Below are positions 1 through 64,000 of a stretch of DNA of 64,000 nucleotides, one piece after another (the first letter of the stretch is position 1; each line of letters starts with the position of its first letter). The translations under genes and the position numbers were made by a program. The notes beneath the pieces were generated by a model. It did no database searches. It was given only the letters and a program-made list of their open reading frames with translations, and was not told the DNA's origin. Source of the stretch: Gemmatimonadaceae bacterium (GTDB lineage: Bacteria; Gemmatimonadota; Gemmatimonadetes; Gemmatimonadales; Gemmatimonadaceae); the NCBI GenBank assembly GCA_036496605.1, contig DASXKV010000035.1, positions 62,001 through 126,000 on the forward strand, given 5' to 3'.

Positions 1-360
1 TATGCGGCAGAGCGGCGCCAGTTCGGTAAGCCGATCAAGGAATTTCAGGCAATCCAGTTCAAGCTCGCCGACATCGCGACGCGCGTGAGCGCTGGCCGAG
101 CGCTCCTCCACGCCGCGGCGACGGCGAAGGATCGTGGAGAACACGTGAGGCAGTTCAGCGCGATGGCGAAATTGTTCGCGAGCGAGACGGCGATGGCGGC
201 GACGTCGGAGGCGATCCAGATCTTCGGCGGCTACGGCTATGTGAAGGACTATCCTGTGGAACGCCTCTTTCGCGACGCGAAGGTTACCGAGATCTACGAA
301 GGCACGTCCGAAATTCAGAGAATTGTCATTGCGCGCGAGTTGTACTCGCGTAGCACATAA
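1..360 (+). CDS. Acyl-CoA dehydrogenase, C-terminal part (5' truncated by window edge)
   Basis: The frame is open from base 1 to the TAA at 358-360, so only the last 119 residues are visible and the start lies outside the window. Acyl-CoA dehydrogenases are FAD enzymes that oxidise acyl-CoA to trans-2-enoyl-CoA in fatty-acid or branched-chain amino-acid breakdown. The helical C-terminal domain is clear: ERRQFGKPI at the left edge, [19 protein letters not shown], and [11 protein letters not shown], whose YEGT glutamate is the catalytic base position in this family. A leucine-dehydrogenase-like gene follows, which makes a branched-chain acyl-CoA substrate plausible, but chain length cannot be read from this fragment. 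Confidence 0.93.
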
Positions 361-369
361 TCACTGGTG

Positions 370-400
370 CTAGGCCCCCAAGCCCTAGCCCCTAGCCCCC
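370..400. repeat. Intergenic CTAGCCCC low-complexity repeat
   Basis: Short direct repeats of the type CTAGSCCCC run in tandem between the acyl-CoA dehydrogenase stop and the next gene. The same word family reappears before eno at 8518-8562. A reading frame for the downstream gene continues through it, but the repeat is more likely untranslated. Function unknown. Confidence 0.6.
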
Positions 401-408
401 TGTTTCCG

Positions 409-1530
409 ATGGAAACATCAACACTTGAAGGTCCAGTTCAGTCGGCGCCGATGCCGGGCATGCAACTCTTCGAAACCATCGCCAGCATGGGGCACGAGCA
501 GCTCGTGCTCTGCCAGGATGCAGCGTCCGGCTATCGCGGTATCATCGCCGTCCACAGCACGGTGCTCGGTCCCGCGTTAGGCGGCACGCGCTTCTGGAGC
601 TACGCCACCGATGACGAGGCCATCGTCGACGCGCTGCGGCTCGCGCGTGGGATGACGTACAAGAACGCGGTCGCCGGGCTCAATCTCGGCGGCGGCAAGT
701 CGGTCATCATCGGCGACAACAAGACGACGAATCGCGAGCTGCTCTTTCGCGCGCACGGGCGCTTCGTCGAGAGCTTGGGCGGCAGATACATCACCGCGGA
801 GGATGTCGGTACGAGTACCGCCGACATGGACTTCGTCCACATGGAGACCGATTACGTCACCGGTCTCGCGGGCAGGTCGGGAGATCCATCGCCCGTCACG
901 GCGCACGGGGTGTTCCGCGCGATCCAGGCAGCGGCGAAGGAGCGCTGGAATAGCGACGACGTCTCGGGACGCACGATCGCGCTCCAGGGCTGCGGCCACG
1001 TCGGTTACTATCTTGCTAAAGAGCTGCACGAGGCCGGTGCGCGGCTCGTCGTCACCGACATCGATGCCGAGCGCGTGAAGCGTGTGACGAACGAGTTCGG
1101 GGCGCGCGCCGTCGCGTCCGAAGATATCTACGCCGTCCAGGCGGACGTCTTCGCGCCGTGCGCGTTAGGCGCGATCATCAACGACAAGACGATTGCGCAG
1201 CTCAAGGTCGAGATCGTCGCCGGCGCGGCGAACAATCAGCTGCTCGACGAGCGCCACGGCGAAGAGCTCGAGGATCACGAGATTCTCTATACGCCCGACT
1301 ACGTCGCCAACGCCGGCGGTGTGATCAACGTCTACAGCGAGCTGGCCGGCTGGACGTCGGCGCGCTCTTTCCGAAAAGCCGACGAGATCTACGACACGGT
1401 GCTGCGCGTCTTCGCGATCGCCAAGGACGAGCGCATCCCCACCTACCTCGCCGCCGACCGCCTCGCCGAGCAGCGCATTCACGCCGTGAACGCGATGGTG
1501 CGTACCTGGCCGCAGTGGCCGAACAAATAG
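409..1530 (+). CDS. Leucine dehydrogenase-like (Glu/Leu/Phe/Val dehydrogenase family)
   Basis: This 373-residue protein matches the amino-acid dehydrogenase family that reversibly deaminates branched-chain amino acids to 2-oxo acids with NAD+. The N-terminal catalytic domain has MTYKNA (Lys85) and LGGGKSVI (Lys97), the two lysines that bind and activate substrate in leucine dehydrogenase. The C-terminal Rossmann domain has LQGCGHVGYYLAKEL. Length fits leucine dehydrogenase (about 360). The frame stays open upstream to a GTG at 367, but those extra codons are the CTAG repeat, so I chose the ATG at 409; ATG 451 is another option. Its position after an acyl-CoA dehydrogenase suits branched-chain amino-acid catabolism. 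Leucine versus valine or phenylalanine preference is not resolved. Confidence 0.88.
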   Translation: METSTLEGPVQSAPMPGMQLFETIASMGHEQLVLCQDAASGYRGIIAVHSTVLGPALGGTRFWSYATDDEAIVDALRLARGMTYKNAVAGLNLGGGKSVIIGDNKTTNRELLFRAHGRFVESLGGRYITAEDVGTSTADMDFVHMETDYVTGLAGRSGDPSPVTAHGVFRAIQAAAKERWNSDDVSGRTIALQGCGHVGYYLAKELHEAGARLVVTDIDAERVKRVTNEFGARAVASEDIYAVQADVFAPCALGAIINDKTIAQLKVEIVAGAANNQLLDERHGEELEDHEILYTPDYVANAGGVINVYSELAGWTSARSFRKADEIYDTVLRVFAIAKDERIPTYLAADRLAEQRIHAVNAMVRTWPQWPNK

Positions 1531-1588
1531 GTGGTTGGCCGCGGGTGGTTGGTCGTTGGTGAACACCAACAACCAACTACCAACCACC
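1530..1588. repeat. GGTTGG-rich inverted repeat / long hairpin
   Basis: Bases 1544-1561 pair with 1564-1581 to form an 18-bp stem with a two-base loop, broken only by one C-A mismatch and one G-T pair. A further GGTGGTTGG copy at 1530-1538 can compete for the right arm. The element fills the gap between the dehydrogenase stop and rpiB. There is no T-tract, so it is a doubtful intrinsic terminator; it may be an RNA-stabilising or repeat element. Related GGTGGTTGG words occur at 9860 and 35023. Confidence 0.65.
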
Positions 1589-1601
1589 AGAAAATCCATT
1601 G

Positions 1602-2093
1602 ATGCCTCCAATTCTGATCGCCTCCGACCACGCCGGGTTCGAGCTCAAGGAAAAGCTCGAGCGATGGCTTCGCGAGACGGGCTACACGGTGAAGGATCTC
1701 GGTACCAATGGCGAGGAGTCCACCGACTATCCTGACTACGCCCATCCTCTCGCCCAACAAGTCTCCGATGGCGTTGCCGACCGGGGCGTTTTACTCTGTG
1801 GGACGGGGCTCGGTATGAGCTACGTCGCGAATCGGTATCCGCATGTTCGCGCCGCCGTCGCCTGGTCGCCGGAGGTTGCCGAGCTGGCGCGGCGGCACAA
1901 CGACGCAAATGTTCTCGCGCTACCTGCCCGCTTCCTCTCCGAGGCTGAGGCGCGCCAAATTCTCCAGACGTGGCTGGACACGCCGTTCGAGGGTGGCCGG
2001 CACGAACGCCGCATCGAGAAGATCGAACGCGACGCCGCGAGCACGGCGGCTGCGCATAACGAGGGACGGTCTCAACCTACGGAGACGCGTTGA
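1602..2093 (+). CDS. rpiB: Ribose-5-phosphate isomerase B
   Basis: RpiB interconverts ribose 5-phosphate and ribulose 5-phosphate in the pentose-phosphate pathway. The protein opens with [13 protein letters not shown], the family signature for phosphate binding, and has [11 protein letters not shown] with the proton-relay cysteine at residue 66. The [11 protein letters not shown] stretch is also typical. The last 15 or so residues are a polar tail beyond the usual 145-150. ATG 1602 is preferred to the TTG at 1599 directly before it. The TGA overlaps the ATG of glyA in TGATG, so the two are probably translationally coupled. Confidence 0.93.
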
Positions 2094-3382
2094 TGACGAA
2101 TTGGTCGAGTTGGGATCGGTGCCCGCCCGGTGACGCGCTGCGCGCCGCCGATCCGGATATTGCTGATCTCATCGAGAGGGAGATTCAGCGGCAGAACGAA
2201 GGGCTCGAGCTGATCGCGAGCGAGAACTTCGTTTCGCCGGCCGTACTCGAAGCAATGGGCTCACCGCTCACGAACAAGTACGCGGAAGGATTGCCGGGAA
2301 AACGGTACTACGGCGGCTGCGAGGTGGTCGACGAAGTCGAGCAGCTCGCGATCGACCGTGCGAAAGAGCTGTTCGGCGCCGATCATGCGAACGTGCAGCC
2401 GCACTCGGGCGCGCAGGCGAATTACGCGGCAATGATGGCTTTCATAAAACCCGGCGACACCTTCTTGGGCATGGATCTCTCTAATGGAGGTCATCTGACC
2501 CATGGCTCGCCGGTGAACTTCTCGGGAATGTTGTTTCGCGCCGTCTCCTACGGTGTTACCGACGACGGCTTTCTCGATTATGACGACGTGCGCCGCAAGG
2601 CGCGAGAGCATCACCCGCGTTTGGTGCTGGCTGGTTACAGCGCGTATTCTCGGATACTCGATTTCGCGGCCTTCGCGGAGATCGCGAAAGAGATCGGCGC
2701 CATCTTCATGGTCGACATGGCGCACTTCGCAGGACTCGTCGCCGCGGGCGTGCATCCGTCGCCTGTGCCGCACGCCGACATCGTGACGACGACGACGCAC
2801 AAGACGCTCCGTGGCCCGCGCGGTGGACTCATTCTTTGCCGAGCGGCGCATGCGAAGGCGATCGACAAGTCGTTATTCCCCGGCTCGCAGGGCGGGCCGC
2901 TCGAGCACGTCATCGCCGCCAAGGCCGTCTGCTTTCGCGAAGCGCTCGACCCCGCGTTCAAACGATATGCCAGTCAGATCGTCACGAACGCGAAGGCGCT
3001 CGCCGCCGCGCTCGCCGAGCGAGGCTTCCACATCGTCTCCGGCGGGACGGATAATCACCTCATGCTCGTCGATCTGCGCAACAGAGGCCTAACGGGAAAG
3101 ATCGCGCAGAACGCGCTCGACAATTCTGGAATAACCGTCAACAAAAATACCGTTCCGAAAGAAACCCAGTCGCCATTCGTGACGAGCGGCATCCGAATCG
3201 GAACCCCCGCGGTTACAACACGCGGAATGAGAGAAGGCGAGATGCGACGCATCGCGGATCTGATAGATCGGGTGCTCCGAGCGCCGGAAGATCAAAACGT
3301 GCTAAACGCGGTCCGAGGCGAGGTCCGCGAGCTCGCGAACGCATTCCCACTCTATCCGGTGTCGGCGACCGCCGGCCGGTGA
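2093..3382 (+). CDS. glyA: Serine hydroxymethyltransferase
   Basis: GlyA transfers the serine hydroxymethyl group to tetrahydrofolate, giving glycine and methylene-THF. The 429-residue length is near the usual 415-430. The N-terminal ELIASENF and [11 protein letters not shown] motifs are intact, and the pyridoxal-phosphate lysine is Lys237 in [14 protein letters not shown]. The C-terminal [14 protein letters not shown] motif is also present. The start ATG at 2093 overlaps the rpiB stop by one base, and the TGA overlaps the GTG of the next gene by four, so rpiB, glyA and the desulfhydrase form one tightly packed operon. Confidence 0.97.
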
Positions 3383-4371
3383 GCACGCCCGACGCGCTCG
3401 CTCGCCTCGCCGCGCTGCCGGCGGAGCCGCTCTTCGCTCCGCCGTCGCCCCTCGACGAGGCGAAGCGTCTCCGAGCGGCGCTTGGTCCGAACGCGCCGCG
3501 CATTTTCGTCAAACGGGACGACGCCATTCCATTCGGCTTCGGCGGCAACAAGATTCGCAAGCTCTCCCTCGTCGCCGTCGAGGCGCGAGCGCGTGGTGCC
3601 GACACGCTGATCACCGTCGGTGGCGTGCAGTCGAATCACATGCGGGCAACGGCCTCGACGGCCGCTCGGCTCGGTATGCAATGCGTTCTCATCGCGAACG
3701 GTTCACCGCCGCCGGTGCCACGCGCCAATGCATTGCTCGACGCGCTCCTCGGCGCCGAGATCCAATACGTGGCGTCGCGTGAGCAACGTGCGACGACGAT
3801 GCAAACGCTCGCCTCGCGTATGCGCGTCGACGGTCGCAAGCCATTCGAGATACCGCTCGGTGCATCGACACCAGTCGGCGCGGCCGCGTTCGTACGCGCT
3901 ATTGGTGAACTGAAGTCGCAGCTTCCTGCGGGTGTGGTGCCCGACGCGATCATTCATGCAACGTCGTCAGGCGGTACGCAGGCCGGATTGACGGCTGGAT
4001 GCGCGCTCCACGGCGTGTCGACTCGAGTCGTCGGCGTTAGCGCCGATGATCCGGCGTCGGCGATCGAGGCGACGGTGCGCGGCGTCATCGATGGTCTCGG
4101 AACGCTCGCCGGGGTGGACGGCCCCGCGTTGGCGCGCAGCGTGCACGTGACCGTCGACGACACGTTCGTCGGCGACGGCTACGGGATCGCGACACCTGCG
4201 TCACGGGAGGCGCAGAGCCTTGCTGCGCACACCGAGGCGCTCTTCGTCGATCACACTTATACCGCCAAGGCGCTGGCAGCTCTCATCGCGTACGTTCGCG
4301 CTGGCAGGTTCCGCGCCGAGCACACGATCGTCTTCTGGCATACAGGCGGTCAAGTCGGACTTTTCGCTTGA
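3379..4371 (+). CDS. D-cysteine desulfhydrase / ACC deaminase family PLP enzyme
   Basis: A 330-residue fold-type-II pyridoxal-phosphate enzyme. The cofactor lysine is Lys58 in GGNKIRKL, followed by [19 protein letters not shown], the substrate-binding serine/asparagine motif, and a glycine-rich phosphate loop [10 protein letters not shown]. Members degrade D-cysteine to pyruvate, H2S and ammonia, or act on ACC or L-cysteate; these cannot be separated by eye, and D-cysteine desulfhydrase is the most likely annotation. The GTG start overlaps the glyA stop (GTGA). Pairing with glyA suggests amino-acid PLP chemistry in one transcript. Confidence 0.85.
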
Positions 4372-4453
4372 CACGCTGAAGCAAACGAGGGAGTTGTGAA
4401 CCTGGCGGACAGCCCACATCTTTTCAGTCGAACGAAGGGAGCGAGCGAGCACA

Positions 4454-4840
4454 GTGGCCGAGTTGGCGTTTCGAGATGGGATCATGGACCGCATCCGCAT
4501 GCGGGAATCGCGCTTCGACGAGCGCGCGTATCTCTTCGTCCTCACGGCCCTCGAGTATTGTCAGCAACGCCTGCCGGAGCGACGCCACATCAATGGACGC
4601 GAGCTCGCGATCGCCTGTCGTGAGCTCGCAGTTGACCATTACGGCGTCCTCGCGCGGCTCGTGCTCGAACATTGGGGAGTTCGCACGACGGCGGACATCG
4701 GTAATGTCGTGTTCACGCTCGTCGACCTCGAGCTGCTCATGAGTCAACCGTCCGACACGCGCGAAGAATTCATCGGCGTCTACGACTTCGAGGAGTCGTT
4801 CGAGCGCGAATATCCATGGTGTGGGGTGCAGCCCGTCTAG
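4454..4840 (+). CDS. Small conserved protein resembling the Minf_1886 family
   Basis: A 128-residue protein starting at GTG 4454. It resembles a small uncharacterised family seen in Verrucomicrobia, Planctomycetes and relatives: an N-terminal helix, RAYLFVLTALEYC, a GRELAIACRELAVDHYG segment, HWGVRTTADIGNVVFTLVD, and a C-terminal aromatic/acidic YDFEESFEREYPW. No catalytic motif is obvious and no signal peptide or membrane helix is seen. The family name is from memory and should be treated as tentative. The gene is in the same direction as its neighbours but separated by 82 and 102 bases. Confidence 0.75.
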   Translation: MAELAFRDGIMDRIRMRESRFDERAYLFVLTALEYCQQRLPERRHINGRELAIACRELAVDHYGVLARLVLEHWGVRTTADIGNVVFTLVDLELLMSQPSDTREEFIGVYDFEESFEREYPWCGVQPV

Positions 4841-4942
4841 GGCTGGCTACGACCGGCGACGAGCGCGCGTGCAGCGCGCGCGGCTCTATGAGCTTCTGCG
4901 AGCGCAGCGAGCAAGGGCGTCGCCACGGGATGGGGAGGGAGA

Positions 4943-5140
4943 ATGGAGAAGGCGACGGAGTTGCCGAGCTGCCGCAAGTGCAAAGAAGGACTCTTACTCC
5001 CACTCAGCGACTACGGTCGCGATGGCGCGCCGATCACGTACAAGGCGTGGGCATGCAGCAATCCCGAATGCGGTTTCAACGTGCGCATCGATAACGGTGA
5101 GCTGAGCTACGGACGCACGATCGGGACGTCACACAAATAA
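4943..5140 (+). CDS. Small zinc-ribbon-like protein
   Basis: A 65-residue protein with a good ribosome-binding site (GGGGAGGGAG just before ATG 4943). It has CRKC near residue 10 and CSNPEC near residue 38, a spacing consistent with one zinc ribbon holding four cysteines. The C-terminus (RIDNGELSYGRTIG) lacks further motifs. It could bind nucleic acid or act as a protein-interaction knuckle; no function is known to me. It lies 19 bases upstream of nnr and may be co-transcribed with it. Confidence 0.7.
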   Translation: MEKATELPSCRKCKEGLLLPLSDYGRDGAPITYKAWACSNPECGFNVRIDNGELSYGRTIGTSHK

Positions 5141-5159
5141 CGACGACGTAGCTGGCGAC

Positions 5160-6767
5160 ATGCGCGACGATTGGCCGCGCGTTCTCGTCGTCGATAGTGA
5201 ACAATCGGCCGCACGCGATGCGGCGGCCATCGCTGGCGGTGTTCCGTCTCGCGCGCTGATGCAGCGCGCCGGTGCCGCCATGGCGGGCGAACTAATGCTG
5301 CGTGCGCCACGACGCCTCGCCGGTGGCGTGCGTGTCTTCGCCGGACCCGGCAACAATGGTGGCGACGCATGGGTCGTCGCCCGCGCGCTCGCGGCGACGG
5401 GCATTGCGGTGCGCGTCGTGGAGGCCGCGCCGCCGAAGACGCCGGACGCGATTGCCGAGCGCGCGCTCGCAGTGCCATTCGTGACGCTTGATGGTCCCGG
5501 CTCCTTTGGGACGAGCGAGCGCAGCGAAGGGGTTACAATAGACGGTTTACTCGGCACGGGCTCGTCAGGCACCCCGCGCGGAGCAATTGCCGACTGCGTG
5601 AGCGCGATCAACGAAGCGCGCACGCGTGGCGCGCTCGTCGTTGCGATCGATCTGCCGACGGGACTCGATGCGACAACCGGCGAAGCGACGCACGCCGTCC
5701 AGGCGGACCTCACGTTCACCTTTGGCGCGGTGAAGCGCGGACACCTCGTGACTCGTCAGGCGTGCGGCACCATCGTCGTGCTCGACATCGGACTCGGCGC
5801 GCATGCATCGCGCAAGGATGGTGCGCCGCCGATCGTCGACGAGGCGTGGGTTTTTCGAAACGTGCCGCCGATCGCCGCCGATGCGCATAAGGGGACACGA
5901 AAGAAGTTGGCCATCGTCGGTGGCGCGCCTGGTATGGCCGGCGCTTCCATTCTCGCCGCGCGCGCGGCGATGCGCAGCGGGATCGGCATGGTGCGGCTGG
6001 TCGTCGCTCCAGAGAGTCTGGCCGTCGTCCAAGCGGCCGAGCCGTTCGCGCTCGCGGGAAGCTGGCCCGGCGATGCGAAATCGCTCGAGCGGGAAGTCCT
6101 TTCGTGGGCGGACGGCGTCGTCATCGGACCCGGCCTGGGCCGGAGCACCGAGTCGCGTGCTCTTGTCGAGCGCGTACTCGCGAGCTGGCAGGGGCCGGTA
6201 CTGCTCGATGCCGATGCACTCAACGTCTTCGATGGCGACGCCGATGCGCTCGCGCGTGCCGTTGGCCAGCGGCAGGTGCTGCTCACGCCACACCCGGCAG
6301 AATTCTCGCGGCTCGCTTCGATGAAGATCGAGCAAGTTCTCTCCGAACGCTTCGGGGTCGGTGCCGTGTTTGCGAAGCGCCTCGGTGCAACCGTCTTGTT
6401 CAAAGGCACTCCGACGACCATCTCGGGGCCTAACGGCGATCGGCTCGTCAGTGCGGCGGGAAATCCCGTTCTCGCCGCTGCGGGGAGCGGCGACATTCTC
6501 TCCGGCATCGCCGGCACGTTGCTCACGCAGATCGGTGACGCGCTGACGGCAGGCGCCGTCGGCGCCTGGATTCACGGCCGCGCTGCTGAAATTGCCGTTC
6601 TGCCCGACAAGGGTCGCGCCCCGCGCTCCGCACCCCGCACGCCGCGCGTCCGCGGCTTCACACTCGAGGACGTGCTCCTCGCCTTGCCGTCATGCTGGCC
6701 GCGCGCGGCTCCGTTGCCCCGATATCCGGTATTGCTCGAGCTCCCCGCTGTCGGAGAGGGCGCGTGA
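5160..6767 (+). CDS. nnr: Bifunctional NAD(P)H-hydrate epimerase / ADP-dependent dehydratase
   Basis: This 535-residue fusion repairs hydrated NADH and NADPH. The N-terminal YjeF-N epimerase domain (about residues 10-220) has MQRAGAAMAGEL and FAGPGNNGGDAWVVAR. The C-terminal ribokinase-like dehydratase domain (about 230-535) has GAPGMAGASILAARAA and the catalytic AAGSGDILSGIAG motif with Asp445. An FGTSERSEG insertion near residue 117 is encoded by a GAGCGCAGCGA repeat seen elsewhere in the window. The TGA overlaps the GTG of thiL (GTGA), indicating coupling of cofactor repair and thiamine phosphate metabolism in one operon. Confidence 0.95.
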   Translation: MRDDWPRVLVVDSEQSAARDAAAIAGGVPSRALMQRAGAAMAGELMLRAPRRLAGGVRVFAGPGNNGGDAWVVARALAATGIAVRVVEAAPPKTPDAIAERALAVPFVTLDGPGSFGTSERSEGVTIDGLLGTGSSGTPRGAIADCVSAINEARTRGALVVAIDLPTGLDATTGEATHAVQADLTFTFGAVKRGHLVTRQACGTIVVLDIGLGAHASRKDGAPPIVDEAWVFRNVPPIAADAHKGTRKKLAIVGGAPGMAGASILAARAAMRSGIGMVRLVVAPESLAVVQAAEPFALAGSWPGDAKSLEREVLSWADGVVIGPGLGRSTESRALVERVLASWQGPVLLDADALNVFDGDADALARAVGQRQVLLTPHPAEFSRLASMKIEQVLSERFGVGAVFAKRLGATVLFKGTPTTISGPNGDRLVSAAGNPVLAAAGSGDILSGIAGTLLTQIGDALTAGAVGAWIHGRAAEIAVLPDKGRAPRSAPRTPRVRGFTLEDVLLALPSCWPRAAPLPRYPVLLELPAVGEGA

Positions 6768-7720
6768 GCCCGGAGGCGAGCCAGCCAAGCCTCGCGCTCG
6801 GCGGTGGTGCTGAGTTCGATGCCATTCGCGCGATGCTCGGGCGGTGGGGCAAGCGAGCGACCGGGATCGGCGACGACGCCGCGGTCCTACATGTCCCACG
6901 AGGAGATTCGCTTGTCGTCAGCGTCGACACCACGCTCGAGGGCCGGCATTTCCGCACCGGCTGGCTCTCCGCGCGCGAGATCGGCTACCGCGCCGTCACC
7001 GCGGCGCTCAGCGATCTCGCCGCGATGGCCGCTCGCCCGTTAGGCGTCCTCGTTGCGTTCAATCTCTCGCCATCGTATCGGGACAGCCTGGCTGACCTCG
7101 CCGACGGTATCGGCGATGCCCTCGAGGCAGCCGGGACATACATACTCGGCGGAAACGTATCGGCTGCCGATACGCTCGGCCTAACGACGACCGTGCTCGG
7201 TTCCGTCTTTACTCCACTTGGGCGTGATGGGCTGCGCCCGGGCGACCGCATTTATGTCACCGGTTGTTTCGGAGGGCCGGCGGCGGCTGTTGCGGCGTGG
7301 CAGAAGGGTACGGTGCCGAAGCCGGAGCTCCGCGCACGCTTTGCGCGACCGGTCGCCCGTTTGCGAGAGGCGCGCTGGCTTGCGGACCGTGGCGCGGTTG
7401 CCGCAATTGATATCTCCGACGGTCTCGCTGCCGACCTCGAGCACCTCGTCGCCGCGAGCGACGTCGGCGCCGACATCGACCTCGCCCGACTCCCACTCGT
7501 CGACGGCTTGCGAGATGTCATTCAGGCGGCGGCCAGCGGCGAAGAATACGAATTGCTCGTTGGGGCGCGCGCGGAGTTGGACACCGCCGAATTCGAGCGG
7601 ATGTTCAACCTGCCGCTCACTGCCATTGGCCGTGCGACGTCCCGCGACGAGGGCATCCTATTTCGGCGTGGCGAAGAGCGCGTTGCGAAGCCTTCAGGCT
7701 ACGATCACCTTTCTCTTTGA
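6764..7720 (+). CDS. thiL: Thiamine-monophosphate kinase
   Basis: ThiL phosphorylates thiamine monophosphate to the active cofactor thiamine pyrophosphate. The 318-residue protein has TGIGDDAAVL, VSVDTTLEGRHF, the AALSDLAAMAARP motif, ILGGNVSAAD, and DISDGLAADLEHL, all ATP and Mg2+ binding features of the family. The frame is open further upstream, but GTG 6764, overlapping the nnr stop, gives the normal family length and is preferred. The TGA at 7718-7720 overlaps the ATG of plsC. No thiamine riboswitch was seen upstream of this operon. Confidence 0.95.
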   Translation: MSPEASQPSLALGGGAEFDAIRAMLGRWGKRATGIGDDAAVLHVPRGDSLVVSVDTTLEGRHFRTGWLSAREIGYRAVTAALSDLAAMAARPLGVLVAFNLSPSYRDSLADLADGIGDALEAAGTYILGGNVSAADTLGLTTTVLGSVFTPLGRDGLRPGDRIYVTGCFGGPAAAVAAWQKGTVPKPELRARFARPVARLREARWLADRGAVAAIDISDGLAADLEHLVAASDVGADIDLARLPLVDGLRDVIQAAASGEEYELLVGARAELDTAEFERMFNLPLTAIGRATSRDEGILFRRGEERVAKPSGYDHLSL

Positions 7721-8481
7721 TGCGCATCGCCCTGGTCGGTATTATCGGACTTATCATGACGGCCATTCTCGCGCCCGTCGTGATCGTCGCGCGCCTTCTC
7801 GGAGCGAAGGAGGGACCGCGTAGCATCTACGCTTGGGCGACACGAGCCTGGGCGAGATCGTTGCTCACGGCGGCCGGCGTTCGGACGCGCATCCACAACC
7901 CCGAGTTGCTCTCGAGCGGCCGCGGCGTGGTGTACATCTCCAACCACGTGAGCTGGTTCGATGTGTTCGCGCTCGCTGCGGAACTGCCGCGGTACAGCTT
8001 CATCGCCAAGTCCGAGTTGAGGAGAATTCCGTTGTTCGGCTATGGCGCTGAGGCCGCCGGAATCGTCTTCCTCGATCGCGACAATCGTAAGGCGGCGTTC
8101 GAGTCGTACAAGCTCGCCGCGAAAGAGGTCGAGCGTGGTCGATCGATCGTCGTGTATCCCGAGGGCACACGCGGCCGGGACTATCATCTGCGCCCCTTCA
8201 AGAAGGGTCCGTTCGTCCTCGCCATCGCATCGCAATGCCCGATCGTTCCGACCGTCGTCCATGGCTCGCGCGAAATCATGCCCAAGGGCTCATTCCGCAT
8301 TCGTCCGGGAATCATCGACGTGCACTTCCTCGATCCGATCGAAACCAAGGGACTCGACTACGATGACCGCGCCGAGTTGATGACGCGGGTCTGGACGCGC
8401 ATGGCCGATACGATGCGCGACAAGTACGGCGTCGGAACCGATGAGTATCCAATTGCAGAAGTGGGTGAAAGAACGGCCTGA
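7720..8481 (+). CDS. plsC: 1-acyl-sn-glycerol-3-phosphate acyltransferase
   Basis: PlsC makes phosphatidic acid from lysophosphatidic acid and an acyl donor at the inner membrane face. The protein starts with a membrane helix (ALVGIIGLIMTAILAPVVI), then has the catalytic NHVSWFD box (His76, Asp81), SELRRIPLFGYG, VFLDRDN, and the glycerol-phosphate-binding YPEGTR. ATG 7720 overlaps the thiL stop (TGATG); a TTG lies three bases earlier. At 253 residues it is a normal member. It closes the nnr-thiL-plsC coupled group. Confidence 0.92.
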   Translation: MRIALVGIIGLIMTAILAPVVIVARLLGAKEGPRSIYAWATRAWARSLLTAAGVRTRIHNPELLSSGRGVVYISNHVSWFDVFALAAELPRYSFIAKSELRRIPLFGYGAEAAGIVFLDRDNRKAAFESYKLAAKEVERGRSIVVYPEGTRGRDYHLRPFKKGPFVLAIASQCPIVPTVVHGSREIMPKGSFRIRPGIIDVHFLDPIETKGLDYDDRAELMTRVWTRMADTMRDKYGVGTDEYPIAEVGERTA

Positions 8482-8517
8482 TGCGCTGTGGAGTGACGAG
8501 TGACGCGTAGCGGAGTC

Positions 8518-9848
<1,331 letters not shown>

Positions 9849-9883
9849 AATGCTCATCGGTGGTTGGTGATTGGTCGCTGGTG

Positions 9884-10213
9884 ATGGCGAAACATTCCTC
9901 GCTGCCTCGATTGCTCTGGGCGGCCGTCATCGCCGGCGCGCTGGTGTTCGCCGTGCAGGGCGGTGAGTACAGCACACTCGACCTCGTGCGGCAGCGTCGC
10001 GATCGCGAGCAGATGGTCGCCGCGATCGATTCCCTCACGCGCGTCGTCGATTCGCTGCAACACTACCGCGACCGGTTGCAGCACGATCCGAAGTTGCAGG
10101 AGCGGCTTGCGCGCGAAGACTTCGGCATGGTGCGCGGCACGAAGGAGCTGCTGTATCGTTTTGCGGGGCCGCGCGACAGCGCGCGTGATTCGGCAGCGAA
10201 ACGGCGGCGGTAG
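9884..10213 (+). CDS. Septum formation initiator family protein (FtsB/DivIC-like)
   Basis: A 109-residue single-pass protein: short cytoplasmic N-terminus, one membrane helix (LLWAAVIAGALVFAV), then a coiled coil rich in Arg/Asp/Leu (residues about 35-70) ending in the family-typical ERLAREDFGMVRGTKELLYRF. FtsB/DivIC proteins bridge FtsL and FtsQ at the divisome. The frame extends to 9860 but those codons are a GGTGGTTGG repeat; ATG 9884 gives a normal N-terminus. Synteny after eno supports the call. Confidence 0.87.
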   Translation: MAKHSSLPRLLWAAVIAGALVFAVQGGEYSTLDLVRQRRDREQMVAAIDSLTRVVDSLQHYRDRLQHDPKLQERLAREDFGMVRGTKELLYRFAGPRDSARDSAAKRRR

Positions 10214-10318
10214 ACGTGCTTGTCGTTCGTAGCGACGAAGGCTCTGCTTTCCTGTCTTAGTGAAGGCGGGGACGTGACTTGACTTCGTTTAGGTGCCCGG
10301 TAACTTCCAACGCACTGA

Positions 10319-10392
<74 letters not shown>

Positions 10393-10397
10393 TTGAG

Positions 10398-10423
10398 ACG
10401 GCCGGTCCGCGAGGGCCGGCCGT
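10398..10423 (+). terminator. Probable terminator after tRNA-fMet
   Basis: An 8-bp perfect stem, ACGGCCGG pairing with CCGGCCGT, with a 10-base loop lies six bases after the tRNA. It is followed by TGCGTTT, a weak T-tract. Position and structure fit a terminator or processing hairpin. Confidence 0.55.
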
Positions 10424-10461
10424 TGCGTTTCAGCGGTTTGCTCGCTGATTTTGCAACGAGG

Positions 10462-10538
10462 GGCAGGGTAGCTCAGGTGGTTAGAGCACGGCACTCATAA
10501 TGCCGGGGTCGTGGGTTCGAGTCCCACCCCTGCTACCA
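10462..10538 (+). tRNA. tRNA with CAU anticodon (elongator Met, or Ile2)
   Basis: The sequence folds as a standard cloverleaf: acceptor GGCAGGG with CCCTGCT (G1-U72 wobble), D-arm GCTCAGGTGGTTAGAGC, anticodon stem CGGCA/TGCCG around loop CTCATAA, and T-arm GTGGGTTCGAGTCCCAC. CCA is encoded, unlike the initiator 70 bases upstream. A CAU anticodon can mean elongator methionine or, after lysidine modification, isoleucine (AUA). Resemblance to known elongator tRNA-Met favours Met, but this was not settled. Confidence 0.92.
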
Positions 10539-10552
10539 GCTAAGCGATAAGG

Positions 10553-10576
10553 GCGATGCGAGTCACGACGCATCGC
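10553..10576 (+). terminator. Probable terminator after second tRNA
   Basis: Perfect 8-bp stem GCGATGCG/CGCATCGC with an 8-base loop, followed by TCTTGTCGTTTCT. It lies 15 bases after the tRNA CCA end, the expected place for a terminator. Confidence 0.55.
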
Positions 10577-10713
10577 TCTTGTCGTTTCTAGGCTCCGGCT
10601 GTTTAGTGGGACAGACTTGGGACAGGCGCGCCGAGCGACAGGGCGCGCAGTGCCAGATTCTTGGGCCACCCTATATGACAAGCGGAGCGGGCGTCGAGTA
10701 GCGCCGCACGGCG

Positions 10714-10869
10714 CTACTGCGAGCGGTCTGTGTTCTCCGGCGTCGGCGCCTCATCGACTCGTCGCTCATTACGGCGCTGCTGCCGCTCGGAGCGCTTGAG
10801 GTCCTTCTTGGTCTTGCGGTCCTGTTCTTTACGACGCTTCTCGAAATCGTAGTTGCGCTTGGGCGGCAC
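10714..10869 (-). CDS. Small highly basic/charged protein (51 aa)
   Basis: Reading leftward from GTG at 10869 gives MPPKRNYDFEKRRKEQDRK, continuing as Lys/Arg/Gln/Glu-rich helix to the TAG at 10714. About half of the residues are charged. Small proteins opening with PKxNYxFEKRxRE and continuing as a basic helix recur in many bacteria, so I regard this as real despite its length. It may bind RNA or ribosomes; function unknown. It is transcribed against the adjacent tRNAs. The GTG start has no strong ribosome-binding site, so the start is the least certain part. Confidence 0.6.
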   Translation of the reverse strand: MPPKRNYDFEKRRKEQDRKTKKDLKRSERQQRRNERRVDEAPTPENTDRSQ

Positions 10870-11652
10870 GGCTGCCTGGTGGTTGAGGTCAAGGCGCGCG
10901 GAGGAGACCGCGGCCCATTAAAGCTATCAGCCACGACTCCTTGCTATGAGGCGCCGCTAGCACCGGTACGATGCTTGTCGGGGCTTGTGCCCAGATGGAC
11001 ATGGACTCTTTGCATGTCGCGAACCATGGCGTCGTTATGTTGCTCCGGCTCGCGATCCAGCGTTAGCTGACGGCTCGATCAGCATCGGTCATGACGTTAT
11101 CGAGCCGCCGCTTCGCGACGCTGGTGTCCCGGGGGTAGCGCGCTTGGAAGTTGCTCCCTCACTCAGTGATTTGGATCACGATCGGTCTGTTTCTTGCCAA
11201 GCGTTGCGCCATCGAGAGTCGGGATCTGCCGACAATGCTGGTGCGAGCTATGGTGTGTGCAGCTCACTGATTATCAAACGCTCATTCCCTCGACCGATGA
11301 TTCCTCAAGTCAAATGGTGGCGCGCCAAGACTTCGCCGGTTCTCGGTTCCGGCCGCGCCGACTGGTTCCAGCAGCAGAACACCTATCCCGGATTCGTGGT
11401 CAATCAGGCTCCTTGCAAGGGCAACGTGCGACTCTTCCGGGATCTCGACGCCTTCAGGTCGCATGATGGTTCCTTCTCCGTCGACCTTCCTCTCGACTCG
11501 CTCGATGAGGTACAGGAGCACGGGGAACCGCCTGCCACCGTGCAGCTCGCGTGACGCACAGGCGCGACGCCGGTTTCACCATGCGCTGCCGCGGGGCTCG
11601 CCATCGGGCATGAAACGGCTGCAAGTTCTCGACGCCACAATTCCCCCCGTCG
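10870..11652. other. Gene-poor region with no convincing coding sequence
   Basis: About 780 bases between the small basic protein and the GH31 gene. Frames are open in places (for example 10985-11554 on the + strand), but none shows a recognisable domain, steady codon pattern or ribosome-binding site. No tandem repeat, tRNA-end duplication or transposase remnant was seen. It may hold decayed gene remnants. Confidence 0.5.
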
Positions 11653-14076
11653 ATGAACTTGCAGCCCGGTTCTCCAAACGTCACTCCAAATACGCGAGCC
11701 CGACGTTCCGTCGCGGGACTCGCCCTCGCGCTCACGGCGAGCGTCTCGCCGTTCGTCGGCGCTCGAGCCCAGAGCCTGGGTGACGTCGTCGACGTCGGCG
11801 CCGAGTTTCTGAAACCGGAACAGGTGCTCTTCGTCGCGAGCCGCGTCATTCGGTTCGATCCGCGCACCGGGCGCGGAGCCTTGCAGTGGGACCGCTACGT
11901 GCGCCAGCCGAGCTTCAACTTTCAGAAAATCGATCGCGGCTTTGCGCGCGCACCGTCGAATGAATTCCCACAGACGGAGTACGACCGCGATCCGGTACTG
12001 TCTTTCGCCATCGATTTCGTGAGTCCGCGTACGGTGCGTCTTCGCTTCGCGACGCGTGACGTCCCGCTCGCGGAGCTCGAGAGCACGCCATCGCTCATGC
12101 TCGCCGGCCCGGTCCCGATCGACAGCTCGTGGCGCGTCGAGACGAGCGACAGCGTCGTGACCTATCGAAGCGCGTTCGGCAGACTGCGGATGATAAAAGA
12201 CCCGTGGTCGATCGAGTTGTACGATGCCGCAGGGCATCTCCTCACACGCACGCAGCGCCTCAACGAACCGCCCTCGTTGACGACGTACGTTCCATTCTCC
12301 TTCCTCCGTCGCTCGCGCGACGTCGGGCGCAGCGCTGCCGCAACCTTCGAGCTCTCGCCTAACGAAAAGATCTACGGCTTCGGTGAATCGTTCACGCGCC
12401 TCGATAAGCGTGGCCAGCGGATCGTTGCATTCCTGCGCGACGCAATGGGCGCTCAGAGTCCGCTGCAGTATAAGGCGATTCCGTTCTTTCTCAGCAGCAA
12501 CGGCTACGGAATGTTCGTGCACACGTCGGCGCCGGTCACCTTCGACGTCGGCGCCGAGTTCGATGCACACCACGCGATCTATACCGGCGACGAGCTACTC
12601 GACCTCTTCGTCTTTCTCGGCGCACCGAAGGACGTCGTGAGCGAGTACACCGCGTTGACGGGACGAAGTCCGGTGCCGCCCCTCTGGTCCTTTGGGTTCT
12701 GGATGAGCCGCATCACGTACAACTCCGAAGCACAGGTGCGTGACGTCGCCGCCAAGCTGCGACAGTATCGCATTCCGGCGGATGTGCTCCACCTCGACAC
12801 GGGCTGGTTCGAGACCGATTGGCGCGGCGACTTCCAGTTCTCGCGATCGCGGTTCACGGATCCGGCGAAAATGATCGGCGATCTCGCTGCCCAGGGCTTC
12901 CATGTGAGTCTCTGGCAGTACACGTACTTCACGCCCAAGAATCCGCTGTGGCGCGTGCTCGTCGACAGCGGATATTTCGTGCCTAACGAAGGCGGACGGC
13001 TCCCGGCTGAGGACGCAGTGCTCGACATGAGCAATCCGGCAGCGGTTCGCTGGTACCAGCGAAAGCTGAGGGCTCTGCTCGAGATGGGGGTGAGCGTCAT
13101 CAAAGCCGACTTCGGCGAAGGGGCCCCCCTCACCGGGATCTATCACTCCGGACGCACCGGTTGGTACGAGCATAACCTGTATCCGTTGCGCTATCAGGAT
13201 GCCGTGACCGAGGTGACGCGAGAAGTCCGTGGACCTAACGAGGGAATCATCTGGGCCCGAAGCGCGTGGGCGGGGAGCCAGCGATACCCTGTGCACTGGG
13301 GCGGCGATGCCGAGAACACCAATCAGGCGATGGCTGCCGAGCTCCGCGCCGGTCTGTCGTTGGGCCTGTCCGGCTTCAGCTTCTGGAGTCATGACGTTGG
13401 CGGTTTCCTGAATCGTGCACCGCGCGATCTCTACCGGCGGTGGCTGGCCTTTGGCGTATTGACCTCGCACACACGGACCCACGGCGCCCCACCGCGCGAG
13501 CCATGGACGTACGACTCCGCATTCGTCGATGACTTTCGTCGTGCCGTCGAGTTGAAGTATGCGTTGATGCCTTACGTCTGGGCGCAGGCCAGAGAATCGG
13601 CGGCACACGGCTGGCCGATGCTGCGCGCCCTCTTCTTCGAGTATCCGGACGATCCGACGTCGTGGCTCGTCGACGACGAATACCTCTTCGGGTCCGACCT
13701 CCTCGTGGCGCCGCTCTTCACGGATTCCAATCGGCGTCGAGTGTACCTCCCGCCCGGCTCGTGGATCGATTATCAAACTGGCAAAGCCTACGCTGGTACG
13801 CGTTGGCAGGAGATCGAGTCGGGTGCCATTCCGATCGTACTCCTCGTGCGAGATCATACGGTCCTCCCGCACGTGGCCGTCGCGCAAAGCACATCGGCCA
13901 TCGACTGGCGACACATCGAGCTCCGCGTTTTCAGTACCGACGGTCAATCGGCGTCGGGACGCTTTGCGCTGCCAAACGGTGACGTGCAAACGCTGCGTGT
14001 CGACGGTGGCCGTCTGTCACCGGACCCATTTGCTGGCCGAGTCGTATGGCGGATCACCCATGCCTCGGCACGCTAG
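11653..14076 (+). CDS. GH31 family alpha-glycosidase, secreted (alpha-xylosidase-like)
   Basis: An 807-residue glycoside hydrolase family 31 enzyme. Catalytic motifs match the YicI-type alpha-xylosidases: nucleophile Asp486 in VIKADFGEGAP and acid/base Asp552 in HWGGDAEN, followed by GLSGFSFWSHDVGGF. The N-terminal beta-sandwich includes EKIYGFGESFTRLDKRG. The start carries RARRSVAGLALALTASV and an alanine-rich AxA site near residue 39, so it is exported, possibly by Tat. Substrate (xyloglucan oligosaccharides versus maltose-type glucosides) is not certain. It stands alone, without other polysaccharide genes nearby. Confidence 0.9.
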   Translation: MNLQPGSPNVTPNTRARRSVAGLALALTASVSPFVGARAQSLGDVVDVGAEFLKPEQVLFVASRVIRFDPRTGRGALQWDRYVRQPSFNFQKIDRGFARAPSNEFPQTEYDRDPVLSFAIDFVSPRTVRLRFATRDVPLAELESTPSLMLAGPVPIDSSWRVETSDSVVTYRSAFGRLRMIKDPWSIELYDAAGHLLTRTQRLNEPPSLTTYVPFSFLRRSRDVGRSAAATFELSPNEKIYGFGESFTRLDKRGQRIVAFLRDAMGAQSPLQYKAIPFFLSSNGYGMFVHTSAPVTFDVGAEFDAHHAIYTGDELLDLFVFLGAPKDVVSEYTALTGRSPVPPLWSFGFWMSRITYNSEAQVRDVAAKLRQYRIPADVLHLDTGWFETDWRGDFQFSRSRFTDPAKMIGDLAAQGFHVSLWQYTYFTPKNPLWRVLVDSGYFVPNEGGRLPAEDAVLDMSNPAAVRWYQRKLRALLEMGVSVIKADFGEGAPLTGIYHSGRTGWYEHNLYPLRYQDAVTEVTREVRGPNEGIIWARSAWAGSQRYPVHWGGDAENTNQAMAAELRAGLSLGLSGFSFWSHDVGGFLNRAPRDLYRRWLAFGVLTSHTRTHGAPPREPWTYDSAFVDDFRRAVELKYALMPYVWAQARESAAHGWPMLRALFFEYPDDPTSWLVDDEYLFGSDLLVAPLFTDSNRRRVYLPPGSWIDYQTGKAYAGTRWQEIESGAIPIVLLVRDHTVLPHVAVAQSTSAIDWRHIELRVFSTDGQSASGRFALPNGDVQTLRVDGGRLSPDPFAGRVVWRITHASAR

Positions 14077-14159
14077 CTCCGATTCGCTCGGCTAACGAAA
14101 AGCCGGTCCAAAGCGTAGCCTACACGGTTAGTCCTCTTTCCAATCCAGCAGGGCACATC

Positions 14160-14804
14160 ATGATCCACCCTCGACACCGCTACCGAGCCGGCGCGCTGTT
14201 CATTGCCGCCGCTCTCTTCGCGGTCGCGTCAACGGCGCACGCGCAGAAACCCACGCCCACCTCCACGCACATGGACCACCGCCAGATGGCGGGAATGTCC
14301 ATGGACTTACCGCCCGTTTCGATCCCGACGGGCGCCATCTTCACCGAGGCAGACGTCCGCTTCATGCAGGGCATGATCGCGCATCACGCGCAAGCCATTT
14401 ACATGTCCCGTTTGGCAGCTGCGCACGATGCCACTCCGCATCTCCTCAAGTTCGCGCAGAAGATCGATCAGTCGCAGCAGGCCGAGATCCGGCTGATGCA
14501 GCAATGGCTGCGCGCCAACGGTCAGTTCGCGCCAGATACATCGTCCTGGCGGCAGATGAGCATGCCGGGCATGCTCACCGCCCAACAGCTAACGCAGCTC
14601 GATGCAGCGAAAGGCGCGGACTTCGATCGCCTCTTCCTCATGTTCATGATTCAGCACCACGAGGGCGCGCTCAAGATGGTGAGCGACCTCTTCGATACAC
14701 CACGCGCGGGTCAGGACATCGACGTGTCGGTGTTCGCGAATGACGTCCAACTGGTGCAGACCGCCGAGATCGGCATCATGCGCCGCATGTTGAACAATCT
14801 CTAA
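14160..14804 (+). CDS. DUF305 family exported protein
   Basis: A 214-residue exported protein with a signal peptide (AGALFIAAALFAVASTAHAQ). DUF305 is a four-helix, ferritin-like domain with paired His motifs; here MIAHHAQAIYMSRLAA and MIQHHEGALKMV, plus many Met residues (HMDHRQMAGMSMD), suggesting periplasmic copper or other metal binding. The frame runs further upstream, but ATG 14160 begins a proper signal peptide. It is followed after 22 bases by the LVIVD-repeat protein, with which it probably shares a transcript. Confidence 0.88.
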   Translation: MIHPRHRYRAGALFIAAALFAVASTAHAQKPTPTSTHMDHRQMAGMSMDLPPVSIPTGAIFTEADVRFMQGMIAHHAQAIYMSRLAAAHDATPHLLKFAQKIDQSQQAEIRLMQQWLRANGQFAPDTSSWRQMSMPGMLTAQQLTQLDAAKGADFDRLFLMFMIQHHEGALKMVSDLFDTPRAGQDIDVSVFANDVQLVQTAEIGIMRRMLNNL

Positions 14805-14826
14805 ACCATCACTGGAGCCCTATTCG

Positions 14827-16728
14827 ATGCGTTCTACACGTAGCATTCACACTGTCAATCTCGCAATCGCGTTCCTCGTCGGCGTCGGGTCTCTCGCGCA
14901 AGCGCAGACCTACCCAACCGGCAACGATCCGCGCAACGGGCTCAAGCCCGGGTGGTACGACGCCGGCCAGGCGGCCGAGGGGATGCGCCTAGTCTCCTTC
15001 TCGAGGAAGCCCGCCCAGTTCGACACGGCGCGCGGACTCACCTTCATCAACTCGGATCTCGCCTTCCGCGATCACTACGTCTATCAGGGCAACTTCGCGG
15101 GCTTCACCGTGTGGGACGTGAAGAATCCCGCGATGCCGCAGATCGTCGCCGTGGTGTCCTGCATAACCTCGCAGGGCGATCCGTCGATCATCGGCAATTT
15201 GCTGTTCGTATCTGCTGAAGGCGGGGGCAACCGCACTGATTGCGCAAAGGGCGGCGTGAAGGATCCTGCCGATCACATGGCGGGCGTTCGCATCTACGAC
15301 GTGTCGAATCCCGCAGAGCCGAAGCTCGTCAAGAACGTGCAGACCTGCAAAGGCTCGCACACGCACACGGTGATCCCGGACCCAAACGACAAGAACGTCG
15401 TTTACATCTACATCTCGGGCAGCCAAGGTGCGCGTCCCGCCGAGGAGCTCGCGGGGTGCAACAACGGTGCGGATCCGGCTGACCCGAACAACTCGCTGTA
15501 CCGGCTCGACGTGATCAAGGTACCGCTCAAGCATCCCGACCAGGCCGAAGTGGTCACTGGCGCGCGCCTGTTCACCGGTCTCGATCCCGCGGCGAGGAGT
15601 GCTTATATACTCGAGCAGCGGGCGGAGCGCGCTTCGCGCGGCGGACGCGGCAGTCGCGGCAACGGCGCCCCAAGCGCTGTCCCGGCTGGCGCACCCGCGA
15701 ATGCGGCCGCCGCTCCACCCGCAGGTGCGATGCCGGCCATCGACCCACTGCGCACCGGTCCGCGCAACTGTCACGACGTGACGGCGTATCCGTCGCTCCA
15801 TCTCCTCGCCGGCGCGTGCGCGAGCTATGGACTGCTCGTCGACATCTCGAATCCCGTGAAGCCGGTGCGTCTCGACGCGAAGGCGGACACGAACTTCTCG
15901 CTCTGGCACACCGCGGTGTTCAGCAATGACGGCTCGAAGGTCGTTTTCACGGACGAGTGGGGCGGCGGCACGTCGCCCATGTGTCAGGCGACGAGCATGA
16001 TGGAGATGGGTGGCGACGCCATTCTCACCATCAAAGACAAGAAGATGACGCAGCACTCGTATTTCAAAATCCCATCGGCACAGACGGCGCAAGAAAACTG
16101 CGTATCGCATAACGGTGGGCTCATTCCGGTGCCGGGCCGCGACCTGTTCGTGCAGGGGTGGTATCAGGGTGGCGTGGACGTGAGTGATTTCACCAACCCC
16201 GATCATCCATTCGAGGTCGCCTTCTTCGATCGTGGTCCGATCGATCAGCCGCCGACGCCCGGCGACACCACGACTGCGGTCAGCCGATTCCGCGGCACGA
16301 TCGGCGGATCGTGGGGCGCGTACTACTGGAACGGGTACATCTACTCGTCCGAGCTCGCGCGAGGATTCGATGTTCTCGAGTTGGTACCGAGCGACAAGCT
16401 GTCCGCGAATGAGATCGCGGCGGCGAAGCTCGTCCGTATGGAGGAATACAATCCTCAGAGCCAACCGCATTACACCTTCCCGGCGGCGTTCCCGGTCGTG
16501 AGGTCATACCTGGATCAGCTCGTGCGCGATAAAGGGATTTCGAGCGATCGGACCGCGGCGATCGGCAAGGCGCTCGATGCGGCCGAGCGCGAGAGCGGTG
16601 CCGCGCGCTCGAGATCGTTGACGAAGCTCGCGGCGCAGGTGGACGCCGACGCGAAAGGTGCTGCGGACGCACCGCGAGTGAAGACGATGGCGGCCGAAAT
16701 CCGTCGGCTCGCGGCGGCTTCAAAATAA
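14827..16728 (+). CDS. LVIVD-repeat exported protein
   Basis: A 633-residue exported protein with a signal peptide ending near AQA (residue 27). It contains repeated beta-propeller-like units with the pattern GxxVWDVKNPAxPQIV, VRIYDVSNPAEPKLV and LVDISNPVKPVRL, typical of LVIVD repeats. Six or more cysteines (VSCITS, RTDCAKG, QTCKGSHTHT, RNCHDV, GACASYG, ENCVSHNGG) and the HTHT motif hint at disulfides or metal sites. Residues about 260-300 are an Arg/Gly/Ala/Pro-rich insertion. The gene has GGAG ahead of ATG 14827. Substrate and role are unknown. Confidence 0.85.
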   Translation: MRSTRSIHTVNLAIAFLVGVGSLAQAQTYPTGNDPRNGLKPGWYDAGQAAEGMRLVSFSRKPAQFDTARGLTFINSDLAFRDHYVYQGNFAGFTVWDVKNPAMPQIVAVVSCITSQGDPSIIGNLLFVSAEGGGNRTDCAKGGVKDPADHMAGVRIYDVSNPAEPKLVKNVQTCKGSHTHTVIPDPNDKNVVYIYISGSQGARPAEELAGCNNGADPADPNNSLYRLDVIKVPLKHPDQAEVVTGARLFTGLDPAARSAYILEQRAERASRGGRGSRGNGAPSAVPAGAPANAAAAPPAGAMPAIDPLRTGPRNCHDVTAYPSLHLLAGACASYGLLVDISNPVKPVRLDAKADTNFSLWHTAVFSNDGSKVVFTDEWGGGTSPMCQATSMMEMGGDAILTIKDKKMTQHSYFKIPSAQTAQENCVSHNGGLIPVPGRDLFVQGWYQGGVDVSDFTNPDHPFEVAFFDRGPIDQPPTPGDTTTAVSRFRGTIGGSWGAYYWNGYIYSSELARGFDVLELVPSDKLSANEIAAAKLVRMEEYNPQSQPHYTFPAAFPVVRSYLDQLVRDKGISSDRTAAIGKALDAAERESGAARSRSLTKLAAQVDADAKGAADAPRVKTMAAEIRRLAAASK

Positions 16729-16755
16729 GCGCCTGACGAGGAGATCAGCAGTTAC

Positions 16756-16787
16756 TGAATGGCCTGCCGACTTCGGCAGGCCATTCA
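16756..16787. terminator. Strong 14-bp hairpin, probable terminator
   Basis: TGAATGGCCTGCCG pairs perfectly with CGGCAGGCCATTCA around a four-base ACTT loop, 28 bases after the LVIVD gene stop. There is no T-tract, so it may be a factor-dependent or transcript-stabilising end. It separates the exported-protein pair from the PaiB-like gene. Confidence 0.65.
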
Positions 16788-16859
16788 CATGCGCACGCGT
16801 CGCGCGGTATCGACGTTGATGTTCGCCGCTCTACACGCTCGTCACCGGAGTTGCTACCG

Positions 16860-17498
16860 ATGTATATCCCACCAGCGAATGCGGAGACGAACGAGGACAC
16901 ACTCTTCTCGTTTCTCGCTGCGAATCCATTCGGCACACTCGTCACGCAGTCGACTGGTGGAGAATTCGTCGCGACGCACTTGCCTCTGATCGCCCACCGC
17001 GAGGGCGGGAGCCACGGAGTGCTCGAGGGGCATATCGCGAAGGCGAACTCGCAGCACGAGCTCGGTGCGTGTCGCGCGCTCGTGATCTTTACCGGTCCCG
17101 ATGCGTACATCAGTCCATCCTGGTACGCGTCGAAGGACGAGCATGGCAAGGTGGTACCCACCTGGAATTACGTTGCCGTTCACGTCTACGGGACCGTGCG
17201 CTTCACGTCAGACGAAGCCTTTCTCTCGCAACATCTGCAGCAGCTCGTCGCGACGCACGAGGGCACGAGACCAGCGCCGTGGGCCATCGGCGATGCGCCG
17301 CGCGATTACATCGAGCGCCAGATGCGGGCGATCGTCGGCATTCAGCTGTCGATCGAGCGCATCGAGGGCAAGTGGAAGATGAGTCAAAATCGGCCCGAGA
17401 AGGACATCGACGGCGTTATTGAGAATCTGCTCAAGTCTCCGGCGGCGAAGGATCGTGCCGTCGCCGACATCGTGGCGACGCGGAAACGCTCAAGGTGA
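16860..17498 (+). CDS. PaiB-like FMN-binding negative transcriptional regulator
   Basis: A 212-residue protein of the PaiB family, an FMN-binding split-barrel. It starts MYIPPANAETN and has PFGTLVTQ, ATHLPLI, the GPDAYISPSWY and VPTWNYVAVHVYG motifs that define the family, and a C-terminal KWKMSQNRPEKDIDGV. Bacillus PaiB is described as a repressor of sporulation and protease genes; here a general flavin-linked or protease-related role is all that can be said. GGAG lies 10 bases before ATG 16860. No operon partner is evident. Confidence 0.88.
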   Translation: MYIPPANAETNEDTLFSFLAANPFGTLVTQSTGGEFVATHLPLIAHREGGSHGVLEGHIAKANSQHELGACRALVIFTGPDAYISPSWYASKDEHGKVVPTWNYVAVHVYGTVRFTSDEAFLSQHLQQLVATHEGTRPAPWAIGDAPRDYIERQMRAIVGIQLSIERIEGKWKMSQNRPEKDIDGVIENLLKSPAAKDRAVADIVATRKRSR

Positions 17499-17584
17499 GC
17501 TCGGTTCCGGGGTCAGGAAGGTCTGGGGCAATGTGTGTAAAGCGGGGAACGCAACGGTACGCGCCATGCGAACGCATCGTCCGC

Positions 17585-17902
17585 ATGGCGCACCGTGAAT
17601 TTCGAGATGAAAGCGGCCGGCTCTGGGAAGTCTGGGACGTGGTGCCGGAGCGGCGCGATCGGCGCAGCGGACTGGATCGCCGCAAACGCGCGCGCGAAAC
17701 ATTCGATCGCCGGAAGATGCGCGTCCTCAGCGCCGTGATCACGGGCGATCTCGCGAAGGGCTGGTTAGTGTTCTCGACCACCAGAGAACGACGGCGGTAT
17801 ACGCCCGTTCCCGCTGAATGGACGGAAGCGCCCGAGGCGCAATTACTCGTCTGGTGCGAGTCGGCCAAGCCACTCCCGGTGCCACGGCGACTGATCGAGT
17901 AG
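17585..17902 (+). CDS. Small conserved protein, unknown function
   Basis: A 105-residue soluble protein starting MAHREFRDESGRLWEVWDV and then strongly basic (PERRDRRSGLDRRKRARE), with a second half of beta character (LVFSTTRERRRYTPVP) and a C-terminal RRLIE. ATG 17585 is preferred to upstream starts because the conserved-looking region begins there. The RDRRSGLDRRKR stretch resembles the RRxGxDRR of PilZ-type or DNA-binding loops, but a PilZ call would be over-reading. Function unknown. Confidence 0.68.
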   Translation: MAHREFRDESGRLWEVWDVVPERRDRRSGLDRRKRARETFDRRKMRVLSAVITGDLAKGWLVFSTTRERRRYTPVPAEWTEAPEAQLLVWCESAKPLPVPRRLIE

Positions 17903-17961
17903 CAAACCGATATTAGCGAAACATATGGAACCGGCCTGAAAAATGCCGCGCCGTCGGTGCT

Positions 17962-18204
17962 ATGGTCCACGATCACAATGCAGCCGGCGAGTGGCTCCGC
18001 GCCGCTCGTCGCCTGGCCCGTCAGATCGTTGACGACGGGGTGCCTTGGCTCGTGTATGAGTTGCCACCGGCGCCATTCGATCGCCGCAGCTCGCCCTCTC
18101 TCGTCTTCGAGACCGAGAACGCCGTCCGTCGCGTCCGGGTGTACCCTGAGGATTGGCGCGAGCTGCCCGACCACGACCTCTTCGCGCTCAGTTGGACGTA
18201 CTAA
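17962..18204 (+). CDS. Small conserved protein, unknown function
   Basis: An 80-residue protein beginning at ATG 17962, with GVPWLVYELPPAPFDRRSSP, LVFETENAVRRVRVYPEDW and a C-terminal ELPDHDLFALSW. The DRR and RRVR motifs and the size parallel the preceding small gene, so both may bind nucleic acid or a regulatory partner. Steady codon usage supports coding. No family name is known to me. Confidence 0.68.
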   Translation: MVHDHNAAGEWLRAARRLARQIVDDGVPWLVYELPPAPFDRRSSPSLVFETENAVRRVRVYPEDWRELPDHDLFALSWTY

Positions 18205-18429
18205 GAATTGGTACGAATTCAAGCATCCTGACGGCCACGGGCACCTAATGTCCGAGGCTCGAGATCGGCGCTTGGCTCGCCGTTAGGCGTGTCCGAGCGT
18301 TGGCGAGGTGCGTTACCGCTCGGCCGGTCGCGTCCCTGGGGCACACCGGTTAACATCCTCTTCGACGTTGTCTTCGCCGACTCCCTGGATCCTGGGCCTC
18401 TACCCACCTCTCGCCTCGGAGAACGATCC

Positions 18430-19872
18430 ATGTCCCGTTTTGCTCGGCTATTCGGCCTGGCATTGCTTGCGTGCGCTGCGCCCGACAAACGGACAGCCGA
18501 TACGAGCGGAACGCCACCCAATCCACCGCCCGTCACCACCAACGGCCACGACTGGCCGACGTTCAATGTCGACGCTGCACGCAGCGGCAACTTTGATTCG
18601 ACGACGGGAATCACGGCGGCGAACGTCTCCACGTTGAAGCGGCAACAGGTCGCGATCGACGGCACGGTCGACGCCTCCGCCATCTACCTGCACAACGTCC
18701 AGGTGAATGGCGCGGCGCACGACGTCTTCTTCCTAACGACGACGTACGGCAAAACCCTGGCGATCGACGCCAATGACGGAACGATTCTCTGGCGATTCAC
18801 ACCCTCGAGCTACAGTCAGCTCGCGGGTTCGGCGCGCATCACGAACGTCACGCCCGTCGCGGATCCGAATCGCAGCGCGATCTACACTGCGTCGCCCGAT
18901 GGCAATGTCGAGAAGCTGGCCGTCGCCGATGGGCACGCGCTCTGGAGCACCTCGATCACGTCGTTCGCCCAGCGCGAGAAGATTGCGTCCCCCCTCAATT
19001 ACTCGAACGGCCACATCATCGCCGTGACCGCCGGGTACATCGGCGATGCACCGCCGTATCAGGGTCACGTCAGCGTGCTCGACGCCTCGAGTGGGCAGCT
19101 GTCGCACACCTGGAACTCGTTATGCAGCGACCGCGCGGGGCTGATCGATCCCTCATCGTGTGCGCAGAGCGGATCCGCGATCTGGGGGCGCGCCGGCGCC
19201 GTCGTCGACGCGAACGGCAACATCTACATCGCGACGGGGAATGGCCGCTGGGATGGCGCAACCAACTGGGGCGACGCGGTCGTCGAGCTCGACCCGCTCG
19301 CCACGCGCATGCTCGCGAACTACACGCCCACGAATACCGCGAATCTCGAGGCGGGAGATACCGATGTTGGCTCGACGTCGCCGGTGTTGCTCGACGCGAC
19401 GCACGTCGCGCAAGGCGGCAAGGATGGCACCATTCGCGTCCTCGATCTCCAGACGCTGTCCGGGACGACCGCTCACAAGGGTGGGGAATCGCAGACGGTC
19501 GGCACGCCATCGGGCCGCCAACTCTTCACGGCACCGGCGGTCCTGCACCAAGGCGGAACGACCTGGCTGTTCGCCGCGGATGGTGGGGCGACCGCGGCGT
19601 GGACGTACGGCGCCGGCAGCCTAACGGCGGCGTGGAATAATGCGCACGCGGGCACGAGTCCCATCGTCGCCAGTGGTCTGCTTTTCGTCTACGATCCGGG
19701 CGGCACGGTGCGCGTGTACGATCCAACCAGCGGACGAGAGATCGCCGATCTCGCGTGCGGAAGTGGGCATTGGAACAGCCCGATCGTCGCCGACGGACGA
19801 ATTGCGCTGCCGGAAGGGAGCGCAAACTCACACGCCACCTCGGGCATATTCAACATCTGGCGATTGCCGTAG
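18430..19872 (+). CDS. PQQ-like beta-propeller lipoprotein
   Basis: A 480-residue lipoprotein: the N-terminus MSRFARLFGLALLACAAPD has a lipobox LLAC. Beyond it lie beta-propeller blades with the tryptophan-docking pattern of quinoprotein-like repeats (DANDGTILWRF, VADGHALWS, LDASSGQLSHTWN, LDLQTLSG, YDPTSGREI). No heme motif or PQQ-binding residues were identified, so an enzymatic role is not claimed; it may be a surface scaffold. GGAG lies nine bases before ATG 18430. An upstream extension of the frame was rejected because the signal sequence starts at this ATG. Confidence 0.82.
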   Translation: MSRFARLFGLALLACAAPDKRTADTSGTPPNPPPVTTNGHDWPTFNVDAARSGNFDSTTGITAANVSTLKRQQVAIDGTVDASAIYLHNVQVNGAAHDVFFLTTTYGKTLAIDANDGTILWRFTPSSYSQLAGSARITNVTPVADPNRSAIYTASPDGNVEKLAVADGHALWSTSITSFAQREKIASPLNYSNGHIIAVTAGYIGDAPPYQGHVSVLDASSGQLSHTWNSLCSDRAGLIDPSSCAQSGSAIWGRAGAVVDANGNIYIATGNGRWDGATNWGDAVVELDPLATRMLANYTPTNTANLEAGDTDVGSTSPVLLDATHVAQGGKDGTIRVLDLQTLSGTTAHKGGESQTVGTPSGRQLFTAPAVLHQGGTTWLFAADGGATAAWTYGAGSLTAAWNNAHAGTSPIVASGLLFVYDPGGTVRVYDPTSGREIADLACGSGHWNSPIVADGRIALPEGSANSHATSGIFNIWRLP

Positions 19873-19993
19873 GTCCAGGTCGTCAGCTCACCCTCTATCG
19901 TCGCGCTTCCGAGCTATCTAGCTTGCCGCGATGGCGCGGACGCTCATGATTGGCACGCGCTCATTTTCGGCCTTTGCAAGGAGACGACGCAGC

Positions 19994-20206
19994 ATGACGA
20001 CGCGGCTCGAAAAAACCATAAAGCGTGAGCTTGAACTGGACGGACGCCTCTACACCGTGTCGGTAGGACCAGACGGCGTGAAGGTGACGGAGAAGGGACA
20101 TCGCAAAGGACAGGAGTTGTCCTGGCGCGCCATCGTCAGCGGCGATGCATCGCTCCACCAGGATCTCAACGTTTCCGTCGACGCGACTGGCACAGAAGAG
20201 GACTAA
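19994..20206 (+). CDS. Small conserved protein, unknown function
   Basis: A 70-residue protein starting at ATG 19994 with GGAG upstream. The sequence (RELELDGRLYTVSVGPDGVKVTEKGHRKGQEL in parts) reads as a compact beta-sheet with two lysine/glycine turns (KVTEKGHRKG), then LSWRAIVSGDASL. It resembles small basic proteins found in several environmental phyla, with no assigned role. A likely soluble, nucleic-acid-binding or regulatory protein, stated as inference only. Confidence 0.65.
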   Translation: MTTRLEKTIKRELELDGRLYTVSVGPDGVKVTEKGHRKGQELSWRAIVSGDASLHQDLNVSVDATGTEED

Positions 20207-20264
20207 CTGCGGCGCGATCGAGTGCTCGCCAGCACCATTCGGGCGCGCGCGTCGCGCGATTACA

Positions 20265-20567
20265 CTAGTCGTCCGCGCCGAGCGCCGCCCTTGCGCGGCG
20301 TTCCGTTCGCAGGTCCAGCTCGAGTTGCTGATCGTCCTCGTCAGGCAAATCCATCTCCAGCTGGACCATCCGCTGGCGGTGCTGCAGCATCCTGATGGGT
20401 GCGCGCAAGCTGGCACGCGGTGAGTTGACGATCGCGAGCGCCTCCGCGCGCACGTCGCCTGGGAGCTGCGTTGCCAGCCCGTGCTCGAGCAGCTCGCGGA
20501 CCCGCGCCTGATCGCGCCGCATCGCGGCGCGATACACTTGATCGAGATACTCGAGAAGGATACTCAT
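20265..20567 (-). CDS. Small helical protein, last gene of the NHEJ operon
   Basis: A 100-residue mostly helical protein beginning at ATG 20567 (MSILLEYLDQVYRAAMRRDQ). It has an RVRELLEHGLATQLP segment and an acidic C-terminal stretch (LEMDLPDEDDQQLELDL). No domain is recognised. It follows the next gene upstream by 21 bases on the same strand, so it is probably the fifth gene of the ku-ligD transcript. A role in break repair is only suggested by position. Confidence 0.62.
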   Translation of the reverse strand: MSILLEYLDQVYRAAMRRDQARVRELLEHGLATQLPGDVRAEALAIVNSPRASLRAPIRMLQHRQRMVQLEMDLPDEDDQQLELDLRTERRARAALGADD

Positions 20568-20588
20568 CACCGAGGTTTGCCTCACGAG

Positions 20589-21254
20589 TTACTCGCGCCG
20601 CGCCGCTTCCTTTCGCGGTCGCGTCACGCGCGAAACAGCGCGCGCGTTCTCGAGCTCGTCCACATACCACTTCAGCGGGATCTCGAGGTCTGACATTTCG
20701 TCCGCTGCCTCGGCGACGGCGAACTGCCGCTCGAGCCAGAGGACGAGACGGACGATGTAATCGCGCTCCAGCGCGCGCATCATCGAGAGGAGCGCGCAAT
20801 AGCCGGCGGGTGCCGACTCGCCCAGCCGTCGCTCGTAGCGATTGATGACCGCGGCCAGGTCAGCCGTGTCGAGCCAGGTGGCTTGCGACCATCGCGGGTC
20901 GGTCACGCGAGCGAATGGCTCCGTCGTCGTCCAGAGTTGCGACCGTCCACGCTTGATCCAATCCTCGGCCTCGGCGACACTCACGATGTTGGGCGCATCT
21001 CCACCGCGTGGGCCGGCGACACGCCAGGTGTACTCGTCTCGAACGGCAAGGGAGACGTCGCTCGGCACGCCGAGCGCACTCAGCGCCTCGTCGTCTTCAT
21101 CGACACTCGCTCCGACGAGCAGTGGCGGAAGATGCTCATCGCGCGGCAATGCCGGATGCGCGTAGAGCCACCATGTGCCACCGCGCACGCGGCACTCCAC
21201 GAACGCGTGCACGACGCACCGCCACGCCGGCTCGATCGGTAGCTCGTTAGGCAT
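20589..21254 (-). CDS. Unknown protein in the NHEJ operon
   Basis: A 221-residue soluble protein whose ATG at 21254 overlaps the end of the LigD polymerase gene by eight bases, showing translational coupling. It is rich in Trp and Arg (GGTWWLYAHPALPRDEHLPP, ATWLDTADLAAVINRYERR) and its C-terminal third is helical and basic. I do not recognise a nuclease, ligase or primase motif. Its tight coupling to the NHEJ genes makes an accessory end-joining role worth testing; the sequence itself does not show one. Confidence 0.65.
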   Translation of the reverse strand: MPNELPIEPAWRCVVHAFVECRVRGGTWWLYAHPALPRDEHLPPLLVGASVDEDDEALSALGVPSDVSLAVRDEYTWRVAGPRGGDAPNIVSVAEAEDWIKRGRSQLWTTTEPFARVTDPRWSQATWLDTADLAAVINRYERRLGESAPAGYCALLSMMRALERDYIVRLVLWLERQFAVAEAADEMSDLEIPLKWYVDELENARAVSRVTRPRKEAARRE

Positions 21255-22284
21255 CGCCGAGAAGTCGTCGTGGATCGTTCGCGCGGCGCATCCCCTCGCG
21301 CCAGAGGTCGCCGGTCTCGCGAAGGCGCGCGCTCATCGATTCGATCGTGAAGTCGCGCGGGTCGAGCGACGGCGTGAGCTCGCTCCAGCGCAGCGGTGTC
21401 GAGACGGTCGCATCCGGCGTCGCTCGCGCCGAGTAGACGCTCGCGACCGTCTTGCCGCGAATGTTCTGGAGGAAATCGACGTATACCGCGCTCGTTGGGC
21501 GCGACTGAACCCAGCGCGTGACCGTCGTCTCGCGAGGATGTCGCTCGGCGACGCGCGTTGCAACGATCTCGGCGACGAGACGCGCCGTTTCGTTAGGCGT
21601 GCCAGCCACGAGGGGAAGTACGATGTGGATACCGGACGAACCCGAGGTCTTGGGTACCCCGTGCAAGCCGAGCCGCTCCAGCTCTTCGCCAACCCAGAGC
21701 GCGACGTCGACCACGCGCCGGAAGGACGCGCGCGGTCCCGGATCCAGATCCACGATGGCGTAATCGGCAGATCCAACCGACTGCACCTTCGAGTGCCACG
21801 GATCGATCGAGATCGCCCCGAGTTGAACGATGTAGAGCAGTGTCGTGAGATTCCCGCCGATCAGTCGCTGCTGCGTTTTGAGCCCTTCGTCCTCGACCGA
21901 TTCGACCCGCACGCCGGGCGGCGGAGCTTCCGGAGCACGCTGTTGGTAAAACGACTGATCGCCGATACCATGCGGAAAGCGCTTCATGACGAGCGCTCGG
22001 TCGGTAATCGCTGGCAACAGGAAGGGCGAGACGCTGGCATAGTACGCCATGAGATCGCCCTTGGTGTAGCCGCGCTTCGGGAAGAAAGGCTTGTCGAGAT
22101 TGGAAACCTCGAGGCGTTCATCGCCGCCGAGGTTGAGCGTCCCGGGTTCGCCGGCCTCCTCGAGCTCCGCGATGGCACCAATGAGATCGCGAATACGAGA
22201 GCCGGAGAGTGGGCGCGCGCTCGCGCGGGGTCGTGGCCGGCGTGGCCGTGAACGCCGGTTGACCGATGAAAAAACGCTCATCAT
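21247..22284 (-). CDS. ligD: LigD-type DNA polymerase/primase domain, stand-alone
   Basis: A 345-residue archaeo-eukaryotic primase-like polymerase of the LigD POL family, which fills and extends ends during non-homologous end joining. Typical motifs: SNLDKPFFPKRGYTKGDLMAYY, MKRFPHGI, the catalytic DYAIVDLDPG, GSSGIHIVLPL and RVAERHP. The C-terminal ESMSARLRETGDLW is also family-typical. The stop TAA lies inside a GCCTAACG word. ATG 22284 (or 22281) overlaps the ligase stop in ATGATGA, so this is a LigD split at the ligase/polymerase junction. A short basic N-terminal tail precedes the domain. Confidence 0.93.
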   Translation of the reverse strand: MMSVFSSVNRRSRPRRPRPRASARPLSGSRIRDLIGAIAELEEAGEPGTLNLGGDERLEVSNLDKPFFPKRGYTKGDLMAYYASVSPFLLPAITDRALVMKRFPHGIGDQSFYQQRAPEAPPPGVRVESVEDEGLKTQQRLIGGNLTTLLYIVQLGAISIDPWHSKVQSVGSADYAIVDLDPGPRASFRRVVDVALWVGEELERLGLHGVPKTSGSSGIHIVLPLVAGTPNETARLVAEIVATRVAERHPRETTVTRWVQSRPTSAVYVDFLQNIRGKTVASVYSARATPDATVSTPLRWSELTPSLDPRDFTIESMSARLRETGDLWREGMRRANDPRRLLGDA

Positions 22285-24056
22285 GCCGACGCTCGCGCGC
22301 GCGTCCTCGTGCGCGTCGGGCGACGTTCACCGGCGCGTTTCGCGGCGGTCACGCCGGCCGACACGGGCTCGCGTCGGACCGACTGGGGATCCTTGTCCTC
22401 GCGAGTGCCGAGAAAGATCGGTTGGCGCAGCTTCCCGTCCGACGTCCACTCGTTGAACTTCACCTCGACGACGACGCGCGGCCGAACCCAGTGGGCTCGC
22501 TCGTTCGTCCGTGGTTCCTTCACGAATGGACTCGTCTTGCGCTCGAGCGCGTGGAGCTGTCGATACATCGCACCGAGCGAGGCACGCGAGAATCCGCCGC
22601 CAGTGTGTCCCGCATACACGAGATGGCCCGAGTCGTCGTAATAGCCAAGCAGAATGGCGCCGAGGTGCTGACGCGAATTCCGCGGCTCGGTGTATCCACC
22701 AACGACGAATTCCTGGCGCTGTTCCACTTTGAGCTTGAGCCAGGCGCGCGATCGCCTGCCCGGCTCATAGATCGCGTCTTTGCGCTTCGCGATCACACCT
22801 TCCCATCCGCGCGCGCGCGCCTGGGCGAGCAGTTTTGTGGGATCTCCGGACAGGGAATCGCTGATGCGCAGCACGTGCGGCACCGGGGGGATCAACAACT
22901 GGAGCAGATGCGCTCGCCGCACGTGCTGCGCCTCATTCATCAGCGTTTCGTCACCATCCAGAAGAACATCGAAAACGACATACGCGACGGGAGTGTCGCC
23001 GCGCCGCGCCGCAATGTGCGCGCGGTCGGTCGCGTGCATTCGCCCCTGCAACTGCTGAAATCGGGCGGGTGCGTCACCATCGAGAGCGACGAGCTCACCG
23101 TCGAGTACGAAAGGTTTCTTGCGCGCGCGAGACAGACCCGCGAGCGCATCGACAATCTCGGGAAACTGAGTCGTCTTGGAATTACCGTTACGGCTGAGGA
23201 GGGACACCGAGCCATCCGCCACGAAAGCAAGGATGCGAATGCCGTCGTACTTCGGCTCGAATGTCCACTCCTCGCCGTTAGGTATTTCCTCGCCGACACT
23301 GGCCAGCATCGGCGCCAGTGCGCGGCCGATCGTCGTTGGGCGCGTTGCGTGCGCGCGCGCCGTTCCGGAAGCAATCGTTCGTCTGGTTCGCCGTACCTGT
23401 CGTTCGGACCGATTGCTGTGCCATACGCGCTTCGCCTCCGCGGCGATACGTTCCATCGGCCGACCGGTGGCGACGGAGGTCGTCACGTTTGCCGCGATGT
23501 CGGAGCCGCGCTCGGCATGTTCGTCGTCGCGCTTGATCAACAGCCACTTCGGCTTGCTCTCCGTCGCATCGTTCGCGCGAGTGCGCACCAGCGAGAAGAC
23601 GCCGTGCAATCGTTCACCGAACAACCGCACCGTTAGGCGACCGCGATGAAATGCCTGGCGCAACGCACGCTCGGCGTCGGCGCCTTCGGCCAGATCCGCG
23701 GGCTCGAACGTGCCGCGATCCCAGAGCATCACCGTACCGCCGCCGTACTCGCCATCCGGGATGACACCTTCGAAGGTGTTGTACTCGATTGGATGATCCT
23801 CGACCTCGACGGCGAGACGGCGCGCGGCCGGGTCGAGACTCGGTCCCTTGGGCACCGCCCAGCTTCTCATGACGCCGCCGAGCTCGAGGCGGAGGTCGTA
23901 GTGCAGATGACTCGCGGCGTGCTTCTGGATCACGAAGGCGAGCGCACGGCCCAGCCGAGGGACAATGACTCCACCGCGCGGTTCGGCGGTGACGCGAAAG
24001 TCGCGTTTCTCTCGATATGCGTTGAGCTTCCGTCCAATCGCGGCCGGTGTCGTCAT
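22281..24056 (-). CDS. ligD: LigD: 3'-phosphoesterase plus ATP-dependent DNA ligase
   Basis: A 591-residue LigD without its polymerase. Residues about 15-190 are the phosphoesterase domain (FVIQKHAASHLHYDLRLE, WAVPKGPSLDP, DGEYGGGTVMLWDRG), which trims 3' ends. A basic linker follows. The ligase core (about 245-560) has the adenylated Lys269 in EPKYDGIR, FVLDGELVALDG, EGVIAKRKDAIYEPGRRS and KLKVEQRQEFVVGGY. The C-terminus is Arg/Thr rich. Domain order PE-Lig followed by a separate POL gene matches Pseudomonas-type LigD cut in two. The gene follows ku after nine bases. Confidence 0.95.
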   Translation of the reverse strand: MTTPAAIGRKLNAYREKRDFRVTAEPRGGVIVPRLGRALAFVIQKHAASHLHYDLRLELGGVMRSWAVPKGPSLDPAARRLAVEVEDHPIEYNTFEGVIPDGEYGGGTVMLWDRGTFEPADLAEGADAERALRQAFHRGRLTVRLFGERLHGVFSLVRTRANDATESKPKWLLIKRDDEHAERGSDIAANVTTSVATGRPMERIAAEAKRVWHSNRSERQVRRTRRTIASGTARAHATRPTTIGRALAPMLASVGEEIPNGEEWTFEPKYDGIRILAFVADGSVSLLSRNGNSKTTQFPEIVDALAGLSRARKKPFVLDGELVALDGDAPARFQQLQGRMHATDRAHIAARRGDTPVAYVVFDVLLDGDETLMNEAQHVRRAHLLQLLIPPVPHVLRISDSLSGDPTKLLAQARARGWEGVIAKRKDAIYEPGRRSRAWLKLKVEQRQEFVVGGYTEPRNSRQHLGAILLGYYDDSGHLVYAGHTGGGFSRASLGAMYRQLHALERKTSPFVKEPRTNERAHWVRPRVVVEVKFNEWTSDGKLRQPIFLGTREDKDPQSVRREPVSAGVTAAKRAGERRPTRTRTRARASA

Positions 24057-24065
24057 CGATGAGCG

Positions 24066-24917
24066 TTAGGCGGTCTTGCGACGCGTGCGGGCGCGTGAAT
24101 GACGTCGCCCTTCGGGCGTCTTTTCGCCGCCGCGCGCGCGGGCTTTTCCCTGCGACAGACTCTCCTGCAAACGGGCCATCAGGTCCACGACAGGCGTCGC
24201 CTCCAGCTCCTCCGGCTCCGCCACCTCCACCTTCTTGCCCTTGAGCTTCGCCTTGATGATGCGCATCAAGTTGTTGCGATAATCATCCTCGTACTTCGAG
24301 GCGTCGAACGATTCCGTGAGATTGCCGATGAGTTGCTCGGCCATCTGCAATTCCTGTGGTCGAACGGCCTCCGACGACGGAAACGAATAGGTGTTCGTAT
24401 TTACTAATTCATCGCCGAAGCGCATGATCTCGAGCACCATCGCATCGCCGATGACTTTGAGGCCGGCGAGATGGTGCGAGTTCGACCGCATCGTGATCTT
24501 GCCGACGCCGACGGTGCCGGTGTTCCGAATCGCCTCACGCAGGAGCGCGTAGGGCTTCTCGCCACCTTTCGCCGGCAACACGTAATAGGGCGTCTCGAAA
24601 TACCGCGGATCGATTTCGTCGGTGGCGACGAAGTCGAGAATCTCGAACACCTTCGAGGATTCGAGTGCGGCGGCCTTGAAATCGTCGTCGGTCATTTCGA
24701 CGAAGCGACCTTTCGCATATTCGTAACCTTTGACGATATCGTCCCAGGGGACCGTCTTGCCATCCTTCTGGCAAACGCGCTCGTAACGTATGGGCGAATG
24801 ATCGCTGCTATGCAATAAGCGAAAACTCACACGCTCGCCCGCGCGAATAGCGGAGTAGAGCTGGACGGGAATATTCACAAGTCCGAAACTCAGCGCGCCC
24901 TTCCAGATCGGTCGCAT
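24066..24917 (-). CDS. ku: Ku, DNA end-binding protein
   Basis: Bacterial Ku forms a homodimeric ring on broken DNA ends and recruits LigD. The 283-residue protein has the signature opening MRPIWKGALSFGLVNIPVQLYSA, written here only in part, with CQKDGKTVP, KGYEYAKGRFVEM and ELQMAEQLIGNL in order. The last 35 residues are Arg/Lys/Gly rich, the extended basic tail that helps DNA threading and LigD contact. The stop TAA lies in a GCCTAACG word. ATG 24917 leads the operon; the upstream 490 bases hold DnaA-box-like sites. Confidence 0.97.
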   Translation of the reverse strand: MRPIWKGALSFGLVNIPVQLYSAIRAGERVSFRLLHSSDHSPIRYERVCQKDGKTVPWDDIVKGYEYAKGRFVEMTDDDFKAAALESSKVFEILDFVATDEIDPRYFETPYYVLPAKGGEKPYALLREAIRNTGTVGVGKITMRSNSHHLAGLKVIGDAMVLEIMRFGDELVNTNTYSFPSSEAVRPQELQMAEQLIGNLTESFDASKYEDDYRNNLMRIIKAKLKGKKVEVAEPEELEATPVVDLMARLQESLSQGKARARGGEKTPEGRRHSRARTRRKTA

Positions 24918-25409
24918 GATCGTGTTGTACCCGTCGCGTGTTTGAGGGGAGCCGTTAGAAGGGCAACTCCGATGCTATCAACACGCAATGCACATTCGCT
25001 GTGGAAAGGCGCAAAGTTCTCCACGTGTGCACCAGTGGAGGAGCGAGTTCTCAACAGACAATCCACAGGAGTTGCGCGTTCTTGAATCACCGATTCGCCG
25101 TCTCGTCACTCGGCGCTTCGCTTTTTCACATCCGTTGCGCGTCGAGGCCGTGGGGAAAAAAGGTTCTCAAGACTCTTCCACATGCGATATCAACACGAAG
25201 CGACGACTGGTTCAGCGTGAATTCATCACGAGTTACGACGTTCTCGACAGTTTTCCACAATTGCTATCCACATAAAACACAATCACTTAGCATCGTTTTT
25301 CCTATTGCGCGCCGAAATCGGTTCTTCTAGGTTCACCTCCCCAACGTCATATCGACGTCCCCACCGCACGATTCGTTCGTACTTACCGCCCTCTTCCCAC
25401 CACCTTCCC
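24918..25409. promoter_or_regulatory. AT-richer intergenic region with a cluster of DnaA-box-like sites
   Basis: Compared with TTWTNCACA, I find an exact match at 25251-25259 (TTTTCCACA), and one-mismatch sites at 25264-25272 (CTATCCACA), 25074-adjacent two-mismatch CAATCCACA at 25059-25067, TCTTCCACA at 25074+100 (25174-25182) and, on the minus strand, CTTTCCACA at 25000-25008 and TTTTCCCCA at 25151-25159. The right part (about 25240-25325) is AT-rich. Such clustering suggests an origin-like or DnaA-regulated region. No dnaA, dnaN or par gene is near, so this may instead be a DnaA titration or promoter site for ku. Confidence 0.5.
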
Positions 25410-25784
25410 ATGCACCTCGTTTCCTGCGCTCGGCCGAACGAGCCTCTCGAGGACGCTCCCTGCTCGTCGCTCACGATCGATGCGGCCAAGGGCGCGTGGA
25501 CCGGCTACTGGTCGACGATGGATGAAGGCTACTACGCCCGCTGCCAACACCCGGATGGCAGCGAGGAGTGGTTCCGGATGTACGAGGAAGGCATCGGCAT
25601 CCGCGCCACGCCGCTCGGATCCGTTGCCGCCATTCCCGCCGCGCCGATGCGCTCGTCGCATCAGGGCGTTGGAATGGACGACACGACGCGCGCCCGTGCG
25701 AGGCGCCGCGTTATGCTCCTATTGGCGCGCTCGACGAGCGCGCGAGGCATCCTTGTTGGAAGTGCGCGGCCGAAATCGCGCTAA
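25410..25784 (+). CDS. Hypothetical protein
   Basis: A 124-residue frame from ATG 25410 with coding-like third-position bias for the first two thirds. Residues 1-90 (DAAKGAWTGYWSTMDEGYYA, CQHPDGSEEWFRMYEEGIGI) look like a small soluble domain; the remainder is Arg-rich. No ribosome-binding site is clear and no family is recognised. Its stop overlaps the stop of the convergent gene by four bases. The overall call is uncertain but the N-terminal half looks coding. Confidence 0.5.
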   Translation: MHLVSCARPNEPLEDAPCSSLTIDAAKGAWTGYWSTMDEGYYARCQHPDGSEEWFRMYEEGIGIRATPLGSVAAIPAAPMRSSHQGVGMDDTTRARARRRVMLLLARSTSARGILVGSARPKSR

Positions 25785-26695
25785 TGCACGCGGCCGTCTC
25801 GCTCGCCCTCGGGCAGCAGCTCGAGTTGCGGCGTGCGTTGTTGGATGACGCACGCGGCCGATTCGTACAGCCACTCCAGCGCGGGCAGGATCTGCATGTC
25901 GCCCGAGGTCGCCGAGCGGGCGAGCGACAACGCGACGTAGACGCGCTGGGTCACGTCGTTAGGCGCGCCGTGCAAGCGGTACAGCAGGAGCTCCGTTGCC
26001 GCTTCGGTGAGATGGAAGAGCGCGAACAGATAGAACCGCATCCGCATCTCTTCGGATTCGTCGAAGCTGGCGAGCAGCTCGCGCTCGCGCATTGCTCGCT
26101 CTTCGCGGATCGTCGCGACGAGCTCCATCGCGCGCTCAAGCCCCGACGGGCCGGATCCGCTCAGCACTTCGGTCCAGAGCTCCACGTTGCGCCGCAAGAG
26201 CAAGAGGTCCCAGCGGAGCTCACCGTCGTCGCCGGGAAACAGTCGCCGGCGATGCGCCGCGAGCCAGGGGCGAACGGCTTCAGATTGGCCGGCCACATGC
26301 GCAAGCGCGACGACGAACAGCACTCGATAGAGAGCGCCGATCTCGTCATCGAAATCGATCGGTGCCGCCGCGAGCAGCCCGAATGCCCGACTGGCGCCAG
26401 CACGAAGATAGGCGCGCCGATCGGCGAGCTCGTTCGGCTTGGCGACAGCGAATGGACTGCCGAGACCATCGAGGTCGAGCCGCTCGCGTGCGGCGATGTC
26501 GAACGCGCTCGCCAGCGCCAGCAGATCTTCGGTCGCCGGTTGCGGCCGTTGCGGCGCGGCCCCGCTGCGCAATGCGCGCAGCGAATCGTCGGCGTACCCA
26601 ATGAGGGACGTGCGCTGTTCGCCACCGAACGTGGAGACAGCCCAGTGCTCCTCGAGCACGACCAACGGGTCGTTCACGGACGCCATGAATGTCAT
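25781..26695 (-). CDS. Helical hypothetical protein
   Basis: A 304-residue protein, almost all alpha helix, with Leu/Ala/Arg-rich repeats (TEDLLALASAFDIAARERLD, AYLRAGASRAFGLLAAAP, ELLASFDESEEMRMRFYLF). It reads like a helical-repeat scaffold but no TPR or HEAT consensus is satisfied. ATG 26695 (MTFMASVND) is preferred; the frame continues to 26791. The start region has the motif LVVLEEHW. No partner gene is obvious; it converges with the small gene on its left. Confidence 0.65.
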   Translation of the reverse strand: MTFMASVNDPLVVLEEHWAVSTFGGEQRTSLIGYADDSLRALRSGAAPQRPQPATEDLLALASAFDIAARERLDLDGLGSPFAVAKPNELADRRAYLRAGASRAFGLLAAAPIDFDDEIGALYRVLFVVALAHVAGQSEAVRPWLAAHRRRLFPGDDGELRWDLLLLRRNVELWTEVLSGSGPSGLERAMELVATIREERAMRERELLASFDESEEMRMRFYLFALFHLTEAATELLLYRLHGAPNDVTQRVYVALSLARSATSGDMQILPALEWLYESAACVIQQRTPQLELLPEGERDGRVH

Positions 26696-26885
26696 ACTGG
26701 GCGAAGAGTGCTTTTCTTCCGGCCAGAGGTGCACTTCCACAGTACGTCGCGTGCAGCCGATGCACGAGGTGCTCCGGCCACGCGGGCTCATTTCAATCCT
26801 TCTACGCAGAGACTAGGACGCGTGAGTCACGGCTCGGTCACAATGCCCGGGTTACGGCACTCGGCCGGGCTTGAGGAATATCGCA

Positions 26886-27389
26886 ATGGGATTTGAACCG
26901 AATGCTCGACGACGGCTTCGGTTGGTAGCTGCCACGGCCACGGATCCCCTGCTTGCCCATGAACTGGTTGGCGCTCTCGAGGAAGACACGATGTCGCAGG
27001 TACCGAGCGTGGACCTGGCACGCGCGATCGCGCGCTGCCCTCATTGCCGTTCCGCACAAGGCAGCACGAGCTGTCGGGAGGGGCTCTGTGAGGTCCACCG
27101 CGCACGCTGGAATCTCGAGGCATGCATGCACACCGATTCCGATCAGGAAGTGATGATCGAGACCCATCTCGAGTCGCTTCTGCGGCAAGCCCTCGGGAGT
27201 GAGGACGGTGGGACCGAGTTTCTTGCCGCGTATCAGCGCCAGGCAACGGCGCTCGAAGCGGTGTGGGAAGCGCATCGTCGCGGCGCGGTTCAGCTCCCGC
27301 AGTCGGTGGCTGACAAAGTCGAGCTCGCGCGAACGACGCCGCCTCGCTTCCTTCGCGGCGGCACCTTCGATACCATCCGAGCGCGCTAG
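26886..27389 (+). CDS. Hypothetical protein with a cysteine cluster
   Basis: A 167-residue protein starting at ATG 26886 with GAGG nine bases upstream. The centre carries CPHCRSAQGSTSCREGLCEVH, of which CPHC and SCREGLC could bind one zinc ion. The rest is helical (HLESLLRQALG, YQRQATALEAVWEAHRRGA). The opposite strand is also open here, but codon usage and the ribosome-binding site support this strand. Function unknown; a zinc-stabilised regulator is possible. Confidence 0.6.
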   Translation: MGFEPNARRRLRLVAATATDPLLAHELVGALEEDTMSQVPSVDLARAIARCPHCRSAQGSTSCREGLCEVHRARWNLEACMHTDSDQEVMIETHLESLLRQALGSEDGGTEFLAAYQRQATALEAVWEAHRRGAVQLPQSVADKVELARTTPPRFLRGGTFDTIRAR

Positions 27390-27433
27390 TTCCCCCAGGT
27401 CGGTCAGCTCAAACACCCGCTACGGGGTTCGCC

Positions 27434-28420
27434 ATGACCGCGCGCCTCGCGTCGCGTGTCCGACAATCGCTCGTGCTTGTCGCCCTCGTTGCACCACTCG
27501 CAACCGGTGCTGCACAGGTCACTGGCGCCGATCACTGGCTGGTCGCCAGCGACGAGCCTGGCAACCGACTCGTTTTGGTGTCGCTCGCCACGGGCCAGGT
27601 CGAGGGGACTATTCCGGTCGGCGCGCGACCCCGAGGAATGGCGAAGAGTCCCGACGGCCGGCGGGTATTCGTCGCCCTGGGAAATGATGACGCCGTTGCG
27701 GTCGTCGACATCGCGTCACGCCACGTCGTGCGCACACTCGCCGTCGGCAAGGATCCAGAGCAGGTCGCGGTGGATCCTGACGCGACGACAGTCTTCGTGT
27801 CGAACGAGGAGATCGCCAAGGCGAGCGCCGTCGATGTCGCGAGCCGCCGCACGCGATTTACCGCGGACGTGGGGAAGGAGCCCGAAGGTGTGGCGGTAGC
27901 GCCTAACGGGCGAAAGGTATACGTTACCGGCGAATCGGATTCCAGTGTTACCGTGCTCGATGCGTCCACCGGGCGTCGCCTAACGTCATTCATGGTCGGG
28001 TCACGCCCGCGCTTCGTCGTGTTCACTCGCGATGGATCACGCGCGTTCGTGAGCGCCGAGAACGGCGGGACCGTGACCTACGTCGACGCGAAGACGGACA
28101 CCGTCGAGCGCGCCGTCACGATCGGCGACCGAACGACCAAGCCGACTGGTCTCGCCCTCTCTCCGGATGAGAAAACACTCTATGTCGCCAACGGCCGGTC
28201 GAACGAGGTGGTCATGATCGACGTCCCGTCGCATTCGGTCGTCGCATCGGTCGCCGTGGGAGAACGGCCCTGGGGGATCGCGCTCAGCCGCGACGGGCGG
28301 ACGCTTTACACCGCCAACGGGCGATCGGGCTCCGTCTCGGTCATCGATGTCGCCTCGCGCCGCGTCACGTCGACACTCACCGTCGGCGGCAGGCCATACA
28401 CGGTGCTGCTCGTCCCGTAG
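27434..28420 (+). CDS. YVTN beta-propeller repeat protein, exported
   Basis: A 328-residue exported protein with a signal peptide ending near GAAQ (residue 28). Seven blade-like repeats of about 40 residues follow, each with a VFVALGN, VFVSNEE, VYVTGES, LYVANGRS or LYTANGRS core and a VDIASR/LDASTGR turn: the YVTN propeller family. These usually bind ligands or partner proteins in the periplasm; no catalytic motif is present. It begins 45 bases after the preceding gene and precedes cax by 27 bases. Confidence 0.88.
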   Translation: MTARLASRVRQSLVLVALVAPLATGAAQVTGADHWLVASDEPGNRLVLVSLATGQVEGTIPVGARPRGMAKSPDGRRVFVALGNDDAVAVVDIASRHVVRTLAVGKDPEQVAVDPDATTVFVSNEEIAKASAVDVASRRTRFTADVGKEPEGVAVAPNGRKVYVTGESDSSVTVLDASTGRRLTSFMVGSRPRFVVFTRDGSRAFVSAENGGTVTYVDAKTDTVERAVTIGDRTTKPTGLALSPDEKTLYVANGRSNEVVMIDVPSHSVVASVAVGERPWGIALSRDGRTLYTANGRSGSVSVIDVASRRVTSTLTVGGRPYTVLLVP

Positions 28421-28447
28421 GCGCACTTCACAACTCGAAACGACACG

Positions 28448-29533
28448 ATGCTCTGGCGAGCGTTGCTGGTGCTCGTTCCCGTGTCCCTGGCGCTGGCCGC
28501 GTTCAGCGCTGTTCCGCGCACGGTCGTTTTCGTCTCGGCGCTGCTCGCCATCGTTCCATTGGCCGAGTGGGTCAGGCGAGCGACGGAGCAGGTGGCGGCG
28601 CGTGCCGGCAGCGCGATCGGTGGCTTGCTGAACGTGTCCTTCGGCAATGCGCCCGAGCTCATCCTCGCGCTCTTCGTACTTCACGCCGGGCACGTCGACG
28701 TCGTCAAGGCGCAGATCACCGGATCCCTGATCGGGAACAGCCTCCTGGGATTGGGCCTCGCCATCGTCGCCGGTAGCTTCGGACACGACACCCAGCGCTT
28801 CAATCGCGAGCGGGCGGGTCTGCTTTCGAGTTTACTCATCCTCGTCACGATCGCCGTCCTGCTGCCGGCGCTCTTCGACTACACGGAGCGCGGCGTGCTG
28901 CGCAATCCGGATTCGGCGCTGCTCGACGAGCGACTCAGTCTGGGCGTCGCCGTCGTGCTCATCCTCGTGTACATCGCGAATCTCGTGTACACGTTGGTGA
29001 CGCATCGGGACGTGTTCGCGCAATCGCCGACGCCAGACGAGCCGTCCAATCCTGGACTGACGACGCCGTGGTCACTGAGCCGGTCGCTGCTCACCCTTGG
29101 CGGCGCGACGGCGCTCACCGCAGTCGAGGCGGAGCTCGTCTCCAACACCGTCGAGGCGACGGCGACGCGTCTGGGCCTAACGCCCTTCTTTCTCGGTGTC
29201 GTCCTCCTCGCCATCGTCGGCAATGCGGCCGAGTACATATCCGCCGTGTATTTTGCCCGGCGCGGCCGCATGGGATTGGTCGTCGGTATCACCGTTGGCT
29301 CGACGATTCAGGTCGGTCTGCTCGTTGCGCCGCTCCTCGTGATCTTCTCGTACTTCGTTGGCCACCGGATGAATCTTGTCTTCAGCAATCCGATCGAGCT
29401 GATCGCGATTGCCGGCGCCGCGTTCATCGTCAATTCGATCGCGCAAGACGGCGAGACCACGTGGTTCGAAGGCGTGTTGCTGCTCGCCGTGTATCTACTG
29501 TTTGCGCTGGCCTTCCTTCTCGTGACGGACTAG
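28448..29533 (+). CDS. cax: Calcium/proton exchanger
   Basis: A 361-residue CaCA-superfamily antiporter, exporting Ca2+ in exchange for protons. Eleven or so membrane helices are visible, with the two inverted-repeat signatures: [19 protein letters not shown] near residues 57-75 and [15 protein letters not shown] near residue 255, whose Glu residues coordinate the ion. The polar loop between the halves (about residues 185-205) is short. It shares direction and spacing with the YVTN gene but a functional link is not shown. Confidence 0.93.
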
Positions 29534-29579
29534 CATTCGCGGTTCAGTATGACGTCGCGCTCTGGCGTGAGAGGTCACG

Positions 29580-29939
29580 ATGCGAAAGATCAATCTCTCG
29601 GAGAAATTCGCGGCATTCGAAGATCACTGGAGCCCGAAGGTCATCGGTGATCTCAACGGCCAGCAGGTGAAGCTCGCGAAGTTCCAGGGGCCATTCATGT
29701 GGCACCATCACGAGAATGAAGACGAGCTCTTTCTCGTGCACCGCGGCCGCTTTCGCATGGAGCTGCGCGACGAAGTGATCGAGCTGGGTCCGGGCGATCT
29801 CCTTATCGCGCCGCGCGGCGTCGAGCACCGGCCGATGGCCGACGAGGAGGTCGAGGTGTTGCTCTTCGAGCCAGCGTCGACGTTGAACACCGGCAATGTG
29901 CAGAATGAGCGTACACTCAACGATCTCGCGCGGCTCTGA
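29580..29939 (+). CDS. Cupin-domain protein
   Basis: A 119-residue single cupin. The metal-binding motif is MWHHHENEDELFLVHRGR, followed by the second cupin motif ELGPGDLLIAPRGVEHRPMA, giving three His and one Glu ligands. It resembles the mannose-6-phosphate-isomerase-type cupins found next to GNAT genes. No substrate can be assigned. The next gene starts 10 bases after its stop. Confidence 0.9.
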   Translation: MRKINLSEKFAAFEDHWSPKVIGDLNGQQVKLAKFQGPFMWHHHENEDELFLVHRGRFRMELRDEVIELGPGDLLIAPRGVEHRPMADEEVEVLLFEPASTLNTGNVQNERTLNDLARL

Positions 29940-29949
29940 TCGATCGAAC

Positions 29950-30510
29950 ATGGAGGCGCCCGTCGTGCTCGGCGACGATCTCATGTCGCTGCGGCTGGCG
30001 ACGGCTGCTGACGCGCGCATGCTTGCACGTGCCGCGGCGGCGTTCTTCGTCGATACGTTCGGCACGACGAACAGCCGCGAAGACATGGAGAGTTACGTCG
30101 CGACGACGTTCTCCGAGGCGCGACAGCGTGCCGAGCTGAGCGACGCTGATAACCGCGTGTGGTTGGCGACGATTGGCGACGACGTCGCCGGCTACGCCCA
30201 CGTCAGGCGCAGCGCAGCGCCCACGGGTATCTCCAGCGCGCGGACTCGCGCGGTCGAGATCGCGCGCATCTACGCCGGACGTCGATGGCACGGGCACGGG
30301 CTCGGTGCAGCGCTCATGCAGGCGTGCATCGCGACGGCGAAAGAATGGGGAGGCGACGTCCTCTGGCTCGGCGTCTGGGAGCGCAACCCTCGGGCGATTG
30401 CGTTCTACGAGAAGAACGGCTTTCAAGTCGTCGGCGAGCAGCCGTTTCTGCTTGGCGCAGATCTTCAACGCGACCTCGTGATGGCGCGTCGCCTAACGAA
30501 TGACCACTGA
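29950..30510 (+). CDS. GNAT-family N-acetyltransferase
   Basis: A 186-residue GNAT protein: LRLATAADARMLARAA at the N-terminus, acetyl-CoA loop ARIYAGRRWHGHGLGAALMQ (Arg-x-x-Gly-x-Gly type), and the C-terminal GVWERNPRAIAFYEKNGFQVVG motif B. It most resembles acetyltransferases of small molecules or proteins; the substrate is unknown. Its end overlaps the start of tag by 11 bases. A start at ATG 29983 (MSLRLA) is also possible. Confidence 0.9.
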   Translation: MEAPVVLGDDLMSLRLATAADARMLARAAAAFFVDTFGTTNSREDMESYVATTFSEARQRAELSDADNRVWLATIGDDVAGYAHVRRSAAPTGISSARTRAVEIARIYAGRRWHGHGLGAALMQACIATAKEWGGDVLWLGVWERNPRAIAFYEKNGFQVVGEQPFLLGADLQRDLVMARRLTNDH

Positions 30511-31135
30511 GCCGGCGCAGCGGTGCGGCTGGCCGCGCTCGGAGCTCGACATTCTCTATCACGATCGCGAGTGGGGCGTGCCAGAGCACGACGATCGCGC
30601 GCTCTTCGAGCTCCTCACGCTCGAAGGCGCGCAGGCCGGTCTCAGTTGGTCCACGATCCTCAGGAAACGCGATGCCTATCGAGAAGCGTTCGCGAATTTC
30701 GACGCGACGCGCGTTGCGCGCTTTAGACCGGTTCGCGTGGAGAAGCTCCTGTCGAACCCCGGCATTGTTCGCAACCGACTCAAGATCGAGAGCACGATCA
30801 CGAACGCCCGCGCCTTCCTCCGTGTCGTGAAGGAGGAGGGGTCCTTTGACCGCCATCTCTGGCGTTTCGTCGGTGGAAAGCCGCTCATCAACGACCGGCG
30901 TCGTCATGGCGAGATTCCCGCTCGAACGCCGGAGTCGGACGCGCTGAGCGCCGATCTGAAAAAGCGTGGGTTTCGTTTTGTCGGTTCGACAATCTGCTAC
31001 GCTTTCATGCAAGCGGCCGGACTGGTGAACGACCACACCGTCGACTGCTTCCGATATCGCGAGCTCTCGGGCGAAATGGCCGCGTCGAACAGCACAGCCA
31101 GTCGCGACCGCCTCGGTGGCGAGCGCGGGCGTTAA
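30500..31135 (+). CDS. tag: DNA-3-methyladenine glycosylase I
   Basis: Tag excises 3-methyladenine from alkylated DNA in base-excision repair. The 211-residue protein has the zinc-site Cys/His (RCGWPRS, near residue 9), YHDREWGVPEHDD, FELLTLEGAQAGLSW, and C-terminal GFRFVGSTICYAFMQAAGLVNDH. These are complete family signatures. The ATG overlaps the GNAT gene, so the two are coupled. The C-terminal 20 residues are a polar extension. Confidence 0.95.
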   Translation: MTTEPAQRCGWPRSELDILYHDREWGVPEHDDRALFELLTLEGAQAGLSWSTILRKRDAYREAFANFDATRVARFRPVRVEKLLSNPGIVRNRLKIESTITNARAFLRVVKEEGSFDRHLWRFVGGKPLINDRRRHGEIPARTPESDALSADLKKRGFRFVGSTICYAFMQAAGLVNDHTVDCFRYRELSGEMAASNSTASRDRLGGERGR

Positions 31136-31260
31136 GCCCCCCACTGGCAGCCGCGAGGCAAAACCGAGAAGTTGAGATGCCGGCGGGACTTGATGGCGCA
31201 GCGTCATCTGCGTGAGCGCGAGGTTCGAGCGCCCAGCGCGGCCGGCCCTCGATACTCGAC

Positions 31261-32475
31261 ATGCGCACTGCGAATCCAACGCCCATGACGCCGACGACGG
31301 CGGGTCCGACGCATCGCCTCACGGCGCTGCCGACCTACGTTTTTGCCTGGCTCGATGAGCTCAAGGCGGCAGCTCGCGCCCGCGGCACCGATCTCATCGA
31401 CCTGGGCATCGGCAATCCGGATCAACCCACGCCGCCGTCTATAATCGACGCGATCACCAAGGCCTACGCCGATCCCCGGACGCACGGCTATCCTCCCTTC
31501 CGCGGCACTACCCGTTTCCGGGCGTCCGCATCTGGCTTCATGGAGCGGCGATTTGGTGTCGCCGTCGATCCGGAGCGGGAGGTCGTGTGCGTGAGTGGCG
31601 GGAAGGAGGGCATCGCGCACCTGGTCATGGCGTATACCGATGAAGAGAGTGTGGCGCTCGTCCCGGATATTCACTATCCCGTCCACAGCCGCGTCGCGGG
31701 TCTCGTCGGCGGGCGCATCCATCTGCTTCCACTCCGGCGCGAGACCGGCTTCCTGCCGGATCTGGATGCCATCCCTGATTCCGTGGCGCGGAAAGCGCGC
31801 CTGCTCGTCGTCAACTACCCGCATAACCCGACCGGCGCCATTGCGTCGTTAGGGTTCTACGAGCGGGCGATCGAATTTTGTGCGCGTCACGGTATCGTGC
31901 TCGTGTCGGATCTCGCCTACAGCGAGATCACCTTCGATGGCTACGTCGCTCCGAGCGTGCTCGAGGTGCCGGAGGCGATGAACGTCGCGGTGGAGTTTCA
32001 CTCGCTCTCGAAAACGTTCAACATGGCCGGCTCGCGTATTGGATTTGCCGTTGGCAATTCGGATGCAATCGACGCCCTGTACGCCGTCCGCACGAATATG
32101 GGCTACGGGACGCCCGCCGCGATTCAGGAGGGCGCCGCATTCGCACTCGATCACGCCGAGGAGCTCGCGCGGCCCGTTGCGCGGCGTTATCAAGAGCGGC
32201 GTGATCTGGTCATCGAGGGTTTCCGCTCGCTCGGATGGGACGCGGAGCCGTCGCCGGCAACGATGTTCGTGTGGCTCGAGATCCCGGCCGGATTCAATTC
32301 GCAGGAGTGGTCGGAACACCTCATCCAGCGAGCGGGCGTCGTGGTTTCGCCGGGCAACGCGTTCGGCCCTGGCGGAGAGGGGTCTTTCCGCGTGTCGCTC
32401 GTTGCACCGCCTAACGTGACGTGCGAGGCAATCGCGCGCTTGCGAGCTGCCGGCGTGCGCTTCGCGCGTTCCTGA
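31261..32475 (+). CDS. Aminotransferase, alanine transaminase / LL-DAP type
   Basis: A fold-type-I class I/II aminotransferase of 404 residues. The PLP lysine is in HSLSKTFNMAGSRIGF, preceded by the NYPHNPTGA motif and SDLAYSEI that hold the cofactor. The GIGNPDQPTP opening matches AlaC and LL-diaminopimelate aminotransferases; substrate cannot be decided by eye. ATG 31285 (MTPTTAG) is an alternative start; 31261 is used. Upstream 125 bases are non-coding. Confidence 0.9.
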   Translation: MRTANPTPMTPTTAGPTHRLTALPTYVFAWLDELKAAARARGTDLIDLGIGNPDQPTPPSIIDAITKAYADPRTHGYPPFRGTTRFRASASGFMERRFGVAVDPEREVVCVSGGKEGIAHLVMAYTDEESVALVPDIHYPVHSRVAGLVGGRIHLLPLRRETGFLPDLDAIPDSVARKARLLVVNYPHNPTGAIASLGFYERAIEFCARHGIVLVSDLAYSEITFDGYVAPSVLEVPEAMNVAVEFHSLSKTFNMAGSRIGFAVGNSDAIDALYAVRTNMGYGTPAAIQEGAAFALDHAEELARPVARRYQERRDLVIEGFRSLGWDAEPSPATMFVWLEIPAGFNSQEWSEHLIQRAGVVVSPGNAFGPGGEGSFRVSLVAPPNVTCEAIARLRAAGVRFARS

Positions 32476-32496
32476 TCTCAACCGCGGGTTTCGACG

Positions 32497-33708
32497 ATGA
32501 AGCTCACCGAGGCGCAGATGCGCCGCGCGGAAGCAGCGCTGACCTTCGATCCACGCGAAGAGCGGCGCGCGCTGCTCGATCGCACCGCCGTGGCGACCGC
32601 GGACGCCGTGACTCTGCGGCGGCGGATTGCCCAGGCGTTAGGCGAAGGGCCCGACGCGTCGCAACTCGCCGTTGATCGGTTGCTCACCGGTATCGACCAG
32701 CTGAATGTCAACTTTCTCGAGCGCGGGATGATTGCCGCCGATGCGGCGGCCCGGGTGGAAGTACGGAATGGCGAGAGCGAGGTCATCGGCGGCGCCACGG
32801 GTTTCATGATCTCGCCTCGGCTCTTCCTGACCAACAACCATGTTCTCCCGACGGCGGACGATGCGGCGCAGAGTTGGGTGCATTTTCGCCACGAATTCGA
32901 CGCCTTCGGCAATGCGGTCGAGTCGTGTGTGTTCGCGTTCGATCCATCGGCGTTCTTCTTCACCGATGCGGACATCGACGTGACCGTCGTCGCGGTGGCG
33001 GCCGAGACGCCCGATCGCCGGCAGCGGGTCGTCCGTTTCGGCTGGCTTCGCCTATCGGCCAGCGCCGATACCGTGCTCCCGGGCGAGTGGCTGTCAGTGG
33101 CGCATCATCCTGGTGGTAACCCAAAACAAGTCGTGCTCCGACAGAACTTGCTCATCAGAAGCAGTGAGGCCGACCTCTGGTACGCAACGGAGACCGGTTC
33201 GGCGTCCTCCGGGGCGCCCGTGTTCAACGACTCGTGGCAAGTGGTAGGAGTTCACCGGAGCGGGGTACCGTCCCGGGATCGTGCGGGCCGCATTCTCACC
33301 GTCGACGGTGCAGCGTGGGCCGATGGCGATGACGAAGCGAGGGTAGTATGGCGTGCCGGCATCGGCACGCGCACGTCGGCGGTTCTGCGATGTCTCGCCG
33401 AAACGCGTGCTGAGCATCCGCTCATCGCCGAATTGCTCGGACAGGCGGATGCCGACGCGAGAGACGCGATTGTTTTGCCATTGGGCTCGGGCGGAGAAAC
33501 CGCGTCGTCGCCGCATGGGGCGGAGCCGGCCGTCGAAGGCAGCTCGGACTTGGCGCCTATCGATCGCACTCCGCAGTCGAATGGCAAGAATTCGGAGGAC
33601 GCCGGCGGATCGGCTCAGGCCGTGACCGTTACCGTCCCCCTCCGCATCACGGTCCGCGCGGGGAATGGAACGGGACGCGGACCAGCCGTCGGCGTGAACC
33701 TGAGTTGA
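32497..33708 (+). CDS. Trypsin-like serine protease with extra N- and C-terminal segments
   Basis: A 403-residue S1-type protease. Catalytic residues: His in LTNNHVLPTAD, Asp in TDADIDVTVVAV, Ser in ETGSASSGAPVF, which also matches V8-like GSSGSPxF chemistry. No signal peptide is seen, so it is probably cytoplasmic. The first 85 residues form a helical segment (LTEAQMRRAEAALTFD) and the C-terminus is a disordered, Ser/Gly/Glu-rich stretch ending in a beta strand TVTVPLRITVRAG. Such intracellular proteases occur with effector or toxin domains in other bacteria; here no partner is adjacent. Confidence 0.85.
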   Translation: MKLTEAQMRRAEAALTFDPREERRALLDRTAVATADAVTLRRRIAQALGEGPDASQLAVDRLLTGIDQLNVNFLERGMIAADAAARVEVRNGESEVIGGATGFMISPRLFLTNNHVLPTADDAAQSWVHFRHEFDAFGNAVESCVFAFDPSAFFFTDADIDVTVVAVAAETPDRRQRVVRFGWLRLSASADTVLPGEWLSVAHHPGGNPKQVVLRQNLLIRSSEADLWYATETGSASSGAPVFNDSWQVVGVHRSGVPSRDRAGRILTVDGAAWADGDDEARVVWRAGIGTRTSAVLRCLAETRAEHPLIAELLGQADADARDAIVLPLGSGGETASSPHGAEPAVEGSSDLAPIDRTPQSNGKNSEDAGGSAQAVTVTVPLRITVRAGNGTGRGPAVGVNLS

Positions 33709-33728
33709 ACGATGCCGCTCGCCTAACG

Positions 33729-34916
33729 CTACTGGTATTGGATGTAGAGCGGCTTCGGGACGAGCTGCAGTAACTCGCGCGGCGTGATCAGCGGTTCTGA
33801 CTTGACGTCGTTGTGAAAGAAGATCTTGAAGCCAGTGAATTGCACCGGAGCATTGACTTCGTAATCGCGATATGAATCGAACTTGAGCCATGGCGGCCCG
33901 AACCCATCCATATCCATCACGATCTGGACGTGCGGGTCGAGTTGAATCTCGCGTGGGTTGGGCACCATGCGTTCGGTGAACCGATGGACGACGAGGACCT
34001 TCGGCGGCAGGTTCTTCGACGCGACCAGCTGCGACAGCGTGCGCACGGCGTAGTTCACGTCCGACGCCATCATCGTCCCGATCTTCGTGCTCGGCTTGAG
34101 GCCCTCCTTGTCGTAATGCATCGAGAACTCCGGATCGAGTCCGAGATGCACGTCCGGTCGTTCCAGGAAGTGCAGCAGGCGCGGGAGCTCGGCTTGAACC
34201 GTGCTGTGTCCGACTTGTATGTCGAGGAACAGCAGCGCGTGCTCTCGCTGCGCCCATTGATACACGCGTTCGATCAGGGTGTCGGGCATGCGAGCGCGAT
34301 ACATGCCATCGCGGCCCGGAGAGCCTTGCGCGACGACAGCGATCAAGTGCAACGCGGGTTGTACCGGCGTGGTTGGATCAGCTTCTTGCCATCGTCGCAC
34401 TTCCTGATCGAGACGAGCGAGCATCTCGTCGACGGGGTACTCACCGAGCACACCCATTCGCTTAACGAGTGGATTGCCGTAAAACGCGACGATGCGATGG
34501 TCCGGCAACAGCGCGCCCGGGAGCGGTGGAGGGCCTTTCACTGGCCATTCGCCTCGCTCCGTGCGGCGCATCCCGGCACGAATAGCGGCCACGTACGAGA
34601 CGCTGTCTTGCTTCGAGCGATGCACCGGTGGGGCAGGGAGCTTCAAGGCTGCGCGCGGTGCGGGGTTGCTCGCAGTGGCCGCGGCGGCGGCGGGAAGCCG
34701 TCTGCTGGTATCGGCTCGTTTGCCGGTGTCGGGTGGAACGCTGTCGGTCACCGTGCGAACGCGTACCGTGTCGTGCGGGTTCGCGGCCGATTGCGGCGTC
34801 GAGGCGGTGGAGACAGGCGGACCGCCTTTTCCCACGGACTCTGGTCCGCAGGCTACGACCAAAAGAAACGCCAGCGCGAGCACGCGCGCGGCTGGAAGGC
34901 GATGTGAGCGAGACAT
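33729..34916 (-). CDS. Lipoprotein of unknown function
   Basis: A 395-residue lipoprotein with lipobox VVAC at residues 19-22. A Pro/Ala/Ser/Thr-rich spacer (about 25-95) is followed by a globular domain containing IVAFYGNPLVKRMGVLGEYP, LFLDIQVGHS, HLGLDPEFSMHY and MDMDGFGPPWLKFD. The conserved Asp/Glu/His content (LDIQVGHS, GLDPEF) resembles TIM-barrel glycosidase-like active sites, but I cannot assign a family with certainty. ATG 34916 starts the signal sequence. It stands alone on the minus strand. Confidence 0.75.
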   Translation of the reverse strand: MSRSHRLPAARVLALAFLLVVACGPESVGKGGPPVSTASTPQSAANPHDTVRVRTVTDSVPPDTGKRADTSRRLPAAAAATASNPAPRAALKLPAPPVHRSKQDSVSYVAAIRAGMRRTERGEWPVKGPPPLPGALLPDHRIVAFYGNPLVKRMGVLGEYPVDEMLARLDQEVRRWQEADPTTPVQPALHLIAVVAQGSPGRDGMYRARMPDTLIERVYQWAQREHALLFLDIQVGHSTVQAELPRLLHFLERPDVHLGLDPEFSMHYDKEGLKPSTKIGTMMASDVNYAVRTLSQLVASKNLPPKVLVVHRFTERMVPNPREIQLDPHVQIVMDMDGFGPPWLKFDSYRDYEVNAPVQFTGFKIFFHNDVKSEPLITPRELLQLVPKPLYIQYQ

Positions 34917-35060
34917 GAGCGACGAGATCTATGCGGGCACGGAGAGCGGGACGCGCGCCAGACGCGCGCATGGGCCGCCGGTTGCTGGAAAGCTAATCGC
35001 GCGCCACGAATGGCGACCGCAGGTGGTTGGCGGTAACTTCGCTCACTCGCCAACAGCCAG

Positions 35061-36029
35061 ATGACACGCCTCGCCAGGAACTTTGCCCTGTTTGCCGCGC
35101 CCGTGGTGTTTGCTGGCACAGCGTGCAAACAGAGCGGCGCGCGCGAGTCCGCCGGGGTCGCGCTGAGCGGGTCGACGGCGCGAGCGACGTGGGATTCGGC
35201 GGCCTGGCGTCCGCCGCGGATCGCTGATCTGCCGAACGACTCACTCAGCAACGCGGTGCGCCGTGGGCTGGCGATCGTGACCGCGACCCCGGATAGCTTG
35301 CCGCGCTTCGTCGGGAGCAATTTGACTTGTACGAGCTGTCATCTCGACGAGGGCCGCCGGGCAACCGCAGCGCCACTGACGGGAGTCTTGGCGCGCTACC
35401 CCAAGTACATCGACCGGTCCGGGGCGGTCGTGTCGATGGAGGACCGGGTCAACTACTGCATGACGCGGAGCCTCGCCGGCACCAAGCTGCCTAACGATAG
35501 CCGCGAGATGCAGGATATCATCGCGTATCTCGCGTTCATGGCGCGCGGAGTGCCGATCGGCGCGCACCTGCCCGCCGAAGGCATGCCGGCGATGCCGAAG
35601 AATGCCGGCGACACAGCGCGCGGTGCGAGCGTCTACCAAACCGCGTGCGCTCGTTGCCACGGTGCCGACGGCGCGGGCATGGCCAAGGTGCCGGCGCTGT
35701 GGGGGCCGCATTCCTTCAGCATCGGCGCCTCGATGGCTCGGCAGGAACGCGCCGCGTCATTCATTCGGCACAACATGCCCTTCGACAAGCCAGGGACGCT
35801 GACTGATCGAGAAGCGTACGACGTGGCCGCGTACATCACATCGAAGCCACGCCCCGACCTTCCCGCAAAGGCGCGCGATTGGCCGTATGGGGGAACGCCC
35901 GCCGACGTTCCCTATGACACGAAGGGACATAAGGCGTTTCATCCACCGCCGCTCTTGCCAAGGAACAACGCCGCCGATGCCGTCGTCTCGGCCCCGCGCC
36001 CGGTGAGCGGGGCGCGAGACCGGGATTGA
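35061..36029 (+). CDS. Diheme cytochrome c, thiosulfate-dehydrogenase-like
   Basis: A 322-residue exported protein with two c-type heme sites, CTSCH at residues 90-94 and CARCH at 196-200. The region NYCMTRSLAGTKLP with Cys133 corresponds to the TsdA family, in which a cysteine ligates heme 1. The second domain ends with GVPIGAHLPAEGMPAMP and FIRHNMPFDKPGTL. TsdA enzymes oxidise thiosulfate to tetrathionate or reduce the latter; that is likely but not proven here. Signal peptide with an AGTAC near-lipobox at residues 18-22. No sox genes are near. Confidence 0.88.
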   Translation: MTRLARNFALFAAPVVFAGTACKQSGARESAGVALSGSTARATWDSAAWRPPRIADLPNDSLSNAVRRGLAIVTATPDSLPRFVGSNLTCTSCHLDEGRRATAAPLTGVLARYPKYIDRSGAVVSMEDRVNYCMTRSLAGTKLPNDSREMQDIIAYLAFMARGVPIGAHLPAEGMPAMPKNAGDTARGASVYQTACARCHGADGAGMAKVPALWGPHSFSIGASMARQERAASFIRHNMPFDKPGTLTDREAYDVAAYITSKPRPDLPAKARDWPYGGTPADVPYDTKGHKAFHPPPLLPRNNAADAVVSAPRPVSGARDRD

Positions 36030-36040
36030 GCAATGACGAA

Positions 36041-36256
36041 TCAGTCTCTTTCTGGCCCGGGCTCGAACTCGAGGCCGCCGCTTCCCGCCGAGCCGAACTT
36101 TGGCGACGTGATCTTCCCGCTCGTTGTTCGTGCAGGGTTGCCTGTGCCCTCGGTGGATGATGGCCCCGGGGACGGCGCGTGGGCGTCGCCTTCCGCCTCG
36201 TCTGGTGTCTCCGGGGGAGGCTCCTCGACCGGTGGCAGCTTGCGCTCGCGATCCAT
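36041..36256 (-). CDS. Small disordered Pro/Glu/Gly-rich protein
   Basis: A 71-residue acidic protein (MDRERKLPPVEEPPPETPDE) with a strong ribosome-binding site (AAGGAGAG, five bases before ATG 36256), which is why I accept it over the opposite-strand frame. It is almost entirely Pro, Glu, Gly, Ser and Thr, so no folded domain is expected. It sits upstream of the GlsB-like gene on the same strand, and may be a stress-linked flexible protein. Function unknown. Confidence 0.65.
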   Translation of the reverse strand: MDRERKLPPVEEPPPETPDEAEGDAHAPSPGPSSTEGTGNPARTTSGKITSPKFGSAGSGGLEFEPGPERD

Positions 36257-36355
36257 GACGCTCTCCTTCGGTATTAGTGTTCTTTAAATTCAACGGCGCG
36301 CGAACGTCTCGCGCGCCGTCTTCGTCGACCATCGCCGGTCTGCTGCGACTCTTCG

Positions 36356-36616
36356 TCAAGCTCTGGACCGCGCGCCTCGTACAAGCCGAAGGATGAAGAG
36401 CAGTACGACGGCGCCGATGAACGCGACGAAAATCACGCCGCCGAGGCCGCCGAACGGTGATGTGACGTTGAGCGTTCGAAACAACCAGCCGCCGACGAAC
36501 GCACCGACGATGCCGATGATGATATCTCCGATGAGGCCGTAGCCGCTGCCGCCCATGACGAGCGATGCAAGCACTCCGGCAACCAATCCAACGATGATCC
36601 AGGTGAGAATTGGCAT
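36356..36616 (-). CDS. GlsB/YeaQ/YmgE family membrane protein
   Basis: An 86-residue protein with three membrane helices (WIIVGLVAGVLASLVMG, GLIGDIIIGIVGAFVGGWLF, GVIFVAFIGAVVLLFIL). The family is associated with stress response and general membrane or phage-related phenotypes; mechanism unknown. A GAGAGATAGATC leader precedes ATG 36616. The family length (80-90) is matched. It is followed on the minus strand by the small disordered protein, possibly co-transcribed. Confidence 0.9.
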   Translation of the reverse strand: MPILTWIIVGLVAGVLASLVMGGSGYGLIGDIIIGIVGAFVGGWLFRTLNVTSPFGGLGGVIFVAFIGAVVLLFILRLVRGARSRA

Positions 36617-36702
36617 GATCTATCTCTCGTTGACGGGTTCACGATGAAGCGCGCGCGCATTTCCGTGGCAACTCACGTGCCCCACGCGGGCTCGGCCGTC
36701 TG

Positions 36703-37065
36703 ATGGCGGCACGCGAAGGCTCGAGTCATGCGCTAATTCTCGCCGTCGTACGGCGCATCCCGCGCGGACGCGTCGCGACCTACGGACAAGTGGCCGCGCT
36801 CGCCGGCCTTCGACACCAACCCCGACTGGTCGGGTATGCGTTGCACGCACTGCCGAGCACGACAACGGCACCCTGGCATCGCGTGATCAATGCCCGCGGT
36901 ATGGTGAGCGTTCGCGCCGGCGGCGGCGCCTCGCTCACGCAGCGCTTGCGACTCGAGCAGGAGGGCATTCTTTTCGACGCGCGCGGCCGGGTATCGCTCG
37001 AGCGATTCCGATGGCGTCCATCCGCGCGCACGGGAGCGAAGCGATCCAGCAAGAGGAAACGCTAA
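36703..37065 (+). CDS. Alkyltransferase-like (ATL) protein, MGMT fold without active cysteine
   Basis: A 120-residue protein with the MGMT DNA-binding fold: IPRGRVATYGQVAALAG and the helix-turn-helix, but the active site reads TAPWHRVINARG, with Trp58 where alkyltransferases have Cys. This is the hallmark of ATL proteins, which recognise O6-alkylguanine and flag it for nucleotide-excision repair instead of repairing it. The C-terminal tail is Lys/Arg rich. Its TAA overlaps the ATG of the DUF1259 gene (TAATG). Confidence 0.9.
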   Translation: MAAREGSSHALILAVVRRIPRGRVATYGQVAALAGLRHQPRLVGYALHALPSTTTAPWHRVINARGMVSVRAGGGASLTQRLRLEQEGILFDARGRVSLERFRWRPSARTGAKRSSKRKR

Positions 37066-37979
37066 TGTACGAGTATGTTCAACTCGCGCGATCGGCAGCT
37101 CGGCTTGGTGCCGTCGCCATGATCACCCTCGCACCTGTCCGCCCTGCAGTCGCCCAGCCCGCGACTCGCGATTGGACAGCGGTCGAACAGGCACTCGGGC
37201 GACGCGGCGCTAGCCAGCCCGGTGGCGTGATGCGCTTCGGATTCCCGCGCAGCGATCTCCACGTGTCCATCGGGGATCTGCAGTTGCTGCCTGCCTTCGC
37301 GCTCGGCGGTTGGGTCGCGTTCCTGCCCGACGGATCAGCAACAATGATCATGGGCGACCTCGTTCTCACCGAAGGCGAGGTGAACACGGTGGTCGACAAG
37401 CTGCGCACGGGTGGGATCGACGTGACGGCGGTGCACAATCACCTCGTCAATGAATCGCCGCACGTTCTCTACGCGCACATTCACGGACACGGCGACGCCG
37501 CTCGCCTCGCCGAGACGGTGCATGCCGCGCTGGCAACGACAGGGACGCCCCTTGGACAGCCGCCAGCGGTGATGGCGGTGCGGATCGATCTCGACACCGC
37601 CGCAATCGCGAAGATTCTCGGTGCGAGCGGCCGTGTGAATGGCGGCGCGTATCAGGTGAGCGTGCCTCGCCAGCGACCGATTACCGAGGGAGGGAAGACA
37701 CTGCCGCCATCGATGGGCGTCGCAACCGCGATCAATTTTCAACCAACTGGTGGCAACAAAGCCGCAGTGACCGGCGACTTCGTCATGATCGCGTCCGAGG
37801 TACCGCGCGTGCAGCAGGCGCTGCGGCAGAATCACATCGAGATTACGGCGTTGCACAGCCACATGCTCGCCGAGGAGCCGCGGTTGTTCTTCATGCACTT
37901 CTGGGCAATCGATGACGCATCAGCGCTGGCGCGCGGGCTGCGGGCAGCTCTCGATCAGATGGCAGTGAAGCACTCTTGA
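37065..37979 (+). CDS. DUF1259 protein, exported
   Basis: A 304-residue exported protein with signal peptide ending near AVAQ (residue 31). Two DUF1259-like repeats follow, each with a VMRFGFPRSDLHVSIG or GGAYQVSVPRQRPI strand and a HNHLVNESPHVLYAHIHGHG or LHSHMLAEEPRLFFMHFWAI motif, the paired His clusters suggesting metal binding. AAGAGGAAAC precedes ATG 37065. Coupling to an ATL gene is unexpected, and functional linkage is not evident from the sequence. Function unknown. Confidence 0.82.
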   Translation: MYEYVQLARSAARLGAVAMITLAPVRPAVAQPATRDWTAVEQALGRRGASQPGGVMRFGFPRSDLHVSIGDLQLLPAFALGGWVAFLPDGSATMIMGDLVLTEGEVNTVVDKLRTGGIDVTAVHNHLVNESPHVLYAHIHGHGDAARLAETVHAALATTGTPLGQPPAVMAVRIDLDTAAIAKILGASGRVNGGAYQVSVPRQRPITEGGKTLPPSMGVATAINFQPTGGNKAAVTGDFVMIASEVPRVQQALRQNHIEITALHSHMLAEEPRLFFMHFWAIDDASALARGLRAALDQMAVKHS

Positions 37980-37983
37980 TGCC

Positions 37984-38001
37984 GAACGCCTAACGGCGTT
38001 C
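37984..38001. terminator. Hairpin between convergent genes containing the GCCTAACG word
   Basis: GAACGCC pairs with GGCGTTC around a TAAC loop: a 7-bp stem in an 18-base element. It lies between the DUF1259 gene and the convergent hydrolase, so it can end both transcripts. It has no T-tract. The loop is the centre of a GCCTAACG word. Confidence 0.45.
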
Positions 38002-38680
38002 AGGTCCCGCGCGCGGCGTAGGTCTCGATCCACGCCGCCGCGTGGCGCGCGACCTCGTCGAGCGCGCCGGGCTCCTCGAACAGGTGGGTCGCGCCCGGAA
38101 CGACCTCCAATCGAGCCGTCGCGCGCAGCTGCGCCAGTGCCTCGCGATTCAACTCGATCACCGGCTCGTCGTTTCCGCCGACGATGAGCAGCGTCGGCGC
38201 CTGTACGCGATTCAGTGCCTCGCCGGCGAGATCGGGCCGGCCGCCCCTCGAGACGACGGCGGCGACGCGCACTGGAATCTCCGCGGCGGCCGCGAGGGCC
38301 GCGCCGCCACCCGTGCTCGCGCCAAAGATCGCGAGCGGCAGCTTTCCGGTCGCCGGCTCCTGCGCGAGCCATTCCGCGGCGCCGATGAGTCGCTCGGCGA
38401 GCAGTCCAATGTCAAATCGATATTCACCGGTGTGAATATCGAGTGCTTCCTCGTTAGGTGTCAGCAGATCGATCAGCAGCGTCGCAAAGCCGCGCTCGCG
38501 CAACAGGGCGGCAACGTGCCTGTTACGTGAGCTGAATCGACTGCTGCCGCTCCCGTGCGCGAACAACACGACGGCACGCGCATGCGGAGGAATACTCAGA
38601 TCGCCATCGAGTGTCACGCGTCCCGCTGGCACCTGGATGGCACGCTCGTCCGCTGTCAGGGTCGCCGCTGTTTGGGTCAT
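38000..38680 (-). CDS. Alpha/beta hydrolase (dienelactone-hydrolase-like)
   Basis: A 226-residue alpha/beta hydrolase. Nucleophile Ser in IFGASTGGGAALAAA, the oxyanion AHGSGSSRFSSRN segment, acid GNDEPV, and His in PGATHLFEEPGAL make a full triad. Proteins like this occur paired with phosphoribosyltransferases, as here: the two genes are separated by 15 bases on the same strand. Substrate unknown. Confidence 0.88.
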   Translation of the reverse strand: MTQTAATLTADERAIQVPAGRVTLDGDLSIPPHARAVVLFAHGSGSSRFSSRNRHVAALLRERGFATLLIDLLTPNEEALDIHTGEYRFDIGLLAERLIGAAEWLAQEPATGKLPLAIFGASTGGGAALAAAAEIPVRVAAVVSRGGRPDLAGEALNRVQAPTLLIVGGNDEPVIELNREALAQLRATARLEVVPGATHLFEEPGALDEVARHAAAWIETYAARGT

Positions 38681-38695
38681 CGTCGTCCTCGCGTC

Positions 38696-39358
38696 TTATC
38701 GCGGCGGGGCCGTCCGTTCGGCCGCGCGCTCCAGGAGATCGTGAACTTCCTCATCTTCGGTCTGTTCGAAGTCCTCATACCAGAGACCAACGGCGTAGAA
38801 GGGCTCCGGCGTATCGAGACACACGACGTCGTCGGCGAGCTTGGCAATGGCTCCGCACGTCTCCGGTGCGCCCACGGGCGCCGCGACGACGATCTCGCGC
38901 GGGCCTTCGGCGCGTAACGCAGCAATTGCCGCGCGCATCGTCGAACCGGTCGCCAGGCCATCGTCGACAAGTATCGCCACACGACCTGTAACCGACGGAA
39001 ACGGACGATCGTCGCGGTAGAGCCGCTCTCGGCGCTCGAGCTCGCGGCGCTCGCGCTCGGTGATTCGATCCAGCGCGTCCGCGTCCACGCCGTACGCACG
39101 GAGCACGGATTCGTCGACGACGCGTACCCCGCCGCTCGCGATCGCGCCGATTCCGAATTCCTCGTGGCCCGGCAGACCCAATTTTCTCACGACGAAGACG
39201 TCGAGGGGCGCATCGAGTGCCATCGCGATCTCGAAGGCGACAGGTACGCCCCCGCGCGGCAGGCCGAGCACGAGTACGTCACCTCGTCCCGCGTATTGCG
39301 TGAGTTCGGCAGCCAGCAGTCGCCCCGCCTCGGAGCGGTTCAGAAAGCGCTCAGCCAT
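38696..39358 (-). CDS. Phosphoribosyltransferase-domain protein
   Basis: A 220-residue type-I phosphoribosyltransferase with the PRPP-binding motif VAILVDDGLATGSTMRAA. GLPRGGVPVAFEIA at the front and REIVVAAPVGAPETC at the end are typical of a family often co-encoded with or fused to a dienelactone hydrolase. The acceptor base is unknown. The middle (RITERERRELERRERLYRDD) is a charged helix. ATG 39358 begins MAERFLNRSEA. Confidence 0.88.
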   Translation of the reverse strand: MAERFLNRSEAGRLLAAELTQYAGRGDVLVLGLPRGGVPVAFEIAMALDAPLDVFVVRKLGLPGHEEFGIGAIASGGVRVVDESVLRAYGVDADALDRITERERRELERRERLYRDDRPFPSVTGRVAILVDDGLATGSTMRAAIAALRAEGPREIVVAAPVGAPETCGAIAKLADDVVCLDTPEPFYAVGLWYEDFEQTEDEEVHDLLERAAERTAPPR

Positions 39359-39571
39359 GACATCAGCATTTGGGTTCGACCTGACTTTGGCAGAGCACAG
39401 CCTACGCCATTCAGTGCGCCAAGTCGATAAGCCATAGTCCGGCCCTCGGTCAGCAAGTCTCGGACGAGCTTCAGGACGATACCCGACACCCCCTCTAGCC
39501 GTCTCTACCTAGGTTGACCCCGTGGGCCGGCATTCGGCCGGCCATCGGGTGCCTTGCCGCACCCGCAGCGA

Positions 39572-40423
39572 ATGCCGATGACCAACGTCAGCACCCTCCT
39601 CCCTGATGCAGCGCTCGGACGAGCCCGTCGGATTCCGACGGCCCGGGCGCTCGCGACATTGGGGAGGGTGACGCGTCAGGGCGTCGAGGCCGTTGGTGGC
39701 AGTGCGCGCTTCGCGGCACGGACGATGGGAGCGATTCGCGACGTTCGCACGTGGGGTCCCGCCGCGACGCTGCACATGCGCCGGCTCGGCGTCGACTCCC
39801 TGCCGATCGGTGTTTTCATCGCCGTGTTCACCGGAATCGTACTCGCTTTGCTCGCGAGCTACTCCTTCAGCGGCGCCGTACCGATGTACTTCGTCGGGAC
39901 GCTCGTTGAGAAAACAATAACCATGGAGCTTGCGCCCGTGCTCACGGGACTCGCGCTCGCAGGGCGCGTGGGCGCGAACATCGCCGCTGAATTGGGGACG
40001 ATGCGCGTCACCGAACAGATCGACGCACTGGAGACACTGGGCTACGATCCGCATTCGTATCTTGTCGTCCCGCGCGTCCTCGCAGGAACTATCATGTTCC
40101 CCGTCGTCGTAGGTGCAGCGATGCTTGCGGGCGTTGCATCGGGCTGGCTCGCGTCGGTCGCGTTGCTCGATCTGTCGTCCGCCGATTTCGTTCAGGGACT
40201 TCGTCTCTTCTTCTCTGGCTTTGACGTTCGATATGGCCTGGTGAAGGCCGCGAGCTTCGGATTCATCGTGACACTCATCGGCTCGATCCGCGGATTGCGG
40301 GCCGCTGGCGGAGCAGAGGGCGTGGGCCGAGCTGCAACCACTGCGGTGGTGTATTCCGCCGTATTGATTCTCGTGCTCGACGCGTTCTGGGCCGTGACGT
40401 GGCTGCTCGGGAGCCGGCCATGA
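39572..40423 (+). CDS. mlaE: MlaE-family ABC transporter permease
   Basis: A 283-residue permease of the Mla/Mce lipid-transport family, which moves phospholipids between inner and outer membranes. It has the RMGVDSLPIGVFI-like entry, helix GIVLALLASYSFSGAVPMYF, the conserved AGRVGANIAAELGTMRVTEQ IDALETLG coupling loop, and further membrane helices. A hairpin (39546-39565) lies before the start. ATG 39572 or 39578 are both possible. Its TGA overlaps the mlaD ATG. The ATPase MlaF is not encoded here. Confidence 0.93.
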   Translation: MPMTNVSTLLPDAALGRARRIPTARALATLGRVTRQGVEAVGGSARFAARTMGAIRDVRTWGPAATLHMRRLGVDSLPIGVFIAVFTGIVLALLASYSFSGAVPMYFVGTLVEKTITMELAPVLTGLALAGRVGANIAAELGTMRVTEQIDALETLGYDPHSYLVVPRVLAGTIMFPVVVGAAMLAGVASGWLASVALLDLSSADFVQGLRLFFSGFDVRYGLVKAASFGFIVTLIGSIRGLRAAGGAEGVGRAATTAVVYSAVLILVLDAFWAVTWLLGSRP

Positions 40424-41424
40424 GACGCACGAACGATTTTCTCGTCGGCACCATCGTGTTGCTGGTGATCCTCACGCTCACCGGCGCCACCTTCTGGGCG
40501 AAGCAGAGCGACATTGGTGAGCGGCGCGCGAAGGTCGTTGCGCGCTTTCGCGACGTCGGCAACGCGCGGGTCGGTAACGCGGTGGTCATCCGTGGCGTGC
40601 GAGCGGGAACGATCGAGGCGATTGAACTGTCGCGCGGCGGATGGGTGCACGTGCGAATGAGTCTCGATCGCTCGATGACATTGCCGTCGACGCCGGTGGT
40701 ATTGCTCAACGAGTCCAGTTTGTTCGGTGAGTGGCAGGCGACAATCACGCCTCGATCGGCGCTGCCTCACGACGAGACCGTAGAGGCGCAGGTTGCGGAG
40801 TCCTCAGGGGGCGGTGATGTCCTACCGGGGGCGCTCTTGCCCGATATCGCGAAGCTCACCGCCGTCGCGGGTCAGATTGCCGGAGACGTTGCAAATGTCG
40901 CCGGTCGCGTCGAAGTCGCATTCGACGAACGCGCCGCGCGGGAGCTTCGTTCGTCGATTCGGAACTTCGCGGATTTGTCGACGACGCTCTCGAAGACGGT
41001 GCGTACGCATGCCGGCGACCTCGACACCCTCTCGCGCGGACTCCAGTCCGCGGTGGCGTCGCTCAATCGCACGGCAACGAGTGCGGAGCTGATGGCATCG
41101 CGCATCGACAGCTCGTCATCGAGCGGACAGGTCAAGCAGATCGTAGATGACATGTCACACGCGGCCTCGGAGCTCCGGCGCGCCACGGCACAGGTTCGCG
41201 CCATGTCCGAGCAACTCTCGAGGACGCAGAACCGCCTCGATTCCTTCCTGACGAATGGCGACTCGGTGCTGGTGAAGCTCAACACGGGACAGGGATCGTT
41301 AGGTCTCCTTCTCAATGATCCGTCTCTCTACCGCAATAGTGACTCGTTGTTGACGCAACTGCGCGGGCTCGTCACGGAGGTCCGCACGAACCCGAAGAAA
41401 TTCGTGAGCGTGCGGCTCTTCTGA
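40420..41424 (+). CDS. mlaD: MlaD/MCE-domain lipid transport protein
   Basis: A 334-residue protein with one N-terminal membrane helix (FLVGTIVLLVILTLTGATFWA), an MCE domain (VVARFRDVGNARVGNAVVIR, VLLNESSLFGEW) and a long C-terminal helix region (about 150-330) with heptads typical of the periplasmic tunnel of MCE proteins. It ends PKKFVSVRLF. ATG 40420 overlaps the mlaE stop (ATGA). It works with MlaE and an ATPase encoded elsewhere. Confidence 0.92.
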   Translation: MRRTNDFLVGTIVLLVILTLTGATFWAKQSDIGERRAKVVARFRDVGNARVGNAVVIRGVRAGTIEAIELSRGGWVHVRMSLDRSMTLPSTPVVLLNESSLFGEWQATITPRSALPHDETVEAQVAESSGGGDVLPGALLPDIAKLTAVAGQIAGDVANVAGRVEVAFDERAARELRSSIRNFADLSTTLSKTVRTHAGDLDTLSRGLQSAVASLNRTATSAELMASRIDSSSSSGQVKQIVDDMSHAASELRRATAQVRAMSEQLSRTQNRLDSFLTNGDSVLVKLNTGQGSLGLLLNDPSLYRNSDSLLTQLRGLVTEVRTNPKKFVSVRLF

Positions 41425-41447
41425 CACCGGCAGTTTCCAAACCGGTG
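41425..41447. terminator. Hairpin between mlaD and the convergent small gene
   Basis: CACCGG at 41425-41430 pairs with CCGGTG at 41442-41447 around an 11-base loop that includes TTT. It begins one base after the mlaD stop and ends two bases before the stop of the minus-strand membrane peptide, so it could serve both transcripts. Short stem, hence moderate confidence. Confidence 0.4.
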
Positions 41448-41449
41448 GC

Positions 41450-41578
41450 CTATTTGAAGATTCCGAAGTGGCCCAGCAACCACCAGAGGATCACGAAGAT
41501 CAGGACCGTGCTGAAGCAGCCGCCGCCGAGTTTTTTGGCGCCATACCCGGCTGCTACACCGCGCAGAAGTTTGCTCAT
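41450..41578 (-). CDS. 42-aa small membrane protein
   Basis: A short protein, MSKLLRGVAAGYGAKKLGGG then CFSTVLIFVILWWLLGHFGIFK: a basic glycine-rich N-terminus with AAGYGAKKLGGGC and one membrane helix. Small proteins of this exact layout occur in several phyla. ATG 41578 has GACGAG directly upstream, a weak ribosome-binding site. The frame is open to 41734 but the added residues are not protein-like. Role unknown; likely a membrane-associated stress or anchoring peptide. Confidence 0.7.
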   Translation of the reverse strand: MSKLLRGVAAGYGAKKLGGGCFSTVLIFVILWWLLGHFGIFK

Positions 41579-41582
41579 CTCG

Positions 41583-41804
41583 TCAACGTCTCGGCTCGTT
41601 TCGACGGGACGCCAAGTGCAGGCTTCGTACCGACGCCAGCTCAGAGCGCCGCAGGCGGAGCCGCTGCCTAACGAGGGCCGAGTCTGGCAGAGACTGGACG
41701 ACACGCTGTCCGGCCGCAAGCGCGGACGCTGCATCGTCCAGCAACGATGACAGCGAGAACCGTCCGGTTATTGCGGTCGCCGCGCTAACCGATTGCGCGC
41801 GCAC
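41583..41804 (-). CDS. Possible small protein, uncertain
   Basis: A 73-residue frame starting near 41804 (MRAQSVSAATAITGRFSLSS) and ending Arg-rich. It lies four bases upstream of the membrane peptide on the same strand, and its codon usage is only weakly coding-like. A GTTAGG word lies inside it. No domain or ribosome-binding site is seen, so it may be non-coding leader sequence. Confidence 0.28.
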   Translation of the reverse strand: MRAQSVSAATAITGRFSLSSLLDDAASALAAGQRVVQSLPDSALVRQRLRLRRSELASVRSLHLASRRNEPRR

Positions 41805-41933
41805 GCCTTAGCGGCGTGTAACGGGACCGACTCGTGGTGGTCTCGGCTCTGCCTTTGAGTGATTGCGAATGAAGGCGTCATCGCGATCGACACCATGACG
41901 CACACGTCCTCGATCCCTCAGGCTACTCGTCAT

Positions 41934-42566
41934 ATGCGCACCTACATCGTCATCGCTGGTCTCGTTGCAGCAATCGGATCGACGGCTTCGGCTCAAGCGC
42001 CAACGCCGACCGCGAGCGGCACCGCCTTCGAGCTCACGCCATACGCCGGATACATGATCTTCGGCGACTATCTCAAGGGCCCGTTCGGCACGAGCATCTC
42101 GAACGCACCAGGTGCTCTCTACGGCGTTCAGCTCGGCATGAAGATCTATCCGAACGTGTCGTTGCTCGGAAATGTCGGCTACATCAGCTCCGATATCACC
42201 GCCGGAATTCCATTCCTCGGCGGCTACTCGATCGCGCACAGCTCGACGCTGATGTACGACGGTGGCCTGCAGCTGGACCTCCCGCTGACGACGGCGAGTG
42301 GCTTCAGTCTGAAGCCATTTGCTCAGATCGGCGCCGGCGCCATGCACTACAACATCAGCGAGTCTGTCATTCAGACGAACACCACGAATTTTGCAGCGAA
42401 CGTGGGCCTGGGTGCGGACATCGGGCTCGGCCAATCGATGGGTCTTCGCTTGATGGCCAAGGACTACATTGGCAAATTCAACTTCCAGGGCGCTACGGAT
42501 CTCGACGTGCAGGGGCAGACCGCGCAAAACTTTGCGCTGAGCGCCGGATTGCGGTTCAACTTCTAG
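41934..42566 (+). CDS. Outer-membrane beta-barrel protein
   Basis: A 210-residue exported protein with signal peptide MRTYIVIAGLVAAIGSTASA and a C-terminal aromatic strand GLRFNF, the outer-membrane insertion signal. Alternating hydrophobic strands (LYGVQLGMKIY, SLLGNVGYI, TLMYDGGLQLDLPL, GLGADIGLGQSMGLRL) support a small barrel of the OmpA/OmpW size. ATG 41895 is an alternative start. Substrate or partner unknown. Confidence 0.85.
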   Translation: MRTYIVIAGLVAAIGSTASAQAPTPTASGTAFELTPYAGYMIFGDYLKGPFGTSISNAPGALYGVQLGMKIYPNVSLLGNVGYISSDITAGIPFLGGYSIAHSSTLMYDGGLQLDLPLTTASGFSLKPFAQIGAGAMHYNISESVIQTNTTNFAANVGLGADIGLGQSMGLRLMAKDYIGKFNFQGATDLDVQGQTAQNFALSAGLRFNF

Positions 42567-42588
42567 CGACGCGCCCGGAGCGCGCCCA

Positions 42589-42804
42589 ATGCGTCGATTC
42601 TCGGCGAGCGACGGCGCGCTCTGGGATGCAGTGATTGGCCACGAATCGTGGGGTACGTTCGTGGTGCTCTTCACGCCTGTCGTCAGCGGCGATGCGCGCA
42701 AAACGACGATGGCGGAAGAGACGTCGCTCTCCGCGGAGACCGAGCTCGACGCAAAGAGCGACGATGAGCTCAGGGCGCTCCTCGCGGAGTCGAGCCCCTG
42801 GTGA
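42589..42804 (+). CDS. Small conserved protein, unknown function
   Basis: A 71-residue protein (MRRFSASDGALWDAVIGHES, then WGTFVVLFTPVVSG) ending DELRALLAESSPW. It has a beta-hairpin-like first half and an acidic helical second half. Codon bias supports coding, and the pattern recurs as small proteins in related genomes by memory only. GGAGCGCGCCC lies upstream of ATG 42589. No function. Confidence 0.65.
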   Translation: MRRFSASDGALWDAVIGHESWGTFVVLFTPVVSGDARKTTMAEETSLSAETELDAKSDDELRALLAESSPW

Positions 42805-42851
42805 ACGCGACCAGCCTCGATAGCTTGCTGTCGGCAAGTACACGTTGATCA

Positions 42852-43403
42852 ATGCCGACGAAGACAAAATCGAAGAGAATTGTGCGGAGCGGCGCCCGCG
42901 TTTCAACCATGGCGTACCGGCCCTCCCCGCCGCCGCAAAACGACAACGAGTGGTTCGAGCTGCGCGAGTCGTCGATTCAGGGGTTGGGTGCTTTCGCACG
43001 GAAGGATATTCCACGAAGCACGCGACTCATCGAATATACGGGCGAAAAGATCAGCTACGCCGAATCCGATCGCCGGTATCCGGATGAAAAGGATGAGCGG
43101 CACCACACGTTCCTGTTCACCCTGAACGGCAAGTGGATCATCGATGCCGCGTTCGACGGCAACGATGCGCGGTTCATCAATCATTCGTGCAATCCAAACT
43201 GCGACGCGTACATCGAGCGCGGACACATCTGGATCGAGTCAATCAAGCGGATACCGGCGGGTGCCGAGCTGACGTACGACTATCAGTACGAGTACCTGGA
43301 CGAGTATACTGCCGAGGACATCGCGTTCTACGCTTGCCGGTGCGGCGCGCCGAATTGTCGCGGCACCATCGTCGAACCGAAAAAAACGCGACGTAAGCGT
43401 TAG
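42852..43403 (+). CDS. SET-domain protein (lysine methyltransferase-like)
   Basis: A 183-residue protein with a full SET fold: QGLGAFARKDIPRSTRLIEY, the SAM-binding RFINHSCNPNC, the catalytic Tyr in GAELTYDYQYEY, and a post-SET cysteine cluster CRCGAPNCRG binding zinc. Most bacterial SET proteins act on ribosomal or chromatin-like proteins; the target here is unknown. The N-terminal 20 residues are basic. Its stop TAG is within a CGTTAGGC word. Confidence 0.92.
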   Translation: MPTKTKSKRIVRSGARVSTMAYRPSPPPQNDNEWFELRESSIQGLGAFARKDIPRSTRLIEYTGEKISYAESDRRYPDEKDERHHTFLFTLNGKWIIDAAFDGNDARFINHSCNPNCDAYIERGHIWIESIKRIPAGAELTYDYQYEYLDEYTAEDIAFYACRCGAPNCRGTIVEPKKTRRKR

Positions 43404-43433
43404 GCAGATCACCTCCGGGAGATCGTCCAGCCG

Positions 43434-44336
43434 ATGACGCCGTCTGCCTCGCTGCACGCATTGCTCACCGGTGCGATCGATTACGCCGGACTTTTTCCGC
43501 CGGCGACGCTCGACATGCGAGAAGCCGTAACTCGGTACGCAGATTACCGCGGAACGACGGAGGCGTGGGCGCTCGGCCGCTTCGTGCTGCCGCTATCGCG
43601 GGTCGATGAGCTCGCGGCCGCGCAGAGCGCGATTCGCGCGAAGGGGCAAACCTGGCGACTCAGCGTATTGCTCGGCGAGGATTCAGCAGCCGACGCAGCT
43701 CGCATCCGGTCATTCAATGCCGCGCACGCCGGGTCGGCGTTGATCGATTCCGCCGAAGCAAAGCTCGGGGGACCAGCGTCGGCTTCGCGCCAGGCGATTG
43801 CCGCGCTGATGGAACATATGCCATCGTCGCTGCGACTCTTCATCGAGGTGCCATCGAGTGGCGATCTCGCCACCTTCATTGCTCCCATTGCCGCCGCGGA
43901 CGCTTGCGCGAAGATTCGCACCGGCGGAGTAACCTCGGAAGCATTTCCCGATGCCGCGCACATCGCGGACTTCCTCTTATCCTGCGCCGAGCATGATGTT
44001 CGGTTCAAGGCGACTGCCGGTCTTCACCATCCGTTGCGGGGCCGATATCCAGTCACGTACGAGCCGTCGGCGCCCACGGCAATGATGTTTGGCTTTCTGA
44101 ATATGTTCGTCGCGGCGGCGCTGGCCCGGCGACGATCACCACTGGAGGAGATCGTTGCCGCACTCCAGGCGGAGCGGGGAAGTGAGTTCCACTTTGGTGA
44201 TGACGATGTGCGGTGGAAGGACACGCGCGTCACGCGCCAGGAGCTGCTCGAGTCGCATGCGACCTTTGCGCTGTCATTCGGATCATGCTCGTTCGAAGAG
44301 CCGGTCTATGATCTTCGACGACTGGCGCTGCTCTGA
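43434..44336 (+). CDS. Unknown protein coupled to fumarylacetoacetase
   Basis: A 300-residue soluble protein (ALLTGAIDYAGLFPPATLDM, RLFIEVPSS, KIRTGGVTSEAFPD, HHPLRGRYPVTYEPS, ESHATFALSFGSCSFEEPVY). The PPATLDM and GLHHPLRG motifs suggest a TIM-barrel-like metal enzyme, but no family is recalled with certainty. It ends 12 bases before fahA and shares direction, so it probably functions in tyrosine or homogentisate breakdown. No signal peptide. Confidence 0.72.
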   Translation: MTPSASLHALLTGAIDYAGLFPPATLDMREAVTRYADYRGTTEAWALGRFVLPLSRVDELAAAQSAIRAKGQTWRLSVLLGEDSAADAARIRSFNAAHAGSALIDSAEAKLGGPASASRQAIAALMEHMPSSLRLFIEVPSSGDLATFIAPIAAADACAKIRTGGVTSEAFPDAAHIADFLLSCAEHDVRFKATAGLHHPLRGRYPVTYEPSAPTAMMFGFLNMFVAAALARRRSPLEEIVAALQAERGSEFHFGDDDVRWKDTRVTRQELLESHATFALSFGSCSFEEPVYDLRRLALL

Positions 44337-44348
44337 CGCGACGTCGCG

Positions 44349-45674
44349 ATGGCGCTGAACGACACGCATCGGATCGAGCTCGCGTCCTGGGTAGAGTCGG
44401 CACAGACTCCGGGCAGCGACTTCCCGATTCAGAATCTTCCCTTCGGCGTCTTCAAACGCACTGGACGGCACGAACCTGCGCGCGTGGGTGTCGCGATCGG
44501 CGATCAGATAGTCGACGTCGCAACCTGTCTCGATGAAGGTTTGTTGATCGATGCTGCCACGTCGGGTGCGGAGCGCTGCCGCGACAGTCACCTGAACGAC
44601 CTCATGACGTTGGGTCCCGAAGCGATCTCCGGACTCCGGCGAGGCTTGAGCGAGCTTCTTCGCGTCAATTCGGCGGCGTATCGCCGCGATCCTGGCATCG
44701 CGCGTCGGGTGCTCGTGCCGATGTATGAGGCCGAGATGCGACTTCCGGTGCTGATCGGCGACTACACCGACTTTTATGCCTCCATCGATCACGCGCGAAA
44801 TGTCGGGACCATGCTCAGGCCGAACGATCCACTACTGCCGAACTACAAGTACGTCCCGATCGGCTATCACGGGCGAGCGTCGTCGATAGTGGTGAGCGAT
44901 ACTCACGTGCGTCGTCCGACAGGGCAGATCCGCGACGATCCGGAACAGCCACCATCCGTCGCACCAACCAGGCGGCTCGATTACGAGGCGGAGCTGGGCA
45001 TCTTCATGGGGATTGGCAATGCGCTCGGATCGGCGATCCCGATCCTCGACGCGGACCGCCACATCTTTGGCTTTTGTCTTCTGAACGACTGGTCGGCGCG
45101 GGACATCCAGAGCTGGGAATACCAGCCGCTCGGGCCCTTCCTCGCGAAGAGTTTCGCGACGACCATTTCGCCGTGGGTCGTGACGCTAGAGGCACTCGAG
45201 CCATTTCGCGCTCCAGCCTACGTTCGCCCCGACGGCGATCCGCCGCCGCTGCCCTATCTGCTTTGGGACGCCGACCAACGCCGCGGCGGCTTGGACATCA
45301 TAGTCGAGGTTTATCTCGCGACGGCGACGATGCGGCAACGTCGCCAGGATCCGGTGCGGATCAGTCGCGGCCGATTCACCTCGATGTACTGGACGGTCGC
45401 CCAGCTCGTGGCGCACCACACCTCCAATGGCTGCAACTTGCGGCCGGGCGACCTGCTTGGCACCGGCACGATATCCGGCCCCGATCCGGAGAGCCGCGGT
45501 TCGCTCATCGAGCGCACCTGGCGGGGGCGCGATCCAATCAAGCTCCCCAACGGCGAGTCTCGAACGTTTCTTGCCGACGGGGATGAGGTGATCATGCGGG
45601 CGCACTGTGAGCGCCCAGGCTTCGCTCGGATCGGCTTGGGCGACTGTAGCGGTATGGTGGTCCCCGCAGTTTGA
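44349..45674 (+). CDS. fahA: Fumarylacetoacetase
   Basis: Hydrolyses fumarylacetoacetate to fumarate and acetoacetate, the last step of tyrosine degradation. The 441-residue protein has the FAH motifs: YTDFYASIDHARNVG, KYVPIGYHGRASSI, the metal ligands in LDYEAELGIFMG and NDWSARDIQSWEYQPLGPF, and HHTSNGCNLRPGDLLGTGTISG. Length fits (about 420-440). Other tyrosine-pathway genes are not adjacent; the neighbour is the unknown gene above. Confidence 0.97.
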   Translation: MALNDTHRIELASWVESAQTPGSDFPIQNLPFGVFKRTGRHEPARVGVAIGDQIVDVATCLDEGLLIDAATSGAERCRDSHLNDLMTLGPEAISGLRRGLSELLRVNSAAYRRDPGIARRVLVPMYEAEMRLPVLIGDYTDFYASIDHARNVGTMLRPNDPLLPNYKYVPIGYHGRASSIVVSDTHVRRPTGQIRDDPEQPPSVAPTRRLDYEAELGIFMGIGNALGSAIPILDADRHIFGFCLLNDWSARDIQSWEYQPLGPFLAKSFATTISPWVVTLEALEPFRAPAYVRPDGDPPPLPYLLWDADQRRGGLDIIVEVYLATATMRQRRQDPVRISRGRFTSMYWTVAQLVAHHTSNGCNLRPGDLLGTGTISGPDPESRGSLIERTWRGRDPIKLPNGESRTFLADGDEVIMRAHCERPGFARIGLGDCSGMVVPAV

Positions 45675-45678
45675 GTTT

Positions 45679-46011
45679 TCAGCCGGGCATGAGCACCCGC
45701 GATACCGCGGACGCGAAGTGCGACCACTCCGCCGTTTCCAGCCGCAGCTGCTTCCGGCCGGCATTCGTGAGCCGGTAGAACTTGGCCTTTCTACCCACCT
45801 CCGAGGTGCCCCATTCGGCCTCGATCCAGCCGCGCCTTTCCATCCGGTATAGGGCGGGGTAGAGGGACCCCTCTTCGATCTGGATCGCGTCGCCGGTCGC
45901 CTCCTCCAACCATCGGGCAATCGCGTAGCCATGACGAGGCCCGCCGTTCAGCGTCTTCAGCACGAGCGCGTCCAGCGTGCCGTGGAGGCGATCCTTCGAG
46001 AGTGTCGTCAT
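45679..46011 (-). CDS. PadR-family transcriptional regulator
   Basis: A 110-residue PadR-type winged-helix repressor: LHGTLDALVLKTLNGGPRHGYAIARWLEE at the front, EEGSLYPALYRMERRGWIEAEWG, and RKAKFYRLTNAGRKQL. The C-terminal dimer helix is short (PadR-s1). It is transcribed away from the DUF4403 gene, with two 21-bp palindromes directly upstream of its ATG, so autoregulation is likely. Ligand unknown. Confidence 0.93.
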   Translation of the reverse strand: MTTLSKDRLHGTLDALVLKTLNGGPRHGYAIARWLEEATGDAIQIEEGSLYPALYRMERRGWIEAEWGTSEVGRKAKFYRLTNAGRKQLRLETAEWSHFASAVSRVLMPG

Positions 46012-46015
46012 GCGA

Positions 46016-46069
46016 TTACCTAGAGAGTCTTGGTAACGCTATCGCGTGATACTTAGACAGTCAAGGTAT
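46016..46069. promoter_or_regulatory. Two 21-bp inverted-repeat operators for PadR (putative)
   Basis: TTACCTAGAGAGTCTTGGTAA at 46016-46036 (21 bases in total) is shown only by its halves TTACCTAGA and TCTTGGTAA; the second site 46049-46069 has halves ATACTTAGA and TCAAGGTAT. Both have dyad symmetry around a 3-base centre and lie 33 bp apart centre to centre, about three helical turns, in the divergent promoter region. This is the classic layout for a PadR operator controlling its own gene and possibly the lipoprotein. Confidence 0.55.
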
Positions 46070-46136
46070 CAGGCCCTCTCGCTCACCCTTGGTGGCGACG
46101 CTTGCCGAGGGAGCAATGCCTTGCGAGCTTGACCGC

Positions 46137-47534
46137 ATGATTCGACTCTTCGGAGAGAGCGTGCGGCTCGTCGTAATCGCCGCGTCGATCATCGGAGTGA
46201 GCGTCGCGTGTCGCGGCCACTTCGAGGTCCCAACACCCGTGCTCTCGGCGCCGCTTGCTGGAGAACCCCCGAGTGAGCCGGCAACGATCACGCTGCCGAT
46301 CGCAATCGCGCTTTCGAAGATTCGCACGCAGCTCGACTCAGTCTTTCCGCCCTCGGACAGTCTCGATCGAGCAAAGTGTACGGCACTCGGAGGACTGGTC
46401 TGTCACCGGTATCTGTATCGGCGCGACAGCCTCGATTTGCGCGCGAGTGGCGATCACGTGACGCTGCAGACTCGGCTTCGATATGGGGCATCCGTCGGCT
46501 TGCCCGGCGTGGGCGGAATTGCAAGCTGCGGATTTGCTCCCGAGTCAATGAAGCGCGCCGACGTCCGTCTATCGACGACGCTCTATTGGCGCTCCGATTG
46601 GCGACTAGGGTCGCACGGTACGACGGTCAATACAACTTTAAGTGATCGGTGTGAAGTCACGTTATTACATGTTGATGCGACATCGATAGTAAAGCGAATT
46701 ATAGAAGGACAAAGCGAGGATCTTCGTCGTCAGATCGATTCGATGCTGCCGATGGCCGCCGACGTGCACGGCGCGGCAGACTCTCTGTGGCAGCTCGCCC
46801 AGCAACCACTCGCTCTGGACTCTGCGTCCACGGTCTGGCTCACGCTCTCACCCGAATCCGTGAGTCTCGCGCCCATCATTGGCTCGGCGAGCGCGATATC
46901 GACTGCGCTCGTCCTGACCGCGCGTCCGCGAGTAACCGTTGGTCCGAAGCCGGCGGTGACCGTAGAGCCGCTTCCATCGCTCACACTTGCTCGACGCTCA
47001 TCCGGCATCCATGTGCCTGTCGAGGTCGAACTGCCGTTCTCGGATCTCAGCCAGAAGGTCTCGACTCTTCTTGCCGGCGATACGGCCGGCAAGGGACTGC
47101 ACGTGAGAGAAATAAAGATCTGGGGAGTAGGAGACACTGCCGTGGTCAAGGTCGATCTCGAGGGCAAGGTCAACGGCTCACTCTACCTGCTCGGGCGAGT
47201 AGGATACGACTCCACCTCTCGTTCCGTGCTTCTGAGTAATCTTCGGTACACTCTCGAGAGCCACGACATGATGACCCGGATCAAGTCGACGTTCGGCGCT
47301 GGTCGGATCAAGGCCGCACTCGACGCGGCGACCGGGAAAGGGCATCTCGCCGTCGGAGAGCAATTGGACTCGCTCAAGTCGCGCCTGAACTACGAGCTCA
47401 ATCGCTCGTTGGCACCCGGCGTCAGGCTCGCGGGAAGCGTGAACGACGTCCGCTTTTCACGCATGTTCACGACGCAGACAGCGTTCGTTCTTCGAGTCGT
47501 GCTCGATGGCGAGGCCGTTATCCTGGTGCAGTGA
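46137..47534 (+). CDS. DUF4403 family lipoprotein
   Basis: A 465-residue exported protein with a signal peptide ending at VSVACRG, a lipobox-like site at Cys24 or so. The body alternates beta strands (ITLPIAIALSKIRTQLDSVF, SGIHVPVEVELPFSDLSQKV, GVGDTAVVKVDLEGKVNGSL) of the DUF4403 type, possibly a lipid-binding fold. Bases about 46620-46710 carry a run of rare codons (three TTA, two ATA) unlike the rest of the gene. ATG 46137 is preferred over 46089. It is divergent to the PadR gene. Confidence 0.82.
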   Translation: MIRLFGESVRLVVIAASIIGVSVACRGHFEVPTPVLSAPLAGEPPSEPATITLPIAIALSKIRTQLDSVFPPSDSLDRAKCTALGGLVCHRYLYRRDSLDLRASGDHVTLQTRLRYGASVGLPGVGGIASCGFAPESMKRADVRLSTTLYWRSDWRLGSHGTTVNTTLSDRCEVTLLHVDATSIVKRIIEGQSEDLRRQIDSMLPMAADVHGAADSLWQLAQQPLALDSASTVWLTLSPESVSLAPIIGSASAISTALVLTARPRVTVGPKPAVTVEPLPSLTLARRSSGIHVPVEVELPFSDLSQKVSTLLAGDTAGKGLHVREIKIWGVGDTAVVKVDLEGKVNGSLYLLGRVGYDSTSRSVLLSNLRYTLESHDMMTRIKSTFGAGRIKAALDAATGKGHLAVGEQLDSLKSRLNYELNRSLAPGVRLAGSVNDVRFSRMFTTQTAFVLRVVLDGEAVILVQ

Positions 47535-47562
47535 AGCGCTGCCGACGGCGCCTCACCGGCTC

Positions 47563-48417
47563 TCACTTCTTGGTTGCACCCACCTCTCCGGCAACGACCG
47601 TCTGGTTAGGCAATGGCTTCACCAGCAGCGTTTGCCCGATGCGAATCTTGTTTCCGCTGATGCTGTTCCACTCGCGAAGATGATCGGCGGTGGTGTTCCA
47701 GCGAGCGGCAATCGAGGCCAAGGCGTCACCACGCTTCACCTTGTAATACTTGGCCTTCGCGGCTTCCTGCTCCGCCAGTTTCCGCCGCGCTTCTACTGCT
47801 GCCCGTTGCTTCGCCTGCTTCTCGCCGAGTGCGACGAGCCGCTCGTGGCGCGCAGAGATCGAGTGTAGGAGCAGGCTCGCCTTTCCCCAGCCCTGCGACG
47901 GAACCCCATATCGATAGTTGCCCTCTGGCGTGTCGACGACGAGCGCTTTGGCGATGCCGAAGAACGTGCGACCCGGATGCAGCTGAACCGCCGTATCGAC
48001 TTGAAAATCGTGCTCGGTGAAGGTCGGAGGGCTATCTCCGGCGCTCAGCAGGTCGCGTGGCTCCAGGCCCAGGAACAGCAAGCGCCGATCGGTGAGAACG
48101 AGAAGGCCTCGCGTCGCTCGGAAGTAATCGATCCAGGGACGCTGAAACACTGCGACCGTGCGAATGACGCGCTCGCCCTCTGCGAGAGTATTCAGTCGCA
48201 GCTCTCGCTCGGCAATGGCGCTCGCGTTCCGAGGCTCGGTGCGATAGGTGTGAATTGCAAATTGGACGAGCAGTCCGACGATGACGATCGCCGCACCAAT
48301 CATCGCGTATCTCGTGGCGGGTCGTACGCGCCGACGGCGCCGCTTGAGTCGGAGCTTCCTTTTTCGCATCACCGGCGTTGGTGGTGCGCTTTCCGGTGTC
48401 TCGAAGGAGCCTTCCAT
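47563..48417 (-). CDS. Membrane-anchored LysM-domain protein
   Basis: A 284-residue protein: a basic N-terminus (RKRKLRLKRRRRRVR), one membrane helix (AMIGAAIVIVGLLVQFAI), an unknown middle domain, a coiled-coil-like Lys/Ala/Glu linker, and one C-terminal LysM (YYKVKRGDALASIAARWNTT, followed by GQTLLVKPLP), which binds peptidoglycan. The frame extends to a TTG at 48435; ATG 48417 is preferred. It faces the DUF4403 gene tail to tail. Likely a cell-wall-linked anchoring protein. Confidence 0.85.
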   Translation of the reverse strand: MEGSFETPESAPPTPVMRKRKLRLKRRRRRVRPATRYAMIGAAIVIVGLLVQFAIHTYRTEPRNASAIAERELRLNTLAEGERVIRTVAVFQRPWIDYFRATRGLLVLTDRRLLFLGLEPRDLLSAGDSPPTFTEHDFQVDTAVQLHPGRTFFGIAKALVVDTPEGNYRYGVPSQGWGKASLLLHSISARHERLVALGEKQAKQRAAVEARRKLAEQEAAKAKYYKVKRGDALASIAARWNTTADHLREWNSISGNKIRIGQTLLVKPLPNQTVVAGEVGATKK

Positions 48418-48762
48418 CTTCAACCGATCAATCAACTCAGCCCTCTAGGCGCCTCTGCGCCTTGATCTTCAAGTCTCAGGGGAAAAATGATGCCGGCGAG
48501 CAAGCGAGCCAATCGGCCACCGGCCTGTCGATCACTCAATGCGCCCCGTTCGCACCCGGTCGGTTGAAAAAGGCTGCACCCACGGCTAGCATCCGGCCAG
48601 GCTCTTCTAGGCGCGGAGCATTATTCGTCCAGCACTCCCGCTCGCGCCAGCCTTGCTTTTTTGGCGGGGTTCGTACGCCGGTCCGGCGGCCGACACACGT
48701 GTCGTAGGACTTTTGGCCCTACCCCGTTTCGCGGATCAGAATCTGACCCCGTTGGAGGCACC
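48418..48762. other. Intergenic region between LysM and lytic transglycosylase genes
   Basis: About 345 bases with no convincing gene. A small hairpin AGGCGC/GCGCCT with a CTCT loop lies at 48447-48462, close to the LysM start. The rest has no repeat, promoter or strong ribosome-binding site until GGAGG at 48754, just before the transglycosylase. The stretch is divergent between the two genes and must hold both promoters. Confidence 0.45.
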
Positions 48763-49551
48763 ATCAAGAACCAACCCGCGTCTCACCTGCTATTGCTCGC
48801 CGCCGGATCGCTCTGCACGGTGATCTTCACTGTGTCTCGCGTGCGGCCGGTTTTTGTGCAGCGCGAGCCGGTGGTCGCTCAGATTCTCCAGCACGAGTAC
48901 GTCGATTCCGCTCCGATCCGCGCTCCGTGGTTGAACTCGCCAGCGGAAGTTGCCCTTCAGACTCCACAATTCCTCGCTGACCGCGAGCGCTTTATGCGAG
49001 ATCTGCTCCGAACCGGCAAGGTGGACGAGCACCGAGCGTGGAGCCTTGCCGACGTTGCGGTCAGCGAAGCATACCGCCGCCGGTTGCCGCCGGCGCTTGT
49101 GCTTGGTGTGATGCTCACCGAGAACGACGAGCTCAATTCCAGAGCGCGATCGCCCGTCGGAGCGGTAGGGTTGATGCAAGTTCACGGAAGCTCCTGGCGC
49201 AGCGCGCTGGGTCGCATGTTCGGTACGAACTTGCACAATGACACGACCAACTTGCGCTACGGGATCTACATCCTGGGTTACATGGCGCGACGAGCGAGCA
49301 ATAACCCCGTTGCCGATTCCACCGCACAGAGTGACAGTACGGTGGCGTCGGACAGCAGCTGGCGGATGGCGTTGCTGCACTACAATGGATGTGTGCGTGG
49401 CAAGAACACGCCGAACTGCCGAAGCTATCCCGTGGCGGTTCAGAAGAACGTCATCGAGAATGCCAAGACGACGTGCAACGGTCGCGATTTCGACGCCTGC
49501 GTCGTGCGTCCGCTCTGGCTGAGCACTCGTTCGGATCCGAGCCAGCAATAG
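48763..49551 (+). CDS. Lytic transglycosylase, SLT-type, membrane-anchored
   Basis: About 262 residues with one N-terminal membrane helix (HLLLLAAGSLCTVIFTV) and an SLT domain: catalytic Glu in MLTENDELNSRARSPVGAVGLMQVHG, then LRYGIYILGYM, ALLHYNGCVRG and a four-cysteine tail, cleaving peptidoglycan. No ATG, GTG or TTG precedes the helix in a coding-like stretch: an ATC at 48763, four bases after GGAGG, is the best placed start; the frame upstream to TTG 48661 is non-coding in character. The start is therefore uncertain, the function is not. Confidence 0.78.
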   Translation: MKNQPASHLLLLAAGSLCTVIFTVSRVRPVFVQREPVVAQILQHEYVDSAPIRAPWLNSPAEVALQTPQFLADRERFMRDLLRTGKVDEHRAWSLADVAVSEAYRRRLPPALVLGVMLTENDELNSRARSPVGAVGLMQVHGSSWRSALGRMFGTNLHNDTTNLRYGIYILGYMARRASNNPVADSTAQSDSTVASDSSWRMALLHYNGCVRGKNTPNCRSYPVAVQKNVIENAKTTCNGRDFDACVVRPLWLSTRSDPSQQ

Positions 49552-49605
49552 CTAGGCGGTTCGCGGACGCTCGCCTCGACCGGCCGAGGCATACATCTTT
49601 GCCGG

Positions 49606-50430
49606 ATGGAGACTCGAGCGCAGGCTGACGCGAGGTCCGAGTCCGTCGCGGCGCCCGCGCTTTCGACCGAGGCGCTGGTTAAGCGCTTCGGATCGACGAC
49701 TGCGCTGGATAGCGTGACCGTCGAAATCGCGCGGGGGGAGTGCGTGGCTCTCGTTGGTGAGAGCGGCTCCGGCAAGACAACCCTGCTGCGCACCTTCAAC
49801 CGGCTCGTAACGCCCGACTCAGGCAGAGTGTTGGTTTCGGGTCGAGACAGCGCGACTGTCGATGCCATCGAGCTCCGCCGTCGAATGGGTTATGTGCCGC
49901 AGGATGGCGGTCTTCTTCCTCACTGGCGGGTTGGGCGGAACGTCGAGCTCGTGCTCAGACTGCGGCAGGCGGAGCAAGACATCGTGCGTCGAGCGGATGA
50001 ATCGCTCGAGTTGGTTGGTCTCGATCCGAGTGTCTTTCGGATGCGCTGGCCGCGTGAGCTCTCGGGTGGGCAGCGGCAGCGCGTAGCAATTGCAAGAGCA
50101 CTCGCCGCCCGGCCGGAAGTGCTGTTACTGGACGAGCCGTTCGGCGCGCTCGACGCGATTTCGCGCGCCGACCTACAGGAGAGCTTCGCGGCTCTGCGCG
50201 AAGCCCAATCTGCGCCGATGACCTGCGTGCTCGTCACTCACGATCTGCACGAGGCGTTCTTACTCGCCGATCGAATCGCCGTGCTTCGTCGTGGGCGAGT
50301 GGAACAGATCGGAAACGCCGAGGCGCTGCTCTCGCGTCCCGCCAGCGAGTACGTGCGCGAGCTACTCGCCCGCGCTCGCGTCACGAGTGCCGACGTCGCC
50401 GTTTCATCAGGCAGGCGAGAGCCGCTATGA
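49606..50430 (+). CDS. ABC transporter ATP-binding protein (osmoprotectant type)
   Basis: A 274-residue ATPase: Walker A GESGSGKTT with Lys57, Q-loop VPQDGGLLPHW, signature LSGGQRQRVAIARAL, Walker B VLLLDEPFGALDAISR and an H-switch THDLHEA. It matches the OpuBA/OpuCA-type ATPases for quaternary amines but lacks the C-terminal CBS domains of those, at 274 residues. Its end overlaps the fused permease gene by four bases (ATGA). It probably imports glycine betaine, choline or a related solute. Confidence 0.93.
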   Translation: METRAQADARSESVAAPALSTEALVKRFGSTTALDSVTVEIARGECVALVGESGSGKTTLLRTFNRLVTPDSGRVLVSGRDSATVDAIELRRRMGYVPQDGGLLPHWRVGRNVELVLRLRQAEQDIVRRADESLELVGLDPSVFRMRWPRELSGGQRQRVAIARALAARPEVLLLDEPFGALDAISRADLQESFAALREAQSAPMTCVLVTHDLHEAFLLADRIAVLRRGRVEQIGNAEALLSRPASEYVRELLARARVTSADVAVSSGRREPL

Positions 50431-51962
50431 GACGCAGGGCCCTTTTCCTCACCATTGTCCTTTGCGCACGCGCGGCCCTCGGGCAGACCGAGCAACGGTC
50501 AGTGATCGTCGCTTCGAAGCCGTTCGGGGAGTCGTATCTCCTGGCAGAGATGTTTGCCCAACTGCTCGAGGCGCGCGGGGTGCGCGTCGATCGACGCCCC
50601 GGCCTCGGGGCGACCGAGCTCGCATTTCGTGCATTGAGAAGTGGTTCGATCGACGTTTATCCCGAGTACACGGGCACCGGGCTCTTGGTCTTGCTCGGCG
50701 AGCAACCGCGCGGAACAGCTGAAGAAGTGTACGGACGCGTGGCGGAGGAATTCCCGCGCCGATTCGGGGTGCGGTGGCTTCCACCGTTAGGCTTCGAAAA
50801 CACTTATGCGATCGCTGTTCGCAAAGGAATGGCGGATTCCCTTGGCTTGCGAACCCTCTCGGACCTGGCGCGCTCAGCATCGCGACTCCGCGCTGGACTC
50901 ACTCCCGACTTCATCGGGCGAGCCGATGGCCTTCCCGGCCTCTCGAAAGCCTATGGGATTCACTTTCGGGACGTACGCTCGCTCCTACCAGCCGTGAAGT
51001 ACCGGGCACTCGATGCTGGTGAGGTCGATGTGGTCGACGGCTACTCCACGGATGGACTCATTGCGCGCTACGACTTGCGAGTGCTCGGCGACGATAAGGG
51101 ATTCTTCCCGCCTTACGAGGCAGCCGCGCTCATCGGATCACGACTCGCACGAAGCAATCCGGCGGCTGTGGCGGCGTTGACGGAACTCAGTGGACGCCTC
51201 GACGCCGAGCAGATGCGACGTCTCAATCGTCGCGTCGAGGCTGAGGGCGTGCCGATACCGGCCGTTGCCGAGCAAGCGCTCGACGAGCTCGGGCTAAGGG
51301 GCTCGTTGGGCACCGAGTTCCGCGAGCCGAGGCGTGGCAGCTTGATTGCGTACTTCGAAAGCACCCGCACTGCATTGCTCTCGCGGACGCTCCGTCACCT
51401 GCTTCTTGTCGGTGTTTCGCTCGCGTTTGCGGTTCTGATCGGCGTCTCGCTCGGCCTAACGCTCGAGAGGAGCGCCCGTGGAGCAGAGCCCATCATCAGG
51501 AGTGTCGGCGTTTTGCAGACGTTACCTGGTATTGCGCTCCTCGCCTTCATGATTCCAATGTTCGGAATCGGAGTCGTACCGGCACTGGTCGCGCTGGTAC
51601 TTTATTCCTTGTACCCGATCGTGAGAAACACCTTCACGGGTGTGCGTGACGCCGATCCATCAGCCGTCGATGCGGCACGTGCGCTCGGGATGACAGACGT
51701 TCAAATTCTTGGGCAGGTGAGGCTGCCGCTTGCCGCGCCAGTCATAATGGCTGGAATCCGGACCGCGGCTGTGATCGACGTCGGCACGGCGACACTTGCT
51801 GCCTTCATTGGCGCGGGTGGTCTCGGCGAGCCGATCGTGAGTGGGCTGGCGCTCTCGGACACGCGGATGATCTTGTCTGGAGCGATTCCCGCGGCGCTTC
51901 TGGCGCTGGCGGTCGACGCGACACTCGCGGGCGTGGAACGTTTCGTCCGCCCGAGTCGTTAA
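50427..51962 (+). CDS. Fused osmoprotectant substrate-binding protein and permease
   Basis: A 511-residue protein uniting two components usually separate. Residues about 20-285 are an OpuAC/OsmX-type binding domain (VIVASKPFGESYLLAEM, YPEYTGTGLLVLLG, VVDGYSTDGLIARY) and about 310-511 a permease with five to six helices and the coupling loop DAARALGMTDVQILGQVRLPLAAPVIMAG. A signal peptide (RRRALFLTIVLCARAALG) leads it. The binding domain is N-terminal and joined by a linker to the permease; related bacteria have both orders. Only one copy of each is present in the operon. Confidence 0.92.
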   Translation: MRRRALFLTIVLCARAALGQTEQRSVIVASKPFGESYLLAEMFAQLLEARGVRVDRRPGLGATELAFRALRSGSIDVYPEYTGTGLLVLLGEQPRGTAEEVYGRVAEEFPRRFGVRWLPPLGFENTYAIAVRKGMADSLGLRTLSDLARSASRLRAGLTPDFIGRADGLPGLSKAYGIHFRDVRSLLPAVKYRALDAGEVDVVDGYSTDGLIARYDLRVLGDDKGFFPPYEAAALIGSRLARSNPAAVAALTELSGRLDAEQMRRLNRRVEAEGVPIPAVAEQALDELGLRGSLGTEFREPRRGSLIAYFESTRTALLSRTLRHLLLVGVSLAFAVLIGVSLGLTLERSARGAEPIIRSVGVLQTLPGIALLAFMIPMFGIGVVPALVALVLYSLYPIVRNTFTGVRDADPSAVDAARALGMTDVQILGQVRLPLAAPVIMAGIRTAAVIDVGTATLAAFIGAGGLGEPIVSGLALSDTRMILSGAIPAALLALAVDATLAGVERFVRPSR

Positions 51963-52029
51963 CTGTAGCTCGCGTGCACTGGGCGCAGGACGCCCCCGAG
52001 CGCGCGCGAGTTTTGCCAGATGGAGGTCC

Positions 52030-53364
52030 ATGACCATCGCCGTCCCCCACGTCGAGCGCTCGGATCGGTTGGCTACTTCGCGAGCGAACATTGCCTTGGC
52101 CCTGGCCGAAGCACGCGCACGTACGCTGCAGCTGATCGAAACCGTAAGCGAGGCGGATCTGCGCACGCAGCATGATCCGCTCATGGGTCCTATTCTCTGG
52201 GACTTGGGTCACATCGGGCATTTCGAAGCGCTCTGGCTCGACCGCAACCTCGACGGCAACGTCGAATTTGTGGAGATGCCGGGGATGTACAATCCGTTCG
52301 AGCATCCGCGTCGCGTCCGCGGAGCTCTGCCATTGCCGACACTGGCGGGGACGCTCGAATCGATGGCGGAAATCCGCGAGCGCGTGCTCGAACGCCTGGA
52401 ACACATCGATCTCGAGTCGGCCGATCCATTGCTGCGGCACGGCTACGTCTATCAGATGGTGCTGCAGCACGAGTATCAGCACAACGAGACGATGCTGCAG
52501 ACCCTGCAGCTGAAGACGGGTGTGCCGTATTCGCCATTGGTCCGGCGCGCTCAGCCGGCGCGGCGCGTGGTGTTAGGCGATGAAGCGCTGCGCGTCGATG
52601 TCGGCCGTGCCTTCGTCGGCACCGACGATCGACTGAACGCGTACGACAACGAACGGCCTCGGTTTGCCGTCGAAGTCGCGCCGTACTGGATCGATCGAAC
52701 GCCGGTGACCAACGAGCAATATCTCGCCTTCATCGGTGACGGTGGCTATCAGCGGCATGAGCTGTGGAGCGACGCGGGCCGCGCCTGGCTCGATGAATCG
52801 AAAGCGGAGGCGCCACGATACTGGTGGCATGAGGACGGCGTCTGGCTGCGTCGGAGCATGGATCATGTGGGCAGACCCGACCCAGCGTCTCCGGTGATTC
52901 ACGTGTGCTATCACGAGGCCGAAGCGTTTGCGAGATGGGCAGGGAAGCGGCTGCCGACCGAGACGGAATGGGAAGTCGCGGCCTCTTGGGATGCGAGCGA
53001 ACAACAATCGCGCGAGTTCCCGTGGGGTGACGTTCGACCTAACGCGAGCGACGCGAATCTCGACCAGCTTGGCTTTGACGTGGTGCCGGTCGGTGCGTAC
53101 GAGAAGAATGTGTCGCCGTTAGGCTGCTACGGGATGCTCGGCGACGTCTGGGAGTGGACGAGTACCGACTTCAAGGGCTATGCGGGCTTCACTGCCTTCC
53201 CGTACGCCGAGTACTCGCAAGTCTTTTTCGGAACGGAGTATAAAGTATTGCGCGGCGGTTCCTGGGCGACGCGGCCGGGTGCCATTCGGAGCACGTTCCG
53301 CAACTGGGACTATCCGATTCGCCGTCAAATTTTCAGTGGTTTTCGTTGCGCTCGCGATGACTAA
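52030..53364 (+). CDS. egtB: Ergothioneine biosynthesis protein EgtB
   Basis: EgtB is the iron-dependent sulfoxide synthase that joins hercynine to gamma-glutamylcysteine or cysteine. The 444-residue protein has an N-terminal DinB-like domain whose iron ligands include HIGHFEALW (about His61-64) and HEYQHNE (His147, His151), and a C-terminal FGE-sulfatase domain (GWDXXVP pattern near FPWGDVRPN, GYAGFTAFPYAEY, RGGSWATRP). ATG 52030 follows a GATGGAGG leader. The stop TAA lies eight bases into the egtD gene. Confidence 0.95.
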   Translation: MTIAVPHVERSDRLATSRANIALALAEARARTLQLIETVSEADLRTQHDPLMGPILWDLGHIGHFEALWLDRNLDGNVEFVEMPGMYNPFEHPRRVRGALPLPTLAGTLESMAEIRERVLERLEHIDLESADPLLRHGYVYQMVLQHEYQHNETMLQTLQLKTGVPYSPLVRRAQPARRVVLGDEALRVDVGRAFVGTDDRLNAYDNERPRFAVEVAPYWIDRTPVTNEQYLAFIGDGGYQRHELWSDAGRAWLDESKAEAPRYWWHEDGVWLRRSMDHVGRPDPASPVIHVCYHEAEAFARWAGKRLPTETEWEVAASWDASEQQSREFPWGDVRPNASDANLDQLGFDVVPVGAYEKNVSPLGCYGMLGDVWEWTSTDFKGYAGFTAFPYAEYSQVFFGTEYKVLRGGSWATRPGAIRSTFRNWDYPIRRQIFSGFRCARDD

Positions 53365-54358
53365 ACGTGCCGGGAACGCCGCCGCCGAGAACATCGAGCG
53401 GCCAGTCGCGATCACTCTCGTCGACGAACGCAAGTCGACGATGATCGACGAGGTCCGTGAGGGACTCGGGCGGCGACAAAAAGAGCTGCCGCCAAAGTAC
53501 TTTTATGACGAGCGAGGCTCGGAGCTCTTCGAGAAGATCACTCGGCTGCCCGAGTACTATCTGACGCGTGCCGAGCGTGGGTTGCTCGAGGAGAACGCGC
53601 ACTCGCTCGTCGAAACGCTCCGCCCGCGCACGCTCGTGGAGCTCGGCGCCGGCAGCGCGGCGAAGACACGCATTCTCCTCGACGCAATGGAGCGCACGGG
53701 CTGCGCCGAGCAGTATGTGCCCGTCGATGTGAGCGAGGAGTTTCTCGGCGGTACGGCGAAGCACTTGCGAAAGGAGTATCCGACGCTGCGCGTGGAGCCG
53801 GCGATCGCCGACATCAGCACGTCGTTAGGCGTATCGGCACGTCTGCCACGGCCAGTGCTGTTCGCCTTCCTTGGCAGTACGATCGGGAACTTCGACGCAC
53901 CCGCCGCGCGAGCATTGCTCGGCCGCGTTCGTGACGCGATGCGTCCGTTCGATCGGCTACTCCTCGGCACGGATCTGCGAAAGCGGAAGCGCGTCATCGA
54001 GGCCGCCTACAATGATACGCGCGGCGTTACGGCGGCGTTCAACCGCAATATGCTGCGCGTGCTCAATCGCGAGCTTGGCGCCGATTTCGATGTCGGCAGC
54101 TTCGCGCATCGTGCGTTCTATTCGCGCGAGCGTCATCGCATCGAAATGCATCTCGTCTCGGCGCGCGAGCAGGTCGTGCACATTCCACGCGTCGGCGAAG
54201 TGTACCTTGCGAGTGGTGAGACGATTCGCACCGAGATCAGCTGCAAATACGATCGCCCGAGCGTGCGTCGACTGCTTCGCGCGGCCAGTCTCAAACTCGA
54301 GGAATGGATCACAGACGGCGAGCGTTTCGCACTCGCCGTCGCCGCGCCACGACCATGA
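53357..54358 (+). CDS. egtD: L-histidine N-alpha-methyltransferase EgtD
   Basis: EgtD trimethylates histidine to hercynine, the first step of ergothioneine synthesis. The 333-residue protein has the family front (ELPPKYFYDERGSELFEKI), SAM-binding ELGAGSAAKTR, VPVDVSEEFLGG, FLGSTIGNF and the C-terminal EISCKY. ATG 53357 overlaps the egtB end by eight bases. The TGA overlaps egtA (ATGA). Together with egtB and egtA it forms a coupled operon. Confidence 0.96.
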   Translation: MTKRAGNAAAENIERPVAITLVDERKSTMIDEVREGLGRRQKELPPKYFYDERGSELFEKITRLPEYYLTRAERGLLEENAHSLVETLRPRTLVELGAGSAAKTRILLDAMERTGCAEQYVPVDVSEEFLGGTAKHLRKEYPTLRVEPAIADISTSLGVSARLPRPVLFAFLGSTIGNFDAPAARALLGRVRDAMRPFDRLLLGTDLRKRKRVIEAAYNDTRGVTAAFNRNMLRVLNRELGADFDVGSFAHRAFYSRERHRIEMHLVSAREQVVHIPRVGEVYLASGETIRTEISCKYDRPSVRRLLRAASLKLEEWITDGERFALAVAAPRP

Positions 54359-55590
54359 CGACTAGCGTGGCGCAGGACTTCTTTGCGCGATCGGTGCGCG
54401 AGCGACTCTTCGTTCCACAGCCGGAGGAGGTTCGGCGTGTTGGTGCGGAAATCGAGCTGCTGGCGCTCCTGGCCGGCAGCGGATTGCCCTGTCCGCTCGC
54501 GCCGGCGCACGACGACCAGCGCTGCAGCTTGTCCTTGATCCGCAGCTATGGTGGTGTTCGTGGCTGGTGTGAAAAGCGCTCGTCCAAGGGCGCGCCGTAC
54601 TTCACGCTGCCGAACGGATGGACGTTGACCTTCGAACCAGGCGGGCAGCTGGAGCTCTGCACCGCGCCGCAGGCGTCGATCGGTGCGCTGCTGCGGGACG
54701 CTCGCGAGACCGTCGCCGGCCTAACGACGATGGGTGCCGAGGTCGGGATCGAGCTCGTGAGCCTGGGGATAGATCCGCGAAACGAAATCGAGCGTATTCC
54801 GCTCCAGCTCCATAGCCCGCGCTACGAGCGAATGACGCAGTACTTCGACAGCATCGGGCCAAGTGGCGTGCGGATGATGCGTCAGACGGCCGCCACGCAG
54901 GTGAGTCTCGATCCAGGGCGAGATCCGGCCCGTCGCTGGCGGCTGCTTTCGGATCTGACGCCGTATCTGACCGCGATGTTCGCCAACTCGGCGCGTTATG
55001 CGGGCGTGAACACGGGCCATCGGAGCTTCCGCGCTCGTTGCTGGCGCCTGCTCGACCCGTCGCGCACTGGCGTACCGTATCCCGAGTTGTCCGCGTGCGC
55101 GGCGTATACGCGCTTTGCACTCGAGGCGGGCGAGATGTCGCGCACGGCCGATGACGGATCGTATCGGTCGTTTGGCGAGTGGGTGGCGGACGATGAGTGG
55201 ACGGAGACGGAGTGGCACGAGCACCTGACGACGCTCTTTCCAGAAGTGCGGCCGCGCGGCCACCTGGAGGTGCGCTCGATCGATGCGCTCGGTCCGGACA
55301 TGATCGGCGCGCCACTTGTTCTCCTGGCGGGCCTGGCATACGACGAGGAGAGCGCAGTCGATGCGCGATCGCTTTTGCCACCGGCCGATGAGGATATGCT
55401 CAACCGTGCGGCGCGCTGCGGGATGAACGACGATACTATCGCGACGATTGCCGCGGACCTGGTGCGAATCGGCCTGCGAGGCGCGAAAACGCTCGGAGCC
55501 ACTCTGATCGACGGTGCTGAGCTCGAGCTCGCCGAACAGTTTTTCGACGACTGGACGCTTCGTAGGCGATCGCCCGCGGATTCTCGTTAG
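54355..55590 (+). CDS. egtA: EgtA, glutamate-cysteine ligase for ergothioneine
   Basis: A 411-residue GCS2-type glutamate-cysteine ligase giving gamma-glutamylcysteine, the sulfur donor for EgtB. Features: EEVRRVGAEIELLALL at the front, FTLPNGWTLTFEPGGQLELCTAPQ, MMRQTAATQVSLDPG, and a C-terminal ELAEQFFDDW. ATG 54355 overlaps the egtD stop. Its TAG is in a CGTTAGGG word shared with the TAA of the convergent aminopeptidase. EgtC and EgtE homologues were not found in the window. Confidence 0.92.
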   Translation: MTTSVAQDFFARSVRERLFVPQPEEVRRVGAEIELLALLAGSGLPCPLAPAHDDQRCSLSLIRSYGGVRGWCEKRSSKGAPYFTLPNGWTLTFEPGGQLELCTAPQASIGALLRDARETVAGLTTMGAEVGIELVSLGIDPRNEIERIPLQLHSPRYERMTQYFDSIGPSGVRMMRQTAATQVSLDPGRDPARRWRLLSDLTPYLTAMFANSARYAGVNTGHRSFRARCWRLLDPSRTGVPYPELSACAAYTRFALEAGEMSRTADDGSYRSFGEWVADDEWTETEWHEHLTTLFPEVRPRGHLEVRSIDALGPDMIGAPLVLLAGLAYDEESAVDARSLLPPADEDMLNRAARCGMNDDTIATIAADLVRIGLRGAKTLGATLIDGAELELAEQFFDDWTLRRRSPADSR

Positions 55591-58160
55591 GGTACCGCTG
55601 CGTACGCGCGACGAATGCGCACCGTGCGTTCGAGCTCGTCGCGCGACTGCAACACCTTCTGCCTGAGGTCGAGCGGGAGGTGATGCTTCGCGAGGTAGGT
55701 ATCGATCGTTTGTAGCGCGGCGGCGTCGCGCTGACCGCCAATGAAGGCGCTGAGCCACGAGCCGAGAAAGAAGATGCGACGATTGTGCTGAATCCAGGAC
55801 AGCGAATCGAGCGCAGGCTCCAGATATGGAAGCGTCAAGCTGCTCTGATCGGGATCATTGAAGGCACGGAGACTCGCCGTGACCCACTCCTCGTTGAGCG
55901 TTCGATCGCCAAAGTATCGTTGGAAGTAGGTACGCTTCGTCTCCCCGTCCGGACGCGCCGCGGCAGCAACGAACGCGCGGCGCTTGCCACCGGCGGTCGT
56001 GTCACGCCGTTCCTCTTCGGCGAGGCGTTTGTCGGCGCTCGGGGCTGCAATCGAAACGAGGTGGGTCACAATCGACCACCGACTCGGCTGGCGAAGTGGA
56101 AGACCAGCGCCGCTCGTGCTATCGAGCCACGCGTCGAGACGGCCGACGGCGCTTGGCGTTGCTGCCAGGTCGATGAAAGCGTCGAGCTGGCTCTTGCGTA
56201 TGCCGTACGCGCGGCGCGGGTCGCCTGCGCCGGCGAGAAGCAGCTGCTCGGCAGCCGGCAGTAGTGAATCGCGATCGGGCTTCGAGAGATAGGCTTCGAG
56301 GCCACGACGCAATCGTCCGACGATCCCGGCCGCAATCTGTTCGTCTCGTTCGTTAGGCAATTCGCGAATGGCGGCCTCGAGGAAGGTGCGCGGCGCGATT
56401 CGCGTCTCCCGTACCAGATCCCAGAGCGAGCCCCAGAGCATCGCGCGGAGGAAGTCGTCTCTGACGGAGCCGATGTGTGCCACGAGCCAGCCCGCACTCG
56501 CGCTGTCGGGCAGCACGAGCGCGTAGGCGTGATCGTTGACATTGGCAAAAACAAAGTCCGGCGCGGGAAGGCCGACCGCTTCGGGCACGTCGGTCGTATC
56601 GCGGCGGAGCACGACTGGCAATAGCGTCGGAGCGGCCGCCTGCCTGACGAGGGCGATCTCGGTACGGATTGGCCACGGGCCTGGGCCCGATACCGAAGGT
56701 TGCGCCGGGCGCTGAATGAGGCGGAGGCGCTTGATCTTTCCACGGGCGATGTCGAGTTGTTGCTCGACGATGGGCATGCCAGGACGAAGGATGTACTGCG
56801 TACCCCAGTCGTCGAGCGATTGGCGAGCCGCGTGCCCAATCGCGCCAAGGAGATCGCGCCAGGTTGCGTTGCCATATCGATGCGCAACAAGGAAGTCGTG
56901 CACGCCGGCGCGGAACGCCGAGTCGCCCACGAGATAGTTGAGCTGCTTGAGAACGCCCGGCGCCTTGTTGTAGACGATCGCGCCATAGTTGCTCTTTGCC
57001 TGGTCGAGATTGGCGAGCTGTTGCCAGATTGGTGTCGTGCCGACGGTGAGATCGACGTCGTATGCCGCGGGCTTGTTCCGGAGGTAGAACGACATCCACG
57101 GGTTCGGCAGATGCTCGAGGTCCTGCATCTTCGCCGCCATGTACGTGGCGAAGCCCTCCTTCAGCCAGAGATCGTCGAACCACTCCATCGTCACGTCGTC
57201 GCCGAACCACTGATGCGCAACCTCATGATAGATGGTGGCGCGGCGGCCGAGTCGCTGATTGAGGGTCGGTGGCTCACGGTAGATGAAAGACTCCTCATTG
57301 AACATCGTGACGCCAGGATGTTCCATCCCGCCGAATGGAAAGGCGGGTGCCAGCATGTACTGGAATTGCTGGAACGGATACGGAATGCCGAAGTACCGCT
57401 CCAGTGAGCCTAACGCGGACGCGACCTGGTCCTGGAGAGAGTCGACTTCGACTTCATGCGCGCGCGAGGCGCGGACGAGAAGCGGCGTCGAACGCGCGCC
57501 GCCGACGAAGCGAGTATACGGCCCAGCAGCAAAGGCGAAGAGGTACGTCGGCAGCGGATCGGTCTCGGCGAAGCGAAAGTGCGTCGAATCGCCATGGGCT
57601 GGAGAGACCTGTCGTCCATTCGCAATGGCTGTCCAGCGGCTCGGCACCGATAGCTCCAGCTCGAGGCGAGCCTTGAGATCGGGCTGATCGAAGCAGGGAA
57701 AGAGTGCGTGCGCATCGGACGGGACCAGCAGCGTGTAGAGGTAATCGCGCCCGTCCGTCTCGTCATGAAAGTGGATGATCGGCGCGCCCGCCGGCGCAAT
57801 CGGCGTCGCGAAGGATGCGGCGAAGCGGTTTTCGCCGGGCCTCAGGGCACGCGCGGGAATGCGAACATGCGAGCCATTCCATTCGACGCCGTCAACGCGA
57901 GCGTTGTTCACGCCGATGTCGGATAAGGACGGCCCGCGAAAATCGACGATGACGTCCGTGGGTGCTTTGAGCCGGAACGAGATGCTGACGCGGCCTTGTG
58001 CCGTGTCGGACCTGCGCAGGTCGAGGCTCAATCGGTAGCGTACGGTGGTGATCTCCGATGCACGGCGTGTCGCGAGCGCGCGCGAGATACCGGGCGTCAT
58101 GAGGCCCGTCGTGTCGCCGGCGGCTTGCAGGATTTGCGCGGCCAGGAGGAATGCGATCAT
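55587..58160 (-). CDS. M1-family aminopeptidase, exported
   Basis: An 857-residue gluzincin. The zinc site HEVAHQW (HExxH at residues 312-316) and downstream Glu in WLKEGFATY are complete, preceded by the substrate-binding GGMEHPGVTM that corresponds to GAMEN. A signal peptide (MIAFLLAAQILQAAG) leads it, so it is periplasmic or secreted. The rest follows the M1 layout of saddle, catalytic domain and C-terminal helical domain. It converges with egtA and their stops overlap by four bases. Confidence 0.93.
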   Translation of the reverse strand: MIAFLLAAQILQAAGDTTGLMTPGISRALATRRASEITTVRYRLSLDLRRSDTAQGRVSISFRLKAPTDVIVDFRGPSLSDIGVNNARVDGVEWNGSHVRIPARALRPGENRFAASFATPIAPAGAPIIHFHDETDGRDYLYTLLVPSDAHALFPCFDQPDLKARLELELSVPSRWTAIANGRQVSPAHGDSTHFRFAETDPLPTYLFAFAAGPYTRFVGGARSTPLLVRASRAHEVEVDSLQDQVASALGSLERYFGIPYPFQQFQYMLAPAFPFGGMEHPGVTMFNEESFIYREPPTLNQRLGRRATIYHEVAHQWFGDDVTMEWFDDLWLKEGFATYMAAKMQDLEHLPNPWMSFYLRNKPAAYDVDLTVGTTPIWQQLANLDQAKSNYGAIVYNKAPGVLKQLNYLVGDSAFRAGVHDFLVAHRYGNATWRDLLGAIGHAARQSLDDWGTQYILRPGMPIVEQQLDIARGKIKRLRLIQRPAQPSVSGPGPWPIRTEIALVRQAAAPTLLPVVLRRDTTDVPEAVGLPAPDFVFANVNDHAYALVLPDSASAGWLVAHIGSVRDDFLRAMLWGSLWDLVRETRIAPRTFLEAAIRELPNERDEQIAAGIVGRLRRGLEAYLSKPDRDSLLPAAEQLLLAGAGDPRRAYGIRKSQLDAFIDLAATPSAVGRLDAWLDSTSGAGLPLRQPSRWSIVTHLVSIAAPSADKRLAEEERRDTTAGGKRRAFVAAAARPDGETKRTYFQRYFGDRTLNEEWVTASLRAFNDPDQSSLTLPYLEPALDSLSWIQHNRRIFFLGSWLSAFIGGQRDAAALQTIDTYLAKHHLPLDLRQKVLQSRDELERTVRIRRAYAAVP

Positions 58161-58257
58161 GGGCGGACGCTATCCGGGGAATGCAACGGCAGCAAGGTGA
58201 ACGTGATTCGGCAGAGACGATGGACGTGAAGCCATCGCGTATCTAACGTTCGCGCCT

Positions 58258-58824
58258 ATGCCAATGAAAGAGACCGAACGAGCGCTCACGCACGTCGACG
58301 CGACGCGCAGCGGAGAATCAAGCGAGGCGATCGTCATCGAGCTGCTCCACGAGGACGCGCAACGACCGCGCCGTGCGACGCAGGGCTCCGCCGGCTACGA
58401 CCTGTTTGCGTATCTCCGAGAGCGTACGATCGACTGTTCCGATGGAGCTCGTCTGTGGCAGACGGCAGCCGAGTCAGTGAGCGGCGCGTTTCGCGTGATG
58501 CTTCCAGCGGGCGCAATGGCGCTCATTCCATTGGGGTTCAAGGCGCATTTGCCTGTCGGGTACGAAGCACAAATACGTCCCCGCAGCGGAGCAGCGTTCA
58601 AGAAGGGTTTGGGCATTCCCAATGCGCCAGGGACGGTCGACTCCGATTTTCCCGACGAGTGGCGAGTGATCGTGCGCAATACGACTTCGCAATCGATCGT
58701 GATCGAGCACGGCGAACGCATCGCGCAGATGGTGCTGCAGCGTTACGAGGTGCTGCCCTTCGTATCAGGCAGCGTCGCGATCTCGACCGATCGGGAGGGA
58801 GGCTTCGGCAGCACCGGGCATTAG
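58258..58824 (+). CDS. dut: dUTP diphosphatase
   Basis: Trimeric dUTPase converting dUTP to dUMP to limit uracil in DNA. All five motifs are present: GSAGYDLFA, RPRSGAAFKKGLGI, GIPNAPGTVDSDF, GERIAQMVL and REGGFGSTGH. A 25-residue insertion after motif 1 (around RTIDCSDGARLWQTA) makes it 188 residues, longer than the usual 150. ATG 58258 or 58264 are both possible. Transcription ends at the hairpin at 58848. Confidence 0.95.
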   Translation: MPMKETERALTHVDATRSGESSEAIVIELLHEDAQRPRRATQGSAGYDLFAYLRERTIDCSDGARLWQTAAESVSGAFRVMLPAGAMALIPLGFKAHLPVGYEAQIRPRSGAAFKKGLGIPNAPGTVDSDFPDEWRVIVRNTTSQSIVIEHGERIAQMVLQRYEVLPFVSGSVAISTDREGGFGSTGH

Positions 58825-58847
58825 TGCCCAAAGGGGGAAGAAAAACG

Positions 58848-58882
58848 AAAAGGGCCGGCAGTCCGAAGCTGCCAGCCCTTTT
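58848..58882. terminator. Bidirectional intrinsic terminator
   Basis: AAAAGGGC with GCCCTTTT and inner GGCAG with CTGCC form a 14-base stem with one C-A mismatch around a 7-base loop. On the + strand TTTTC follows; on the minus strand the 3' side gives TTTTCGTTTTTCTTCC, a fuller U-tract. It ends dut in one direction and the minus-strand mini-gene in the other. Confidence 0.8.
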
Positions 58883-58905
58883 CTGGTCATCGTGGATGAA
58901 CTGCC

Positions 58906-59016
58906 TCAACAACAACACCCACGACAGCCGCCGGTTCCGCTCGGGTCAGGGACCGGGAGACGTGCTCTGTCTTACGCGTTCACGTGACCCAAGCTGGAAG
59001 CCGCAGTATTAGACAA
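58906..59016 (-). other. Putative cysteine-rich mini-gene with an internal TAA
   Basis: A minus-strand frame opens at TTG 59016 directly after an extended ribosome-binding site (see 59017-59029): MSNTAASSLGHVNA, then an in-frame TAA at 58972-58974, then a further open frame ending GGCRGCCC with TGA at 58906-58908. It sits upstream of an intrinsic terminator, and a candidate promoter (TTGCGG, 17 bases, TAGGGT) lies about 100 bases farther up. Either the 14-residue peptide is a leader, or the two parts are one 36-residue protein needing stop-codon readthrough or a corrected base. Not a proven gene. Confidence 0.35.
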
Positions 59017-59029
59017 TGGATCACCTCCT
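59017..59029 (-). promoter_or_regulatory. Perfect extended Shine-Dalgarno sequence
   Basis: On the minus strand this reads AGGAGGTGATCCA, complementary along its full 13 bases to the conserved 3' end of 16S rRNA (TGGATCACCTCCT). The TTG start of the mini-gene follows immediately, leaving seven bases between AGGAGG and TTG. On the + strand it is an exact copy of the 16S 3' end. Confidence 0.6.
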
Positions 59030-59173
59030 CGCTTTTAGGGTGGAACATCTCGGATTCGAACAGCAATCCAACGTGTACTTCCGTACCCTAGTTGGGGGCG
59101 CGAAGATCCGCAACGCCAGCGGGAGGCGCGAATCCACAGAACATGTTGTGACCTTCGAACGTAGTGGTCGCTG

Positions 59174-59950
59174 ATGCCATCGCGCCTTCTCGCTTTCACC
59201 AAACGCGGGTCCTACTTCGACGTGAGCCGCGCACCGCGCTATAGCGTGGTCTTCGCGCTGCCGTTGCTGCTCGCCTACGAGGCGCTCGCCGCGGCGCTCG
59301 CGGGTTCCGACAGTGCGTCGCAAGTTCGCAACGGCGCCGACGTGCTGCTCAAAGAGGCGTTCGTCGCGGCGGCAGGCCGCAATGGTCCGCTGATTTTCAT
59401 TGCGACCGTGATCGCCATTGGGATCTGGTTCGTTGCGCGAGATATGAAGCGCACCGGCCAGGGCGTTCGTCCGGTCATATTCGGCGGCATGCTCGCCGAA
59501 TCGATGGCGCTCGCAGGAATCTTTGGCGTCGTCATCGGCACGATCACTACGAAGCTGCTCGGCTCGCTGCACATCCTCGCGATGGTTGCGACAGGTCCCG
59601 GCGGGCCCATCGCGCACATGAGCTGGGCGACGCGCTTGATGCTCTCGCTCGGCGCCGGACTATACGAGGAACTGCTGTTCCGCGTCTTGCTGGTGTCAGC
59701 GCTCGCGGCGCTGGCGCGCGTCGTGTTCGGCTTCGGGGTGAAAGGCGCGGGTGTCTTCGCGACGCTCGTCGGCGCGCTGATCTTCTCGGCCTTTCATTAC
59801 ATCGGGCCATTCGGCGATCCCTTTCGCCTAACGTCGTTCACCTTCCGTGCGATCAGTGGCATTGCGTTCAGCGCTCTGTATCTGCTACGCGGCTTTGGGA
59901 TCACGGCCTGGACGCACGCGTTGTACGACGCATTCCTGCTTCTCGGTTGA
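59174..59950 (+). CDS. CPBP-family intramembrane metalloprotease
   Basis: A 258-residue membrane protein with about seven helices. The CPBP (CAAX protease and bacteriocin-processing) motifs are present: YEELLFR, FSAFHY and WTHALYD, the Glu/His/Asp residues that bind metal. Substrate unknown; members process peptides or prenylated proteins. ATG 59174 is used. A 52-codon frame upstream overlaps its start in TGATG, but that frame was not accepted as a gene. Confidence 0.9.
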   Translation: MPSRLLAFTKRGSYFDVSRAPRYSVVFALPLLLAYEALAAALAGSDSASQVRNGADVLLKEAFVAAAGRNGPLIFIATVIAIGIWFVARDMKRTGQGVRPVIFGGMLAESMALAGIFGVVIGTITTKLLGSLHILAMVATGPGGPIAHMSWATRLMLSLGAGLYEELLFRVLLVSALAALARVVFGFGVKGAGVFATLVGALIFSAFHYIGPFGDPFRLTSFTFRAISGIAFSALYLLRGFGITAWTHALYDAFLLLG

Positions 59951-59951
59951 G

Positions 59952-60740
59952 CTAGCGCCGGCGCAGAATCTCCTCGAACAAATCGACCGCGCGCGGGTCT
60001 CCGGACTGCCCAAGCCAGAAGAGCGCCTGCGCACGCGCCGCCGGGTGGGGCGCTCCGCGAGCCACCTCGATCAGCTCGGGTATCGCGCTTTCCTTCGGTT
60101 GTTGAGAGAGTGCGAACACCGCGCTCGCGCGAACATCGTCATCGTCATCGTCGTCGCGGTCGGCGAGTCCGAGCTTGGCGGCGGCGCCGCGGGCGAGCCA
60201 GAACGAAACGGTGTTCCGGGTAGCGCGCGGCAGCTGCTCGTCGCGCGCGAAGCGCAGGAGGGTCGGCCATGGGACGATGCTATCGGCAAGGACAAGCGGG
60301 AGAATCGCATCGCTGGCGGCACGCCCGTGCGCTTGCTCGACGAGGTTCGTGAGAAAACCCGCGGCGTCGCCTACCGAGACCATGCCGAGATCGCGGGGCG
60401 GCGAGTCGCCGGCGCGACGCGGCCCGGCGTAGGTGTGCAGCCTGACGATTTCGCCTCCGCTCACCGAGGCGACGATGCGGACCGGACCAGGGCCGCACGG
60501 CGGCCAATCGTCGCCACGACTATGGCCGGAGAAATTTCCGCCGTCGTAAATCCGGTTGTTGCCGCCGAAGCCATCGCGGATGAAGGTCGCTCCGTCACCG
60601 CAGACACCCGGTCGCGACGCGAAGGTGAATTGGACGGGTCCGTCGGAGCCGTTGACGACGCGGCGCATGAGGGATTGCGCCATCGCTGTGCGCGCGGCGA
60701 CGGCAGCGAGCAGCCCGAGCACGAGAGTGTGTCGCGTCAT
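59952..60740 (-). CDS. HEAT-repeat exported protein, third of three paralogues
   Basis: A 262-residue exported protein with a signal peptide (LVLGLLAAVAARTAMAQ). The N-terminal half (VQFTFASRPGVCGDG, ending near residue 115) is shared with the next upstream gene, and the C-terminus has two HEAT-like repeats (DVRASAVFALSQ, AARAQALFWLGQSGDPRAVDLF). An Asp-only run (DDDDDDD) separates them. The ATG overlaps the neighbour by four bases, so translation is coupled. Function unknown. Confidence 0.8.
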   Translation of the reverse strand: MTRHTLVLGLLAAVAARTAMAQSLMRRVVNGSDGPVQFTFASRPGVCGDGATFIRDGFGGNNRIYDGGNFSGHSRGDDWPPCGPGPVRIVASVSGGEIVRLHTYAGPRRAGDSPPRDLGMVSVGDAAGFLTNLVEQAHGRAASDAILPLVLADSIVPWPTLLRFARDEQLPRATRNTVSFWLARGAAAKLGLADRDDDDDDDVRASAVFALSQQPKESAIPELIEVARGAPHPAARAQALFWLGQSGDPRAVDLFEEILRRR

Positions 60741-61807
60741 CGAGTCACCAGGTCGCGAATGAAGGCGAGCGCGCGCGGATCCTTGCTCTGACCGAGCCAG
60801 AACAAGGCCTGATGGCGCACGTCGCGGTCGGCATCGTGTTCCGCGATGTCGATCAGCTTGTCGAGCGCGGCGCGATCGTGCCGTTGCGAGAGGACGAACG
60901 TGTAGTGATTGCGGAGTGCCGTCGACGACAGTCGATCGTACAGCCTAACGAGATCGCCCGTGAGTGAGCGTCCCTGGCCGAGCCAGAACATGGCCTGCTC
61001 GCGCGTATGCTCCGTCTCGTTGTCGTCGGTCACGATACTCGCGAGCCACTGCGACGCGCGCCGGCCGTCCGAACGCGAAACAGCGAGGAGGACATTGTCG
61101 CGCAGCTTCGACGACACGCGGGGATAGAGCGATTGTAACCACGCGACGTCATTCTCCGAGATGTCATCTCGGCCTAACGCAATGATCGCCGAGCCGCGAA
61201 CGTCATCGTCGAGGCGGTCGTCGGACGCGAGCTCGTGAAGCGTTCGGCTCGCCGTTTCATCGTCGTACGTCCCGATCCAGAACGTGGCCCGTTGCCGCAG
61301 CTCCTGCTTCATGTCGGCGTTTCTCGCCGTGCGTGCGAGATCGGGTACCAGATCGATGCTGTCGGCAAAGACGGCAGCGGCCAACGGATACTCCGCGTTT
61401 CTCCCACTCGCGCGTGTTGCCGCGTCGAGCAGATAGCGCGCCGCATCGGGCGCCGACACGACGCCGAGGTCGGTGGCGTCGTCATCCGCGCTCCACCGGC
61501 CACCGACGTGCACCCGATAGCTCACGGTCTCCCCGCCAGAACGGCCAATCGCGACGCGCACGGGTCCCGCGAAGCACACATCCACGTTGCTGGTTCCGTA
61601 GCCGTACGTGTTCGGCAGCACAATGAACGACGGCCCAGTGCGAACCGTCTCGCCTCCATCGCCGCAGAGGCCTGGTCGCGCGGCGTAGGTGAGCCGCACG
61701 GATCCGTCGCGGACGCGCTCGATCTGTCGTCCGAGCGATTGCGCCAGCACCGTCGACGGCGCGAGCGCGAACACGCCGAGCATTCTCCGCCACGACATGG
61801 GGTTCAC
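60737..61807 (-). CDS. HEAT-repeat exported protein, second of three paralogues
   Basis: A 356-residue exported protein (signal peptide MLGVFALAPSTVLAQ region). It shares the VRLTYAARPGLCGDGGETV domain with the third gene and has six or more HEAT-like repeats of about 35 residues, several ending in FWLGQ (TREQAMFWLGQGRSLTGDLV, DVRHQALFWLGQSKDPRALAF). It starts four bases inside the end of the upstream gene. Probably a periplasmic scaffold or inhibitor-type protein; no catalytic motif is seen. Confidence 0.82.
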   Translation of the reverse strand: MNPMSWRRMLGVFALAPSTVLAQSLGRQIERVRDGSVRLTYAARPGLCGDGGETVRTGPSFIVLPNTYGYGTSNVDVCFAGPVRVAIGRSGGETVSYRVHVGGRWSADDDATDLGVVSAPDAARYLLDAATRASGRNAEYPLAAAVFADSIDLVPDLARTARNADMKQELRQRATFWIGTYDDETASRTLHELASDDRLDDDVRGSAIIALGRDDISENDVAWLQSLYPRVSSKLRDNVLLAVSRSDGRRASQWLASIVTDDNETEHTREQAMFWLGQGRSLTGDLVRLYDRLSSTALRNHYTFVLSQRHDRAALDKLIDIAEHDADRDVRHQALFWLGQSKDPRALAFIRDLVTR

Positions 61808-63258
61808 CGGTTGATCAGGTCGAGAAGGAATTGCTGAACACGCGGATCGTGGCTCTGGCCGAGCCAGAAGATGGCCTGCTTGCGGAGATCGCGATCGGAA
61901 TCGTTCTTCGCGATGTCCATCAGCTTATCAATCGCGTCGCGATCGCGCCGCTGGGAGAAGACGAAGATGAGTTGATTCTGAATTTCGGACTGGCCCTTCA
62001 TCTCGTCGTAGAGACTGATCATCTGGCGCATGTCGGCACCACTCTGGCCGGCCCAGAAGAGCGCGTTCTTGCGTGCGTCGATCGAAATCGATTTGTCGCG
62101 CGCGATCTCGATCAGCCAACGCATCGCGTCGGGCGTGTGGGCCTGCGCCATCGCCTGGATGATGCTTCCCTGAATTTCCTCGCTCCGCGACCGTCCAAAG
62201 AGATCGCGCAGGAAGCGCATGTCGTCGGCGTCGCGATGCGTCTGGCCGAACCAGAAGATGGCCTGCGTCCGCGCATGCGTGGATTTGCGCTCGTCGGACG
62301 CGATGCGACGGAGTGCGGCATCGGAGCGCTCGTCGCGCGTCTGCGAGAGAGCGAAGATGGCTTTGTCCAGTATATCGTCATCGGTTGCGTTGGCCGCGAT
62401 GGAATCGAGCGCCGCGACCGCGCGCGGCGATCGCGCCTGGCCTAACCATTGAATCGCCTCGCCGCGGACGTCGGAGCTCGGATCCGCACGCGCAACCTGA
62501 AGCAAAAGGTCCGTCGCTTCGTCGCTGCGCTTCTGCGAGACGATGAACACCGCTTGCTTGCGCAGACTCTCACTGCACGAGCCACGCTTCGCCAACACCT
62601 GACGGAGGATTGGCAGCGCCGACTCGGCGTCCATCTGCATCAATGCCTGGAGCGCGTAGATACGGGGATCATCGTCGTCTTTCGGACAACCGCGCTCGTC
62701 TCCGAGCTGATTCGCTTTTTCCTGAACGCGTTGCGCGGCTTGGGCATCGCCGCGACGAGCTTGGAGGCTTTCGATCCGCGTGCGCAAGGTCTTCGCATCT
62801 TCGCGTGTCGACGCGTCGGCATAATCGCGCGCTTGCTGCTCGATCGCATCCACCGCGTCGCGCAGGTCCCGCTGGCCGCCGAGCTGATAGAGGCAGTAGG
62901 CGCGATAGTAGAGTGCGTCGCCGGCGTAGTCGGAGTGAGGATATCGGTCCACGAGATCGGCGAAAGCGTCAGCGGCGCGCCGATAGTTCTCGTCGGCCAT
63001 CGCGCGTCGTGCAAGACGGTAGAGCGAGTCCGCGGGATCCCGCACGCTCCAGGGCGCGGGAGGAACGAGCCGTTCGCGACGGCGCGTTGCAACGCCGATA
63101 TCGCCGAGACGCACGAGTTGCGCGACGTGTACGGCGGCATCGACCCCCGCTAGCGAGATCGCTCCGCTGGGCACGTCGGGCACGACGACCGTTTGTGCCT
63201 TGACCGACGGCGCGACCGCCCACAGCAGCGCGAGCAGTATGGTTGAGAGCTTACTCAC
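61804..63258 (-). CDS. TPR/HEAT-repeat exported protein, first of three paralogues
   Basis: A 484-residue exported protein with a signal peptide (STILLALLWAVAPSVKAQ). Residues about 75-190 are TPR-like (ADSLYRLARRAMADENYRRAADAFADLVDRYP, in parts, and DALYYRAYCLYQLGG); from about 200 on, eight or so HEAT-like repeats run to the end, each with a QAIFWFGQ/QAIFWLGQ core. It resembles the secreted tail of sigma/anti-sigma operons in this group. ATG 63258 is 11 bases after the upstream gene. Confidence 0.85.
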   Translation of the reverse strand: MSKLSTILLALLWAVAPSVKAQTVVVPDVPSGAISLAGVDAAVHVAQLVRLGDIGVATRRRERLVPPAPWSVRDPADSLYRLARRAMADENYRRAADAFADLVDRYPHSDYAGDALYYRAYCLYQLGGQRDLRDAVDAIEQQARDYADASTREDAKTLRTRIESLQARRGDAQAAQRVQEKANQLGDERGCPKDDDDPRIYALQALMQMDAESALPILRQVLAKRGSCSESLRKQAVFIVSQKRSDEATDLLLQVARADPSSDVRGEAIQWLGQARSPRAVAALDSIAANATDDDILDKAIFALSQTRDERSDAALRRIASDERKSTHARTQAIFWFGQTHRDADDMRFLRDLFGRSRSEEIQGSIIQAMAQAHTPDAMRWLIEIARDKSISIDARKNALFWAGQSGADMRQMISLYDEMKGQSEIQNQLIFVFSQRRDRDAIDKLMDIAKNDSDRDLRKQAIFWLGQSHDPRVQQFLLDLINR

Positions 63259-63269
63259 AATTCCTCTCC

Positions 63270-64000
63270 TCAGGTGCCGGCGGGCGAGAGCCGCGCCGGA
63301 ATGGTCGTGTGCAGTTTGCCGATGACGCCACGACGCTCGATGGAGTGCTCGATCAGGTCGAGCTCCTCGGCGTGGTGCGCACCGGAGTTGCTGTACTGCG
63401 CGATTTGCACGAGCACGAGCTCGAGATCGTCGAGCAGGCGCTTCATCGTGGGGTCTTCCTGAGCCGACGCCTCCAGGAGGCGCGTCGTCGTCAGGAGGTT
63501 CTTTGCCCAGGTCGTGATCTGGGCGTCGACTTCGCCGCGCTTGGCAGCGGAACGGAAGGAGGTCAGCATGGCTTCGGTCCCGGCAAGGTGCTCCATCACT
63601 GCGAGACGATACGCCATGTTCTCCGAGTGATCGTTGAAGGGCTGCGAACGAGGGACGTCGACCGTGTTCGGTGCGGTATTCGGCGTGACCCGCGGTGTGG
63701 GATGCGGGGCGCTCGGCATCGAGTGAACCTTGGGGTTTGAATCGACGACTACGGGTGACGTCGGCGGAGTCGAGGTCGACTCAGGTCGATTCAGAGCGAC
63801 GCGAGCGCCTTCAGTCTTCGGCACCCGACGCTCGTACAGACGACCGATCGCGATGCCGATGACCAGCATCGCGGCGGCGGCGAACGGGATGACCCACAAA
63901 CGTCGCGGACCGATCGATGGAGCGACAGCGGTCGCGCGACGTGCACGCGCGGCGCGGATCTCGGTCCACATCCGCTCGCGCGGCGTCTCGCCGGGACGAT
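63270..64000 (-). CDS. Membrane protein, anti-sigma-factor-like (5' end beyond window)
   Basis: The frame is open to the window edge (RPGETPRERMWTEIRAARAR), so its start lies beyond 64000. Visible part: a charged cytoplasmic segment, one membrane helix (RLWVIPFAAAAMLVIGIAIG), a Pro/Ser/Thr-rich spacer and a C-terminal helical domain (ENMAYRLAVMEHLAGTEAML, LLDDLELVLVQIAQYS). This layout is common for regulators coupled to ECF sigma factors, but no zinc motif is visible and the sigma factor is not in view. It leads the HEAT-protein operon. Confidence 0.7.
   Translation of the reverse strand, partial: RPGETPRERMWTEIRAARARRATAVAPSIGPRRLWVIPFAAAAMLVIGIAIGRLYERRVPKTEGARVALNRPESTSTPPTSPVVVDSNPKVHSMPSAPHPTPRVTPNTAPNTVDVPRSQPFNDHSENMAYRLAVMEHLAGTEAMLTSFRSAAKRGEVDAQITTWAKNLLTTTRLLEASAQEDPTMKRLLDDLELVLVQIAQYSNSGAHHAEELDLIEHSIERRGVIGKLHTTIPARLSPAGT

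Follow-up and report, generated by a model that had tools for sequence, protein, structure and literature searches.

To our knowledge, it is poorly understood how bacteria bar error-prone end joining while a second copy of the chromosome is available. Here we ask what is served by a cluster of DnaA-box-like sites lying immediately upstream of ku in a 64,000-nucleotide stretch of Gemmatimonadaceae DNA (the window), which is part of contig C35 in the 70-contig draft genome G000. A preliminary description of this DNA offered three readings of the cluster: a displaced oriC, a datA-like titration site or DnaA control of repair genes. The last of these fits best, given that the array at the ku promoter is conserved, that it overlies predicted promoter elements and that ku has a DnaA paralogue as its partner in other genera; for the genome that carries the window, we find no support for a displaced oriC. 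We give about an even chance to the array being a DnaA-bound bidirectional control region for the end-joining (NHEJ) operon and a small conserved divergent gene, a region that could possibly also act like datA or DARS. Collectively, these features suggest that break repair by Ku and ligase may be tied to the replication state of the chromosome in some soil Gemmatimonadaceae.

A dense cluster of DnaA-box-like sites upstream of ku

The 492-bp region upstream of ku (positions 24918–25409) contains two exact TTWTNCACA sites, six sites with at most one mismatch to this pattern and 12 sites with at most two mismatches from TTATCCACA (Table 1). As a control, 500 dinucleotide shuffles gave corresponding means of 0.04, 0.91 (maximum 4) and 1.10 (maximum 5); the observed counts were matched by none of the 500 for any of the three count types, and the reversed motif yielded 0, 0 and 1 matches at the same thresholds. 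All of the DnaA-like sites listed in the preliminary description, some on each strand, are present at the positions given there. The exact site that it reported (25251–25259) is real, but is not the only one, as TTTTTCACA had been overlooked; the window contains no exact TTWTNCACA match besides these two array sites (25122 and 25251).

Across 392 kb from two contigs of the same genome, the densest 500 bp is the ku array, with seven TTWTNCACA sites at no more than one mismatch, followed by the dnaA–dnaN region with four. Exact sites number 40 genome-wide, compared with 47 for the reversed pattern, and this lack of enrichment indicates that the array signal is one of local clustering. An exact TTTTCCACA is also found at G000:C35:186125–186133, in the gap between the apparent ftsA and ftsZ genes.

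The AT-rich stretch noted earlier at 25240–25325 was borne out, with a GC content of 0.419 compared with 0.638 for the window; just 0.09% of 86-bp windows are lower, and the lowest-GC one in the window (GC 0.36) lies around 46627. Although the array region is AT-richer than average, chance clustering in such intergenic DNA is hardly credible as an explanation for the array: none of the shuffles reached the observed counts, and conservation of the array in ten genomes already refutes it. LexA-like GTTC repeats were also considered and rejected, as the apparent GTTCTC repeats are the upstream halves of tandem boxes (GTTCTCGACA-TTTTCCACA).

Table 1. Features of the ku locus, in window coordinates; promoters are predictions.
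Feature	Position	Strand	Remarks
ORF106, downstream member of the gene row	20265–20585	−	Directly behind the promoter in G139
LigD primase-polymerase domain protein (pol)	21247–22284	−
ligD, phosphoesterase and ligase domains	22281–24056	−
ku	24066–24917	−	Pfam Ku, 5e-46
DnaA-box array, intergenic	24918–25409		Between ku (−) and small divergent gene (+)
Predicted sigma54-type promoter of ku operon, TAGCATcggagTTGCC	24962–24977	−	GGCAYN5TTGC (0–1 mismatches) precedes ku in most of the family genomes tested
ku-proximal block: CTATCAACA (24975, +), CAATGCACA (24986, +), CTTTCCACA (25000–25008, −)	24975–25008		Conserved block in alignment
Pair: TTCTCAACA (25048), CAATCCACA (25059–25067)	25048–25067	+	Start to start, 11 bp
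Second exact DnaA box, TTTTTCACA	25122–25130	+
Site TTTTCCCCA	25151–25159	−
Central pair: TCTTCCACA (25174–25182), ATATCAACA (25187)	25174–25195	+	Start to start, 13 bp
Distal triple: TTCTCGACA (25241), TTTTCCACA (25251–25259, exact), CTATCCACA (25264–25272)	25241–25272	+	Start to start, 10 and 13 bp; aligned in relatives
GCTAAGTGATTGTG	25278–25291	−	Counterpart of conserved TAA(G/C)TCGTTGT element, also near box pairs beside parAB
Predicted sigma70-type promoter of divergent gene, TTGCGC-N17-TAGGTT	25305–25333	+	Conserved in alignment, read by eye
Small divergent gene, 124 aa	25410–25784	+	Conserved next to array

Motif and spacing of the sites

An unsupervised motif search returned a strand-symmetric form, because TGTSSACA is near-palindromic, and we instead used a core-conditioned table, in which TCCACA alone was fixed and the first three positions were not preset. 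Among 47 such sites in nine array genomes, position 2 is T in 81% (background 7%), position 3 is A, G or T and position 1 is C or T, which gives the motif NYTDTCCACA. By sequence, this motif is a DnaA box of the TTATCCACA or TTGTCCACA kind, the latter being the DnaA box of high-GC DNA (PMC4285127), and fits TTWTNCACA. Several boxes of the array have TCGACA or TCAACA cores, which are unusual for DnaA. The spacings between same-strand sites peak at 11 and 13 bp, the two being about equally common. E. coli DnaA favours 9-mers separated by 2–3 bp, that is, 11–12 bp from start to start (PMC11317965); the 11-bp pairs match this preference, whereas the 13-bp pairs, with their 4-bp gaps, fall outside it.

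The array overlaps predicted promoters

The genes ku, ligD and pol and two additional open reading frames share one orientation, and the 124-residue product of the gene on the opposite side of the array matched no Pfam family. The sequence GGCAYN5TTGC, exact or with one mismatch, occurs about 50–65 bp before the ku start codon in most genera, and in a control of 1,000 random windows it was exact in none and within one mismatch in 4.6%. The array genomes mostly carry TAGCAYN5TTGC, with the box TGTTGATAGC overlapping its predicted −24 element; in the window, CTATCAACA (24975, plus strand) overlaps the −24 element of the predicted ku promoter. This placement of boxes at or over predicted promoters is conserved, and boxes also lie close to the predicted divergent promoter. 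An rpoN gene is present in G000, G016, G138, G011 and G004; none was found in G002, which is incomplete.

Conservation of the array across Gemmatimonadaceae

A close Ku is encoded in 53 of 179 family genomes. Nine of the 35 ku upstream regions examined carry the array, the remaining regions holding 0–3 sites, and the array genomes with ku fall into four genera: g1 (G000 and G002), g15 (G135–G138 and G016), g10 (G011) and g3 (G004). The closest relative in the search, G002, belongs to the same genus as G000, and the two are 91% identical at box positions and 70% identical outside them, with boxes defined on G000. The alignment comprises three parts: a ku-proximal block, TnTCCACA-n-TGTGGACA-n-TGTTGATAGCAy-N5-TTGC; the central tandem pair; and the distal triple, followed by TAAG(T/C)-GTTGT and then the −35 and −10 elements of the divergent gene. 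Furthermore, 41 genomes contain exactly three copies of TCCACANNNGCTATCCACA, all of them upstream of ku, and 11 of the 12 tandem pairs in five genomes are located at ku (control, 0).

Between G000 and genus g15, the shared stretch around the array spans just about −3 to +7 kb, so the array moves with its gene cluster and marks no chromosome position. In G139, a member of g15, no close Ku was found in the 179-genome family search. The corresponding place in this genome retains the array together with TAGCAYN5TTGC and the divergent gene but has lost ku, ligD and pol, with the ORF106 homologue 0.3–0.5 kb from the array compared with 3.2–3.5 kb in its relatives. The retention of the array in the absence of ku indicates that its job is not solely Ku.

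The dnaA–dnaN origin lies on another contig

Described earlier as not nearby, dnaA and dnaN are absent from the window; a search for the position of dnaA located both, adjacent to each other, on contig C4. Their intergenic region contains boxes, then DnaA-trio repeats (CTACTACGACTGCTAG; CTCTACTACGACTGCTAGG) together with AT-rich DNA, and this boxes-then-trio layout is comparable in nearly all of ten genomes compared. Boxes combined with a DnaA-trio constitute an origin layout (PMC8287927). In the ku region (24918–25409), we found no DnaA-trio, that is, no TA(A/G) repeats. The array thus resembles a bacterial oriC with its basal unwinding system in that its boxes adjoin AT-rich DNA, but differs from it in having no DnaA-trio and in not lying beside dnaA and dnaN, and the same genome has a proper oriC elsewhere. 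A displaced oriC was consequently rejected as the main reading for this genome, in which the window contig also displays no clear GC-skew switch at ku. A plasmid or chromid origin was rejected as well, since C35 carries apparent core chromosomal genes (ftsZ, enolase and aminoacyl-tRNA synthetases); these, together with ftsA, are what we take the genes to be from their sequences, rather than from a family search.

The skew data from the relatives keep one origin reading in play. In the 20-kb comparison, the skew difference at the array is 0.042–0.054 in G138, G016 and G137 (98th–99th percentile) and 0.030 in G139 (92nd percentile), and it lies at about the 70th percentile in G000 and G011. The g15 switch at the ku array falls at about 125 kb in G138:C28, 128 kb in G016:C1 and 156 kb in G137:C7, and coding strand bias does not explain it. 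Because of this switch, we retain as a rival, albeit a very improbable one, that the array is a displaced or second chromosomal origin. The box array with its AT-rich stretch and the coincidence of the array with the skew switch in four g15 genomes would be consistent with such an origin. However, synteny links at least three of these genomes (G138, G016 and G137), and in part G139, which makes the switch largely one observation; boxes, DnaA-trios and AT-rich DNA occur at dnaA–dnaN in nearly all of the relatives checked; no trio accompanies the boxes at ku; and the skew difference in G000 and G011 is at about the 70th percentile.

Tandem box pairs beside parAB

Eight of the 16 loci fetched for tandem pairs across the family adjoin parA or parB in a simple motif test, and several of these parAB-side pairs are a perfect GTTATCCACAGTTATCCACA. 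Perfect or near-perfect double boxes beside parAB are present at L232–L241 and others (G075, G076, G074, G042, G041, G174, G017 and G018). The single tandem pairs on the parAB side are intergenic and mostly lie about 17–35 kb from dnaA. Noted along with them was the cumulative GC-skew minimum of C4, at about 130–150 kb, which is nearer parAB (123–125 kb) than dnaA (97 kb). The recurrence of tandem pairs beside parAB supports the DnaA identity of the motif. No tandem pair follows parB in G138 and G016, both of which have the ku array, and G137 and G000 have weak parB-side sites only. The sequences TAAGTC and TAACTC are enriched near boxes at both ku and parAB, an enrichment inflated by the whole-contig background, as intergenic DNA is AT-rich.

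These pairs bear on the datA-like site proposed in the preliminary description, or more broadly on a datA/DARS-like element, in which the array would serve to titrate, inactivate or reactivate DnaA, would merely happen to be located at the ku promoter and would affect replication timing, not transcription. E. coli DARS1, DARS2 and datA are likewise located upstream of genes (PMC11317965), and the array resembles datA in that strong and weak boxes are gathered in a single main cluster away from oriC. Several observations favour such an element: the array outlives ku, ligD and pol in G139, tandem pairs adjoin parAB in other genera and are missing there from two genomes with the ku array, and the TAA(G/C)TC element accompanies the boxes at both places. 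Unlike E. coli datA, however, the array sits at two predicted promoters, with boxes overlapping the predicted element of the ku promoter, and follows one operon instead of keeping a chromosome position. The complementarity between ku and parAB comes, moreover, from few genomes, and G000 keeps a weak parB-side site. On balance, we consider an exclusively datA/DARS-like role rather unlikely, although it is the likeliest of the rival readings.

DnaA-family proteins as candidate array binders

The DnaA of G000 keeps the recognition helix GGRDHSTVIHS in domain IV, and no other protein with a DnaA DNA-binding domain (domain IV) was found in this genome. A 647-residue paralogue with two Bac_DnaA ATPase (AAA+) domains, encoded at G000:C35:158411–160351, about 32 kb past the end of the window, was rejected as the array binder because it has no domain IV. 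Its gene directly follows that of a small MglA-like GTPase, and similar two-domain proteins are present in most of the relatives searched.

In four genomes of three genera (G012:C440, G042:C33, G047:C138 and G151:C31), the gene divergent from ku encodes a different DnaA paralogue, which has an AAA+ domain but lacks domain I. The reading frames of G042, G047 and G151 show its domain IV; the G012 paralogue is cut by the contig end, and we assume that a matching C-terminal part, located on another contig, comes from the same gene. Short box-like sequences lie between the paralogue and ku in G012, G042 and G151. The recognition motif is altered in the ku-adjoining paralogues of G042 and G047, and in the g14 copies RDHSTV is replaced by RD(S/T)STV. 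Unlinked copies occur in G041, G044 and G046, and no paralogue of the ku-paired kind was found in the array genomes.

The sites could instead belong to another regulator with a TGTGGA core, such as an enhancer-binding protein that activates the ku sigma54 promoter. Sigma54 promoters require an activator, the sigma54-like ku promoter is strong across the family, and TGTGGACA-type sites are near-palindromic. We nevertheless judge this explanation unlikely, as the motif in G000 is asymmetric and matches DnaA boxes, similar tandem pairs, some of them a perfect GTTATCCACAGTTATCCACA, are seen again next to parAB in the vicinity of the origin, DnaA-family genes adjoin ku, and the genera with an exact sigma54 promoter mostly do not have the array.

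A proposed link between replication and end joining

For the preferred reading, DnaA control of the NHEJ operon, we infer DnaA binding, regulation and its sign along the following lines. DnaA would nucleate at the near-consensus boxes and extend from there across the tandem boxes, which are partly degenerate, thereby covering the −24 element of the ku–ligD–pol promoter as well as the DNA preceding the divergent promoter. Expression of the NHEJ operon would then track the amount or the ATP state of DnaA, the likeliest direction being that NHEJ is repressed during active replication and relieved in slow-growing or non-growing cells. Several features argue against promoter control by DnaA: about a dozen sites are many for one promoter, the array is missing from most of the family genomes with ku, and G139 kept both array and promoter after the loss of ku, ligD and pol. 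The 13-bp pairs, the TCGACA and TCAACA cores and the altered recognition motif of the G042 and G047 paralogues also count against it.

In E. coli, DnaA binds at the repair genes uvrB, mutH and polA (PMC11317965). The array resembles these DnaA-regulated promoters, DARS1 (uvrB), DARS2 (mutH) and polA, in its clustered boxes, many of them in close pairs, upstream of DNA-repair genes. It differs from them in serving a double-strand-break end-joining operon, in its dozen or so sites and in its sigma54-like promoter.

Going further, we tentatively propose a replication-to-repair switch, in which DnaA, or a dedicated ku-adjoining paralogue in other genera, would directly control the NHEJ operon, so that end joining would follow the replication state, and in which, within a single family, the DnaA-site element would have switched between a place at parAB and one at the ku operon. 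No report of DnaA control of ku was found in the part of the open-access literature that was covered. The array at the NHEJ promoter, together with the ku-side DnaA paralogue in sister genera, provides a direct and testable link from replication control to repair pathway choice. G000 also encodes a second, distant Ku homologue (G000:C54:224549–225340), with 34% identity.
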